A DNA stretch of 64,000 bases from Meghimatium bilineatum (lineage: Eukaryota > Mollusca > Gastropoda > Stylommatophora > Philomycidae), in the NCBI GenBank assembly GCA_034231615.1, contig CM067317.1, forward strand, positions 20,357,379 through 20,421,378, given 5' to 3'. The position numbers and the translations under genes are program-made. This document shows, one piece after another, positions 1 to 64,000 of this stretch (its first letter is position 1; each line of letters opens with the position of its first letter). The notes beneath the pieces are model-generated. The model saw nothing but the letters and a program-made list of their open reading frames with translations. It did not search any database and was not told the origin of the DNA.

Positions 1-3000
1 ACGGTTCTTGCCTGGCAGTAGATTCATCAGATGACGAGTTCTCGGCATACGGTCAATGCTCAAAGACACCAATTCCTGACAACTTTTCATGGACACAAGC
101 CTTCTGCCCAACATCTTACTCATGGTTGGCTATATTTGGATTAGTACTCTACTTAATGTTCTTCGCTCCAGGTAAGAAGGTTCAAGGTTATTCAGAATAT
201 AAGATGAAAATATTACCCTTTCTTCTTTCATCCCGTTCTCTTGTTAGAGTCACACATTGACGTGGGTTTCTTAAATGAATTATACTGTGGTCACAAGTCC
301 CCCAAGACACGGCCGTTATATCTTTTATTTAGTTAAATTTCTTTTGGTTGTGCGATACAGTTGACATTTCTGTAAAATATGATCTGTGTTTTGTGCAGAT
401 TGTCCACACATATTTATCTCGTCAACTTCAAACATTCAATAGGTGTGTTGTTTGAGTTTGTTGTGGTCTGTTCTCAATCTAAAAGTATGTTTTTTCCCCT
501 TCCAAGCATGGGGATGGTGTAATTTATCTTTGCTGCATGGGTTATTGGAGTTCCATTCCATATTCATGGAACATTTGATGATGGAGTTTATTTCTGAATC
601 CATACTGAATCTTCTATTGTTGCTGGCAGAGACTTCCAGTTTTGGCTAGCTGATCTGCTATTTCATTTCTCCTGATTTGTGAATGACCATTGGAGAACAG
701 TTTATTTTGTTTCGTTGCTTAGTTGAGATATAAATGATTTTAAAGTTTTAAGTTGGAGTGCAGTTAGATAATATTACTCTATAGTGGAAAAATAAAAATA
801 TATGTTTTGTTTTGTTCCATTTTTAGCTGGCGTAGAAGATTATGAACTTCCACAACTTCATGCTTCGATAGCTGCCACTTATGTTGTTGTTTACTTACAT
901 GTAACATGATCATATACATACTTCTTCCTGTATGCCGTTCTATTTTTGTAGCTTTTGTTTGTTATATGTCAATATGTTACGAGAATGTACACCTTCTCTA
1001 AAAATAGCACCCATATACTAGTTCTAACTTGACCCCCCCCCACCTCCCTGAATAAATGCTAAAGCTGTGCACCAACTAATGTTCAGGAATCAAGAGTTCT
1101 CGTAGCAACCTATTATTGTAATTACTTTCAGTGTGATTACATCACTGTTATTGTAATTACTATCAGTAACAAAATAGCCTGAACTTCAACAATCCGAATT
1201 TCATGTTAGCATACGCCATACTACAACCGAGATGAATATGATCGAATGGGACGTTGCTTACCACAATGAGACTTTAATATACTTACTATCAAGATCATAG
1301 CTATTAACCTATCTGCTTCGCAGAAATGGGGGATGCAGGAGTGTGGAGGTAGTTGAAAAACTAACACGTAAATCCCCGCATAATTCTCTATCATTAACCG
1401 TAGTCGTAACCTTCGATAACAGTTACCATGTTTTTCCGACATGCGACGTTATGCTTGAACTAGTTACGGACACGGCGTAGGTGGGCGGAACAACAAGGAA
1501 ACCTGTCGCAAGGACCAGAGTTGTGCCCTGATGTTGACGTCTGTTTCGGCGGCATTGGACTCGAAACACCATCGAGTCGAATGGCTGCTGGAACAGAGGG
1601 CGGATCACTTATGGGAATGCCCAACGTGCTGTTAGGCCCGTTTTCTAATCAAGAATCAAGAAGAGAACCACGCAAACCATGTAGATAATAATTTCTGATC
1701 ATTCTTTGTTCTTGTTTTCTTACTTCGTACTTCAAACTGCATTGCACGCTCCTTTTGTTCCTTGTTTGGTGCACACTTCTTCATTGTCTTCCCTCGTCCT
1801 TCATTCGTTTCTTTATAACCATTATAATCATGAATCTCATTGGTCAACTTCTTACTTCTTCCTCTCAACTGTCTGTCACTCAATTCTTCCAGGGCAATCA
1901 CATCTCATTTATGGACATATGCAACGCTCTGTTCCGCCCATTACTAGTGACAGTCATCCTAAAACATTCAAATACACGTTTAAAACATTCTTATTTGCAT
2001 TAAATTGTTCTTATTTATACACCAGGAATGGGGCCAATGCCGTGGACTATAAACTCTGAGATTCATCCTCTATGGGCTCGATCGACTAGCAACGCGCTAT
2101 CTGCAGCTACAAACTGGATTTGTAATCTTCTAGTGTCCATGACTTTTCTCACTCTAACAGAGACGATTACAAAATATGGTAAGTAACATTTCTCTCGGGC
2201 GTTGTAGCAGTAGATTCTACTATGTGATTAGTCTTTTGAAGAATGATGTTTTCATTTAAACTATATAAGCCTCTTGGTTCTGTGCAAGCTGTTCAGCATT
2301 TTGTAATGTCATATTAAGATCTTTGATGTCATATATCCATCGTAGTCTGTGTATGCTTATGTGTGTATGCTCTTTTCTGAAACGTTTCCCTTCATGATTG
2401 TCTCTCCATTGCATGTTCCCAGGTGAACGATGGTCGATCGTATTCACACTTGCTGTTAAGTGTAGGAATGGGAGCTTCAGCTGTCGTTCCAAGGCCAGAT
2501 GAGTCGCCTTGGTTGCGTTAAGTCCATGTTTTTTCAAGACTATCTAGACGTTTTCTATCCATCGTTTTCTTGATATACATTTGACCTTATGTAAGGATAT
2601 TCTTATGTTATATGCTGTTATTGGTATTTGATTTGGGTTCATTCTCATGAGGTTACCGAACCATTTTACTTGCTGTCTTTCAATACGTTTCATACATGAT
2701 ATATGGTTAGCGCACTGGCTTCGCATATGAGTGGTCCTGGGTTCATTCCCCAGCTGAGGCGGAAATGTTTTCAGATCGCAACGGCTCCCAGGTCGACCCA
2801 GCCTTAAATGGGTACCGGATTAATCCGGGAAGTAAAGACTGCGAGGGAGAAGAGATGGCTACCGCCCTCATTTGCAGAGCCTGTGAAATGTGAGATCGCT
2901 AACATCTCACACCCATACGGCATTAATAAATGCTATGGGTAACTTTACCTTTTTTGTATACATGATATATACTTAATCTTTTCCTAATTTCTTCATTTCT

Positions 3001-4118
3001 TATTTTATCTAGTTTAGTAACCATTGCAGCTTTTCTCAGGTTAAAGACCATGTTTGACATTGGTATCAAAGTGTTGGTATAAAAACTGTAGATATTATCT
3101 TTTTTTTTTTACTTAGATCTTGATCTTTGGATGGAAGTTGGTACGTCGTTGTTTAATCCTCTATGATTAATCTTTCTAAACCATTGTGTCTTTTTATATA
3201 GCAAAAGTATATTAGCTTGCGTTTAAAAAAAATAGTTTTGAAGATCTAGTTTTCTCCTTTGCTTGGATGAGGGGCGGTAGCCTAATTGATAGTAAACTTA
3301 CAGCGTGCCAGGTTTGTAACCAAATTCGGACCAAAAAAATACAGGTCGTGATTACTCGCCTGACATGACCGCTCCTTCAGTCGATCCAGCTGTAAATGGG
3401 TACCAGACGCATGGCAAGCATGATATCCAACGCCACACCGCACGGAAGTTAACAAGAAAAAAGATAGCCAGAAGATGCCATACTGTAAGGGGACTCTCCC
3501 TCCAATCTGTTTTGCGACTAACCCTACTGTTGTGTGACATCATAAAACCTGTAGTACACCTTTCAATCCAGAGATGTGTAGATCGTCATATTTGCTATAA
3601 ATATGATCACTTAACTAGCTATTGGGGGAAGTGAAATGATTAGGTATGTGATACATGAGTAGGTTGGTAGGTGATGCGTTGACCTCTCTTTTGGAGAGCG
3701 CCTCTTTCAACCAGTGGAAAAAGTCCAAGTAAGCTATATCAGGACACATTTTCAAAACATGTTAGTGGTAACAAAGACTCCTGCTATAACTTAAGTTAGT
3801 TATAAGGATAAATGATTATGAATTTCATTTTATAAATACAAATTGTATTCATCGATTGCATTCTAGATCCCCCCCCCCCCCAATCAGCTGTATGATATCT
3901 CTCGGGTTATGTTTCATCATGTATATGCTTCCAGCGAAGTACTAATTAAACAATCTTTTGTGTTTTACTCTGGTCACGCAGGTACATATTGGCTTTTTGT
4001 TGGCATCTCAGCTTTGGGACTGGCATTCCTTGCTGTGTTCTTACCAGAAACAAAAGGGAGAAAACTGGAAGAAGTAAATGAGCTATTTGCTCGTCCTTGG
4101 TGTTCGTGCTCTCGCTAA
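1..4118 (+). CDS. SLC2A13: Proton myo-inositol cotransporter, 3' three exons
   Basis: Sugar-transporter (MFS, SLC2) family member that would carry myo-inositol with protons across the plasma membrane. Three exons are visible: 1-171 (runs in from the left edge), 2026-2178 and 3982-4118, with donors GTAAGAAGG (172) and GTAAGTAAC (2179), acceptors ACACCAG and CACGCAG, and matching split codons (a glycine at each junction). Exon 1 ends in a hydrophobic segment and LMFFAPG. Exon 2 starts [20 protein letters not shown], the hallmark of the HMIT branch. Exon 3 ends with a membrane helix, then the sugar-transporter motif [16 protein letters not shown] and a Cys-rich tail (CSCSR, stop TAA at 4116). 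The cysteines in exon 1 (SCLA, QCSK, FCPTSY) fit the large extracellular loop of HMIT proteins. The upstream exons lie outside the window. The two introns hold the transposon insertions listed below. Confidence 0.93.
1465..1660 (-). repeat. Dispersed repeat family B, copy 1
   Basis: About 190 bp lying in the first SLC2A13 intron. Read on the minus strand it matches 9700-9893 on the plus strand almost base for base, including the shared stretches CAGCAGCCATTCGACTCGAT and TGCGACAGGTTTC. The GTTTCGAGTCC stretch resembles a tRNA B box, so it could be a SINE, but no clear A box or target-site duplication was seen. Confidence 0.65.
2256..3090 (-). mobile_element. LINE C-terminal fragment, interrupted by a SINE
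   Basis: Minus-strand remains of a non-LTR retrotransposon ORF. Short open pieces read [16 protein letters not shown] (about 2690-2640) and then [20 protein letters not shown] (about 2535-2475), the usual tail after the reverse transcriptase in RTE-like LINEs. Beyond the SINE at 2705-2957 the element goes on (2971-3090) with a degraded stretch resembling the YQCQTW region seen in the LINE at 10237-10689, so both probably belong to one family. Frames are broken many times, so it is inactive. Confidence 0.7.
2705..2957 (+). mobile_element. tRNA-derived SINE with 13-bp target-site duplication
   Basis: The sequence ATACATGATATAT flanks the element at 2692-2704 and 2958-2970. The head has a tRNA-like A box (TGGTTAGCGCACTGG) and a B-box-like GGTTCATTCCC about 35 bp further on. 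A body with the internal motif TTAAATGGGTACCGG follows. It sits inside the LINE fragment on the minus strand and within an SLC2A13 intron. Intact duplications show it is younger than its LINE host. Confidence 0.85.
3268..3440 (+). mobile_element. Second SINE, degraded
   Basis: The head GGCGGTAGCCTAATTGATAG aligns with the SINE at 30440-30715 (GCCGTAGCCTAGTTGATAG). It also shares GCATGCCAGGTT-type B-box sequence and the body motif CTGTAAATGGGTACCAGACG. The match fades after about 3440. It lies in the second visible SLC2A13 intron. No target-site duplication was found. Confidence 0.6.
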
Positions 4119-4850
4119 TCTCCGGCTGATATAACTGCTACATCATCTTCTTCATTATCATCAGCACAATCGATGCATCTCAATGATATTAGAGGTTATA
4201 CAGTTTTAATTTTTTTTTAAACAAACCGTATTGTATTTTAAAGGATGCGTTAAATGTTGCACTAAATGATGTTTTTCCAATGATACATGGAGTATTTTAC
4301 TAGGTAAAGAGTTTTTTGAATGATACATGGAATATTTTACCAGGTAAAGAGAGGTTTTTCAAATGATACATGGAATGCGTTATTAATGAGAGGTGTATGT
4401 AATTATATCGGATGTCGTATTAGTAGGTTTATTTGTATCGCGGCCTCTATTATTTTTGATCGCCATAAGCTTTGACAACTTTTTCTTGGTTGAAAGATGC
4501 ACTTTGCTTTTAAAGAAAAAGGTCTTTGTAGCTTACCTTTGTGACTGACTACATCTGGAGCTTACCTATGTGACTGACTCCATCTGGAGCTTACCTATGT
4601 GACTGACTCCATACATAGTGATCAGTATTGCTTTTAGAGAGAATCTTGAACTTTCAATATATTGAACTAAATGCAATGATTATGTGTGGGATCTGACGAC
4701 AATCTAGTAATAAACTATTGGACATGCCGTATTTTTTATGGAAATCTAACACAAGAAAAGTAAGCAATTTTCTTCTAATCTCATCATCATCAAGATTTCC
4801 CCCCGTTTTCTTCCTTCGTTTCCCTTCATTCTCACACTCCTGCAGGTAAG
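4119..4850 (+). other. Probable SLC2A13 3' UTR and flank with short repeats
   Basis: AT-rich sequence after the SLC2A13 stop. It holds two to three imperfect copies of a ~60-bp unit (4255-4390, core TGATACATGGAATATTTTACC). It also holds three copies of a ~30-bp unit (4530-4612, core AGCTTACCTATGTGACTGAC). Which AATAAA-like site would end the transcript is unclear. Confidence 0.45.
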
Positions 4851-5215
4851 CAGGATGTAGTTTAGAAAGAAGAATGCGTTATAGCATTATTATTTATTCT
4901 TATTTGCTAATATAATTTCTACTGTAATCAATGCCCTCCTATATTGTGATATTCATGTATAGTAGTACATCCAGCTTAGCAGGATGTAGTTTAGAGAAAA
5001 GAATTCTTTGTAGAATTATTATTTATTCTTAGATGCTTTTTTATTTATACTGTAATCAATGCCCTCCTATATTGTGATATTATTGTAGTACGTCCAGTTT
5101 AGCAGGATGTTTAGAGAAAAGAATGATTTGTAGCATTATTATTTATTCTTAGTTGTTATTTTATTTCTACTGTAATCAATGCCCTCCTATATTGTGATAT
5201 TCATGTAAATCGGCG
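4851..5215. repeat. Tandem repeat, three units of ~120 bp
   Basis: Three imperfect units begin near 4851, 4975 and 5098. Each contains AGCAGGATGT, then ATTATTATTTATTCTTA, then TGTAATCAATGCCCTCCTAT. The units differ by small indels, so the array is not freshly made. Confidence 0.8.
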
Positions 5216-5539
5216 TGAAAAGATGTTGCCAGAAAAGTAAGATGGATATCATTTTCTTGTGTTCGTTCTTCAACTCCCATCAGATCTCTCTTGTAGCAGT
5301 CTGTTACTAAATCGCCGTTTAATTTGCGTTAGTGGCCTGATACAACCGGCTTCGGCGCTGCAGTTGACAACACTAAACATTTCACAGTAATTAGATAACT
5401 AATTTGCTGGGATTTTTTTCCATTCTTTTATATTGGTTGTATTTCACTGATGATTCTTCCATCATAACTCATTTCACTGACGATTTTCACTGGCGATTCT
5501 TACATATATTTATTGGATGCTCTCTAAGTACGTGAAATA

Positions 5540-5960
5540 TTGTACCTTTTTTTAGTTTAATTGCATTGGTGTAGATGCATGCAAGCATTTCTTCAATTGC
5601 CGTCTCTTGTCAGTTATAATTTTGGTAGTACCAATGCTGGTCTTCACTTATATATATATATATATAAACTGATTCACTTCAAAATTGATACAAATTCATG
5701 GGAGAATCTTGCACAAGACAGATTCGACTGTCGTCACAGTATCAAAAGTGGTGCAAAAGCTGCAGTGAACCTCAGACATCAAATTGTGCAACAAAAACGT
5801 GATAGAAGAACGGCAAGAGCTGCTCAATGTCCCACAGACTTCTTCCACAAATTCCCAGAGTGTGATAGACAATTCCTAGCACGCATAGAACTCAACAGTC
5901 ACAGTCTGGCACACCGAAGACATCATCATCATCCCAGTTGAGCTGGATAGTCATCGTCAA
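5540..5960 (+). mobile_element. LINE 3'-end fragment with degenerate zinc-finger tail
   Basis: An open stretch (5690-5941) reads SWENLAQDRFDCRHSIKSGA, then a basic helix QKRDRRTARAAQ, then a Cys/His tail ending in HRRHHHHPS. This order (tryptophan-containing ENLAQDR block, basic coiled region, C2H2-like tail) is that of the C-terminus of RTE-type LINE polyproteins. The tail has lost most zinc ligands. The (AT)n run at 5649-5667 lies inside the same open frame. Confidence 0.65.
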
Positions 5961-6739
5961 CTTCGTCGTACGAACAGTATATATATTGCCCATATTGAGC
6001 ATACCTATATATATTGTTTCGTTAATCTTATTGTTTACTTATTATGTAGAATGATATCAGTTTTTTATATATTTGTAAACAAAAATTCAATAGACTTTAT
6101 GAAACAGCTATAAAAGCTTCCAAAGCGAGAGTAGCCTATATGTAGTGTGTGCGAGGGTTGACATCGGCGCACTCCGAAGATGTCCGTGCCTTTTCTATCC
6201 GTATCTCAGTTAATTTATGAGTGCAGTGGTTGACAGTTCAGTACTGCAAATTTATTAGCACTTTCGTTAATTTATTATTGTTTTTTCCCAAGTTCTTACA
6301 TATTTTTTACTCAAAACTATCACAGTTTGGATAGCGACTCATATTCAAATATAAATGTTCCAAAACGGCGGAATCCTGAGAGAATTGAGCATGAAAATAA
6401 GGTTCATTGATGTTTCTAAAGATACATTCGCTATGACACTTGATGTAACAAAATACAAATTGTCCTTCAGGAGCGCATGTCGCGAACGACATAAATATGT
6501 GCTTTCGTGTTTTAACATTTCTTAGCAACTGTAATTTGTCAGGTATAGCTTGTTTCAATTTTGCGGAGCATATTCATCGAGTCAGTATACATGAACAAGT
6601 GCAGTCCTGGGACATCAGCTATAGCAAGAATTTTGTTGAAGCCGTATGATCTTTATTTAAGCCAACATTGAAGCTATGCAGTCGTAACAGTTAGTTAGTT
6701 ATTCCTCTAGGGCCAAATACGGCACACAAGGCGGATGTC
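5961..6739. other. No recognisable feature
   Basis: AT-rich intergenic sequence. A minus-strand open frame of 83 codons (6558-6307) has no recognisable motif. I see no other repeat or gene. Confidence 0.3.
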
Positions 6740-7324
6740 ATAGATTTCCATGTCTCGCGATTTATTGCAATTTGTCTTAGGTCTTCATTGTTTCTGATAC
6801 CGATGGTAAAGAGCTCTCTTCTAATAGTTCTACTTAAGGTCTCTCATGATCTTCCTCGTTTTCTTTTGCACCTTGGTGATCACATCAAAGCTTGACAGGG
6901 GAGTCTTTTGGTATCCATTCATAGCGTGTTTCCCTTTGTAATTCCAGCGACGCTTTCTAATATAGGTGAATACATATTCTTGTTTTGCTACTTGCCTGAC
7001 AACTGTGCTTGATTTAAAGTCTGACCAATGGATGTTCAGTAGTCGTCTAAGATATTTGTTTTCAAAAGTGTTTAGTCTTTGTTCCAGGTTTGATGTTGCT
7101 TTCCAACTTTCGTATCCTTATGTTAATGTTGGAATTATGCAATAGTTGAAGATTTTGAATTTTGTGTTGTTTCTTAGCCTTTTTGAATGTCAGATATGTG
7201 ATAGTTTATTGAATGCGTCTGCAGCCAATGCAATACGGTTTAATATTTCTGTTAATGAATCTCCTGTTGTTGATGTCTTGCTGCCAAGGTATGTGAAGTT
7301 GTCCACTTTTTCAGGAGTGTTGTT
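6740..7324 (-). mobile_element. RTE-like LINE C-terminal fragment
   Basis: Read on the minus strand from 7324 down, it gives VDNFTYLGSKTSTTGDSLTE, IALAADAFNKLS, then degraded pieces recalling YESWKATSNLEQRLNTFENK and RRLLNIHWSDF. This order (YLGS, the thumb region, the ESW block, the RRLL block) is the end of the reverse transcriptase in RTE-type LINEs. Several frame breaks make it inactive. A retroposon with target-site duplication is inserted at its upstream edge (7336-7499). Confidence 0.7.
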
Positions 7325-7335
7325 GAATCCGTTTC

Positions 7336-7499
7336 CCAGCCGAAGACGGATGTGTCGGGCTATTAGCGGAAATAAAACTGCGACACAACGCATTTCCATT
7401 CTCTGCACTACATCCTGCTGGAAATCTAGTAGGACCATGATCCTGCTATAAGGGAGATCCAGCGGGAGTCTGAGAATGAACGCTGAAGACGAAAAAGAA
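7336..7499 (+). mobile_element. Dispersed retroposon family A, copy 1, with target-site duplication
   Basis: The 11-bp sequence GAATCCGTTTC occurs at 7325-7335 and again at 7500-7510, framing the insert. It begins CCAGCCGAAGACGGATGTGT, has CGACACAACGCATTTCCATTCTC in degraded common form in all copies, and ends in an A/G-rich tail. Other copies are at 37585-37745, 41615-41760, 42365-42620 and 48425-48715. The longer copies carry another ~150 bp at the 5' side, so this one is 5'-truncated, as expected for a retroposon. Confidence 0.75.
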
Positions 7500-7659
7500 G
7501 AATCCGTTTCAGCAACACAAATACTAATTTTTTAACGATATTAATGTGTTAAATTAATGATCAACCAGCTCTAATGATTGATGGTTTAAAAGTGGCCAAT
7601 ATGGATACCAAGAGATAGTTGCAGACTTTCATGTAATTCGATGTCTGCATACAAAAATT

Positions 7660-7779
7660 GTGGAACATGCCTTCTCTATACATACGTACTTCATCTGAAT
7701 ATCATATTTCTTCTCTGTGCATACAGACTCCATCTGAATATGATATTTCTTCTATATGCATACAGACTCCATCTGAATA
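7660..7779. repeat. Tandem repeat of ~42 bp, split by later insertions
   Basis: Three units share CATACAGACTCCATCTGAAT followed by ATGATATTTCTTCT. A fourth partial unit appears at 8876-8915 (CAGACTCCATCCGAGTATGA). This suggests that the sequence in between (7780-8875) was inserted into the array. Confidence 0.7.
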
Positions 7780-8171
7780 CAGTGATCCCTCGCTACTTCG
7801 CGGTTCATTTTATCGCGGCCTCAGTACATCGCGGATTTTTAAAAACATATTTACAGTATGTACACTTTAGTTACCTCTACGTATGTTACACACACACACA
7901 CACACACACACATGTATCATATTTATATTATTTATACATTATTTTATGTATGTTATTTATACTATTAATATTTTATTTACATGTTTGAAACTATTCTTTA
8001 ATGTTCTAATGATAACATATGAACTTATATTTATATGATTTAATATACACTTATATTATACATACACAAAAAATGTGCGTGTTAAAAATGAGAGGATGAC
8101 TCTAATTTGCGGTTTTTCACTTATCGCGGCCGGTTCTGGTCCCTATTAACCGCGATAACTGAAAGATGACT
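7780..8171. mobile_element. Mariner-type MITE
   Basis: The left end CAGTGATCCCTCGCTACTTC follows a TA (7778-7779). The right part contains TTATCGCGGCCGG, GGTTCTGG and ACCGCGATAACTGAAAGATG and ends at a TA-like site. CAGTNNTCCCTCG ends with TATCGCGG-rich arms are typical of non-autonomous Tc1/mariner elements. The middle holds an (AC)n run (7890-7911). The right end is too diverged to fix its last base. Confidence 0.6.
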
Positions 8172-8179
8172 ATAATATT

Positions 8180-8390
8180 TCGGTAAAAATTAGGTTTCGT
8201 CCACCGTTGTGCCATAAATCATATCGATTCACGCCTTAGACGAGAATTCTTAGAGAATTAATTATTAATTCTAAACACTGATTCTAACCCTTCTTACCCC
8301 CCTCCTAAAAAATCTATAAACTAATTATAATCGTTTTAACCCCCATTTACCAAAATCTATAATATTAGCATCGCTGACGATAGAATTCGC
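8180..8390 (-). repeat. Dispersed repeat family D, copy 1
   Basis: Reverse-complement match to 23010-23240. Shared pieces include AATTAATTATTAATTCTAAA, the polypyrimidine stretch CCCTTCTTACCCCCCTCC and CCCATTTACCAAAATCTATA. No coding content. Its ends are not clear enough to assign a class. Confidence 0.6.
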
Positions 8391-8394
8391 TGGA

Positions 8395-8850
8395 GGACTC
8401 TGTGTGCTGAAGCATCCAATGTGGTACCCCTACGACCCTGAAGGGTTATGGGTTTATTGATTGATTGATTGATTGATAATATTATGCACCTTATCTAACA
8501 CTGCAAAGGTTACAACGGTGGACGAATCCTTAGATGCGCCGATATTTCTTCTCTGTACATAATGCCATAATGAGAAACTAAATGAAGGGTGGCTTCTAAA
8601 TACCATCATAGGAAGGAAGCTACAGTATTTTGGACACTCTAAGCGACATGATGGTTCTAGAGAGCAGAGTGCCAGGTAAGAGAAGAAAAGGAAGGCCAAG
8701 AAGACGATGGACCAGCGACATCGAAGAATGTATGCCCATGTCTATGTCCAATGCAGGCCTGACCTGCTTGCCCGAAACAGAGAGATGTTCAGAGTATCCA
8801 CGACGAAGACAATGTTCTGGAAAGAATATGCCACTTGCTATATATATCAT
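8395..8850 (+). mobile_element. LINE C-terminal fragments
   Basis: From about 8610 the plus strand reads KLQYFGHS, KRHDG, then GKRRKGRPRRRWTSDIEECM (8675-8735), the usual basic block near the C-terminus of RTE-type LINEs. At 8407-8480 the stretch CATCCAATGTGG..ACCCTGAAGGGTTATGG plus (TTGA)n is shared with 13630-13665, and seems to be the 3' end of the same or a related family. All pieces are short and broken. Confidence 0.65.
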
Positions 8851-8915
8851 CATCAGTACAGTATAGCACAACTGTATATATACACAGACTCCATCCGAGT
8901 ATGATATTTCTTCTC

Positions 8916-9135
8916 ATAACATTGTCCACCTCTGAGATTTGACGTCTTCTTAATATAAAAGAGAGTTCTGGAGTGTTGTGATTTAAACCCCCCCCCCCCT
9001 CCCACCCTAATCCCTTTTCCCAATTTCATTTAGGAAACAATAATTTCTTCTCCCCTAATTCTGGGAATCAAGAAAATATAATTAATTAATTAAAGAAACC
9101 GCCATTATTGTTATAAAACAACTCGTGATCGCGGG
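8916..9135. other. Low-complexity flank
   Basis: Contains a poly-C tract (8988-9000) and AT-rich sequence. No gene seen. Confidence 0.3.
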
Positions 9136-9366
9136 TAGAACATTGTTAGACAGTTAGTAGTTTTGCCATGTGAACGTGCCCAAGAAGCCCAGAAACATCG
9201 TTAGATAGTTGGTAGTTTTGTCATGTGAACGTGCCCAAGAAGCCCAGAAACATCGTTAGATAGTTGGTAGTTTTGTCATGTGAACGTGCCCAAGAAGCCC
9301 AGGAACATCATTAGATAGTTGGTAGTTTTGTCATGTGAATGTGCCCAAGAAGCCCAGAAACATCGT
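9136..9366. repeat. 55-bp tandem repeat, four units
   Basis: Four near-identical units carry GTTAGATAGTTGGTAGTTTT followed by CATGTGAACGTGCCCAAGAA. The first unit is the most diverged. No unique spacers lie between the units. Confidence 0.85.
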
Positions 9367-9619
9367 TGTTGACGAATGACTGATCCATTATTATGGATTA
9401 TCATATGACATGATCAACTGTTTCGGTGCTGTCACCGTTGAGCGGGAACCAAGTGAATGTAGCCATCTTCTGATTCATCACCGAGACAGAAGTTAAACAC
9501 TAGGATGCAGTTATGTCTGATAATTGTGTAATGGGATTACTAAGCACAGCAGCATAATATCGTTCAATCTGGAGAGAGCTGATTTCTTTTTAACGCACCG
9601 TATTCAGCATTGAAAGATT

Positions 9620-9649
9620 GTGTGTGTGTGAATGTGCGTGTGCGTGTAT

Positions 9650-9687
<38 letters not shown>

Positions 9688-9690
9688 TCT
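9620..9690. repeat. Compound microsatellite (TG)n(CA)n(TA)n
   Basis: GTGTGTGTG near 9621, CACACACACA at 9650-9670 and TATATATATA at 9671-9687. A (TA)n run also lies at 9890-9915, on the far side of repeat family B. Confidence 0.85.
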
Positions 9691-9696
9691 TGATTA

Positions 9697-9888
9697 TTGA
9701 TTAGAAACTGGCCCCACAGCACGTGGGGCATTCCCATAAGTGCCCCGCCCTCTATTCCAGCAGCCATTCGACTCGATGGTGTTTCGAGTCCAATGCCGCA
9801 GAAACAGACGTCGACATCAGGACACAACTCTGGCCCTTGCGACAGGTTTCTTTGTTGTTACGCCCACCCACGCCGTGCCCGTAATTAG

Positions 9889-9893
<5 letters not shown>
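9697..9893 (+). repeat. Dispersed repeat family B, copy 2
   Basis: Same ~190-bp unit as 1465-1660 in opposite orientation. It is flanked on both sides by (TA)n runs, which may have been the landing site. Confidence 0.65.
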
Positions 9894-9919
<26 letters not shown>

Positions 9920-10229
9920 ACGTATGCAAACGTGATATGCCCGATACAGACATTGATAGGAAGTCTCTGGGACAGGATGGCATGGATCGTATATCATGGA
10001 TGGGAAAGATCAAGAATGGTTATAAAAACAAAGTGTTGGCATATAGTTCACGAGATGCAAGTATAAGAAAACACATAGCACCATTCTATGCGCAAACGGA
10101 CCTGTTATTCATTGTGCATGCTTTAGAAAATACTGTGCGGCTCAGATTAGTCGTGTAAGTCACAAACATCATCGACATAGATCGAGGATTACATTTCGTA
10201 TAATCATACAACAAAACATACCAGATCCT

Positions 10230-10689
10230 AGGACTGATGACATGTATTTTCAAGAACAAAAATGTAAACATAGACACTAAAGTTGCATTATACAAGACTA
10301 TTATTATTTCATCACTATGCTACCAGTGCCAAACCTGGACAATGACAGCTCAAGACAAAATAAAATTAGTGACAACAGAAATGACATGTCTACGAAGAAT
10401 ACTCGGGGTATCATTAAGAGATAGAATTAGAAACGATAACATCAGACAGATAACCAAAGCAATACCAGCATTGGAACACATCAAAAGGCAACAGATAAAG
10501 TGGTTTTCAGACGCTTCCAGACTACCGACAGATAGCATGCCACAAATGGCCATGACACATAGACATAACGGTTATAAAGCCAGAGGCAGACCATGTAAAA
10601 GATGGATCACAGAAATCAAAGAAGCCACAGGAACAAGCTTACAAACAGCGCACAAGAAGGCCATCTCCAGAGAACTCTTCCACCCCTGA
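10230..10689 (+). mobile_element. LINE reverse-transcriptase C-terminal fragment, 150 codons open
   Basis: The open frame 10237-10689 contains KVALYKTIIISSLCYQCQTW (connection region after the RT), RRILGVSLRDRIRNDNIRQ, LEHIKRQQIKWFSDASRLP and the basic tail GYKARGRPCKRWITEIKEAT, ending ISRELFHP. This is the C-terminus of an RTE-type LINE ORF2. It lacks the RT active site and the endonuclease, so it is 5'-truncated. The long uninterrupted frame shows that it is among the younger LINE pieces here. The 13-kb-scale duplicate copy after the N gap starts just downstream of it. Confidence 0.8.
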
Positions 10690-12464
10690 CGCCGCAAGGC
10701 AAACAAGGGACACAGCGTATAGATATAGATAGAACAATAATACTATCGTCTGGAAAGACAGGAAGGATGCTTACTATTGCACAGTATTATCGTTTAGCTT
10801 CATCTTTTAAAAGCAAATAGGCCTACTGTCAGTAAATAGTATTTCCAGTAGAAGTCGCCATTGCTTCAAATTAGAAATATTTCAATAAATATTACAGATG
10901 TTCTCGAGTACTAATCTTTCACATTGTAAACTGCAACTGCTTCTGGTTGTTGTATTTTAAAAGTTCTCTCATTCTGGAACACAATTCACATTCATATACG
11001 AATCTTTGAGATCGGCGTTGTTTATCTCTGAAGGGCGTCGTAGTGTGACGACTCCACTTTGTGAACCATATTTACAGGTTTCATCATCAGTACACTAACT
11101 TCATGCACAACAAGGAACCATTTATCCGTGGCTATTCAGTACGGAAAAATACTCGAGTTCAGTAACCTATCGATAAAAATTTTCCATCCGCCATGTTGTT
11201 GTAGCGTTCCAGATTTTTGTTGTTGTAACAATAGTTTTAAGCACACGAATGTGCAAGTGTTACGTCGATATATAAACATGTTAAAATTAATTATAAACCT
11301 ATTTTGTGTTTCATGTTTCAAATCAAAAGAACACAAGATACTGGGCTAAATTAAAAACTAATATTTTACCTTCAACCACATATTTCTAGCATTATACAGC
11401 ATATGTAGGTTCTGCGTAATGTGCGCGTAAATTTTGAAAGTGTTAACATTTCATTCATAAAACGTTTAGCAGTATATTTTGACGTAAGTAATGGTGAATG
11501 GATATAAATAACACATTGAGTTATTTTAATCCTCATTTTGCTTGAATAGGTGGTCTTTCTTAAGGCCCCCCCCCCCCCCAAATCACCCAATTAACCACCC
11601 GTTTAAAATTCCTACATAGAAAAGAGATTGACACAGATATGGCTATGGAAGTAAAGTGCAATTCTGGTAAGTTATACCATTCAAACAGGATATCTTGTTA
11701 TTCGTATGTGACTATATTTATATCAAATATGAAAACTTCAATGTTTTCAATGAGTGGAAAATCACAAATAATATTTCCATATTTAAAAAAAAACATGATT
11801 TATTTTCATGGTTATACGCCTTTATATAAAGGGTGGTGCCAGAATATAACGATAACTACCCCCATTACAGAACAAAGAATAATTTTATTGGCGATGTCAG
11901 ACAAAATTATGAACGGAAAATTTTTTACGAAAAGTAAAAATAACGTTTACTTATGCTATTATACTATTATTTCCCACGTGATTTATAATGCGGACTATTT
12001 CGTTTTTATTTAACATTGTTGAATCATATATTCCTGTCTGAAAATATTCCACTTCTGCCTTTATCAATGAGAGAAGCATAGGCCAAAGATTAATGGAAAA
12101 TTGTCAAATTTGGGTACACCCTTTTGTGCATAACAGTTTTTAATGACCTATCTGCGGCATTGGTAATAGACTTGTAAAAATTGTTTCTTATTGACGAGAA
12201 GTTCACATCCTGTACGGTGTTATTTGTCCACATTTGGACACTTATTTCTCACTTCAACTTCTGGCATGATTGCCATCAGTTGTAGTGCCAATATAAGCAA
12301 TAGAGTTAGGGAAACATTTTATTTTTAGAGAGAACGTGTTAATTGACAGACATTTTGTTCATAACATTATCCCACAAATGTGAGTTTTTTTACAATATAA
12401 TTCTATATTTTTGTTATTCTGAGATGTTATATCTCACGGAAAGATGTTAAATAAAATATAAGAT

Positions 12465-12610
12465 CGTGTACAGGGCTGTGCTGTACTATGATGCACATAG
12501 GTGGCGCATCAGGCTGCACCAACCAAAACACATTTAAGGGGCGGCATTTCGAAGAAAACCCTTTATATGGGGCGGCATTTCAAAGACTTGCATCATACTG
12601 AGAAAATCTA
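12465..12610 (-). repeat. Dispersed repeat family C, copy 1
   Basis: On the minus strand it has two GAAATGCCGCCCC motifs, then GCAGCCTGATGCG, and ends in CAGCACAGCCCTG. The same order is found at 31845-32005 and 43793-43920 on the plus strand, and again in the duplicated copy at 63010-63150. Unknown class. Confidence 0.7.
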
Positions 12611-12985
12611 TTGCAAGGTCCTGATTACAGGAACATACAAATACAGTAAAATATCCTAAGTGGAACCGTAAGGGACTGGGTATTTTCCCGATAAAACCAA
12701 CTTCTGCTTAATCAAGGTGTGCTATTGACAATTTAATTATTTGCGGAGCTGGAAAACATTTCCGTTGAAAACAGATTTTCGTTTAATAAATAGATTGTTT
12801 AAAACAGATTTTACTGTATTAGAAAAGACATTTCTGTGAGTAAGACTATCATTGAAACTATATCCTCAGAAAATATACATTGATATATTTATCAGAGTTC
12901 ACGTTATGCGCTATGGAAAGAGTAGATCAAGTTGAATTAATATATGAAACATAGTTCTACTTCTTCTTTCCTTTCTCTTTTACCT

Positions 12986-13174
12986 TTACGGGTGTCGAGG
13001 GAGATATAATGTTCTTGTTCTCGCTTTTCTGGCAGCTTCAGATAATTTCATTTGATGTTCGTGCAATGTCTCTTTGATGTTGTCGATTAAGCGTACTCTA
13101 GGTCTACCCCTGGGTCTTCTTTCTGCTTCTTCTCTCTTCATATATAATTTATATACTAATGAATCACATGGCAT
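12986..13174 (-). mobile_element. LINE C-terminal fragment
   Basis: Minus-strand open frame of 62 codons: KREEAERRPRGRPRVRLIDN, IKETLHEHQMKLSEAARKAR, ending LYLPRHP. The basic RPRGRPR block followed by an amphipathic helix is the usual end of RTE-type LINE ORF2. A copy is present in the duplication at about 63530-63718. Confidence 0.65.
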
Positions 13175-13287
13175 TCTTTAAAGATGGAACATAGTTAATA
13201 TTTATTAAATTGGAGTCATCTTAAAGCAAATACGAATATTAAAGAACTGATATTTGGTAAAACTCGAGACAATGATGGCACTGCATT

Positions 13288-13680
13288 ATGATGTGTGCAT
13301 TCTGGGAAGATATCAAATTGAGGAATATATTGACAGAGTTATTGCAACGCTGGGGTTACTGGACGATGAGACTTAGTATGACCATCATTGATTATGCAGT
13401 TGTGCTGGGTAACTATAGTGCACTATTGGTGAAACAGCGTCAATTTGTTTGGTTTAGACACCTAACAAGACACGATTCACTTTACAAAAATATTTTTCAA
13501 GGAACAGTCGAGGGTGAAAGAAGGAGAGAGCAATGTACATCTTGGATTGACATTATCATGGAATGCTCTGGGCATGATTTTTACTACACTCTTCCGAATG
13601 ACTTATATGACTTTTTTATGCTGATGTTTCCAATGTGGCAGCCCTGCGACGCTGACGGGTTATAGGTCCTACTATCATTA
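13288..13680 (+). mobile_element. LINE C-terminal fragment with 3' end
   Basis: Open frame with QRQFVWFRHLTRHDSLYKNI, FQGTVEGERRREQCTSWIDI and IMECSGHD, the standard tail of RTE-type LINEs (FGH..RHD..LYK block, basic block, W.D.I..W.G block). Downstream, CCAATGTGGCAGCCCTGCGA matches the end at 8415-8440, marking the likely 3' terminus. It is 5'-truncated. Confidence 0.75.
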
Positions 13681-13974
13681 TTAGGCGTCTATACATGACG
13701 GCGGGCGAAATTGTTGAATGCACTTCAAGAGAATAGCACGAGGCAGTAATTTAAATTGATATGCTTGGGGTTTTTTATAACACTAAATGGAAGATGTATT
13801 AAAGGTATGCAATGTGTAATAGTTCAAGTAAAGACACCATTTCACAGTACGAAGAGTATTCTATGCAATGTGTCTCTGTTAATTATGGTGAGAGAGTTCT
13901 TAAAAGTTATGTAATACCAATTTGTATATGTGGAAGTGAACATTGGACAATCAGCAGACTAGTAAGAAATTAGG

Positions 13975-14290
13975 TAGAGACACTAGAGATGTAGTTTTAA
14001 TTGAAGAATGTCGATAACAACATGGACCGACAAAAGGTAGAGACACTAGAGATGTAGTTTTAATTGAAGAATGTCGATAACAACATGGGCCGACAAAAGG
14101 TAGAGACACTAGAGATGTAGTTTTAATTGAAGAATGTCGAGAACAACATGGGCCGACAAAAGGTAGAGACACTAGAGATGTAGTTTTAATTGAAGAATGT
14201 CGATAACAACATGGGCCGACAAAAGGTAGAGACACTAGAGATGTAGTTTTAATTGAAGAATGTCGATAACAACATGGGCCGACAAAAGTA
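13975..14290. repeat. 63-bp tandem repeat, five units
   Basis: Units contain GGTAGAGACACTAGAGATGT, TTTTAATTGAAGAATGTCG and AACATGGGCCGACAAAA. They are nearly identical. Because 63 is a multiple of three, the minus strand stays open as a 21-residue peptide repeat (SLPFVGPCC..SSIKTTSLV). I take this as a by-product of the unit length, not a gene. Confidence 0.9.
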
Positions 14291-15522
14291 TAAAGAAGTT
14301 AAAATTAAGCTACTCACTCGTATCATAAGAAGACAGAGTACATTCAGTGTAGATGCTTCATGAGAATATAAAAAAAAGGATTACATCATGTGAGAAGGCA
14401 CATTGAAGAGCGAGAGAGGTAATACAAAATGGTAGCGTATCGTATTCGGAATGCAGCCATCAAAACAACATTTTATTTTTACTGTACTGGCTTCTAGGCA
14501 ATATAAATACGCTCATCAGTTTACCATTACGTTTTGAACAATCCGGATGCACAATTACATTTGTGACGGGATTCGAACTCTGTACATGGCCGTCACAGAC
14601 ATGCCTTTTACCACGCAATCACCATACCGGAGGAAGAGAGATAGGGAAAAACCGAAAATGTTGTACCGCTTGGCATAGTGGCATGGAAGAACATCGAAGA
14701 AAAAAAAAATAAAACAGTAGGGAATGTAAATTAAAATTAAGGTAGAGAAAGAGCCTTCACTAAACTTAGGAAATATCACGTAAATCGGGTATTTTGACAA
14801 CTTGGAAAAATCTGGCTTCCGCAGCCCACTCACAAAAACTACATTCTGTCCTTATGAGACACCACATGAGATTGCTTTTGGCGCTCTCAATCACAGCGTT
14901 CGACTACCTAGATTCGTTTCTTATATGAAATATTCCCATAAAGATATGTCCTAAACTATGGAGATCACATCGATAATGGAAAACCCAGAGTGTACCATAT
15001 CGAGATCCATCACGGGTATAATCGTACATACAAGGGTAATGTTAAAATACAAAGTGAAGGTCACTGCACTAAAACTGTGCCTTTTGGAGATAAACACTTG
15101 ATTCCTTTATAGTTGTGTTCATTTGTAAAGCTGCATTTTAAGTATTTTCTATTACTATTTTGTTCAATGGGTTGATATTAATAAAGATTATAAAGTATGA
15201 TCTATCAACGTATTCGTTATTTATATGTACTGATTTACATTTATATGATGTACTGATTTCAATGTTCGTGTGAATATGGACTCGTAATGAAAGATGCAAG
15301 GTACACTGACGATTTTGTGAATACATTTTTTTCTCACATAATTTACGTTAATATCACGAAAGCAATGACTTGAGAGACATTTTTATTTCGAAATTTGAAA
15401 CACCGACTACGTTGGTATTGGAGAGTGTAGTTTTATGTAATGGAACAATGCAGCATTGATTGGATGAAATGGAGGCTGCAATTTTTGTTGGCCATATAAC
15501 ATACTGCACAGGTAGTTGTGTG
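14291..15522. other. No recognisable gene
   Basis: AT-rich sequence with short open frames on both strands and no motif I recognise. The minus-strand frame 14833-14555 is hydrophobic but has no start context or homology I can name. Confidence 0.3.
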
Positions 15523-15530
15523 ATTTACAC

Positions 15531-15893
15531 CAGGGGTCGGCAACCTATGGCGCGCGTGCCACACTTGGCACGCAAAGCAATTTCAAATGGCACGCAGACT
15601 CTTCACGTTTCCTGTATAAAGTTGATTATAAATCGATTAGCGAGATTTCCTTACTCATTTCGGCACTTGGGCGTAGCGTGGTAGCCACAGACTTATCCAG
15701 ACTTGTTATATATTATACATATTTACATATTATTGAATATCACTATATATTAATTAATTAAATATAAAAATAAAATATATGGTAAAATAAGAATATTGGC
15801 CTTGACTTGTATAAAATGATAAGTGATGTTGGCACTCTGAATAATTTGAAATCTTGAGTTGGCACACAGTTAGCAAAAGGTTGCTGACCCCTG
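15531..15893. mobile_element. hAT-type MITE with perfect 8-bp target-site duplication
   Basis: The terminal inverted repeats are CAGGGGTCGGCAACCT at the left and, read inward from the right, CAGGGGTCAGCAACCT (one mismatch in 16). ATTTACAC flanks it at 15523-15530 and 15894-15901. An 8-bp duplication and CAGGGGTC ends are diagnostic of the hAT superfamily. At 363 bp it has no transposase and must have been moved in trans. Just inside the ends lie GGCACGC-rich segments typical of this group. Confidence 0.93.
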
Positions 15894-16119
15894 ATTTACA
15901 CGCTCTAATGAAGAGTCTGGTGGTGTTTTTAGTTCTTTGACAATATTATCCATATAAATATATATTTTTTAATGGTGGTAAGATACACCAATGTCTATCT
16001 CCTGATGTTACTGAAAACTACATTTACAAGAGAGGACTTACAAAGTGGCTTTCAGTAAATGTTCCTTCACTAAAAATTATATTACCGCTAATAATACATT
16101 TTTTTAGTATTACCATGAG

Positions 16120-16260
16120 TAGATCTAGTATTAGTAGTATTACTAGTACTAGTAGTATGGTAGTAATACTAGTAGTAATATTAGTAGTAACAGTATTTGT
16201 GGTAGTAATACTAGTAGTAGATAGTTGTTAGTAGGCAGTGGTCAATTGATATTAAGGAAT
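16120..16260. repeat. (TAG)n-rich degenerate microsatellite
   Basis: Runs of AGTAGTATTACTAGTACTAG type over about 110 bp. A similar short run is at 18758-18782. Confidence 0.7.
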
Positions 16261-16399
16261 AGTAGATTAACAACGGGTGAAGTTTTCGTATTTTCAGGCA
16301 GAGAAAGTAATGGACAGAGCTGGGTAAATTTCCCTGTGACCAAAATATCGTGACCATCTGTACTAGGTTATAATCCTATAAATGATCATATGGCGAGTA

Positions 16400-16875
16400 T
16401 CATGATCCAGGGGAAAAAGAATATCATACACAGTAATACAAACATACGCACCAATATTAGTTGCAGAAGATCAAGAAATATATGAGTTTGATGAACAGTT
16501 ACATTCTATAACAGACAAAGTAAACAAACAGGATGTATTAATAGCAATGCGGGATTTCAATGCCAAAGTGGGAGAAGGGAGGCTAGAGCACGAAAAATGT
16601 GTATGTGGTAGATTCGGCCTTGGAGATAGAACTAAACGGGGGAACATTCTGTTTAGAAAGCAAACTTGCTATCACAAACACCTTCTTCACACAACACTCT
16701 AGAAGATTATTCACATGTCTCCGATGGAGCAAGTGGGAATCAAATCGATTACATCATAATACAACAGAGATGGAGATCATACATATTTTCTTGCAAAACA
16801 CTACCGGAGCGGAATTTTAACCCAGACCACGATCTACTTGTATCAGAGTTTAAGATAAAACTCAAGAAGGTAATC
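16400..16875 (+). mobile_element. RTE-like LINE endonuclease region (5' part)
   Basis: Degraded plus-strand pieces of an APE-type endonuclease: QTYAPI (about 16445), then DVLIAMRDFNAKVGEG (16525-16580; the expected motif is GDFNAKVG), GRFGLGDRT, TNTFFTQHSRRLFT, NQIDYIIIQQRWRS, and the DHDLLVSEFKIKLKK end (about 16828-16872). The following linker of the same ORF is found at 17880-18215, after an inserted second LINE. Multiple frame changes make it non-functional. Confidence 0.75.
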
Positions 16876-17876
16876 CAAAACAACTTACAGACCTACCTGA
16901 AGTTGACAGCCCCTTAAGGTCTGTACCAGAGCAAACCCCGTGGAGTGAAAGCCATGGAATGCCAATATACATTCAGACCCATGTGAAAGGAATACTAAGC
17001 GAGGACGAACAGAACAGTGTGCAGCGAATGACAGTGACCCTCAGTTTCCTGGATGAGGAATATCCACAAGATATATGGGTCAGAGTGTACACAGATGGGT
17101 CAGCACAGAATGCTGTGAGGAATGGAGGTGCAGGTGTATATATAGAATATCCACACAAGCCTAGAGATAACATCAGAACACCGGCAGGAAAATTCTGCAA
17201 TAATTATGATGCAGAAATCCAGGCAATTAGTGTGGCAGCTAAAAAACTGCTGAACTCCAACTCTGACCTACAGCCTGTGGTATTCCTGACAGATGCAAGG
17301 TCAGTGCTTCAAGCTCTCCAGTCTGGAAAACTAACAGACTTAAAAAAACTACTTAGCGAATTGTCTTACCAGTATAGGGTAACCATGCAGTGGATACCCT
17401 CTCACTGTGGAATACCAGGAAATGAAAAAGCAGACCAACTGGCTAAGGAAGGTGCTGCCGAAGACCAACCAGATATACCAATCACCTACCATCAGAAAAA
17501 ACAGATGATAAAGTCAATAAGAAAGCCACAAACACCAACACAAGATGACTATCACAATATGAACAGATCAGAACAAGTTATAATTCTACGTCTCAGAACA
17601 GGACACAACCGACTCCGCAGTCACATGTATACAAAGTTCAAGATTGGCAACACGGCCATGTGTACATGTGGACAGGCAGCACAGAGTGCCAAACATATAC
17701 TTCAAGAGTGTTCTGAGCATGAAACGCTGAGGCAGACATATTGGCCAGAGGAAACAACACTGGAATCAAAGCTCTATGGGACACTGTATGAACTACAAAA
17801 GACAGTGAGTTTTATTAAGGAGACAGAATTACAGATATAGACATGTTTCAAGTGAACGAAAGAAGAAGAAGAAGAA
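16876..17876 (+). mobile_element. LINE 3' fragment with intact RNase H domain, nested in another LINE
   Basis: One open frame (16959-17840, 293 codons) holds a full type I RNase H: VYTDGSA (first Asp), DAEIQAI (Glu), LTDARSVLQAL (second Asp) and the C-terminal WIPSHCGIPGNEKADQLAKE (His and last Asp). After it come LRTGHNRLRSHMYTKFKIG and a CTCGQAAQSAKHILQEC cysteine/histidine knuckle. It ends ETELQI, stop at 17838, then a short 3' UTR and an (AAG)n tail. Such a C-terminal RNase H plus knuckle is typical of I/Jockey-type LINEs. The RT and 5' half are missing (5'-truncated insertion). All four catalytic acids are in place. A broken relative is at 28945-29395. Confidence 0.88.
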
Positions 17877-18215
17877 GCAACATGACTCGGTATGATACTT
17901 CCAAAATTCCAGAAGAATATAACATAGAGATCAAAAACAGATTTTCTGCCTTAATGGAGGAACAAGAACACCATACAACAGAGGATTTAGCAAATAAAGC
18001 AAGAGATATAACTATCACAAGTGCCAAAAATATATTCCCAAAAGAATAACCAAAAATGTTTTAGTTTTTCGGACATAACCACGAAACTGGTGGAAAACAG
18101 AAGAAATCATAAGTTAAGGAAAGACACAGAAAGTAATGCAATATATAGAGAACTCACAAGACACAAGAGAAATTTAAAAAACAAATTAGGCAGGATAAAC
18201 AAAAATATATACTGA
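17877..18215 (+). mobile_element. RTE-like LINE linker region (3' part of the interrupted element)
   Basis: Reads TRYDTSKIPEEYNIEIKNRF, then KARDITITSAKNIFPKE, and in an adjacent frame ENRRNHKLRKDTESNAIYRE and LTRHKRNLKNKLG. This RYD...Y..E..NRF block followed by a basic helical region is what follows the endonuclease in RTE-type LINEs, so it continues the piece at 16400-16875. The reverse transcriptase itself does not follow. Confidence 0.7.
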
Positions 18216-18524
18216 AACATTACAAAACGCACCACTATTATATACTGTTGCCGAGAAGCTGGGGAAAAAATGTGAGAATGAATTTGCCCCATGTTTGTCA
18301 CGAGGTAGAGAGCGGATGGCTATCGGAATGAAAAGTGTATGTCAACCCGCGGGTTTGTGTACAGACTACACGAGAACAATGAAAAATTACACGTATAACA
18401 CGATTCCCAGCAGCTTTGATCCTGAAAATGGGTAGTCTTTGTCGCAGTACACTCACTATGAAATGGCCGTCCGTTGAGACAAACATACAGTACATGCGCT
18501 TGAATTGCCACGACTATTTGAAAA

Positions 18525-18705
18525 CGACCGCATACGAGACATTGGTATGCTGGAGACCGGAATGAGTTAACGGGCCATTGCCAGGAGGATGAATTGTCAC
18601 AACAACACTATTGTACGCCTCTCAATGAATGTTACGGGACCACTTGCAGGGTTAGACACTGACAGGGATTCAACTCGCCCAGAATCGCGGAGTGTTTAGA
18701 AAATC
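18525..18705 (+). mobile_element. Tc1/mariner transposase N-terminal remnant
   Basis: One plus frame from 18523 reads NDRIRDIGMLETGMS, then RAIARRMNCHNNTIVRLSMN, then TDRDSTRPESRSV. This is the first helix-turn-helix of a Tc1-like transposase followed by the DRPRSGRP-type linker. It carries an in-frame stop after GMS and ends at a stop near 18700. No DDE domain follows. Confidence 0.7.
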
Positions 18706-18835
18706 CATAAAGAAGACCACATTCAGGAAATAATATGTCACATGATGATGATGAGTAGCCCTAGTAGTACTAGTAGTAGTAGATCATTGTTAGCTATCCT
18801 TTCCCTGGAATGAATACCTGAGATTGTGGTATCTT

Positions 18836-19700
18836 GTCTGACCTTTTCAAGAAGTGGTTCCGCAGCGAGAACGTAGTCGTACTGCTTCTTCTAAAATCTT
18901 TTCTTCTTTTACTCGTTGTCTGTGTATCTTGGTTGCCAGTGTTTGGATCCTTTCTTGTGTTTTACTCTTTAGAAGTTCCCAGTGACAGTATATGTTTTCA
19001 GTTGGTATGTTTTATGTGTATGTTGTGATTATCTCTGTCATATGGTCTATATAAATTTTGTTAAGTCACAGTGTGTTGTTAAATTTCCAGTGAGGAGATT
19101 GTTTGAGTTATATATTTGTGTGTGTAATGTTGAGTGTTGCCATCACTGCTTTGTGATCTGTGAATTTGAGTGTTTCTGTTACGTGTTTGATTCGTAGTGT
19201 GTGATGACTTGAATTTGCGTAAATTCTGTGAAGTGATGATCTGTGGTATGCTGTGTTTGAGTGTGTTGTTTCTGTGCCCTCTGGGTGTGTATGTCTGTGG
19301 TATGCTGTGTTTGAGTGTGTTGTTTCTGTGCCCTCTGGGTGTGTATGTCTATAGAAATTGAATATATTATATGTGTGTCAAGTAGTGTTTGTAGTGCATC
19401 TAGCTGGTTTGTGTGTTCTATATGTGCACCTTTTCACTTTACCTTGACATTACTGCCTATTACATCTATCTCACCCAGAACACATTTAAAAGCTCCAGCC
19501 AATATTATATTGTGTCCTCTATAGAAGTGTATGAGTGTGTTTTCCAAATGCTCATAAAAAAGTGGTTGGTATCTGTAGGTGGCTGGTGCGTGTATATTAA
19601 CTATTGTGTACGTATGCATATTGTTCTTAACTTGAACTATTGCCATCTTACCCTTACTATCTCTGTTCTCGTGGACTATTTCCCATTTGCCTGATGTTTA
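18836..19700 (-). mobile_element. L1/Tx1-like LINE endonuclease fragment
   Basis: The minus strand from 19700 reads YTIVNIHAPATYRYQPLFYE, HLENTLIHFYRGHNIILAGA and FKCVLGEIDVIGS, the middle of an APE endonuclease (expected NIYAP ... GGDFN). Further down (19200-18840) come TDHKAV, the HWKFNNTL block and a lysine-rich helix with WELLKSKTQERIQTLATK. That order is the end of the endonuclease and the linker to the RT in L1/Tx1-type elements. It is broken in several places. A 54-bp unit is duplicated in tandem at 19237-19345. Confidence 0.65.
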
Positions 19701-20029
19701 CTAGATGGCTACTCCTGAACCAACATTCTGGACACTAAGACTAAAACATGAATGTAGAACACTGTAGAACCTGCGTTATCAAAAGAATTAATATATATTC
19801 TGCATACAGTCTAACTAATCATTATGAGAAGTTAACCGAGAAAGAACCTACAAGACTCCTACAACCACAGATCCATGTGCTATACAGCGCCTTTGAATAC
19901 AGCTTCCCATTGCATACTTCGATATTAAATGAGGTGGAACCTGAGAACCTATGGGTTTATCATGGTGTGAAATCATATCGGCTTATTATAACCATAACCA
20001 TGCATGCAAATCAGCTCCCCATTTGCATG
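19701..20029. other. No recognisable feature
   Basis: AT-rich. A plus open frame (19748-20047) has no recognised motif. Confidence 0.25.
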
Positions 20030-20212
20030 AGGCAAGGTGCTTCATGAGCCTTATTCTTGTGGTCGTTTTCTTAATCAGCTTTTCTATGTGGCGCTCCAGT
20101 GTGAGTCTCTGATCAAGTTCAACTCCGAGGTATCTTGGGAATTTTTCGTATGCTATTTATACTTCACCGATTTTTATTTCCATGTTTTCCCTTTTTTTTT
20201 TTTTTGGTGTTT
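20030..20212 (-). mobile_element. LINE reverse-transcriptase thumb fragment
   Basis: Minus-strand pieces read EKFPRYLGVELDQRLTLERH and IEKLIKKTTTRIRLMKH. The YLGV.LD..LT...H motif is the end of the RT palm and thumb in I/Jockey-type LINEs. It is short and broken, and lies next to a poly-T/A stretch (20188-20205). Confidence 0.65.
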
Positions 20213-20235
20213 AAGCTGAAACCGTTTTAGTAAAC

Positions 20236-20455
<220 letters not shown>

Positions 20456-20639
20456 AACCAGACCAGGACCAGACAGACAGATGGGCGGATGTATAGATTA
20501 GATAGACAGACAGAGCAGACAAACAGGACAGGCAGACATATAGTGTTATTGCTAAATTTGTATGAATGTGAACATGTAATGTTTGCACCAAAATATTTAG
20601 AAAATAGAATAAACTGAAATATCGCATGTTGTAAGAAAT

Positions 20640-22000
20640 AGTCTATTTACTGTATATAGAGCTGCAGCTTGATCTTCTGAACAGTACTTTTTTCAAAATC
20701 TTGAGTGGTAACTATTAGTAATAACGGGCGGGTACTCTATTAAATTGTATTTCCAGAATGAAAACAATACAGGCGACATTGGATTATATTATAAATATAG
20801 TGTGAATATTTTGTGGTCGCGGGGAAGGTAATACAATTCTTCTGATTCGCTCTCAAATAACCACAACCAATATATCGTGTGTTTTACGCCGGGGAGCGTG
20901 AAGTACGACACGTTGTGCTGCAAGTTCCACAGTAAAACTAAGTGTAAGTGTTACAGTTACTACTTACTTACTATGTAGTAGTACTAGTAAGTAGTAAGTA
21001 GTACTAACAACAACAATTACAAAGTTACAAAGTGTATCTATCTGTTGCCGTTGGACAGTGACAGTGTGTAACTGACTGTAACTAAGTGTTGTTTTGTTGT
21101 ATAACAACTGATAACGTATTTCATTTATTTGCACCTCGGTTGGCCACTTTGTGGTCTGGACGTCCGAGGTCCAGCGCATCCGTTTCCGCCATGCCTTTAA
21201 TTCGGGTAGTAGGCTTCCCTAGTGAGCCTAGTCCGTGACAGCTTGCCTATCTGTCGACGGGTACACTGGTGTGGGTAAAAGTACAGAATAGTTCTTCACT
21301 GTGCTATAAATAGCACGATTTTTACATTTTTAACTAGCTGACGTCATAGATCTCCCTAAAACATCAATTATCGGTAGGGTTGAGAAGCTGTAACAATGTG
21401 AATAAAACCACACCACACAGTGTGTGTGACACACTCACCTTAGTCAACATTCTCTGCGGGATACACTTTTTTCATTATGGAAACGAACACCATGAATATT
21501 CCCGCTATTCTATATACTAATAATTTACCCTAATTCTAAATACTAAACACTTATTCTACTCCTTAACACTAACTCTAATGCAAGCGTTTTCAATTAATAA
21601 TATATCATTCGACTTCACACGCTTTCTTCTCTATATATGAATTTATAACGAAAGTAAGTTACATTTAACAACACGGCACCATAATTGTTCGTTCTGTCTG
21701 CTAATGTATACCACTGTGCATGTCCCTTAAGTTATATCTTCCCGCTATTGTACATAATAATAATTTACCTTAATTCTAACAAGAGGTTAGAATTAACACT
21801 AGAAACTGATCCTAATCCCTAACCCCAGGCTGCATAATAACTCTAATGTAATCGTTTTAAATAATATCAATTTTAAATACTACTTATATTCCAAACTAAA
21901 TCATACAACAATACTAGCACTCTGCAAGGCAATCACAACACAAAGGTTAGAAAACATCTCGAAACTAGAACAAAGGTCACAGTGAAGAACTATAATGTAC
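20640..22000. other. Intergenic, AT-rich with family-D-like pieces
   Basis: No gene seen. Stretches such as AATAATTTACCCTAATTCTA (21518 on) and CTAATCCCTAACCCC (about 21810) recall repeat family D but do not align end to end. Short GTAGTA/AAGTAGTA runs occur at 20965-21010. Confidence 0.3.
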
Positions 22001-22124
22001 TTGCGCCCTGGTATGTAGTGACTCTTTCGAAGAGTCTTCGCCGAGACGATTGTTGTTCACGTCTATCTCGCATGAGGCGTTCCACCGTCTATGAACTTGC
22101 CTCGTGTAATTGGACGTTCTGTGC

Positions 22125-22520
22125 CTGTGCCCATCGGGTACTGAACCTTTTCTTATCCGCAAGCCTGGTTCCGTATGAGGAAGAATTAGACAGAAGAGTT
22201 GGACCCTGGCTCTTTCGCCTTCTTAGCTGAGGTTTCGTTAACCGACGTCGTGAACCCCTCACCCAAGTTAGAGTCTCACACCAAATGTTCGAGCTCAGCG
22301 ACCGCGTCCCAATAGCACCTGAGCCCATCGGGTACTGAACTCTTTCTCTCTGCAAGTATATTTCCAGTATAGAAAAGCTTGACAGTAGAGTTGGGCCAGA
22401 GCTAAATTCGTTGTCCCTTTTGTGTCTGAGGCCATCGGGTATGCAACCCTTTCTCTTCATGAGCATGTTTCCGGTATAGGAAGGCTCGACATTAGAGTTA
22501 GGCCAGGTCTTCTTGATTTG
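22125..22520. repeat. Three degenerate repeats of ~110-190 bp
   Basis: The block CCCATCGGGTACTGAAC...TTTC, then a GCAAG-type piece, then ATTAGACAGAAGAGTTGG-type sequence recurs at about 22130, 22322 and 22430. Spacing is uneven, so this is an old array. The minus-strand frame across it (22565-22089) shows a matching peptide periodicity but no known domain. Confidence 0.6.
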
Positions 22521-23009
22521 CCGGGCGCCCATTATTTGGTCTGGTTCTATGCCCATAAGAAGCACAGGTAACTAGAAGCTTGTCTCGAGTTAGCAGAGCT
22601 TGTAGTGCAGATTTCCTTGGAACGTTTTCAATTTTTATTTGCAGGTGGCACTGCCCTCTGGCGCTGTTCTTCCCTTTCATTGTACTCAGTATGAAATCTA
22701 TTTGTCTCTCGCCATGCATCTACCTTTTCGTGCCTTTTTCATTGGCCACCCCTCCAATGTTTGGACTGACTGGCGTCACTGTGTCGACAGTGCCGCTGCA
22801 TGTGCATGTGTTGGTGCTGGTGGGGTTGGAGATATTGTCTGTCTCTTATGAAGTGAAATCTCTTTCCATCTGCTACCTCAACATTCTCTGACACGATCCC
22901 CAAATGATTTAGCCAGAATCAGCACGAGCCGCTGTATTTCTGTTTCCAGGTGATATTTTTATAATTGGTATCAACGCATCTGCCATTTCGTCCACCATTG
23001 TGACTTTGC

Positions 23010-23240
23010 AGTGTTAGATAAGTTGCGTAAAATTATAGATTTTGGTAAAGGGGGGTTAAAAGGATTAGAATTAGTTTATATATTTTTTGGAAGTGGAAGA
23101 AGGGTTAGAAGCAGTGTTTAGAATTAATAATTAATTCTCTAAGAATTCTTGTAAACGCGTGAATAGATATGATTGGTTTTTCAAGGGAAAAGTGCGCTAT
23201 TTACAACACAACAGTGGATGAAACAGCATTTTTACCCTAT
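23010..23240 (+). repeat. Dispersed repeat family D, copy 2
   Basis: Reverse-complement match of 8180-8390: TATAGATTTTGGTAAAGGGG, GTTAGAAGCAGTGTTTAGAA, then TTAATAATTAATTC. Gaps separate the matching blocks. Confidence 0.6.
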
Positions 23241-24329
23241 ATTTAATTTATGATAAAGTTACTTTTACTTTACTTACTAAGTAAGCCAACGCATCACTAG
23301 CAGATATCATTAGACCCATTACTATATCTCAGCGTGTAGCTAAGACCAAACCTACTGTGTTGATTTACCAATCACATATATAATAATAAATATATTATAT
23401 GTCTACGTTCATTTCACCAGTGTTTTAGAGTTTAGCCACATCACTTATTCTCAGCCAGAAGCAGACTTAAAGGTTGGATAAGATCCAGAATGAGTCGATG
23501 CAGATGAGTGATGAGAACAAATCTCCAAATCATTGCTGATAAAGAGCATATACTGATATACAGCTAGGTGCTACAGCTTAAATCAAAACATTAATTTACA
23601 ATGTTATTTTATTTACAAAACAAGAAAGTTTATTGGTGAGAAAAACAAGTGCAAGCCATTCTAATTTTGAATATTTTTATGGTTTTGTGTTTTTTTTTTT
23701 TATTAAGTGTTTCTTGAGAAAGGTCCCTGTTGGATCGTAACGTGGAAATGTTTCCTTGTTCTTTGTTTTATTGTTAGTTATTTATTTTTTACATTGATAC
23801 TGGGTAGTTTGAATTTTATATTAACTTCTTTACTTTATTCAGTATTTACCACTTTTTTGTTTTGTTACATTTCGGTGTTTCTTCTCGTTTGCAGTTTAAC
23901 ATGTCTTCACTGCACCTCCAGTTTTCTGGATAAATACTGCTGTATTTGAAAGCTCCTCGAGACTCCCATACAGTTAAACATGTCTTCACTGCACGTTCAG
24001 TTTTCTTGATAAATGCAGCTGTATTTGAAAGCTCCCATACAGCTTTCTAGAAAAACATTGATGAATCATGCAGTGATTACCCTTTCATTTATTACCTGAG
24101 CAAAGCTGGTACCCATTTATGGTGAATGTATTAATTTTTGCAATTTAAATTGTTGCATAATATATATGAAAGTTAACAGAACATGTGTAGATATGTTTAC
24201 AGTTTATTAGTGAAAATAGATTTGGCAACAAATATTCAATATGAAAAGTATAATTATCATTACAGTAAGTATCATGCTGACTGGTGCATGTGATCACAAC
24301 TATCTGTCTCTAGTATCTTGAATCAGAAT
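23241..24329. other. Upstream flank of the zinc-finger gene
   Basis: AT-rich. A ~70-bp stretch with TTTAACATGTCTTCACTGCA and AGCTGTATTTGAAAGCTCC is present twice (23898 and 23974). No coding exon identified. Confidence 0.35.
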
Positions 24330-24592
24330 CATTGTGATTATAGTGCTAATCTATCAAATATCTTCTCACATCCTCTATCCTTCTTTCCTTCAATGTTGCC
24401 CATTGTCACTATGTTCTCCAAATCCAGGTGTTCTGTAATGTGGCCAAAAATAGTTTCTTTCTCACAAAGTGGATTTTTCCGAAGATCCTTGGGTATCTGC
24501 TTGAAGCTATAGAGTAACATGTGCTGCTTCATTAAGGATGGAGGATATAGGGTAAACCAGTGCAATATAGTCAATTCTCTACACCGTTTCAA
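24330..24592 (-). mobile_element. LINE C-terminal remnant
   Basis: The minus open frame includes KETIFGHITEHLDLENIVTM and GNIEGKKDRGCEKIFDRLA, which resembles the FGH..RH..LEK...G...GKR.RG block at the end of RTE-type LINEs. Short and weak. Confidence 0.5.
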
Positions 24593-24863
24593 TTTCCTAT
24601 TTTTCTGTTATCAGTAAATAACTCCAGTTTCATATTTGACTCTTTAAGCTCCTCATTAATCTATCTAGCTGAAAAGAATATATAGAAAAAAATTGTACAT
24701 TTTTAAATAGTTACATAGAAAACTTTATAAATTACAAAATGATGTTGCCAAATGAAATAACTTATTTGCATGTTATATTTAGATATTTACTGCACATAAA
24801 AAATCTGTACATTTCTAAGTGTTTAGTTGAAAATGACTTTATTTCTCTCTAAATATTCCAGTG

Positions 24864-24917
24864 ATGTCATATTGCAAACATTGTATGGAGATCCTGAATT
24901 ACCTTTGTGTTGAATGA
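24864..24917 (+). promoter_or_regulatory. Upstream ORF just before the zinc-finger start codon
   Basis: An ATG at 24864 opens 17 codons (with a second in-frame ATG at 24885) and stops at TGA 24915-24917, only 4 bases before the main ATG at 24922. It would be read first on any mRNA that includes this stretch, and could dampen translation. A splice-acceptor-like TATTCCAG ends at 24861, so this may be the start of the exon. Its use is inferred. Confidence 0.45.
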
Positions 24918-24921
24918 AAAT

Positions 24922-26601
24922 ATGAGCATTTCTCCAACTACAATATTTCTGAATGAAGACTTGGACAATACAAATGAGTTATTGGAGGAGCAGTTATCTT
25001 CTCATTTTACATCAGAGGAGTCTGCTTCATGTCTATTTGACATTTTATCTGTGGCTCCAGTTAGCCACTCGTTCAATTCATCTTTATTGGAAGATATTGA
25101 TCTTGATCTTCAGTGTGAGGATGAAAATATTGATTGTTCAAATGATGCATGTAAGCAAGAAATAGTCAAGTTTACTTTACCTACTGTTCACAGTGTTAGT
25201 GGTGCAGAATATTCACCTTCAACAATAACTACAGTGTGCTACAAAAAAAGTAATTTTATACCTCCAGTTGATGTGACATCAGTAGGCCAAAGTTCAAGTG
25301 GTAGATCATATCCAGTTCAAGGTAGTAGTCTACAGCTTCAATTCTCAATTCCAGGATCATGTTCAGAAGCATGTAAATCATACAAGTCCCAGAATGTGTC
25401 AAATAAACATTGTGTTACATGCAGACTTTGTTCTATACAGTTTTCTAGCAAGGAGGCATTACTTATACATGATAGGGATAAACATGTGAAAAAAGAAGTT
25501 CTTTTACATGGATGCACCCATTGTCATGCGAGTTTTAGAAGCAAAAAGTCTCTCACTAGACATTTTAAAATTCACAAAGAACTACTAGAAAAATATGAAA
25601 CTTGTAGAAATTCCAATGAAAATTGTGTGTATTCTTGTGAATTATGCCCATATATGAGCAAGACTAGAGCACTTCTGAATTATCACACAAAGACAAAACA
25701 CAGCTTGCAGAAAAAAATTTATACTTGTGAAAAATGTCAGTTTTCCTGCCTTCAGGAACACACTTTGACATTACACCACCAGAGACATGAAAATGATCCA
25801 AAGTTTGCATGTGACCAGTGTGGTAAGCTATTTCTCACAATGGGTATTCTTAAGCGCCATGCTCATACACATAACAAAACCAGAGCATTTGTTTGCAAGT
25901 ATCAGCATTGTTGTAAGAGCTTCAACATAAAAAGCAGATTAACTGATCACCTGCGAACTGTTCATAGATACAGTCAGAGAAACCTTAACATAAATTCATC
26001 AGACAACAATAGTTGTGACCATCCTACCTGTGCCCATCCTAGCAATAAATTATATAGCCATTTGCAAAAGGCAGATTGTTTCAACTGTCAATACGGCAAA
26101 CAGAACAGCAACAGTGAACTTCCAAAGTCAGGCCTAAACATGTCTAATGATACTTCAGTTTCAGGACTCAATATTGGTGACATCTATGTTTATGATGTTG
26201 TTCTTCCAGAAAATGAAATTACAACTTTTAACAGTGCTGGTGATAATATAGATAGTCTCAGAAACTCTTGTTCCTCCAGTATAACCTTGAACAATAATAT
26301 GATCTGGCAGAAAAATTCAACCTCATATTCAAATGATTTAAAATCTGAAAGCAGTCGTTCCATTAGTCACAACAGTTCCTTACAGAGAAATATAATAGAA
26401 AAGAAGTTTATTTGCATATGGGATGGTTGTGAGAAAAAATTTAGAGATAATTATAATTTGTATGTTCATAGGTGTACCCACACTGGGGAAATGCAAAGGG
26501 CTTGTAACCTCTGTAGATATAGGTGTGTTCAGAAATCAGCTATGGATGCTCATATGAGAATTCATGATAAACAAAAAAATATTAAAAGTACAAATAACTG
26601 A
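24922..26601 (+). CDS. C2H2 zinc-finger protein, single exon, eight fingers
   Basis: A 559-residue open frame from ATG 24922 to a TGA at 26599. The in-frame GTG at 24907 is not a likely eukaryotic start, and an in-frame stop lies at 24895. The N-terminus (1-150) is acidic and serine-rich (NEDLDNTNELLEEQL, EDIDLDLQCEDENIDC), like an activation or docking region. Six C2H2 fingers follow at about 165-350, including CTHCHASFRSKKSLTRHFKI, CELCPYMSKTRALLNYH and CDQCGKLFLTMGILKRH. The sixth is of the C-x4-C type (CKYQHCCKSF). A long Ser/Asn-rich linker (355-495) precedes a pair of C-terminal fingers (CIWDGCEKKF, then CNLCRYRCVQKSAMDAHMRI) joined by HTGEMQR. A nuclear DNA-binding transcription factor is likely. 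I cannot name the orthologue. With no introns and a clean frame amid transposons it is either a real one-exon gene, the last exon of a longer gene, or a retrocopy. Confidence 0.88.
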   Translation: MSISPTTIFLNEDLDNTNELLEEQLSSHFTSEESASCLFDILSVAPVSHSFNSSLLEDIDLDLQCEDENIDCSNDACKQEIVKFTLPTVHSVSGAEYSPSTITTVCYKKSNFIPPVDVTSVGQSSSGRSYPVQGSSLQLQFSIPGSCSEACKSYKSQNVSNKHCVTCRLCSIQFSSKEALLIHDRDKHVKKEVLLHGCTHCHASFRSKKSLTRHFKIHKELLEKYETCRNSNENCVYSCELCPYMSKTRALLNYHTKTKHSLQKKIYTCEKCQFSCLQEHTLTLHHQRHENDPKFACDQCGKLFLTMGILKRHAHTHNKTRAFVCKYQHCCKSFNIKSRLTDHLRTVHRYSQRNLNINSSDNNSCDHPTCAHPSNKLYSHLQKADCFNCQYGKQNSNSELPKSGLNMSNDTSVSGLNIGDIYVYDVVLPENEITTFNSAGDNIDSLRNSCSSSITLNNNMIWQKNSTSYSNDLKSESSRSISHNSSLQRNIIEKKFICIWDGCEKKFRDNYNLYVHRCTHTGEMQRACNLCRYRCVQKSAMDAHMRIHDKQKNIKSTNN

Positions 26602-27734
26602 TAGGGAAAAATAATCAAAACAGTAATTTGATAAATGGTTTATTTCGGAAAGTTTGAACTTTTTATTGGGGCTAGAATCTGTAGTAAAAGAGCCCAAATT
26701 GGTTAGATCAGCTGCTTATCGAGTGGATGTTCTAGTACCTTAAAGTGTTTGCACCTGCATGTAATTGTGGAATGTCATTGGGCTTGTTAATGCCATATGT
26801 AACTATAATACTATTATTTTACTGTGTAGCTGCAAGGTTGTCTTGAAATATTTCTGGATATTGATTTAAGCATGAGTTAACATCCATTGTGGAAGTTGTG
26901 TTCGTGTAGTGGTTCAACCACCAAGAGACCAAAGTTTAATTTCCACCAGAAGATTTGGGATCACCAGTAGTTTTCAGAAACTTCAATAAATCATCCAATT
27001 ATCAGCAAATGCGTGCTGAAGTTCATAATTCTGAAAGGTAGAAATGGTGCCATTGCAATGGAGTGCAGTGAAGGCAACACTAATCAGGTGGTTTCTTATC
27101 AACCACACACAGGCTAAACAACTGAGTAATTATTTGTAAAGCAGCATTATAGATGCTGATTCATATTTCAACATAATTTTAACCTAACATTTCTAAATGT
27201 GACTAATTTATTCATCCACTGATAAGAAACTCATATCAGTTCTAACCTTAATGCAAAACTCCTGAGTGGAAGATTGCAGTATTACTTACTTATAGAGTAA
27301 GATATCTAGATACCTATCTAGATACAACTTGTTATTGTTATTAACAACATTATTAATACTTTTGGTTTTGCATATTCTTTGTATAATGTGATTCTCTATA
27401 ATGAACATTTCTGTATTTCTCACATCTCTTCTTCATTTTGTTGTTGTTTCCACTACATTGCGTGCATGTAGTCTCCTTTTGATTTTGTGGTTCCATTCTG
27501 TGTTTGTTGTCCCTATCTTGATGAAGAGCTTGTATTCGATATATTGATCCTGTGTTCTGTTTAACATAAACAACTATTTAACCTTTTTAAAATATGTTTT
27601 CAATATTTACTTACCATGAGATACTCATCTCTTGTCATTAACATGTTAATAGAAACCATATCATTGTTAATTATAAGGGTTTCTTTGTGTTTATGTATTT
27701 CTAAATATATACAGTGGAATACCTCTTGTCATCA
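26602..27734. other. 3' flank of the zinc-finger gene
   Basis: AT-rich sequence that may include the 3' UTR. No polyadenylation signal stands out close to the stop. A tRNA-like stretch GTGGTTCAACCACC (26909) is too short to call. No other feature seen. Confidence 0.3.
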
Positions 27735-28005
27735 TCATCACGTGACATATTCTTTTCAGAATGTATTCTTCCTTATGGATCTATAGAATTCTCCTCGGTC
27801 TTGAGTAAGTTGTCCCGCCTCCTTTAGGGACATGTGCAGGCATTCCTGTATGTCTTCTTTACACCAGTGTCTTGGTCGCCCATCTCTTTACCTCTGTTAT
27901 CTTCTATCATCCCCTCCAATATCACTCTCTTCATACTGTCGTATCTCTTAATGTGACTGAAAAAAACCCAGAAATACCTCTACAGCACATACATTTATAC
28001 CAAAT
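27735..28005 (-). mobile_element. LINE C-terminal fragment
   Basis: Minus-strand pieces read KRYDSMKRVILEGMIEDNRG, then DQDTGVKKTYRNACTCP and DRGEFYRSIRKNTF. They align with the tail seen at 8700-8840 on the plus strand (ECMPMSMSNAG ... RVSTTKTMFWKEYAT), so the same LINE family is likely. Broken by stops. Confidence 0.6.
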
Positions 28006-28289
28006 TTCCCTCTATAATAAGACTTTAAAAATGCCCAAGTATATTTAATTCTGTTTATAGAGAATATGTTATTACATAATTTTGTTGGTCCGGATCATTT
28101 AATGAGATTTGACTTATTTTTAAATTTCATTTAAGTTATTTATCTTATTGCAGAGCATTGTTTTGTTTATCCTGGTGAACAATTTTGTGATGCTTCTTCT
28201 GCATTTGTTCTCAAACTCCTACTGATTAGAGGAATGTAGTCCAGAGAATGGAAGGTGTGCCATGTTTTAAAGCTGTAGATCTCCACCTT

Positions 28290-28660
28290 ATAGACTTGTT
28301 GTTCATCCATCACAAGTGATGATGACCATTTGTTACATCCACTTTTGAAATTCAGTTAGAGATATGTCTTTGCCTATGAGTTCATAGATGGCTAATAAGC
28401 ACTATTCGAGCCACAAATACCCTTGGAATGTTCTGTCATGGAATGAACACTGTAGACGGTTTTTGGTCTATCTGTGACTTTCTAGCAACTCTCCGCTGTT
28501 GAGCTGCTGCATTTCTCCTCTTTTCACAAGAGTATGCGGCCTTTTTGACTAGAGTGCCATGCAGATCTATTTTGTGCAATTTCTTCCCATGTATCATGAT
28601 CTATTTCAAAGTCTTGCAGTGAGGTCCTCAACTAGTGCCTGTAGTGCTTCTTTTGGCCAC
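28290..28660 (-). mobile_element. LINE C-terminal fragment with zinc-finger-like tail
   Basis: On the minus strand: YMGRNCTK, then KRPHTLVKRGEMQQLNSGEL-type sequence and SHRQTKNRLQCSFHDRTFQG. The order resembles the W..D....G....E basic tail plus degenerate C2H2 at the end of RTE-type LINEs (compare 5690-5935). Frames are broken, so this rests on overall resemblance. Confidence 0.45.
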
Positions 28661-28944
28661 CTTGACATTGTGTATCCTTCTGCAGCTCACTATGGAGAAG
28701 TATCTTTGGCAGAATCTGTATCTACATCAGAATAGTGTCAATGCTAGGGATACCATGTCTGTCATGGACTGTGGTCTCCGGAATCTTGTCTTGCCATCTG
28801 TAGTTCATAACTTTTCTAAGAAAAGTTGTGTGAAAGTGATTGAGTTTCCTCACATGACGTTTACACACAGTTCATGTTTCACTAGCCTTTAGCAGCACTG
28901 GCAGTACTACCACTGTGTGATTTGACTTTGATTATTACTTTGAG

Positions 28945-29395
28945 CAGTGGGTACCATCACATTGTGAAATACCTGGAAACGAGATAGCAGATGGTCTGAC
29001 TAAGGAATGTGCTGCTGATGATCAACTACCAGATGTGCCAAGAACTTACTATCAAAATAAACATAATCAAAGTAATTAGAAAAATAACTCAATGTGATTA
29101 CCAAATTATGAACAGATCAGGTTGTCATTCTGTGCCTCAGATCAGGACACAACCGACTCTGTAGCCACATGTATACAAAGTTCAAAATTGGCAGCACAGC
29201 TATGTAGACTGGCACATCAGACATCAGAGCATATTCTTCAAGAATGCCCTGAATATGAAATGCTGAGAAAAATACTCTGGTCCACAGAAACAACAGTGGA
29301 AGAAAAACTCTGCGGACATCTGTACGAGATACAAAGCACAGTGCAGTTTATAGAAGAGACCAAACTTCAGATATAAACACATTCCAAGTGAACGA
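28945..29395 (+). mobile_element. Second, degraded copy of the RNase H LINE
   Basis: Parallels 17385-17876: WVPSHCEIPGNEIADGLTKE, the region LRSGHNRLCSHMYTKFKIGS in pieces, HILQECPEYEMLRKILW, then ETTVEEKLCGHLYEIQSTVQ and ETKLQI with stop at 29374. The same 3' end CATTCCAAGTGAACGAAAGA with an AAG tail closes it. The knuckle region is damaged and only the last RNase H motif remains, so it is a 5'-truncated, older copy. Confidence 0.8.
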
Positions 29396-29399
29396 AAGA

Positions 29400-29640
29400 A
29401 GAAGAAAATCAAGATTTGGCAATGGTGAAGTAGTGTGAAATTGTTTAGTTTGAACATGTAACAAGACAATAATCTCTTTATAAAACTATTTTGCAAGGAA
29501 CATCCGAGAGTGGAAGAAGTAGATGCAAACAAAGAACATCTTGGATTGACAGCATAAAGGAATGGTCTACGTTTTATTTCTCTATACTTACCCTAGGGAA
29601 GAAGTGTTTGAAAGGATGTGTGTGCCGGATGTCTCCAGTG
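29400..29640 (+). mobile_element. LINE C-terminal fragment
   Basis: Plus-strand pieces match the tail at 13420-13600: CAAGACAATAATCTCTTTAT against CAAGACACGATTCACTTTAC, and AACATCTTGGATTGACA in both. It begins straight after the (AAG) tail of the previous LINE, so one was inserted beside or into the other. Confidence 0.6.
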
Positions 29641-29734
29641 TGACATGCAAGTGTTTATGAATAGGAAAATTTGTTATAAAATATTGCACTAAAGAGGGAT
29701 TCCACTGTGCTGTTTTTCCAATATAGACTCCATT

Positions 29735-29880
29735 AGTATCATCAGAGCAGCTCATACTGAGCGTGTAACTATCAACAGAGCAGCTCATACTGAGCGTGTA
29801 ACTATCAGCAGAGCAGCTCATACTGAGCCTGTAACTATCAACTAAGCAGCTCGTACTGAGCGTATAACTCTGCTCTTGCA
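29735..29880. repeat. 33-bp tandem repeat, four units
   Basis: Units contain GAGCAGCTCATACTGAGCGT and GTAACTATCA. The length is a multiple of three, so the minus strand stays open as an 11-residue peptide repeat (YTLSMSCSVDS), which I do not regard as a gene. Confidence 0.88.
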
Positions 29881-30439
29881 ATAGTCCCCATAGGAATCAC
29901 ATCTTATTTTTAAACTTGTAACCTTAGGAAATGGCTTGATCAGATCAGCATAGAAGTACCCTATATGTGAAAAACAGGATCTGTATTTAATAAACAACAT
30001 TACGTGAATAAAAGTATTTTATATTCATGGTTATATATGATTATGAGTTACAGTTTATCTCTTTTAAAACCCTTGTGAAAACACATATTTCAGTTTGTAC
30101 TACAATATGAATTTGTCCTTCGCCATATTCTTGCCAAAAAAACAACTCATATACAGAAAACTCAATATGCCCCACCTGTTGATAGTCACCTGCTTGGTCA
30201 CAGGTGCCAAAAAGCATGTTTGTGGTAGGAGTACTTCACCTCAGTTATGCACGAACTCTGAGTGAATTAGTGATTATTTCCACTGGCACCGAGAAACACC
30301 GTGCATACTCATGTGCTCATTCTCGCTCAGCAGATAGCGAATTATATGCACCCTGATAGTTTCCAAAACTCGAATTAATTTGAAACTCTAAATAGGTGGT
30401 TCTCAACATGGCCATATGATCCCTCCATCCCCCTTGACG

Positions 30440-30720
30440 AGGAGCGCCGTAGCCTAGTTGATAGTGAGCTTGCTTGCTATCATCAGGTTACAGCATGCCA
30501 GGTTCGAAACCACGTCGGGACAAAAATAAATCCGGGTTGTGATTTCTCGCTTGACAAGACCACTCCTCCAGTCGACTCAACTGTAAATGAGTACCTGACG
30601 CATACGTTAGGGGAGATAAAAACTGCAAGGAAGGGAACAGGCCACCCCCACCTAATAGTTGCTGCGGCTTAGTACATGAAGAGTTATCTTCATCCCCTAC
30701 GGCAGATGCCAAAATATGTA
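30440..30720 (+). mobile_element. tRNA-derived SINE, best-preserved copy
   Basis: The A-box-like GTAGCCTAGTTGATAG is followed by a perfect B-box match GGTTCGAAACC at about 30501. A body then includes CGCTTGACAAGACCACTCCT and CTGTAAATGAGTACCTGACG, and the tail runs CCCCTACGGCAGATGCCAAA. An extra 16-bp GCTTGCTATCATCAGG stretch splits the A and B boxes. Head and body match 3268-3440, and the GTAAATGGGTACC-type core is also in the SINE at 2705-2957. Confidence 0.75.
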
Positions 30721-31069
30721 TGTAATAACAGAAATTTGCTATATACAGTACAAAAAATATCAAATATAATTGTGAATTTTGAAAAAGTGTTGTTATATAG
30801 GAAAATTTGTTATAAAAGAGTGCGCTATTGAGTGATTCCTGTAAAAAGTAATGACAACCGCTTCTGTAGTTATGCCCAAAGTATATGGAGAATATTTGAT
30901 TCATATTCTTACTGTAGATTCTTACTTTGTCAGATTATGACACGTTTACAATCATTGTGTGACTTCACATTCCTGACTGAAACCAGAAATTGTTCCACTT
31001 GAGATGTAAGGGAAGGGAAATTTCTCAACAATTTTAATTAACGCCGTAACAGATACCTTTGAATAAGTA

Positions 31070-31825
31070 TGATTTGGCAAACATTGAGCTGAATAAGTAC
31101 GATTGGGCAAACATTGAGTTGAATAAAGTGTGGGCAAACATTGAGCTGAATAAGTAGGGTTGGGCAAACATTGAGTTGAATAAAGTTTGGGCAAACATTG
31201 AGCTGAATAAGTAGGATTGGACAAACATTGCGCTGAATAAGTACGATTGGGCAAACATTGCGCTGAATAAGTACGATTGGGCAAACATTGAGTTGAATAA
31301 AGTATGGACAAAAATTGAGCTGAATAAGTACGATTGGGCAAACATTGAGCTGAATAAGTCGATTGGGCAAACATTGAGTTGAATAAAGTTTGGGCAAACA
31401 TTGAGCTGAATAAGTTCGATTGGACAAACATTGAGTTGAATACAGTATGGGCAAAAATTGGGCTGAATAAGTAGGATTGGACAAACATTGAGCTGAATAA
31501 GTTCGATTGGGCACACATTGAGTTGAATAAAGTTTGGGCAAACATTGCGCTGAATAAGTAGGATTGGACAAACATTGAGCTGAATAAGTACGATTGGGCA
31601 AACATTGAGTTGAATACAGTTTGGGCAAACATTGCACTGAATAAGTACGATTGTGCAAACAGTGAGTTGAATAAAGTTTTGGTAAACATTGAGCTGAATA
31701 AGTAGGATTGGACAAACATTGAGCTGAATAAGTAGGATTGGACACACATTGAGCTGAATAAGTACGATTGGGCAAAGATTGAGTTGAATAAAGTTTGGGC
31801 AAACATTGAGGTGAATAAGTAGACA
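31070..31825. repeat. 30/27-bp minisatellite, about 26 units
   Basis: Two unit types are mixed: a 30-bp unit (ACATTGAGCTGAATAAGTA plus CGATTGGGCAA) and a 27-bp unit (ACATTGAGTTGAATAAAGT plus TTGGGCAA). Nearly all steps are multiples of three and no unit creates a stop on the minus strand in any frame. All three minus frames therefore stay open for 237-284 codons. Two further single units lie at about 32010 and 32040, outside the main block and beyond repeat family C, which suggests family C was inserted into the array's edge. Confidence 0.95.
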
Positions 31826-31844
31826 GGGGCTTGTGGCAGATGTT

Positions 31845-32005
31845 CTCAGTATGATGCGAATCTTCGAAATGCCGCCCCTTAATTATTTTTTAAAATATTG
31901 AATGGTTCAAATAATATTTACTTTTTAACGCATATGCCGCCTCCTAACGGTGCCGCCTGATGCGGACTCCTCTTGGTATCACAGTAAGGCACGGCCCCGC
32001 AAGTA
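31845..32005 (+). repeat. Dispersed repeat family C, copy 2
   Basis: Has TTCTCAGTATGATGCGAATC, GAAATGCCGCCCCTTAA, GTGCCGCCTGATGCGGACTC and GGCACGGCCCCG. It interrupts the end of the minisatellite: units resume at about 32008. Confidence 0.7.
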
Positions 32006-32631
32006 GGATTGGGAAACATTGAACTGAAGAGACAGAAGTGGGTAAACATTGAGCTGTATAAGGTTGATGCCAGCTGAAACCACAACTTTATGATCCCTAA
32101 TACATCTGCTCATAATACGATGAGGTGAGTTCACTTATTTTCAATTTTTATTTCAGAATATTGATCTAAAGTGCTCAAATAGAAACATTGTACACCAATG
32201 TAACGGTGAAATAAACAAGGTAGCAATACTGATGTATATTTTTATATAAATATTAATAGATATTTTTTTTAATGACAAAGCAGCGTGTGTATTATCTAGT
32301 TTGAAATGTATCTACTGTGCTACAATTTACCCTATAAATAAGGTATCAACTTAATAACCCGTAACTTACGATAGAAAATGTTCTGATTTATTTTATAGCG
32401 CTCCTTTGTTAAAATACCAAACGCGTTATATATGTCCGTTAAGATTTGCATAACTTTTTCAGGGGACATAATCATGACACTTGATAAACATTCGGTTGAA
32501 ATCATGTCTATGTGAGGGTTTTTTTTATTTCGATATGTATAATTAATGGACCATGCACTAATCTATGATAAGAATCATTGTCAGCGATCATATATATAAA
32601 GAATAGTGTTACAATAATATCTAAAATCGTC

Positions 32632-32868
32632 TCAACGAAACATGAGACGGCATTGTATTGAATAGTTGATAGGCCCTATACGATAATGCAATTTTATGAA
32701 ATAAGATTGGCCGAAGTTCGAACTTCGATCATTCGCCCAGTTCGGTTCATTCAGTGATTCATTGTCACTAAGACTGTCAATATTGCTATTGTTAGCTTGA
32801 GGACATACCGGCTTGCTAACAGGGACCGACCCTATGTCTTGGACTGTCACAAGTCTACTTTCATACAC
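32632..32868 (-). other. Unassigned open frame, possible exon
   Basis: The minus frame includes ESRLVTVQDIGSVPVSKPVC and NIDSLSDNESLNEPNWANDR, a hydrophilic composition more protein-like than the neighbouring frames. It ends in a less convincing stretch. I see no domain and no strong splice-site pair. It may be an exon of an unseen gene or chance. Confidence 0.2.
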
Positions 32869-32869
32869 G

Positions 32870-33747
32870 AATCAGTACACCTGCCAAGACCACCATGAAG
32901 CAATATCTTTACAATCACTATCCTTTGTCACGTTTATTGAGCGTTGTTTGTTCCAAAACAGGACGCAACAGAGGAACTTTTAAACCGTATAGTATTATAT
33001 TACCCATGCTTCCATGTTTATCAGTTCCTGTATTTAACTAAACAGTACATTTGAGTCGATGAACTAAGTCGTAAATATCTGAATGCTGAATTACCGCACG
33101 ATTTAAATATAGTGGATTTCATTGGTATCCATCATCATCAGATGCTTTCGTGGATTAGTTATGTAAATTAATCTACTATATTTGTACTGCCATTAATACG
33201 TCACGATAAATGATGCATCGAGAGCTTGATTGTTAAAACAAGGCAATGCAATGTCTTACAAATCGGTAAGAATGTATGCGATATTTTTATGTTTTCATTT
33301 GTTTTTAATGATTTTGTATATTCTAATCTAATACAGCGGAATCCCTATAAGCCTATAACAAATTCATCTAACAAAATATTTATGTGATAACCAAGAAAAT
33401 GTGTGTATTGTGAAAACTAAAGTAGAAAGCAGTTTTAGTGCCGAGACAGTTGCACTGAAACTTGGATTAAACCTTATGTAGAACCTAGATTCCAGATAAT
33501 ATAATTAAGAACTTTTGTGTCCACACAGATGAGCTACAGGAAAATAGAATGCTTCTAGTCAAATATAGAAATTTTATAAAGCATATTTCATATATCAACA
33601 TTTTAATAAATATTTTCAAAATTATGAATTCATTATTTTTGTTTGTGTTATAAGGGTTCTGATGGGTGGGTGTTATCCCTAAAAATACGGACAATTTTTC
33701 GTAAACTTCTAAGTGCACATCCGCCATTTTCCAAGAAAAAAAGCTCG

Positions 33748-33782
<35 letters not shown>

Positions 33783-34854
33783 ATTGTGTGTGGTCCTATA
33801 TATATATGAAACGATACTCTTTCGGCTGTTACAGGGGCAGTTTTAATATTTTCTTAGACATGTTTTGAAAAGAATAATTTTATTTCTGTATTATTTGCAA
33901 TACATAATATTGCATGCATTATATCTGTTGGGACGAAGATCTTATGATCGACACGTCAATTATTTTCGTGTTTAGTCTTTTTATTATAGTTGTTTTCTTC
34001 ATATATTTATTAGTAATGGTAGGTATTTGTAATACATATTTACTTGTTTAATATAATTCATATAGGGCCTATACAATAGATTGACGTTTTTTGTCTTCAG
34101 CGCTGGGGACTTTATAAAATAGTGAGTGGTGACGCTTGGTCTGATCCTTAAACATCAAAAATATTCATTTTGATGAATCGCGACGTTCTAATTTCTGTGA
34201 TACATTTAATTATTATTATTTTTTTTTTGGCCATCAAGCGTGTACATATTTTCCTTCTTTTACCTCACCGTTAGTACCAAGATTTACACTCTTCTCCAAC
34301 CTCAATGTTAGTTTCATGATTACATATTTCCTCTTGATATAGAAATTAATTACCGTCTTTACTTACACAGTAAACACTTGTAGATCCACTACAATTCAAT
34401 TTTAAACCCGCATAAACATGTATCTACTAGTTATCGTTTATTACACATTCGCCATTTCTTTTGTGAGTTTAATGTTTTAAAAGTATCGTTATCAGATTAT
34501 TCTAACAACAATGTACACAGACACTTGAAAGAAATCGATTTTTATTGGCAATGAAACAGGATTTAGCACAAATATGAGGAAGTACTAGGCCTGCCAGCAG
34601 GTGACTGATGTCGGAGTAACCAGTAAGTGATATCGGCATATCTACCGGCGACCAGACAGAAACTAATAAAATAGTAGGCTAAATGCCGATTATGTCCCAT
34701 TACGACATAGCTGAATTGGTTAACTCAAAAGACGTTAATAAGAATGGTTAGGGACCTATATAGAAGTTGAAGATTGATTGCAGTGATTACAAGTTTTAAA
34801 AAGCAATCAATATGACAATAAAGTTCTAAAAGTTGTTTTTGTATTTAGGTAATA
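32870..34854. other. AT-rich intergenic sequence
   Basis: No gene recognised. Contains a (CT)n(TA)n microsatellite at 33748-33782 and a poly-T run near 34219. Nothing else stands out. Confidence 0.3.
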
Positions 34855-35521
34855 TGAGGTATCTTCAAAAAGTTCCTGGAATAGTCGACTAGTATTTGAA
34901 TGAGAGATGATGTTATGGATATTTTATGTTTAGAAGTTGGTAATGACATTGATGAAATGACATGGCAGTTGGAAGTTAAAAATGTCCTTGATTGAACAAC
35001 GCACAAATGTCAAATTTTGTGTTTTGCTTGAAAAGTTATCTTCAGAGAAACTAACATTGCTTAATAAAGAATATAGTGATACCGTAATTAAGAAATCGCA
35101 AGTTTTTGTGCGGCGCAAGTGTTTTCGGGAAGGTCATCACACAGTTTGATTATGCTGCAGGACAATGCTTATCTATCCCTACTGGTAAAGCAGTACCTCG
35201 AAAAGCACAATGTGATTACCTTGGAACAGCTTTCATATTCTCCCGACCTTGCATCGGCTGATTTTTTTCTTGTTTCCTCGACTGAAATTGGCACTGTATG
35301 AACATCGATTCAAGGATGCAGATGGCGTTATCACAAATGTGACAAGACAGCTGAGAGAGGTGTCAAAGAATGAGACCCAAGAATGTTTCCAGTAGCAGTA
35401 TGCACGTTGGCAAAATGTGTAGTTGCCGAATGGAATTACTGTGAAGGAATTGTAGTGTACATAATTATATTGTTAAATATCTCTATATAATCCACTAATT
35501 CCGGGAACTTTTTTTACCTGG
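34855..35521 (+). mobile_element. Internally deleted mariner (DD34D) element
   Basis: The ends are inverted: GAGGTATCTTCAAAAAGTTC at the left and, reading inward from the right, CAGGTAAAAAAAGTTCCCGG. The plus strand carries the N-terminal helix-turn-helix (SLIEQRTNVKFCVLLEKLSS, KKSQVFVRRKCFREG, 34980-35125). It then jumps straight to the C-terminal catalytic end (LLVKQYLEKHNVITLEQLSY, SPDLASADFF with the last catalytic Asp, then a degraded tail). About half of the transposase, with the first catalytic Asp, is missing. Stops further break the rest. Confidence 0.8.
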
Positions 35522-35529
35522 TTTTTAAG

Positions 35530-36429
35530 AAAAAGTTTTTTTTCGAATACCTGTAGGCCTACATATTTCGCAAGCTTCTGCCGCCGGAGAGAAAAAAAAG
35601 GGAGGGGGGGGGGGTCAGCGTGAAATGGATTTCTAGCATTTCAACCCAACTCGCAAGGAAATAACTATTTTTCTTTTCTATTAAATGATCCACATGATTG
35701 ATGAAGAGGTACAGACTGACCAGCGAACACTACATATTTGCACCTGTACTTTTGTGACGGACTCTTAGATGACGGGGAATGTTATAATATATTCTTATAG
35801 ATGTGCCATCATTGCGAATGGGTCTACAAATATTACAGAATAAGTATGAGATCGTTGATCCACAAGTGTGTAATGCGCTCTTGGTAGGACGTACCGATCA
35901 AGGAATAATAATGCTCTCTAATACCTGTTTTCGGTGACAACACAGTACACAGCCTTAAACTCCGTGAGCACCACCATGCCTTGGAGATAACCATATATGA
36001 GTCCAGGTGTTGTCTCAGTTACACAACTGAGAAGATTCTGTGCTTTTGTCAGAAAGGTTATGGTTTGTCAAGAGCTACCTTCGCATAGTTGAAGAGTTTA
36101 TTTCATCATCATCATCGTCTCCAGCGTTTTCTCTCAAACTTGGATGAATCTAATCTGCAAATTAGCAAGATTTTGTGTCATGGTTTAAAATTTAACTGCG
36201 ATATTTGCACCTTTCGATATGACATATCCGATACTGCCTCCAAAATTCGTAATAGTACAAGCACAAAATAAATTTACACGTTCACAAAAATAAACATATA
36301 TGAAGCACATAAAAAGACCGCCTCCAGAGAACTACCCCTGACTTAGGCATAAAGGGGGTATATAGCGAAATGAAAAGAACTACCACAATGTTTTTTGTTA
36401 TTGCAATTATTTCGAACCCTAGGCATATG
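35530..36429. other. No recognisable feature
   Basis: Contains a poly-G tract (35601-35612) and AT-rich sequence. No gene or repeat recognised. Confidence 0.3.
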
Positions 36430-37322
36430 ATATAACCCTAGGCAAGATGTCACACTTTTCACGTTTTAGCATATTCTGACAACTAGCGTAACTGTGAGCG
36501 ATGTAACCTCCATCAGTGTATAGCTTATCCATCCATCTAACATTAGTGAGGATATTGAAAACATACAACTATGTGTAGACAGTAGAATGAGATTTTCTGA
36601 ACACATGAAAAAACACATCTTGCCCCATTTTTGGGGGCAAGATGGCACAGTCAAAAAGGTGATACAAACCATTATAAAATTGAGAACAATCACCTCTGCA
36701 ACAGGTCTAGCACACAGGCAGTGTGTAAATGTGTGTTAAGAATAGATAGAATAAATAGATATACATAGTTTTGTAACTTTACTCTGAAAACAAAAGTTCT
36801 AATAAAAAATATAGTACGTAAGTTCCGTTTTAAAGCTAATATTGCTTTTGTAAGGTTGGTTCTTCATCATAACCATATATATATATATATATATATCAGT
36901 CTCTCCCAGCCTTAGATCGGCACCCATGACATTAACCTTCTGCGCCATCTTTCCCCAAATAACATGGTTAGCAACTTTAATAAAGTGTCACCCAAAAGAA
37001 TATATTTGGACAAGGTAACGTGCATAATAACGTAACAATACAATATATGTTTCAGTTTAAACATGTAAAAAAAATATGACAGTAATGATAACAGCAGACA
37101 AGAAGTAACAAGTTGGGAAAAAAAATAGATCGAGACCCATGAAAAACAAACTTACCTCATGGTTGGAAAACGACATGTATGTAAACTGTTAAATTTTGTT
37201 GTGTCATAGAATGGAAGTTTCTCGCCAGACCTAGTCACGTGTCCTACCGAGAAAATCCATAGGCTCTTAAAAAAAACCGAAACATCGTCTTGCACCACGC
37301 GCCATCTTACCCCATGCTACCT
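36430..37322. mobile_element. Internally deleted relative of the pogo-like transposon
   Basis: Its left ~240 bp matches 39420-39660 (CACTTTTCACGTTTTAGC, TTCTGACAACTAG, CATCTTGCCCCATTTTTGG). Its right ~390 bp matches 41140-41527 (GCGCCATCTTTCCCCAAATA, GTTTCAGTTTAAACATGTAA, ending CGCCATCTTACCCC, GCTACC). The coding middle is absent. Near the left end lies a hairpin, CATCTTGCCCC / GGGGCAAGATG (36618-36646), also kept in the larger copy. The left tip is too diverged to fix exactly. Confidence 0.8.
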
Positions 37323-37584
37323 ACTTTATATCAATTTATAGAATTTTTAATTAATTATTTTTAAACCAAACCGTATCATATACCTCAAATAACGATACAC
37401 TCTTGGCGAATGTGACTGTGTCGATAGAGATGCAAGCCAACAACAAAAAGTCAAGCATCCATGACGTTAGCTTTAGGCGTTGTGACCAACGTGTAGGTAC
37501 AGGAACCAGTTCTCTTGTACGATTGGCTGACTATACTAACGAGATGGTTGCAGACTTTCAGTGAAAGTAGTAAAAACACTGAAT

Positions 37585-37750
37585 ATATTAGTCTCCAAAG
37601 CCAAAGTCGGATGTATCGAGTCATTGGCACAAGTAAAACGGTGACACAATGCATTTCCGTTCTCTGGGCTACACTAATGCTGGTAATCTGGTAGTATCAT
37701 TCTCCTGCTATAATGAGATAACCGGTAGGAGTTTGAGAAAGCTAAAACCA
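37585..37750 (+). repeat. Dispersed retroposon family A, copy 2
   Basis: Has CCAAAGTCGGATGTATCGAG, GTGACACAATGCATTTCCGT and GTAGGAGTTTGAGAAAGC. 5'-truncated relative to 48425-48715. Its target-site duplication was not found. Confidence 0.65.
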
Positions 37751-39410
37751 TACACTTATAATCATACATAGGCTATACTTCGGCAGTATTATAGACAGAA
37801 GCAGAACAAACAACGATGTTAATTAAATTACACATTCTAAAAGAAAGAAAGCTACTATGTTAATGTTCCGCTTGTTATGGTTTTTTTTCTGTCTCTGCAG
37901 TTTTTAAATTATAATTTATCAATCACACTTCTCCAAATTTCCCGCATGCGTTTTCATTTAGCTCTTTGTTTTATTGTAGACATTGCCATCTTGTACTCGC
38001 CGTGTGCTATGTTGTTTTCTTGATAACGGCATTTTGCCAAAATGTCGATTTGTGCGTGATTTCAACATCTTAGGAAAATATAATATGCAATTGAGTACTA
38101 GGAAACATCTTAAGAAACATAAAGAAAATGATACTTCTCCCCCCCCCCCTTTTAACTAAAGCCGTATTTCCGGGCTTGTGTATGTGCAAGGCTAAAAAAG
38201 TCATGTATCGCAGCGTCTATATAAATTACAATACCTTACAAATTAAAACATTTTCAGGGAGACAGATATGAAGAAACACTTTCACAGCACACATGTATAT
38301 CTGCAAATTAAGTCCAAAAAAATTCCCTTAAGGAAAATAAATATAACATAATTTGAAGTAATGGTGGTTTGGGGTTCAATACGGGAAGAAGTGCCCACAT
38401 TATTAAAGAAACGCAACATAAGTTCGAAAAAAAAACTGAGCCAACATTATTTAACGAAACAAAGTATTGGCAGATAAGCAGTTATCGCATAAATATTACT
38501 TTAATTATGTACCTATTTAGTGCGCAGTAGACATTTGTTGGGTTGGCGGGGTGGGGGAGGACACATATATATAGTTTTTGGGAGGGGGAATTACGGTTAG
38601 GATTAGATTTATATATATATATATTTGCCGCCGTACAACAGCTTTATGTATAGCTGGCACGCTCAGTAAATAGAGATCTCCGATTAAACTGACAATTTTG
38701 TTTTCGTGGCAACACGGTCTGTCAGTGACATAATTTCAGTGCAAACACGAAAGCTGCGCTTACAATAACAAAGTTGGAATGAAACTGTGCATAATATTAA
38801 AAGTTGGAATGTAGGCACGTCTTCTTGTATTGCACCAGTTGCGGAATTATGGGATTAAATTATCTGCTTACAATAACTAATAACTAAGCATCTTTGTAGT
38901 GAGGCACGTTCATGTTAGCAATGGACGTACCTCTACCTTTGTTATTAAAGAATGTATTATCTTTAAAAGAGATTGAAAACCTTAAGCCACTTGATATTTG
39001 GGCTGTTAGTAAATTGAAGTTGGTAGGTAGGAGATGAAGACATTCTTTCGTGATATATAACCCTTTCAATACTGGGCGTAAATCAACATGGGTTATATTA
39101 GGGAAATATACCAAATAAAAATATTGAAGATAAGGGTTCAGCTAATTATATTATAACAATAGCGAAGGTTAACAGTCTTTACAATATAGTAAATTTAAGT
39201 AAGCAATTATGTTTGAAAATATTATAAAAATTTAGTTCTTCAATTTTACGCAGAAATAACTCGAATGCTGGTGGGGGTCTGTGTTCAAGTCCATAGTGAC
39301 AAGTACAGTGATAAAGGGGCTGGAAAGTTTGATTAAAAGTGAAGACTAAAAATTGCTACAGAGTGCAGTTCCCGTGCAGTATGGTGAATCGTGACAAACA
39401 TATTACTATG
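37751..39410. other. AT-rich intergenic sequence
   Basis: No gene recognised. Contains a poly-C tract (38140-38149), G-rich stretches near 38540-38592 and a short (AT)n run at 38610-38622. Confidence 0.3.
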
Positions 39411-39412
39411 TA

Positions 39413-41527
39413 GGGTAGCAGGGGGTAAGATGGCGCATTTTTCACATTTTAGCGTATTCTGACAACTAGACGTAATTATGAGAGACCAAACTGGTATCAG
39501 TGTATAGCGTATCGATTTATCTTACATATGTGATGTTATTGACAACATACAGCTACATGTAGACAGTAGAATGAGAATTTTCTAACATATGTAAAAAAAA
39601 AAACCATCTTGCCCCATTTTTGGGAGCAAGATGGCGCAGGAAAAAAAGGTGAAAGAAATACATACAAATCAACAGAAAATTGACAGAAACTGCAAAATAA
39701 CAGCGTCACTGTTGTGTCTTCACATAGTCGGTCACGTGTGATAATTATAGAATACAAAGACTAAGTCTATGTACATTTAAGTCACTTTAATCATAAATAC
39801 AATCAACCATTAAACAAATTAATATTGAAAAAAACATGGAAAGATCAATTTGAAACTGATCACTGACCTCTAAAAAATACGCCTAATATATAGGAAACAT
39901 GGTAAGATCAGTTTTAAAACTGATCATACCTCTGTAGCGTGCAATGCTACTATGCATGGGAGTTTGCAGTTTCTCAATAATATCGGACTAGCCGAAAAAG
40001 GATTCTTCCTCTGTGCAGAAAAATCGTGGTGACATTAGGACGTTTTTAAAAAAAGATCCCAATGTAACCACCATCTTCAACTTCAGTCACTCTTGCGACA
40101 TAAAGGCGGAATGAGCCTTTACTTTTCCCATCCACCCTAACAACAACGTAACTATTTATGCCTAGTGGCACATCATCCTCATTTTCAGATGAGATGCTCA
40201 AGTCGTCGCTGCTGTCATGCAGAGAAAACTGAGTATCACAATCTGAGGAATCGTCTTCAATTACACATGTTTTCTTCTGCTTGACATCAGCGACGCTTCC
40301 ACTGTTTAATTTAGTCTTAGCTGTTTTTTTGGGGGATGGCATTTTTGTAACTTTTTATCAGCACTCATACTGCATGCAACAGTAACCATTTTGCCTTGCT
40401 CAGCTGAAACATTTTTAGCCACTTCACTCTTGCCTACTGGAGCAATATGTTTGGGCAATTTGTTTGGCACTGTCTGAAAGCCACTTTCATCCATGTTGTA
40501 GATTCGATGTGCTGGAAACTTATATTTCTCCAGGGATTCTTGCAAATTTTTATAATATTGGGCCGATTTTTCTGTATTGAATCCCATCGTTCTAGCTACA
40601 CTTGTCTTTCTTGGAATCCTTAGTGACAGATTATTTCTCTTCATAAAATCTATAGCCCAATCTAATCCAGCTACTTTTGTCATCCGTGAGAAAGTGTGTG
40701 ATATTCCATTCTTTTCTGCGAATTCAAATGTCAGGAAGCGTAGAGACTTCAGGGTTAGTCCATAAAATCTGGAATCCAATGCTACACAATGTTGAACAAT
40801 TTATTTTTCTTGATCAGGAGTAAATGTTGATTTAAAAGACTCAGACCCCACAACCAGCTTTCATTCTCCTCCGAATCGTTGATTCTGGGTAGCCAATACC
40901 TGTAGAAATCTCCCTCACTGACAAGCCTGCTTCTATTAGTTGCCTGACCTGGATAATAATATTTTCCATCATTGGCTTCCTTTTATCGTTCTTCCGTTTG
41001 TAATTCCTAAACAGAAACGCAATGAGACAGTTAATTAAACTGTATAACTGGTTTAAATATTTTGCAAAATGAGGGGGACTAATGACAGCAGCGAGTAGGG
41101 TAAGATGGCGCAGCGAGTCAGCAACCCCATCTTGCCCCATTAATTATGCGCCATCTTTCCCCAAATAAGATGGTTAGCAACTTTAATAAAATGTCACAAA
41201 AAACAAAATATGTTGATAGGTAACGTGCTTAATAACTTAACAATACAATATATATTTCAGTTTAAACATGTAAAAAAAACATGACAGTAATGATAACAAC
41301 AGATAAGGAGTAAAGAGTTGGAAAAAAAAATAGATCGAGACCCATGAAAAACAAACTTACCTCATAATTGGAAAACGACTTGTCCATGAACTGTCAAATT
41401 TTGTTGTGTCATAGAATGGATGTTTCCCACCAGACCTAGTCATGTGTCCTACTGGAAAAACCCATAGGCTCGGCAAAAAAAACGAAACGCCGTCTTGTCC
41501 CGCGCGCCATCTTACCCCCTGCTACCC
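39413..41527 (-). mobile_element. Pogo-like DNA transposon with TIRs and TA target site
   Basis: The ends GGGTAGCAGGGGGTAAGATG (left) and, read inward, GGGTAGCAGGGGGTAAGATG (right, to 41527) are identical inverted repeats bordered by TA on both sides. The minus strand codes for a transposase. Around 41040-40850 is a psq-type helix-turn-helix (ENIIIQVRQLIEAGLSVREI). 40779-40306 holds the CENP-B-like region (EFAEKNGISHTFSRMTKVAG) and the first catalytic block RIYNMDESGFQTVPNKLP. The frame then passes, at about 40340, into an acidic C-terminus (DDSSDCDTQFSLHDSSDDLS, 40290-40190). The part with the second and third catalytic acids is missing, so this copy is internally deleted and not autonomous. 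A smaller relative lies at 36430-37322. Confidence 0.87.
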
Positions 41528-41614
41528 TACAGCTGGCTTGTATGACTACGGACGTTCACCGTTCAGTTGAATTGATTAAACACTAATTGATGAATTAGTT
41601 ACCGTAGCAGAAGA

Positions 41615-41765
41615 TGGATGTGTCGGATTATTTGCTCAAATTAAACGACAACACAACATCTCATCCCTCGCCGAGTTACTTCCTGCTGTAAATCTATTAT
41701 TATCATCGTCCTGCTAAATAATAAATCCAGTGCGACTTTGAGAACGAACGCAAAAAAACAACAAC
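41615..41765 (+). repeat. Dispersed retroposon family A, copy 3
   Basis: GCAGAAGATGGATGTGTCGG, then ACAACACAACATCTCATCCC and ACTTTGAGAACGAACGCAAA, ending in an A/AAC-rich tail. 5'-truncated. Confidence 0.65.
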
Positions 41766-42118
41766 AAAACACACAACTCAAATGCTGAAAAAAATTATGT
41801 CATAAGCTTGTAAAGTTTCCTTAAAGTAGATGTCAATCAGTTTTAATTGTGTAATGATATAAACATATTAGATGTCATATAATATGGAGTATAATTGCTT
41901 ATTCTAATTCACGTTAAAGTCATATTCTTGTTATTCACAATTATTTGTCACAATCATGAAATACATTGGAATTAGACTGAGTGAAAATTCTGAGCTAACG
42001 AACAATGCCTCCACAGTGAAGTACATCGGAACAATACTCTTTGTTTGAGAGTAATGGAGTTACGCCCCCAAGGGGTAATGGAACTGGCATTTTTTTGTCT
42101 TTAATATTCTGTTCGATA

Positions 42119-42124
<6 letters not shown>

Positions 42125-42206
<82 letters not shown>
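42125..42206. repeat. (CT)n microsatellite, ~80 bp
   Basis: Uninterrupted CTCTCTCT tract followed by a short (AT)n run. Confidence 0.97.
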
Positions 42207-42217
<11 letters not shown>

Positions 42218-42364
42218 CATAAATATATGTTGAGCTGATGAGTTGTCATCGTATTGGTATTGGATGTTGACTATAATGGCTGTGATAGTTAACGACATAG
42301 ACCTATAGGAAATATGATACTTCTTAAGGTGTAGGTTATGGGAAAGTAAAATATATTAGTTGAT

Positions 42365-42625
42365 ATCACTCCCAGCGTTGTCGAGACCTGAAAGGGGAGA
42401 AAATCATAGCAACAATGTGGACTGTAATGCACATCTGAAACGATTAAGGAGGTTTGGTGGTGCTAGTTGTTGTTCAATCCAATAGACGAAAGTAACCCAC
42501 TAACTATTTATGTCAAGCCGAAATCCACAGACATTGCAACCAAGCCCTAAACAATTACCCAACGCATTCATGTGTCTGGGCTACTTCATACTGGCAAGTA
42601 GGAGTTTGAGAACGAATGCATAAAA
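42365..42625 (+). repeat. Dispersed retroposon family A, copy 4 (long form)
   Basis: Includes the 5' part (TCGAGACCTGAAAGGGGAGA, GATTAAGGAGGTTTGG) that also heads the copy at 48425, and the 3' end (AGTAGGAGTTTGAGAACGAA). The middle is diverged. Confidence 0.65.
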
Positions 42626-42629
42626 AATA

Positions 42630-43790
42630 TCACAATATGACAAATAAATTAGAATTATTTATATGTAATAACATGATTTATATATTATAGATAGTCGGCA
42701 ATTTTTGTATGCGACTTAGTGCTTTGCTATCATTACTATATAACGCAAAAAGTTCCTCCGCTCATTCCGCTTCTTTTAACGATGCCATCATGTTGTTCCA
42801 GCATTTCTTTGTCTTGTTTCACATGTATTTGAGTGTGTTTTATATATTTCTGTTTGTGTTGTTTTAAATCTGACCTAGTTTCAACCCTTCCGAGTGATCT
42901 CCACATTTTGCTCTGCCATGTGAATGTCAACAGTGCCGTTCTTTCTCGTCGTTTTTTTATTTTGTGTATATAGTCTTGATAAAGGCCTTGAGATAGAAAC
43001 ATCGATTTGTGTGCACTATTATGTGTGTTTCAAATGATTAACAAAACTTCATTACCCAGTTCCAAGCTTTGCCAATGATTGACTGAAGCAGCATAACTAG
43101 TGTCGCATTCAGAATGTACTCTACGTAGGTGGCGTCTTTCCTCAATTTTCTTCTTCTGCCATCGATTGTTAAGCATCCATTCCAATATTTATCACGTCTG
43201 CTTTAGGTCATCTTGGTTTCCCCACGACTTGTTTTGTAGAAAAGCTAATGTGCGCCAGATTGTGGTTATGTGAAAAGCGAGACTGTGACAATCCTGCAGG
43301 CTGTTATCTAGTGTCTGTGTTGCTGCTCCGAAGCCGAAGATGCCACAATTTCGCTGATACCAATTCAGTGTAAGTGTACTTTTAGAGGACAGTGTTCTGT
43401 TCTCAATCAAAATATGCCGACTTGCTCATTTATGTTCCAGTTGTTTTGCTCATGGTTATAGTTTCCAATTAGTTCTCTCCACCGAAGTCGCATACAATGA
43501 TTTAGCAGAGACTTTACTAGCATGAGCACTGCTACACATTTGTCGGTGTCTGGATCATGCGAGAAAGTGACGAGTGAACTCGAACCCTGGTCACCAGGTC
43601 GATAGACGAGTGACAGCTATAACATAAACGTCTCTGAATAGCTTTAATGTTGACCTTTTAAATATCTGTTGTGTCTATGGAGTAGGGGGGGGGGGGGGAG
43701 ACTACTAGTTAGTCAAGACTTCTAACGCATACATTCACAAACTACTATGAATATGGACCGGTCTTTCCAGGATCGCGCAGTAGATTTTCT
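42630..43790. other. Intergenic sequence
   Basis: No gene recognised. A poly-G tract is at 43684-43698. Minus frames 43002-42736 and 43410-43192 have no recognised motif. Confidence 0.3.
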
Positions 43791-43792
43791 CC

Positions 43793-43920
43793 GTAGGATG
43801 CAAGTCTTTGAAATTCCGTCCCACCTAAAATGACTTTTCTTTGAAATGCCGCCCCTGACAATGTTTTGATTGGGCCGCCTGATGCGGCCGCCTCTCTGCA
43901 TCACGGCATAGCCCTGGGTT
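43793..43920 (+). repeat. Dispersed repeat family C, copy 3
   Basis: ATGCAAGTCTTTGAAATTCC, TTTGAAATGCCGCCCCTGAC, GGGCCGCCTGATGCGGCCGC and GGCATAGCCCTG, in the family order. Confidence 0.7.
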
Positions 43921-44099
43921 GGTCGACCACAGACAACAACAACACACACTGTACAGGTAGGCCTATGTACATTTCTCGAGAACTACAATTGTATAACGTT
44001 AGTAAGTGCCAGAAGGCCTCAATACTGCAATGGCCAAATTAGGCATATGCCTCATCATCATCATCAAGTGCCGTCTCCGCAACGAAGGTTGGCTGCAAC

Positions 44100-45760
44100 G
44101 TATCTTCAACATCTCCTGTCTCTTGTCTTGGTGGTGCACTCTGCTAGACTGTAACCTGTCCATCGTGTGATGTTACTCTCCCATTTGTATCTCTGCCTAC
44201 CTCTTGCTCGCTTCCCTTTGACTTTACCCTCAAGTAAGGTCTTCAATAAGGTGTCATGTCTTTTAATGTGTCCAAAGTATTTTATTTGCCTGATATTTAT
44301 TTCTCTTAGTAGTACTTTCTTCATATTAAGTGTCTTTAGCACCGCTTTATTTGTTTTCTTCTCTTTCCATGATATTCTCCCTATTCTTCTATATACCCAC
44401 ATCTCAAAGGCATCAATTTTGTCTTCTAATTGTTTATTTAGTGTCCATGTTTCTGAGCCATACATTAATATGGAATAGATGTAGCATTTTATAATTCTCA
44501 TTTTTAACTTGTTTGTAATTTGTTTAGATATTGATAATTTCCTCATGTCATTGAAGGTACTTTTAGCCATTCCTATTATCCTTTTAACTTCTGTTTCACA
44601 TCTGCCATCATTTGCGACTATGTGTCCAAGATATTGATACTGTTTTACTTGTTGTAGTTTCTCTCCCTGTATGTTTATGTTTACCTCCTGTTCTTCTGTG
44701 TCTTTGCTGATTATCATGGTTTTATTTTTTTTTTGAATATTTATATCCAGTCCATATTCATTACTTGATTTATTGACTTGATCTATTAGTCTTTGTAGTT
44801 CATGTTCACTTTCTACCAAAAGAACAGTGTCATCTGCATATCTCAGTATACTCAGTATAGTTTATCTGGTTCCTTTATTTTCCTAAAACAGAATTGTTCT
44901 TCACCGACCTCCATGTCTACCTTGTTCTTAATTCTTTCATGTATTATCTTGAGAAATATTTTAGTTAGATGGCTCATTAGACTTATTGTTCTATATCTGT
45001 ACAGTCCACAGCCCTGGGCTTCTTAGGTAGTGGTATGAATATTGATGATGTTAGGTCTTTAGGCATATGGCCTGTTTCGTATATGTCATTGCAAATTTCT
45101 GTGATAGTATCTACACCAAATTCATTTAGAGTTTTTATTATGTCTGCTGTTATGTCCGAGCCTGCAGCCTTTCCACATTTTATTTAATTTATTGCACGTT
45201 CTACTTCTGATTTTAGTATTGCTGGTCCATCATTGTTGTGTGTTGTTGGTTTTTTGTTCCCTTGGTCGTCAAACAGTTCTGTTACATAGTCCGCCCATCT
45301 TGTAAGTGCTTTTGTTTTTATCAAATATTATTGTACCATTTTTATCCTTAATACAGCCACCCCCATTTATAGGATTTTCCTTATTTGTGATCAGCCTTAT
45401 CTCCTTATGCATTAATTTTGTCTTCTGTTGTATGGACATCTCCTCTATTTCACTGCATTTTCTTTCTAACCATTGTTTTTTCACTTTTCTGCACATGTTA
45501 CGTATCTCATTGTCTATAATTGAGTATTTTGGAGTATTTTTAGCTTTCTTTCTTTCTGTCATTTTCTCAAATATTTCATCTCTCATCCATGTTTGTTTGT
45601 TCTTGGTATTTCTTATTGGTAAATTTTCATTTGATGTTTGAATACTTTTCCTTAAGCTGTCCCATTTATTGCTTATTTTCTCTTCTGGATTTTCCCTTCT
45701 GTATTGTTCCATGCACTCTATCATTATATTATATTTATATATTTATTCATATTTATTCCT
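44100..45760 (-). mobile_element. RTE-like LINE with reverse-transcriptase core, largest LINE copy here
   Basis: Minus strand. The 5' part (45724-45269) is the linker between endonuclease and RT (KWDSLRKSIQTSNENLPIRN, KQTWMRDEIFEKMTERKKAK). RT fingers follow near 45010-44880 (YRTISLMSHLTKIFLKIIHE, KVDMEVGEEQF). The active site YADD is encoded at 44829-44840, within RYADDTVLLVESEHELQRL. A 237-codon open C-terminal stretch (44819-44106) holds YQYLGHIVANDGRC, MYGSETWTLNKQLEDKIDAF, YRRIGRISWKEKKTNKAVLK and KYFGHIKRHDTLLKTLLEGK with the basic KGKRARGRQRYKW block. The endonuclease is not seen upstream, so it is 5'-truncated. A few frame breaks between 45270 and 44870 disable it. Confidence 0.87.
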
Positions 45761-48095
45761 TACATCTACAAGGTATTTTTGTTGTATGTCTGGTTGTTTT
45801 AGTACTGATGCGTCTATCTGTGGTTCTTGGACTCTTCTATTTACTATCTTTTTAAGTTTGACATTTAAGTAAACATAAATGACAGTAGTAAGGATTATGT
45901 GTGGTTTTGTGATGTTATTAATATACTTGTTAAAATGTAGAGACAACACAAGATATGTTGCATGAAAATAGTTCTGAAATGCAAGTCTTATTCTTCTTTC
46001 CATTTTGTATACATAAATATGTGAATTTACATACGTAAATCAATAATAAGTGAATTTACATAAGTAAATCGATAATACGTGAGGCTGATATTTACAATAT
46101 ATATAGTAAAGCAAAGCAATTGACCATTAACACTAAGTGTGTCTCAGAGATAGGCAACTTATTTAGGCTGGCGGACTGGATCTTTCTACGTGTGATATGA
46201 CGCAACAAACCTTTTTTTTAATCTGTTGGAGCTCCAAGAATTGTTGAGCCTAACGGGAATTGAACCAGACCGTTCAACGACACCAAATCGCCTAGCAACT
46301 CTCGTACACGAGATTTTCCGTACTTGACTAACAGCATCTCCAAAACAAGTTGCGATTTTGTCAAGACATTCAAGTTGAGAGGCGAATAGCGGCCACCTGT
46401 CAGGACCTTGTTTAAATTCTGTTCGTTGCTTATTTTTCCCCACTTTAGAAGATATTGTAAATTTATCTTGATAATTTATCATTTCCACCAGTAATTATGT
46501 GTACTATTTTAGAAATTTCCTTTTAAAAAGACCCGCGTATTGTAGGCAAAATCGAATCAACCGTTTCGGGATGGGGCGATTAGTGGTGCTGATACTATAC
46601 GTGTAACAGAGAGAACTGAACACCTGGTAACTTTATTTCTCAACAATTTGTAAGTCTGCCTGTTGCAAGCAACTGATCTTGTTTTGTTCTCATGTCATTC
46701 ATAAATGACCGTCTAAAATAAAGACCTAGGGATTAATGGAAAATCCAGCCTTTTTAATAACTCATCCAGCCATAGTCTTCTTGACTTACCACTGATTTTC
46801 ATTGGTCACTATGCTTTGTACGACAGTCAATGAAAATCAATTAAATAGTCAAATGCATCATTTTAAAAGGCTGGATTTCCCATTAACAAATATGAATTTA
46901 TTGCCAAAGGCCACGAGATTGAATCACTTGAGTGTCGATCATTGTGGATATTATTACTCTTCCATTCTTTTAATTGATCTTTAACGTTGATAAGCCCTGA
47001 TATAGGATAAGCCTATATCTTAAATATTGAATTCACCATAAGCTCGTTATCCTAGCTGTTAGATAAGCGATTATTGAAACTCTCTCTACCAACAACTGCT
47101 TTACCAATAACTGTGCCCAAAAGATAAACAGTCCACTTTAAAATGTCAATATTGAATTTATTCGCGAGGTAGCATAGAAATTTCATAGAAGTTTATGAAG
47201 CTTACCTAGAACTGTTTGTTTTGGCGTTGGTACTAGGCACTTACATTTCAATGTTTGTGTTATTGGTGTCGTTTGTTGCTTAGAACACCAACATGTCTGC
47301 GACATTCTTATTAAACTATGTAGGAAAAATATTGAAATCATAGGTGTGACCCATAAAATGATACAGTAGCAAAAAACACAAAGGCGTAAGTTGTACCGTC
47401 CAAAGACCAACTGTTATGAACAAATATTCTGGTGGTTAACAACATCATTATTTAATCTAGTGTATGTAGTTTCACCGTATACTTACATTCAGATGACTCG
47501 TATTTTATTTGAAGAGAGATGTCCAAGGAGAAACTAATATAGGCTTATATTAAAGCGACGGTTACCAGTGTAGTAACAATTAAATACTCAAAGAAATATT
47601 TAAACCAATTGGGGAAATCTCCTGCAAAGTGGTTGAACCATTTGCCTTACTCTCAATAGGTCACGGGTTAGATCTCAGGTAATGACGTCTTCTTTGGAAA
47701 TGCATTTTTCTGAGATTTTTGGGGGATTATCGCTTGAAGCTACAGAAATACGCATTATGAGTGGAATCTTTGGCAGTCGGCGTGTCTCTTCACTGAGAAG
47801 GTTGGACTATTAATGGAGAAACTCTAGTACAATGAAAGTTATTTCACTATTCCTTTAATAATTTGTAAGCTTTCCATATCAATAAGATATATAAAAATAA
47901 ACATTTAAAATGAAATATTTATGTAAATTTATTTATTTCAAACCGATAGAGTAATGATATTCATAATTAGACAAATAGGAGATCTAACGCCCTTGTTTCT
48001 AAAGCGTCAAGCGGTGAGACATTACATCCCATTTTCCGGATTACATCTTGATAACCAGTAAGGACTTCAAAATGAACTCACAGGAAGAAATTGTC
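45761..48095. other. Intergenic sequence with a possible weak SINE
   Basis: No gene recognised. At 47630-47690, GTGGTTGAACC followed by CGGGTTAGATCTC could be worn A and B boxes of a tRNA-derived SINE, but no other copy was found in the window. An inverted pair (TTAATGGAAAATCCAGCC at 46733 and AGGCTGGATTTCCCATTAA at 46868) frames 46733-46886. It could be a small MITE. Confidence 0.35.
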
Positions 48096-48312
48096 ACATT
48101 TACCATACACACAAACCCATTGCATGAAACTTTATGTATTAATTCCACAATAATGTGTTTGTAAACTTTTCACATTTACATACATACAAACTCATTACCT
48201 GAAACTATACATTAATTCCATAATAATGCGTTTGTAAACTTGTCACACTTACATACACACAAACTCATTACCTGAAACTATGTATTAATTCCACAATAAT
48301 GTGTTTGTAAAC
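48096..48312. repeat. Tandem repeat, three units of ~70 bp
   Basis: Units share ACACAAACTCATTACCTGAA, TATTAATTCCA and TAATGTGTTTGTAAAC. Imperfect. Confidence 0.8.
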
Positions 48313-48424
48313 GTGCTCATTAAGTTAACATCGTAAGTAAAAACAATTATTATTATTCAGCACACGTTCTTAAACTCATGATAGTTTGCAGGATTTATTT
48401 CAGAGATCAGAATTATGTCATGGT

Positions 48425-48718
48425 TCGCCCGTGTGTTGCCGGGACCCGAAAGGGGAGCAAAGAATAGCAACACTGTTTACCTTCCATGCATGTTGTAATA
48501 GGCGACTAAGGAGGTTATAGGATGGAGTTGGCTGGCCCATCCCATATACAGTCACTGACCCAAAGCCATGTTGAAGTCGGATGTGTCAGCCGAAAGGCGC
48601 AGATATCGCAGCAATGTTGTAAACCATGACACAACGCATTCCGTTCTCCGGACTACATCCTGCTAATCTGCAGGAGTTCGAGAACGAACGCAGAAGAAGA
48701 AGAAGAATGTCATGGTTT
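48425..48718 (+). repeat. Dispersed retroposon family A, longest copy
   Basis: About 290 bp: GGACCCGAAAGGGGAGCAAA at the head, GCGACTAAGGAGGTTATAGG, GAAGTCGGATGTGTCAGCC, ATGACACAACGCATTCCGTT, and the end GAGAACGAACGCAGAAGAAG with (AAG)n. The tail resembles the end of the RNase H LINE (GTGAACGAAAGAAGAAGAAG), which may have supplied its retrotransposition machinery. Confidence 0.75.
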
Positions 48719-49007
48719 ACAGATTGGCAGCAATATATCTTTTTTTTATTATACACAACCAACTTCTAAATGGCTTTTGAGTAGTTTGATCCGTTATGGG
48801 TAAAACGGCCCTAAATTTCATTATCAGTCTCTTGCGAAATGCGCGGTAGGAAGGTCGAGTGTTTTTCTTCTAGTTCGCAGTTTAACATGTCCACACATCA
48901 AGTCAGGTTTTTAAAAAAAATAAATGCCACTGTAGACTATTTGAATACTTCTCAGTGCTCCAATATAGCTTTCTGTGGATGCCGCCAGTAGTATACAGCC
49001 AGCATAA

Positions 49008-49140
49008 TGATACGTGGGTCAGTTGGTCAGTTGGGTCTGTCAAGGTCAACAGACCCGAACAGACCCGAACAGACCCATGATCCGTCAAGGTCAACTGACC
49101 CGGAACTGACCCGGAACTGACCCAGTGTCTGTAAAGATCA
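49008..49140. repeat. Short inverted and direct repeat cluster
   Basis: GGTCAGTTGGGTCTGTCAAG and its near reverse complement (GAACTGACCC repeated, AACAGACCCGAACAGACCC) are packed into 130 bp, so the strand could fold into hairpins. Function unknown. Confidence 0.6.
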
Positions 49141-49229
49141 ACGGGGCAAGGGAACAACGGCCCTGGATAAGCTTTTATGACATGGTGGGAGGGGATGTAG
49201 GTGGTACCAATTGGTACCACAACCAATGA

Positions 49230-49395
49230 ATGGTCACCGAAACCGGCCGTACTCGCGCGGTGTATGTGTGGGCCCGGAGCGAAACCGGTCGAAACCGGCG
49301 GAACCCGCGCGGTGTGTGTGTGGGCCCGGAGCGGGCGGGGCGGCGGATGGGGTGGGGCGGCGAGGCCCCCGACCCTGAAAACTGGAAAAGGGGTG
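49230..49395. other. GC-rich island heading a tandem array
   Basis: About 150 bp much richer in G+C and CpG than its surroundings, with a 27-bp block (CGCGCGGTGT, GTGTGGGCCCGGAGCG) present twice. It lies just upstream of the ~340-bp tandem array. It may be a promoter-like CpG-rich patch or the edge of a repeat element. There is no coding evidence. Confidence 0.5.
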
Positions 49396-49464
49396 GGTGG
49401 GATTTTCCCTTTAGATTTTGTGATAAAGAAAACGTCTATGGAAAGTTACAATTAATGAGGTCAT

Positions 49465-50730
49465 TATAACCAGGTCATACGGTGGGGGGTCATCTCTACC
49501 ATATGTAGATCTAGGTCAATTCCTTAGAAGGCATAGTACTGACGTGTGTGCCACTTGTGTTTAAAATTCAAATTCTGACCAGCAAAACACCATAAAATTT
49601 TATGGTACAAGGTCAATTAACCATCTGGTGGGGCACGGAAACTTACAGTGAATGATGTCAGCATAGCCCGATTACGTTGTCGGGGTCATCCATAACACTA
49701 CTCTATTAAGATCTGGTTCAAACTGTACGATGACATAACACAGACGCGTACTTTTCCACAAAGAATATGGGATGGAAACTTTGAAAGAATGAGGTTAGCA
49801 TAACCAGGTTAAACGGTGGGTGGTCATATATACCTCTACCATATTTAGATCTAGGTCAATTCCTTAGAAGGCATAGCATACCGGGTGTGCCACTTGTGTT
49901 TAAAATTCAAATTCCGACCAGCAAAACACCATAAAACTTTACGATACAAGGTCAATTAACCATCTGTTAGGGCCCGGAAACTTACAGTGAATGATGTCGG
50001 GGTCATCCATAATACTACTCTATTTAGATCTGGTTCAAACTGTACGATGACATAACACAGATGCATACTTTTCCACAAAGAAAATGGGCTGGAAACTTAG
50101 AAAGAATGAGGTCAGCATAACCGGGTTAAAAGGTGGGGGTCATATATACATCTACCATATTTAGATCTAGGTCAATTCCTTAGCAGGAATAGTACTGACG
50201 TGTGTGCCACTTGTATTTAAAATTCAAATTCTGACCAGCAAAACACCATAAAATTTTACGATACAAGGTCAATTAGCCATCTGGTGGTGCACGGAAACTT
50301 ACACCAAATGTTGTCAGCATAACCCCGGTTACGCTGTCGGGGTCATCCATAACACTACCCTATTTAGATCTGGTTCAAACTGTACAATGATATAACACAG
50401 ATGCATACTTTTCCACAAAGAAAATGGGTTGGAAACTTACAATGAATGAGGTCAGCATAACCAGATCATACGGTGGGGGTCATATATACCTCTACCATAT
50501 TTAAATTTAAGTCAATTCATTAGAAGGAATAGCACTGACGTGTGTGCCACTAGTGTTAAAAATTGAAATTCCGACCAGCAAAACACCATAAAACTTTACG
50601 TTTCAAGGTTGAGTAGCCATCTGTTAGGGCACGGGCTATTTCAATATATGATCATTAGCGAACTTTTCCACAAAGAAACCGATACTGGAATCTTAGCACG
50701 AATGATGTCAGCATAATCCGATCACGCAAC
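49465..50730. repeat. Tandem array of ~340-bp units, about four copies
   Basis: Units begin near 49468, 49812, 50120 and 50460. Each carries ATCTAGGTCAATTCCTTAG, GTGTGCCACTTGTGTTTAAA, GACCAGCAAAACACCATAAA, GTCGGGGTCATCCATAACAC and CTTTTCCACAAAGAA. The second unit is ~35 bp shorter. Copies are similar but not identical. No coding potential is visible. Confidence 0.92.
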
Positions 50731-51499
50731 CAGTATATGAAAGCGAACACCCTTTATCTATCTTAGCTGTCTCTGTATATAATCACTATAAGCATGGTTG
50801 GTGTCCGAATGTAGGGATATCGTTTTGTGATCATGCTATATTATTATTAATGATATTAATATACTGATACAAATGCTATTTAAATTATTAGTTTGAATTT
50901 CAAACAGTATTTTACAAAATATTTCCAGCTCTATGAAATAGTTTAAAGGAAAAATAAATCCCTATATAAACTCCTGTGATAAACCACAGGTAAAGTGTAA
51001 CGGCTTAATTACTGGCTCGAGACGGCGTACGCGTGTCAATCGATAATCACCAAGCGTGACGGCTTGACCACAGTGTAAAATGTATTAGAGTAACACAGAC
51101 ACTGACAAAATAATTGGGGGTAATTATAAGAAACATATATATATGCATGAAGCATACATAAGCGTGAACATGTCGCATTCATAACATTCCTTGAATTACT
51201 GAAAACGGTTAAAAATTAGTCTTACTATTAAACAATGAAAATTTTTAAAAACTGGTCTGTTAAATGCTTACAAAACGGCCACCTGGTAGAGATTAACACC
51301 TTCTGTTATGACTAGCGTCTCTGGCATCTTTATTACCATAATTTTGAATATTTGTAAACCTCACTATACAACACGATTTAGCGCTGTGTTATGAGTGTTC
51401 TCAAACTCCCTAAGTCTTCGTACATATATAGTTAAATATACCTTGGTGTAAGAATTAGAAATTGTACCAAATTAATACAATTTCATTATTACAGGCCCT
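50731..51499. other. No recognisable feature
   Basis: AT-rich sequence without a gene or repeat I recognise. Confidence 0.3.
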
Positions 51500-51624
<125 letters not shown>

Positions 51625-52698
51625 TGTTTTTCTTTCCGTTCTTCCTAGCTTCGGCCTTTTCTTTTGTTTATCTTCATGTTAAAGGTTTGGTATGTTTGAT
51701 GTAATCTGGGTGTTTATCTTTGTATGTGTTCTTATGACGCTGGTAGTAGTGATTGGTCGTCTGCGAAGCGCAATTCGTTGAGTTATCTCTTATATTGTTT
51801 TCTTCAGTTGTTTTTGCTGCTTTGGTGATGTGATCTAAGTATGTTATATATAGATGGCCACACACACACACACACATACTTACAGATATTTTCAAAGCTC
51901 TGTAGCGTGTTTAAATCTTTACAAAAGAAACATTTGACATATATGCACATTCTCAAACTCCCCCCCCCCCCTTACAGTTGAGTGATTCTAAGTTGTTATC
52001 AAACACGGTTCGGGGTTGCCACACAATTGGAGTTATTAATAAACAATCTTTTTAATGTTAAATTTTAAAGAAAGGAGCGCATTAATCATAATATGAATAA
52101 GGGTCTCCACACATTCTTCTGTGCCTTGGCCAATGGTTCTCATTATTTTATGCTTATATTCAAGTGCTTCTCACATTGTAAAATTGAAAATTATGGTGCT
52201 GGGTGGTTAATATAACTCATATAACAAAAATGTTCTCAGTATATTCACACTAGCTTCTATCATATTCTACCCTGTTTAATATTTTCTTAGTATGTTCTCA
52301 CTAGGCTCTGCAACTATTTTCTCACTTCACGCTTTAGCCATGGTCGCCGGGTGGTCTCTGTATGAGTTTCAACTATGTTCTACCATATTATCAGTATGGT
52401 CTCGCTAGCTTCTAACATTGTCTACTTTGGGTCAATATTTTCTTAGTATATTCTCGGTAGGTTCTTCAATTATGTTTTCAGTCCCCGTTTCAATTATGGT
52501 ATCTCTCTTTTAAGTTATTGTTTCTTTGCCAACAGTTCTCATAATAACATATATCCCACACCACAAACGTCATGTTTATCAGTTTTCTGAATTAGCAGTT
52601 CTATACCCATAATAGTTACCCTACCTTTAAATAACACAGAGGAAAAGGCCAAGGGTTCTCACACCTTTAGGGTGGTTTGGGTGCTTGAATTAACTTGA

Positions 52699-52965
52699 CT
52701 AGCTTATGACCCCAAACCATGATGGGGTTTCTAATGTTATCTTGGTCTGTGTATAACCCTTGTATAAAGCAGTTCTGGGCTCAGCAGGTCTACCTATATC
52801 GAATATATAGAGAGCGAAGGTTCTGTTCTTCATGATCTGTGGATAACTTCTGAGTTCTGTACCGGTCAATAACTTGAACCTCTGTAGTTTATAGAAGCTT
52901 TCTTTGTAGCAAGACATAGCATATAGTACAACGAAACAGACAATACACATATACAAATATAACAA
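52699..52965 (-). CDS. Small membrane-type ORF, left arm
   Basis: Mirror of 60333-60599. The likely ATG is six codons in from the first open codon. The N-terminus MCIVCFVVLYAMSCYKES has a hydrophobic stretch, and the C-terminal half is polar (GRPAEPRTALYKGYTQTKIT). Not recognised. It is perhaps a single-pass membrane protein of the virus-like element. Confidence 0.4.
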   Translation of the reverse strand: MLYLYMCIVCFVVLYAMSCYKESFYKLQRFKLLTGTELRSYPQIMKNRTFALYIFDIGRPAEPRTALYKGYTQTKITLETPSWFGVIS

Positions 52966-53178
52966 TGATTAAAGTCGAACCATAAAACGTGATAGACATA
53001 TTTTTTCAGAGATATAAAACATATTTATTTTATGATTCGCATACCTTTTTCCAAAATAATTAAGAAAGAATAAAAAAAGGTTCATGGTATATTTGACTGT
53101 TCATAGGAGTCACAGTTGGTTGTAGTTTTCGTCTCCTGGTTGGCTTCTTCTTTTTCTGTTCTGGTTGGTTGTGGGTTG

Positions 53179-53480
53179 CTACAGGCATCTCAGGTACATA
53201 TGTGGGTTCGTAGTCGGTGTAGACATTTTGTTGGCTGTATTAGTAACTGTGTTTGCAGCTGGAGCAGTTGAATCGGTTTTTGTGCCAAAAACACCACACA
53301 CTCTATCAAATTCTTTCAGAATGACCTCTCGGAGGTCTACGAGGTCTACAAATTCTTGACGACTCATTGTGATGCCGGTTCTAGTTGGATACTTTATATT
53401 TGCATCACCATAGTAACGCCGAACATGGATAAGTGGTCTCTTGAATGATGTTACGGCTACATCATTAACACCATCACCTA
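53179..53480 (-). pseudogene. PC4/SUB1-like fragment, left arm
   Basis: Mirror of 59820-60120 (see there). Fossil copy of a virus-like gene with a PC4-type single-stranded-DNA-binding core. It looks broken or incomplete. Confidence 0.4.
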
Positions 53481-53685
53481 ATGGTTTATCATATCATTGC
53501 CTCTGGAAAAATAGGTAGTTGAGGACCTCATATTCCTAATTATTGAAATGACAGTACACCATATTGAAATGACAGTTTATTTTCCCAGTGTGTGACTGTG
53601 AAACGTGGAAATATAAGCGGCAGTGACACATCAAGCCCTTTTAACATTAATAGAGCAAGGACAAATGGTGAGTTAGTCAACTTAA

Positions 53686-54650
53686 TCATTGGGCTGGTTC
53701 AAAGCTTTTTTTGAAATGATGAGGTCTGTCTAAAGTGTAAGCCTGACTATTATTTCTTCCCTGTTCGTAGTGATCTATGATCTTACGCCTATGGGTGCTA
53801 TCAAGCAAGGGTGAAATGACTAGCTCAAGCTCATTGACCCGCCTTTGAAACAGTTCCCGGTCTAAAGCAAAATAACTTCTTGTGTAATGATGAGCTTCAG
53901 CCACAAAAATATAGGTAGTTATCAATTTACCCCCTGTAGCAAAATGAACCTGTAGAGTAAACAAGAGGAATATCCATTAGCTCGGCTTGTTACACTTACT
54001 TATAGGTTAGCACACTTAAGAAAAGAAAGTTCGCATTAGCTGTACGTGCATATTATTATACACTAGTTACTCCACCACGGATATAATCCGCCCCCGGTGT
54101 AGTGATATCATAGGAAGAAAAAGTACCACGACAAAATAGTCTCTGTTCGGTAATGATATTATTATTATTATTTTATTTTTTTTCAAAGGTTAGCCTAAAC
54201 ACAAACAACTAAACTCCAATTACCGCCTTACAACAACAACCAATATATGTATACATACACATAATACCTTTCTACGACCCTGTTTGCTTTCAGTTCCTGA
54301 GACAGCGTGACAACGGGCGATGGTAGTGGTAGGATAATCATACTCCCATTTAGCATTAATCTAAGTGATGGTAAACATGATTCTAGACTATTGGTCCCTG
54401 ACTCACCAGCTAGATGAATGGTTTCTGTCTCGGATGATGGGTCTGATACGGCTTCACTTCTGGGTTTAAAGAGCGTGGCTAGCGTTAAAGGTGAATTAAA
54501 GACAGAGCAGCTTATCGGGGACATCGACATATCTTCATTGTCTGACCACCCATCACTGTCTTCATTACTACCAACGCCCTCAGTTGCCTCAGAAGCTGAA
54601 CACCAAGAAAAAAGGCTCCCAAGTGGACATCTATCGAGTTGCATTTTCAC
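53686..54650 (-). CDS. PPP1R15 (GADD34/CReP)-like gene, left arm
   Basis: Mirror of 58645-59613 (see there). The 92-codon piece at 53964-53686 with the PPP1R15-type core is the same as in the right arm. The upstream acidic piece (54650 on) is close but not identical to its partner, so the two copies are not mere reflections of each other. Treated as a fossil of a virus-like element. At least one copy looks broken. Confidence 0.6.
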
Positions 54651-55066
54651 TGGCGACGTTGGTCGTATCGGCTTTTTGTTGTTGGGGTTTAAAAGACACT
54701 AATTATGGAGAAGCCACACCTACCAGCTGCCTACGGGTAATGTTAGTGCCTATAAGAGTGAAGTGTATTATAGGGTTTGTGTGCCGCCTTCAACATTAAC
54801 CGCTACCAGTAATAATCTGCCGAACTAGCTAAACTCACCCGCACCGCATAAACAATAGCTAAACATATAGGGTAGCTTGTTATGGGGTTGTACCTGAGCA
54901 ATACGTAGTGAAAATTTTATTAGTGTGTAACCTATACATAAAGGATGAAAAAAGGCTACCCTTCGTCATTGTCTTAAACATGCACACCTCTGAGAATGAC
55001 ATCTCAGCACGGGCTATAAATACGACAGCATATGATTCTGATACTAACAAACGAGCAAACACCTAG

Positions 55067-55073
55067 TTTTATA
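55067..55073 (-). promoter_or_regulatory. TATA box, left arm
   Basis: TATAAAA on the minus strand, mirror of the box at 58222-58228. It stands upstream of the PPP1R15-like region and reads towards it. Confidence 0.4.
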
Positions 55074-55734
55074 TACGAACCAGCTACACCAATCGCCTGT
55101 ATTGCACTATTGAAGCACAACCGAATAGGCAATACAGGTTTTGTACTGTGCACACACTTGGAGTAACCCATTCATCCCATTGGGTGATGTGTGTATATTT
55201 GTAGGACCAAACATTTTAAAAAAATCATACGTTATCGGCACTTACTAATAGAAACTACCGGAACTTGGTCATTTTGAAGAATGACTTATGTAAGTAATGT
55301 TGTTAATATCTGAACAGGTGGTTTGTTATTCTAACAGGATTTTCAATCATAGTATTGTTTTTGGCTCTTCTTCTTCAGACATGGGTTAACGGGCACATTC
55401 GCTACCTTTTCTATGGTATTTTGATGTTAAATTTAATATCTGATATGTGTGAAATTCTATAGGGTCTTGGTTGTTGGTCCGTTTTGGTAGTTGCCAGCAT
55501 GTGGGCGTGGAAAAAAGTTGGTGTAAATGTGAATACATTTGTGTATTTTTGGTGTGTATAGATACACTAACATCCCGGTGATATATTTGGGTCGTATTTA
55601 TTACTATTGTTGTGCTCGTTGTATATGTATATTGTTTGAGCTGTGTATGTATAGCCTGATTATGAGTTAGGGCTAACTATGTTTGTTATCTGCTTGGGAA
55701 TTGGCTTATTTACGCAGTCCATCTATTTTCCACA

Positions 55735-56393
55735 GACTAAGACGTCCACCAAAACCTTCCGGTGTGTTCAATGCTTGAAACCATTCAGTCGCCTTTACAC
55801 ACTGCAAAGACATACACAAGATCTTCACCTTAAAAAAAAGACATAACTGTAATTTTTGTGTTAATGTTTACACAGACGCTTCAACATTAAGACAGCACAA
55901 ACAGAAGTGTCATACACCCCAATTAGTAACAACGGATGGGACTTTTAAACCTAGCGAGGGGCATCATAGTAATTTAACACCAACCAAGAACATGATACTA
56001 GTTGATCCCCAGGTGGTCGACACCTTGCTGTATAAAACAGTCTATAAACCACCTGCTTCTTTAACTGATTCTACGGGTGAGTTGGACCAAGATATGCGGG
56101 CGGTTTTATCTCGTGGTGATTTAACCAATCATGAAAAATCTACACTATACCAAAAAACATTACAACAGTATTTGAATCGACTCAGTCAATACAAAAACAT
56201 ACCGATGAAGCTATTAGAGAGCACGCAGTGTTCGGTACCAAGTGCCTTAATACAGAAAGATGAAGAACCCACTGAGAAAATTCCAGAGAAAGGCGAAGTG
56301 ATGTCTAAGATGCCACTGCTTCAACATAGGCGGGTATCTAAAAGAACAAAATGTAAAACAATGGACAAAAGTCTGATTTGGGATAAGTGGTAG
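55735..56393 (+). CDS. Zinc-finger / MILVDP protein of Polinton-adintovirus type, left arm
   Basis: The downstream open part (55992-56393, 133 codons) starts MILVDPQVVDTLLYKTVYK, then has LDQDMRAVLSRGDLTNHEKS and LYQKTLQQYLNRLSQYKN, and ends in a basic region (RRVSKRTKCK) and DKW. Just upstream two C2H2-like fingers are visible (CVQCLKPFSRLYTLQRH and CNFCVNVYTDASTLRQH). A finger pair followed by an M-LVDP start and a LYxQTLQRYL-like helix is, to my recollection, a recurrent protein of animal Polinton/adintovirus elements. This is family memory, not a search. No capsid, polymerase or integrase is visible in the arms. Fossil, and the region as a whole looks broken. Confidence 0.5.
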
Positions 56394-56616
56394 AAAAACT
56401 GTAGAAGGCAACGCCCCATTACACAACAACTTATCGCCTGTTTAAACTAATATGATACTTATATATATATATTACATTAATAAGCAAAATAAAATAAGAA
56501 AACCACAACCATGTTGTTGTATTTTGTCTGTATTTGTGTGTATGTGTGTGTGTGTGTGCCTGTGTAAAAAAAAAAAATTGCTCATAAACATAAAAAAACT
56601 ATGCCGATTTCCCTCC

Positions 56617-56682
56617 TAGCACGGGATCCCATGTAGATACATGATAAAAGACCCCCCGTGTTACACGGGATCCCGTGCTAGG
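56617..56682. repeat. Centre of the inverted repeat: 36-bp spacer with nested small palindromes
   Basis: The arms stop pairing at 56630/56667. The 36-bp spacer (56631-56666) contains GTGTTACAC (perfect but for its middle base). The junctions contain CACGGGATCCCGTG on the right and, across the left junction, a CATGTAGATACATG inverted pair. Such nested palindromes are reminiscent of hairpin or terminal sequences of linear DNA genomes, but they may simply be the seed of a foldback event. Confidence 0.8.
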
Positions 56683-56901
56683 AGGGAAATCGGCATAGTT
56701 TTTTTATGTTTATGAGCAATCTTTTTTTTTTACACAGGCACACACACACACATACACACAAATACAGACAAAATACAACAACATGGTTGTGGTTTTCTTA
56801 TTTTATTTTGCTTATTAATGTAATATATATATATAAGTATCATATTAGTTTAAACAGGCGATAAGTTGTTGTGTAATGGGGCGTTGCCTTCTACAGTTTT
56901 T

Positions 56902-57560
56902 CTACCACTTATCCCAAATCAGACTTTTGTCCATTGTTTTACATTTTGTTCTTTTAGATACCCGCCTATGTTGAAGCAGTGGCATCTTAGACATCACTTC
57001 GCCTTTCTCTGGAATTTTCTCAGTGGGTTCTTCATCTTTCTGTATTAAGGCACTTGGTACCGAACACTGCGTGCTCTCTAATAGCTTCATCGGTATGTTT
57101 TTGTATTGACTGAGTCGATTCAAATACTGTTGTAATGTTTTTTGGTATAGTGTAGATTTTTCATGATTGGTTAAATCACCACGAGATAAAACCGCCCGCA
57201 TATCTTGGTCCAACTCACCCGTAGAATCAGTTAAAGAAGCAGGTGGTTTATAGACTGTTTTATACAGCAAGGTGTCGACCACCTGGGGATCAACTAGTAT
57301 CATGTTCTTGGTTGGTGTTAAATTACTATGATGCCCCTCGCTAGGTTTAAAAGTCCCATCCGTTGTTACTAATTGGGGTGTATGACACTTCTGTTTGTGC
57401 TGTCTTAATGTTGAAGCGTCTGTGTAAACATTAACACAAAAATTACAGTTATGTCTTTTTTTTAAGGTGAAGATCTTGTGTATGTCTTTGCAGTGTGTAA
57501 AGGCGACTGAATGGTTTCAAGCATTGAACACACCGGAAGGTTTTGGTGGACGTCTTAGTC
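56902..57560 (-). CDS. Zinc-finger / MILVDP protein, right arm
   Basis: Mirror copy of 55735-56393. The 133-codon part (57303-56902) has the same predicted protein as in the left arm. Both copies read towards the centre of the palindrome, opposite to the other genes of the arm. Confidence 0.5.
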
Positions 57561-58221
57561 TGTGGAAAATAGATGGACTGCGTAAATAAGCCAATTCCCA
57601 AGCAGATAACAAACATAGTTAGCCCTAACTCATAATCAGGCTATACATACACAGCTCAAACAATATACATATACAACGAGCACAACAATAGTAATAAATA
57701 CGACCCAAATATATCACCGGGATGTTAGTGTATCTATACACACCAAAAATACACAAATGTATTCACATTTACACCAACTTTTTTCCACGCCCACATGCTG
57801 GCAACTACCAAAACGGACCAACAACCAAGACCCTATAGAATTTCACACATATCAGATATTAAATTTAACATCAAAATACCATAGAAAAGGTAGCGAATGT
57901 GCCCGTTAACCCATGTCTGAAGAAGAAGAGCCAAAAACAATACTATGATTGAAAATCCTGTTAGAATAACAAACCACCTGTTCAGATATTAACAACATTA
58001 CTTACATAAGTCATTCTTCAAAATGACCAAGTTCCGGTAGTTTCTATTAGTAAGTGCCGATAACGTATGATTTTTTTAAAATGTTTGGTCCTACAAATAT
58101 ACACACATCACCCAATGGGATGAATGGGTTACTCCAAGTGTGTGCACAGTACAAAACCTGTATTGCCTATTCGGTTGTGCTTCAATAGTGCAATACAGGC
58201 GATTGGTGTAGCTGGTTCGTA

Positions 58222-58228
58222 TATAAAA
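58222..58228 (+). promoter_or_regulatory. TATA box ahead of the PPP1R15-like region, right arm
   Basis: TATAAAA in a TCGTATATAAAACTAGG context. It is the clearest core-promoter-like site in the arm and reads outward. A short ORF with ATG at 58293 (MSFSEVCMFKTMTKGSLFSS, ending 58415) lies between it and the PPP1R15-like gene. Confidence 0.45.
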
Positions 58229-58644
58229 CTAGGTGTTTGCTCGTTTGTTAGTATCAGAATCATATGCTGTCGTATTTATAGCCCGTGCTGAGATGTCATT
58301 CTCAGAGGTGTGCATGTTTAAGACAATGACGAAGGGTAGCCTTTTTTCATCCTTTATGTATAGGTTACACACTAATAAAATTTTCACTACGTATTGCTCA
58401 GGTACAACCCCATAACAAGCTACCCTATATGTTTAGCTATTGTTTATGCGGTGCGGGTGAGTTTAGCTAGTTCGGCAGATTATTACTGGTAGCGGTTAAT
58501 GTTGAAGGCGGCACACAAACCCTATAATACACTTCACTCTTATAGGCACTAACATTACCCGTAGGCAGCTGGTAGGTGTGGCTTCTCCATAATTAGTGTC
58601 TTTTAAACCCCAACAACAAAAAGCCGATACGACCAACGTCGCCA

Positions 58645-59613
58645 GTGAAAATGCAACTCGATAGATGTCCACTTGGGAGCCTTTTTTCTTGGTGTTCAGC
58701 TTCTGAGGCAACTGAGGGCGTTGGTAGTAATGAAGACAGTGATGGGTGGTCAGACAATGAAGATATGTCGATGTCCCCGATAAGCTGCTCTGTCTTTAAT
58801 TCACCTTTAACGCTAGCCACGCTCTTTAAACCCAGAAGTGAAGCCGTATCAGACCCATCATCCGAGACAGAAACCATTCATCTAGCTGGTGAGTCAGGGA
58901 CCAATAGTCTAGAATCATGTTTACCATCACTTAGTCAGATTAATGCTAAATGGGAGTATGATTATCCTACCACTACCATCGCCCGTTGTCACGCTGTCTC
59001 AGGAACTGAAAGCAAACAGGGTCGTAGAAAGGTATTATGTGTATGTATACATATATTGGTTGTTGTTGTAAGGCGGTAATTGGAGTTTAGTTGTTTGTGT
59101 TTAGGCTAACCTTTGAAAAAAAATAAAATAATAATAATAATATCATTACCGAACAGAGACTATTTTGTCGTGGTACTTTTTCTTCCTATGATATCACTAC
59201 ACCGGGGGCGGATTATATCCGTGGTGGAGTAACTAGTGTATAATAATATGCACGTACAGCTAATGCGAACTTTCTTTTCTTAAGTGTGCTAACCTATAAG
59301 TAAGTGTAACAAGCCGAGCTAATGGATATTCCTCTTGTTTACTCTACAGGTTCATTTTGCTACAGGGGGTAAATTGATAACTACCTATATTTTTGTGGCT
59401 GAAGCTCATCATTACACAAGAAGTTATTTTGCTTTAGACCGGGAACTGTTTCAAAGGCGGGTCAATGAGCTTGAGCTAGTCATTTCACCCTTGCTTGATA
59501 GCACCCATAGGCGTAAGATCATAGATCACTACGAACAGGGAAGAAATAATAGTCAGGCTTACACTTTAGACAGACCTCATCATTTCAAAAAAAGCTTTGA
59601 ACCAGCCCAATGA
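58645..59613 (+). CDS. PPP1R15 (GADD34/CReP)-like PP1/eIF2-alpha regulator, right arm
   Basis: PPP1R15 proteins recruit protein phosphatase 1 to dephosphorylate eIF2-alpha and so restart translation under stress. Herpesvirus ICP34.5 and African swine fever virus DP71L are known viral relatives. Here a first open piece (ATG 58651) is acidic and serine-rich (SNEDSDGWSDNEDMSMSP). A second open piece (59335-59613) carries the family core: VHFATGGKLITTYIFVAEAH, then YTRSYFALDRELFQRRVNEL, then ISPLLDSTHRRKIIDHYEQG. The order RVxF-like PP1 docking start, a short hydrophobic strand, an aromatic/DR..F.RR helix and an L..HR helix is that of the PPP1R15 C-terminus. A CTCTACAG acceptor-like site lies directly before VHF and a GTATTATG donor-like site about 300 bp upstream, so a two-exon gene, as in animal hosts, is plausible. 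Fossil of a virus-like element, or host gene captured by it. Confidence 0.68.
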
Positions 59614-59819
59614 TTAAGTTGACTAACTCACCATTTGTCCTTGCTCTATTAATGTTAAAAGGGCTTGATGTGTCACTGCCGCTTATATTTCCACGTTTCA
59701 CAGTCACACACTGGGAAAATAAACTGTCATTTCAATATGGTGTACTGTCATTTCAATAATTAGGAATATGAGGTCCTCAACTACCTATTTTTCCAGAGGC
59801 AATGATATGATAAACCATT

Positions 59820-60120
59820 AGGTGATGGTGTTAATGATGTAGCCGTAACATCATTCAAGAGACCACTTATCCATGTTCGGCGTTACTATGGTGATGCAAA
59901 TATAAAGTATCCAACTAGAACCGGCATCACAATGAGTCGTCAAGAATTTGTAGACCTCGTAGACCTCCGAGAGGTCATTCTGAAAGAATTTGATAGAGTG
60001 TGTGGTGTTTTTGGCACAAAAACCGATTCAACTGCTCCAGCTGCAAACACAGTTACTAATACAGCCAACAAAATGTCTACACCGACTACGAACCCACATA
60101 TGTACCTGAGATGCCTGTAG
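59820..60120 (+). pseudogene. PC4/SUB1-like fragment, right arm
   Basis: One reading frame contains KRPLIHVRRYYGDANIKYPT, then RTGITMSRQEFVDLVDLREV and LKEFDRVCG. The pattern (V.IR.YY ... KP..KGI.L....W..L) fits the PC4/p15 coactivator fold, a single-stranded-DNA-binding domain found in eukaryotes, phages and some DNA viruses. The only in-frame ATG is inside the domain (59932), so this looks incomplete or broken. The C-terminus is low-complexity (TVTNTANKMSTPTTNP). Confidence 0.42.
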
Positions 60121-60332
60121 CAACCCACAACCAACCAGAACAGAAAAAGAAGAAGCCACCAGGAGACGAAAACTACAACCAACTGTGACTCCTATGAACA
60201 GTCAATTATACCATGAACCTTTTTTTATTCTTTCTTAATTATTTTGGAAAAAGGTATGCGAATCATAAAATAAATATGTTTTATATCTCTGAAAAAATAT
60301 GTCTATCACGTTTTATGGTTCGACTTTAATCA

Positions 60333-60599
60333 TTGTTATATTTGTATATGTGTATTGTCTGTTTCGTTGTACTATATGCTATGTCTTGCTACAAAGAAAG
60401 CTTCTATAAACTACAGAGGTTCAAGTTATTGACCGGTACAGAACTCAGAAGTTATCCACAGATCATGAAGAACAGAACCTTCGCTCTCTATATATTCGAT
60501 ATAGGTAGACCTGCTGAGCCCAGAACTGCTTTATACAAGGGTTATACACAGACCAAGATAACATTAGAAACCCCATCATGGTTTGGGGTCATAAGCTAG
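60333..60599 (+). CDS. Small membrane-type ORF, right arm
   Basis: Identical protein to 52699-52965. Likely ATG at 60351. One N-terminal hydrophobic segment then a polar C-terminus ending ETPSWFGVIS. Function unknown. Confidence 0.4.
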   Translation: MLYLYMCIVCFVVLYAMSCYKESFYKLQRFKLLTGTELRSYPQIMKNRTFALYIFDIGRPAEPRTALYKGYTQTKITLETPSWFGVIS

Positions 60600-60769
60600 T
60601 CAAGTTAATTCAAGCACCCAAACCACCCTAAAGGTGTGAGAACCCTTGGCCTTTTCCTCTGTGTTATTTAAAGGTAGGGTAACTATTATGGGTATAGAAC
60701 TGCTAATTCAGAAAACTGATAAACATGACGTTTGTGGTGTGGGATATATGTTATTATGAGAACTGTTGG

Positions 60770-61080
60770 CAAAGAAACAATAACTTAAAAGAGAGATACC
60801 ATAATTGAAACGGGGACTGAAAACATAATTGAAGAACCTACCGAGAATATACTAAGAAAATATTGACCCAAAGTAGACAATGTTAGAAGCTAGCGAGACC
60901 ATACTGATAATATGGTAGAACATAGTTGAAACTCATACAGAGACCACCCGGCGACCATGGCTAAAGCGTGAAGTGAGAAAATAGTTGCAGAGCCTAGTGA
61001 GAACATACTAAGAAAATATTAAACAGGGTAGAATATGATAGAAGCTAGTGTGAATATACTGAGAACATTTTTGTTATATG
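60770..61080. repeat. Degenerate ~90-bp repeats at the outer arm (mirrored in the left arm, 52219-52529)
   Basis: Pieces such as GAGAATATACTAAGAAAATATT, GAGAACATACTAAGAAAATATT and AGAAGCTAGTGTGAATATAC recur three or four times in a non-exact rhythm. Non-coding. They may be a regulatory or terminal region of the element, or host sequence within the duplicated arm. Confidence 0.45.
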
Positions 61081-61195
61081 AGTTATATTAACCACCCAGC
61101 ACCATAATTTTCAATTTTACAATGTGAGAAGCACTTGAATATAAGCATAAAATAATGAGAACCATTGGCCAAGGCACAGAAGAATGTGTGGAGAC

Positions 61196-61295
61196 NNNNN
61201 NNNNNNNNNNNNNNNNNNNNNNNNNNNNNNNNNNNNNNNNNNNNNNNNNNNNNNNNNNNNNNNNNNNNNNNNNNNNNNNNNNNNNNNNNNNNNNN
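61196..61295. other. Assembly gap (100 N)
   Basis: Exactly 100 N, a conventional placeholder for a join of unknown length. The right arm of the inverted repeat ends on its left, and the direct duplicate begins on its right. Confidence 1.
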
Positions 61296-64000
61296 GGAAA
61301 GACAGGAAGGATGCTTACTATTGCACAGTATTATCGTTTAGCTTCATCTTTTAAAAGCAAATAGGCCTACTGTCAGTAAATAGTATTTCCAGTAGAAGTC
61401 GCCATTGCTTCAAATTAGAAATATTTCAATAAATATTACAGATGTTCTCGAGTACTAATCTTTCACATTGTAAACTGCAACTGCTTCTGGTTGTTGTATT
61501 TTAAAAGTTCTCTCATTCTGGAACACAATTCACATTCATATACGAATCTTTGAGATCGGCGTTGTTTATCTCTGAAGGGCGTCGTAGTGTGACGACTCCA
61601 CTTTGTGAACCATATTTACAGGTTTCATCATCAGTACACTAACTTCATGCACAACAAGGAACCATTTATCCGTGGCTATTCAGTACGGAAAAATACTCGA
61701 GTTCAGTAACCTATCGATAAAAATTTTCCATCCGCCATGTTGTTGTAGCGTTCCAGATTTTTGTTGTTGTAACAATAGTTTTAAGCACACGAATGTGCAA
61801 GTGTTACGTCGATATATAAACATGTTAAAATTAATTATAAACCTATTTTGTGTTTCATGTTTCAAATCAAAAGAACACAAGATACTGGGCTAAATTAAAA
61901 ACTAATATTTTACCTTCAACCACATATTTCTAGCATTATACAGCATATGTAGGTTCTGCGTAATGTGCGCGTAAATTTTGAAAGTGTTAACATTTCATTC
62001 ATAAAACGTTTAGCAGTATATTTTGACGTAAGTAATGGTGAATGGATATAAATAACACATTGAGTTATTTTAATCCTCATTTTGCTTGAATAGGTGGTCT
62101 TTCTTAAGGCCCCCCCCCCCCCCAAATCACCCAATTAACCACCCGTTTAAAATTCCTACATAGAAAAGAGATTGACACAGATATGGCTATGGAAGTAAAG
62201 TGCAATTCTGGTAAGTTATACCATTCAAACAGGATATCTTGTTATTCGTATGTGACTATATTTATATCAAATATGAAAACTTCAATGTTTTCAATGAGTG
62301 GAAAATCACAAATAATATTTCCATATTTAAAAAAAAACATGATTTATTTTCATGGTTATACGCCTTTATATAAAGAGTGGTGCCAGAATATAACGATAAC
62401 TACCCCCATTACAGAACAAAGAATAATTTTATTGGCGATGTCAGACAAAATTATGAACGGAAATTTTTTTACGAAAAGTAAAAATAACGTTTACTTATGC
62501 TATTATACTATTATTTCCCACGTGATTTATAATGCGGACTATTTCGTTTTTATTTAACATTGTTGAATCATATATTCCTGTCTGAAAATATTCCACTTCT
62601 GCCTTTATCAATGAGAGGAGCATAGGCCAAAGATTAATGGAAAATTGTCAAATTTGGGTACACCCTTTTGTGCATAACAGTTTTTAATGACCTATCTGCG
62701 GCATTGGTAATAGACTTGTAAAAATTGTTTCTTATTGACGAGAAGTTCACATCCTGTAAGGTGTTATTTGTCCACATTTGGACACTTATTTCTCACTTCA
62801 ACTTCTGGCATGATTGCCATCAGTTGTAGTGCCAATATAAAGCAATAGAGTTAGGGAAACATTTTGTTTTTAGAGAGAACGTGTTAATTGACAGACATTT
62901 TGTTCATAACATTATCCCACAAATGTGAGGTTTTTTTACAATATAATTCTATATTTTTGTTATTCTGAGATGTTATCTCTCACGGAAAGATGTTAAATAA
63001 AATATAAGATCGTGTGCAGGGGCTGTGCTGTACTATGATGCACATAGGTGCCGCATCAGGCTGCACCAACCAAAACACATTTAAGGGGCGGCATTTCGAA
63101 GAAAACCCTTTATATGGGGCGGCATTTTCAAAGACTTGCATCATACTGAGAAAATCTATTGCAAGGTCATGATAACATGAACATACAAATACAGTAAAAT
63201 ATCCTAAGTGGAACCGTAAGGGACTGGGCATTTTCCCGATAAAACCAACTTCTGCTTAATCAAGGGTGTGCTATTGACAATTTAATTATTTGCGGAGCTG
63301 GAAAACATTTCCGTTGAAAACAAATTTTCGTTTAATAAATAGATTGTTTAAAACAGATTCTTACTGTATTAGAAAAGACATTTCTGTGAGTAAGACTATC
63401 ATTGAAAACTATATCCTCAGAAAATATACATTGATCTATTTATCAGAGTTCACGTTATGCGCTATGGAAAGAGTAGATCAAGTTGAATTAATATATGAAA
63501 CATAGTTCTTCTTCTTCTTTCCTTCCTCTTTTACCTTTACGGTGTCGAGGGAGATATAATGTTCTTGTTCTCGCTTTTCTGGCAGCTTCAGATAATTTCA
63601 TTTGATGTTCGTGCAATGTCTCTTTGATGTTGTCGATTAAGCGTACTCATAGGTCTACCCCTGGGTCTTCTTTCTGCTTTCTCCTCTCTTCATATATAAT
63701 TTATATACTAATGAATCACATGGCATTCTTTAAAGTTGGAACATAGTTAATATTTATTAAATTAGAGTCATCTTAAAGCAAATACGAATATTAAAGAACT
63801 GATATTTGGTAAAACTCGAGACAATGATGGCACTGCATTATGATGTGTGCATTCTGGGAAGATATCAAATTGAGGAATATATTGACAGAGTTATTGCAAT
63901 GAACCGCTGGGGTTACTGGACGAAGAGATTTAGTATGAACATTATTGATTATGCAGTTGTACTGGGTAACTATAGTGCACTATTGGTGAAACAGCGTCAA
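61296..64000 (+). repeat. Right copy of the 2.7-kb direct duplication
   Basis: Matches 10752-13443 throughout, up to the window edge, so the duplication probably goes on beyond it. Holds the same poly-C tract (62110-62123), repeat family C (63010-63150) and LINE tails (about 63530-63718 and from 63840). Differences are small and scattered, at the level expected between two alleles. It starts exactly at the gap, so it may be the other haplotype of the 10.7-kb region rather than a true duplication. Confidence 0.95.

Follow-up and report, generated by a model that had tools for sequence, protein, structure and literature searches.

A palindromic Polinton-type element carrying a PPP1R15-like gene probably captured from its host

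Polinton/Maverick elements are recognised by AG ends, inverted repeats and a 6-bp target-site duplication, and in defective adenovirus genomes, products of a protein-primed system, snap-back copying yields palindromes. PPP1R15 proteins ordinarily allow translation to resume following stress, an activity that a few viruses also exploit. For mammalian PPP1R15B, excerpts from three studies state that residues R658, W662, F672 and I676 are important for actin-dependent eIF2-alpha dephosphorylation, as is the arginine preceding the phenylalanine (PMC4394352, PMC8500838, PMC10743859), and an excerpt from a fourth describes an FLKAWVY helix that binds eIF2-gamma (PMC10998612). Viral PPP1R15 proteins named in the excerpted text of PMC4394352 are herpesvirus ICP34.5 and a granulovirus protein. 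Among the literature matches listed, no text tied Polintons or adintoviruses to PPP1R15 or GADD34, which is not proof of absence in print. The data presented here make it probable that a Polinton-type element has captured the 3' part of a host PPP1R15 gene and spreads as a non-autonomous palindrome, its protein likely docking protein phosphatase 1 (PP1) for action on eIF2.

The window, meaning the whole 64,000-nucleotide stretch analysed, corresponds to C20:20357379-20421378 of a genome of 1.61 Gb in 32 contigs. The element and its parts are located in it as follows.

48987..61195, no strand: palindromic Polinton-type element, with its left end at 48987 (AGTAGTATACAGCC) and its right end lost in an assembly gap
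49438..50634, no strand: 340-bp tandem array of the outer arm, common to other copies
53179..53493, minus strand: mirror copy of the PC4 ORF
53686..53949, minus strand: mirror copy of exon 2
54268..54644, minus strand: mirror copy of exon 1, its frame broken in the present assembly
55779..56393, plus strand: mirror copy of the C2H2-MILVDP gene
56604..56694, no strand: palindrome axis, a stem with a short unpaired centre (z -12.1)
56902..57640, minus strand: gene with C2H2 and MILVDP domains, in two overlapping frames in the window (56902-57516 and 57452-57640)
58651..59031, plus strand: exon 1 of the PPP1R15-like gene, 127 codons ending ...RRK, with a counterpart in the inferred host gene
59032..59349, plus strand: predicted intron of the PPP1R15-like gene, GTATTATG...CTCTACAG, with ends alike in 9/9 copies compared
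59350..59613, plus strand: exon 2 of the PPP1R15-like gene, VHF... core and stop
59806..60120, plus strand: ORF with a PC4 (p15) domain (PF02229, E 6.7e-6, 26 bits, cut-off 25)
61196..61295, no strand: assembly gap of 100 N, which cuts the right arm

The PPP1R15-like gene has two exons, starts at 58651 and comprises 214 codons when spliced (a predicted 214-aa protein), and its mirror copy spans 53686-54644 on the minus strand. Splicing would occur at K|VHF, the PP1-docking motif KVHF being formed across the predicted junction. This RVxF-type motif at the start of the core is present as K|VHF in 11/11 young copies examined, and the chance of such a motif within the expected stretch is 1.2%. The earlier note had described a 92-codon ORF with a PPP1R15 core; an ORF of this kind exists (59323-59613) and carries the quoted VHF..., DRELFQRRV... 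and HRRKII... motifs, but it represents the last exon of the gene and not the whole of it. When the 1562 window ORFs of at least 25 aa were searched with a two-sequence profile of the human PPP1R15A/B core, this ORF ranked first, tied with its mirror copy, at 14.5 bits, better than chance as judged from 20 shuffled ORF sets (best score 9.6 bits), and alignment of exon 2 with the same profile by hhalign gave P 1.3e-5. The family search proposed in the earlier note placed the ORF first with the human profile, and with Pfam the gene stayed below the cut-off: PF10488 scored 13.4 bits (E 0.062) on the spliced window protein, under the 26.1-bit gathering cut-off, and did not match exon 2 alone. Three sister proteins also fell under this cut-off (18.2, 23.3 and 14.6 bits, the best E of 5.9e-5 belonging to the 23.3-bit match). 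Three less closely related sequences of this genome were also scored: a gene on contig C21 (29.3 bits) and the element copy L045 (26.2 bits) passed, and the copy L047 (21.6 bits) failed. Used as a whole-genome query PF10488 gave no matches, but its 14 controls were equally silent. No PPP1R15 chain was found when the spliced protein was compared with the PDB by phmmer, exon 2 alone found no candidate in the protein collection, and a structure model of exon 2 built without an alignment (pLDDT 46.9) was set aside.

The visible palindrome in the window extends over 52103-61195 (~9 kb), with the C2H2-MILVDP gene, the PPP1R15-like gene, PC4 and the tandem arrays following one another in this order from the axis outward. 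In copy L036 the C2H2-MILVDP gene is open over 245 aa in a single frame, and the protein of this gene has a relative, P0002, that is 63% identical. A low-confidence model of this protein gave no Foldseek match to viral structures at E <= 0.001. In viral contigs, queried with two alignments and two DNA patterns as well as with the proteins of the exon, C2H2 and PC4 ORFs, no relative was found; phage records likewise gave none. The right arm stops exactly at the N gap, as might be seen if the palindrome were a fold-back artefact of assembly. This explanation was rejected as extremely improbable, the inverted pair being found at many loci and on many contigs and 8/8 copies followed to both ends having their own flanks and target duplications. 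The stretch past the gap (61296-64000) is a 98.6% direct copy of window positions 10752-13443, which makes the scaffold join behind the broken palindrome doubtful. Elsewhere in the window, a 567-aa ORF with C2H2 zinc fingers (24898-26601) may be a host gene.

A genome search with exon 2 gave 150 scored matches among 237 candidates. By eye count 145/150 are stop-free and all but about two dozen form minus/plus pairs whose members are mostly separated by 4.6-6.0 kb. The list therefore represents roughly 70-90 elements. Odd exon-2 spacings were seen at C18:22002725-22040258 (~37 kb) and C4:18012874-18022813 (~9.7 kb), which may reflect nesting or elements of larger size. The eight elements followed to both ends measure 13175-15818 bp; in all eight the ends read AGTAGT-N-TATG, terminal inverted repeats are present and the inverted arms extend to both ends. 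Exact 6-bp target duplications flank 8/8 copies, that of the L009/L010 copy lying within a microsatellite and carrying little weight. At the centres examined, in L025 and L027 (both among the eight) and in L026, exon 1 lies on each side. Both exons are open in 10/11 young copies examined, two of these having exon 2 only in part. In three of four stretches with unpaired copies (L036, L037 and L038) a 100-N gap lies beside the copy, suggesting that palindromes may break this assembly and that copy counts may be low. Older element copies with stops or frame breaks were found at L045, L046 and L047, and PC4 is recognisable beside all three, its main pieces being 73-80% identical and the end pieces of two of them 49-57%.

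A search of the 1.61-Gb genome with the human PPP1R15B core gave 13 matches at E <= 10, of which at least five are element copies on the exon-2 list and three more are L045-L047. The best match, at C21:5085882 (E 9e-4), belongs to the gene at 5.08 Mb, in which an exon with an open frame of at least 634 codons, ending ...NSLETCLEALSQVNAKWDQDYPT...SSIK, is followed by an intron of ~3.5 kb and a last exon, VHFATGSNLLTVHIVGTEERGGTWHHFALDRERFQRRI..., containing the PF10488 match given above. Taken by itself the long exon does not match PPP1R15 in Pfam, and the ~10 kb read at this locus contained no PC4, C2H2 or ATPase-like match and no AGTAGT end. The intron of the C21 gene shares its K|VHF position with that of the element gene, and the end of the C21 exon 1 shows 41-43% identity to six element copies and 46% to P0001, a sequence of the protein collection from another sample. 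The shared intron position and the alignable exon-1 end argue that the element gene has a common ancestor with a full-length PPP1R15 gene, and the shared K|VHF intron indicates that the capture took genomic DNA, intron included. As judged from these alignments the window gene is a descendant of PPP1R15, and we infer that the animal's own PPP1R15 is the gene on C21. This gene is presumably also the donor, from which a Polinton/Maverick-type element would have acquired the last exon together with the intron and the end of the long exon preceding it.

P0001 (one 1143-bp contig) is 58% identical to exon 1 of the window gene, has an open exon 1 and stops shortly past the same KV, which an intron following at this point would explain. 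Its identity to the five young element copies with which it was aligned is 66-70%, as against 48% to L045 and the above 46% to the host gene, and it is therefore probably element-borne too. An exon-1 tree of eight sequences, unrooted, short and carrying little weight, places it between the young families and the pair formed by the host gene and L045. Several proposals of the earlier note are borne out by these data: the Polinton-type setting by the AGTAGT ends and 6-bp duplications of all eight copies, the PC4-like neighbour by the PF02229 match adjoining the gene, and capture from the host by the intron position shared with the presumptive donor. The contrary case raised there, that this is simply the host's own PPP1R15 locus, does not hold; the palindrome, the copy number and the first exon are additions to that account. 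Countering eIF2-alpha kinases, the purpose suggested in the note, would be a putative role, as the window copy is missing two functionally important residues and the ORFs tested hold no autonomous Polinton gene set.

Like PPP1R15 (GADD34/CReP and invertebrate PPP1R15), the element gene has a KVxF PP1 motif at the site of the host-gene intron with the core after it, and PF10488 is matched in two relatives in the same genome. Unlike PPP1R15, it comprises only the last ~214 residues, lacks the core R and W in young families and resides on a mobile element, with 150 exon copies scored and two per intact element. With the viral PPP1R15 proteins (ICP34.5, the granulovirus protein and asfarvirus DP71L) it shares, by description, a PP1-recruiting core on a virus or virus-like carrier; unlike them, it has an intron, apparently derives from host genomic DNA and lies on an integrated element. 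The spliced 214-aa protein would most likely dock PP1 through KVHF and, if the ancestral activity persists, bring it to phosphorylated eIF2 to reverse eIF2-alpha phosphorylation, keeping translation running.

Conservation of the residues known from mammals is uneven. By ungapped extension, read by eye, the window copy has H and R at the positions of R658 and W662, so that R and W are absent, and F and V at those of F672 and I676, which were counted as conserved; the residue before F is L in the window copy and R in other families. The C21 gene, L045 and L046 (the last with in-frame stops) retain R and W; L047 has neither. These changes in the young families, at positions whose importance is stated in excerpts of PMC4394352 and PMC8500838, together with retention of K|VHF in every young copy, would suit a PP1 decoy or retargeted subunit, one that docks PP1 without dephosphorylating eIF2-alpha and ties it up, competes with host PPP1R15 or serves a new substrate. 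We regard this as somewhat doubtful, given that an A-L-D-R-E-[RL]-F segment and an INAKW block in exon 1 are retained in element copies, which would be unexpected were the eIF2 contact gone. The spacing of the conserved block INAKWE resembles that of the FLKAWVY helix, a likeness that may serve as a lead. A role of the element protein in eIF2 regulation is plausible.

Comparison of 208 codons in 14 copy pairs revealed no indel, as against 1-40 gap positions in the intron. Omega over these codons was 0.37-0.65 in 11/13 defined pairs and 0.14 and 0.87 in the others, with one pair undefined, and for exon 2 alone reached up to 0.96. The introns diverge by up to ~7%, a level near that of dN (up to 0.058), and exon 2 varies from family to family in its last few codons. 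These values suggest modest constraint on the element gene, and modest constraint with R and W missing would also suit a decoy or a passenger, that is, a piece of PPP1R15 caught when the element formed and since carried without function, its open frames reflecting recent amplification. The commonest family is nearly identical, so open frames alone say little, and a passenger would also account for omega values resting on few changes, intron divergence near dN, variable final codons and the loss of R and W in young families. We nevertheless consider a passenger unlikely, because families up to 18% apart in the DNA near exon 2 have kept 208 codons free of indels while their introns have not, and because the exons are open in nearly all young copies examined and exon 1 is open also in P0001, from another sample.

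Over ~2 kb beside exon 2 the two arms of an element are 99.90-100% identical within each of 8/8 copies, and between copies the same region is 82-100% identical. Thus the L021 and L023 elements are 92% alike, each with near-perfectly matching arms beside exon 2. Some young copies, such as L011 and L013 at 100%, are as similar to each other as arms are, and the argument for homogenisation therefore rests on the divergent families. The arms look homogenised within each lineage, as if the palindrome were re-made from one strand, and this would fit a mechanism in which protein-primed replication displaces one strand that is then copied by snap-back. Gene conversion between the arms of stably inherited elements, in place of renewal at each round of replication, would produce the same near-identity, and, outside exon 2, whole outer arms of 99.14-99.98% identity (lowest in the L023/L024 copy) indicate that arms do diverge somewhat after insertion. 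We think conversion the less probable course, possible at best, as the arms beside the gene match at 99.9-100% in all eight copies irrespective of family. Renewal by snap-back copying would parallel defective palindromic adenovirus genomes, in which one genome end is likewise doubled in inverted orientation, the difference being that the present element is integrated, heritable and amplified.

A tentative extension, to which we give rather less than even weight, is that the element acts as a heritable palindromic Polinton satellite resembling a defective-interfering genome, its PP1 module overriding or redirecting the host's translation shut-off for the benefit of the element or a helper virus; the newest families, having shed residues of the ancestral reaction, may then be PP1 decoys. 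If the main reading holds, Polinton-type elements join the short list of virus-like carriers of a PPP1R15 core, and the presence of the apparent host donor and the captured copies in one genome makes the capture and later change traceable. Palindromic Polinton derivatives in many copies also make integrated defective-interfering genomes of protein-primed viruses a testable idea.

With Polintons/Mavericks and adintoviruses the element shares AG ends, inverted repeats, the 6-bp duplication and a size of ~15 kb, and it differs from them in being palindromic throughout and in the lack, among the ORFs tested, of matches to PolB, integrase or capsid. These were selected ORFs and not a full six-frame scan, and within them no Pfam match to polymerase, integrase or capsid was found; the element therefore looks non-autonomous and is at most a non-autonomous member of the Polintons. 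It would spread as a palindrome of 13-16 kb with its genes present twice, mobilised in trans, probably by autonomous Polintons that supply an integrase and a protein-primed polymerase. DNA_pol_B_2 gave 19 matches in the genome, indicating that Polinton-like polymerases exist in it. Neither element ends nor a PPP1R15-like gene was found at four of these loci (C24, C22, C10 and C2, flanks partly read), and the short loci L040-L043 likewise had neither element ends nor a PPP1R15-like match. An ATPase-like ORF, by its motif a candidate packaging ATPase, is present in L039 and on each arm of L023/L024, with 81% identity between these copies; it has no Pfam match, and an ORF adjoining the C2 DNA_pol_B_2 locus resembles it at 26% identity (E 2.4e-5). 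A distinct Polinton-like locus at L048 and L049 (C24:19401500-19408500 and 19412600-19419600) has DNA_pol_B_2 within a 1350-aa open frame and, presumably, an integrase-like piece, so called by resemblance, with reverse-transcriptase-like ORFs close by.
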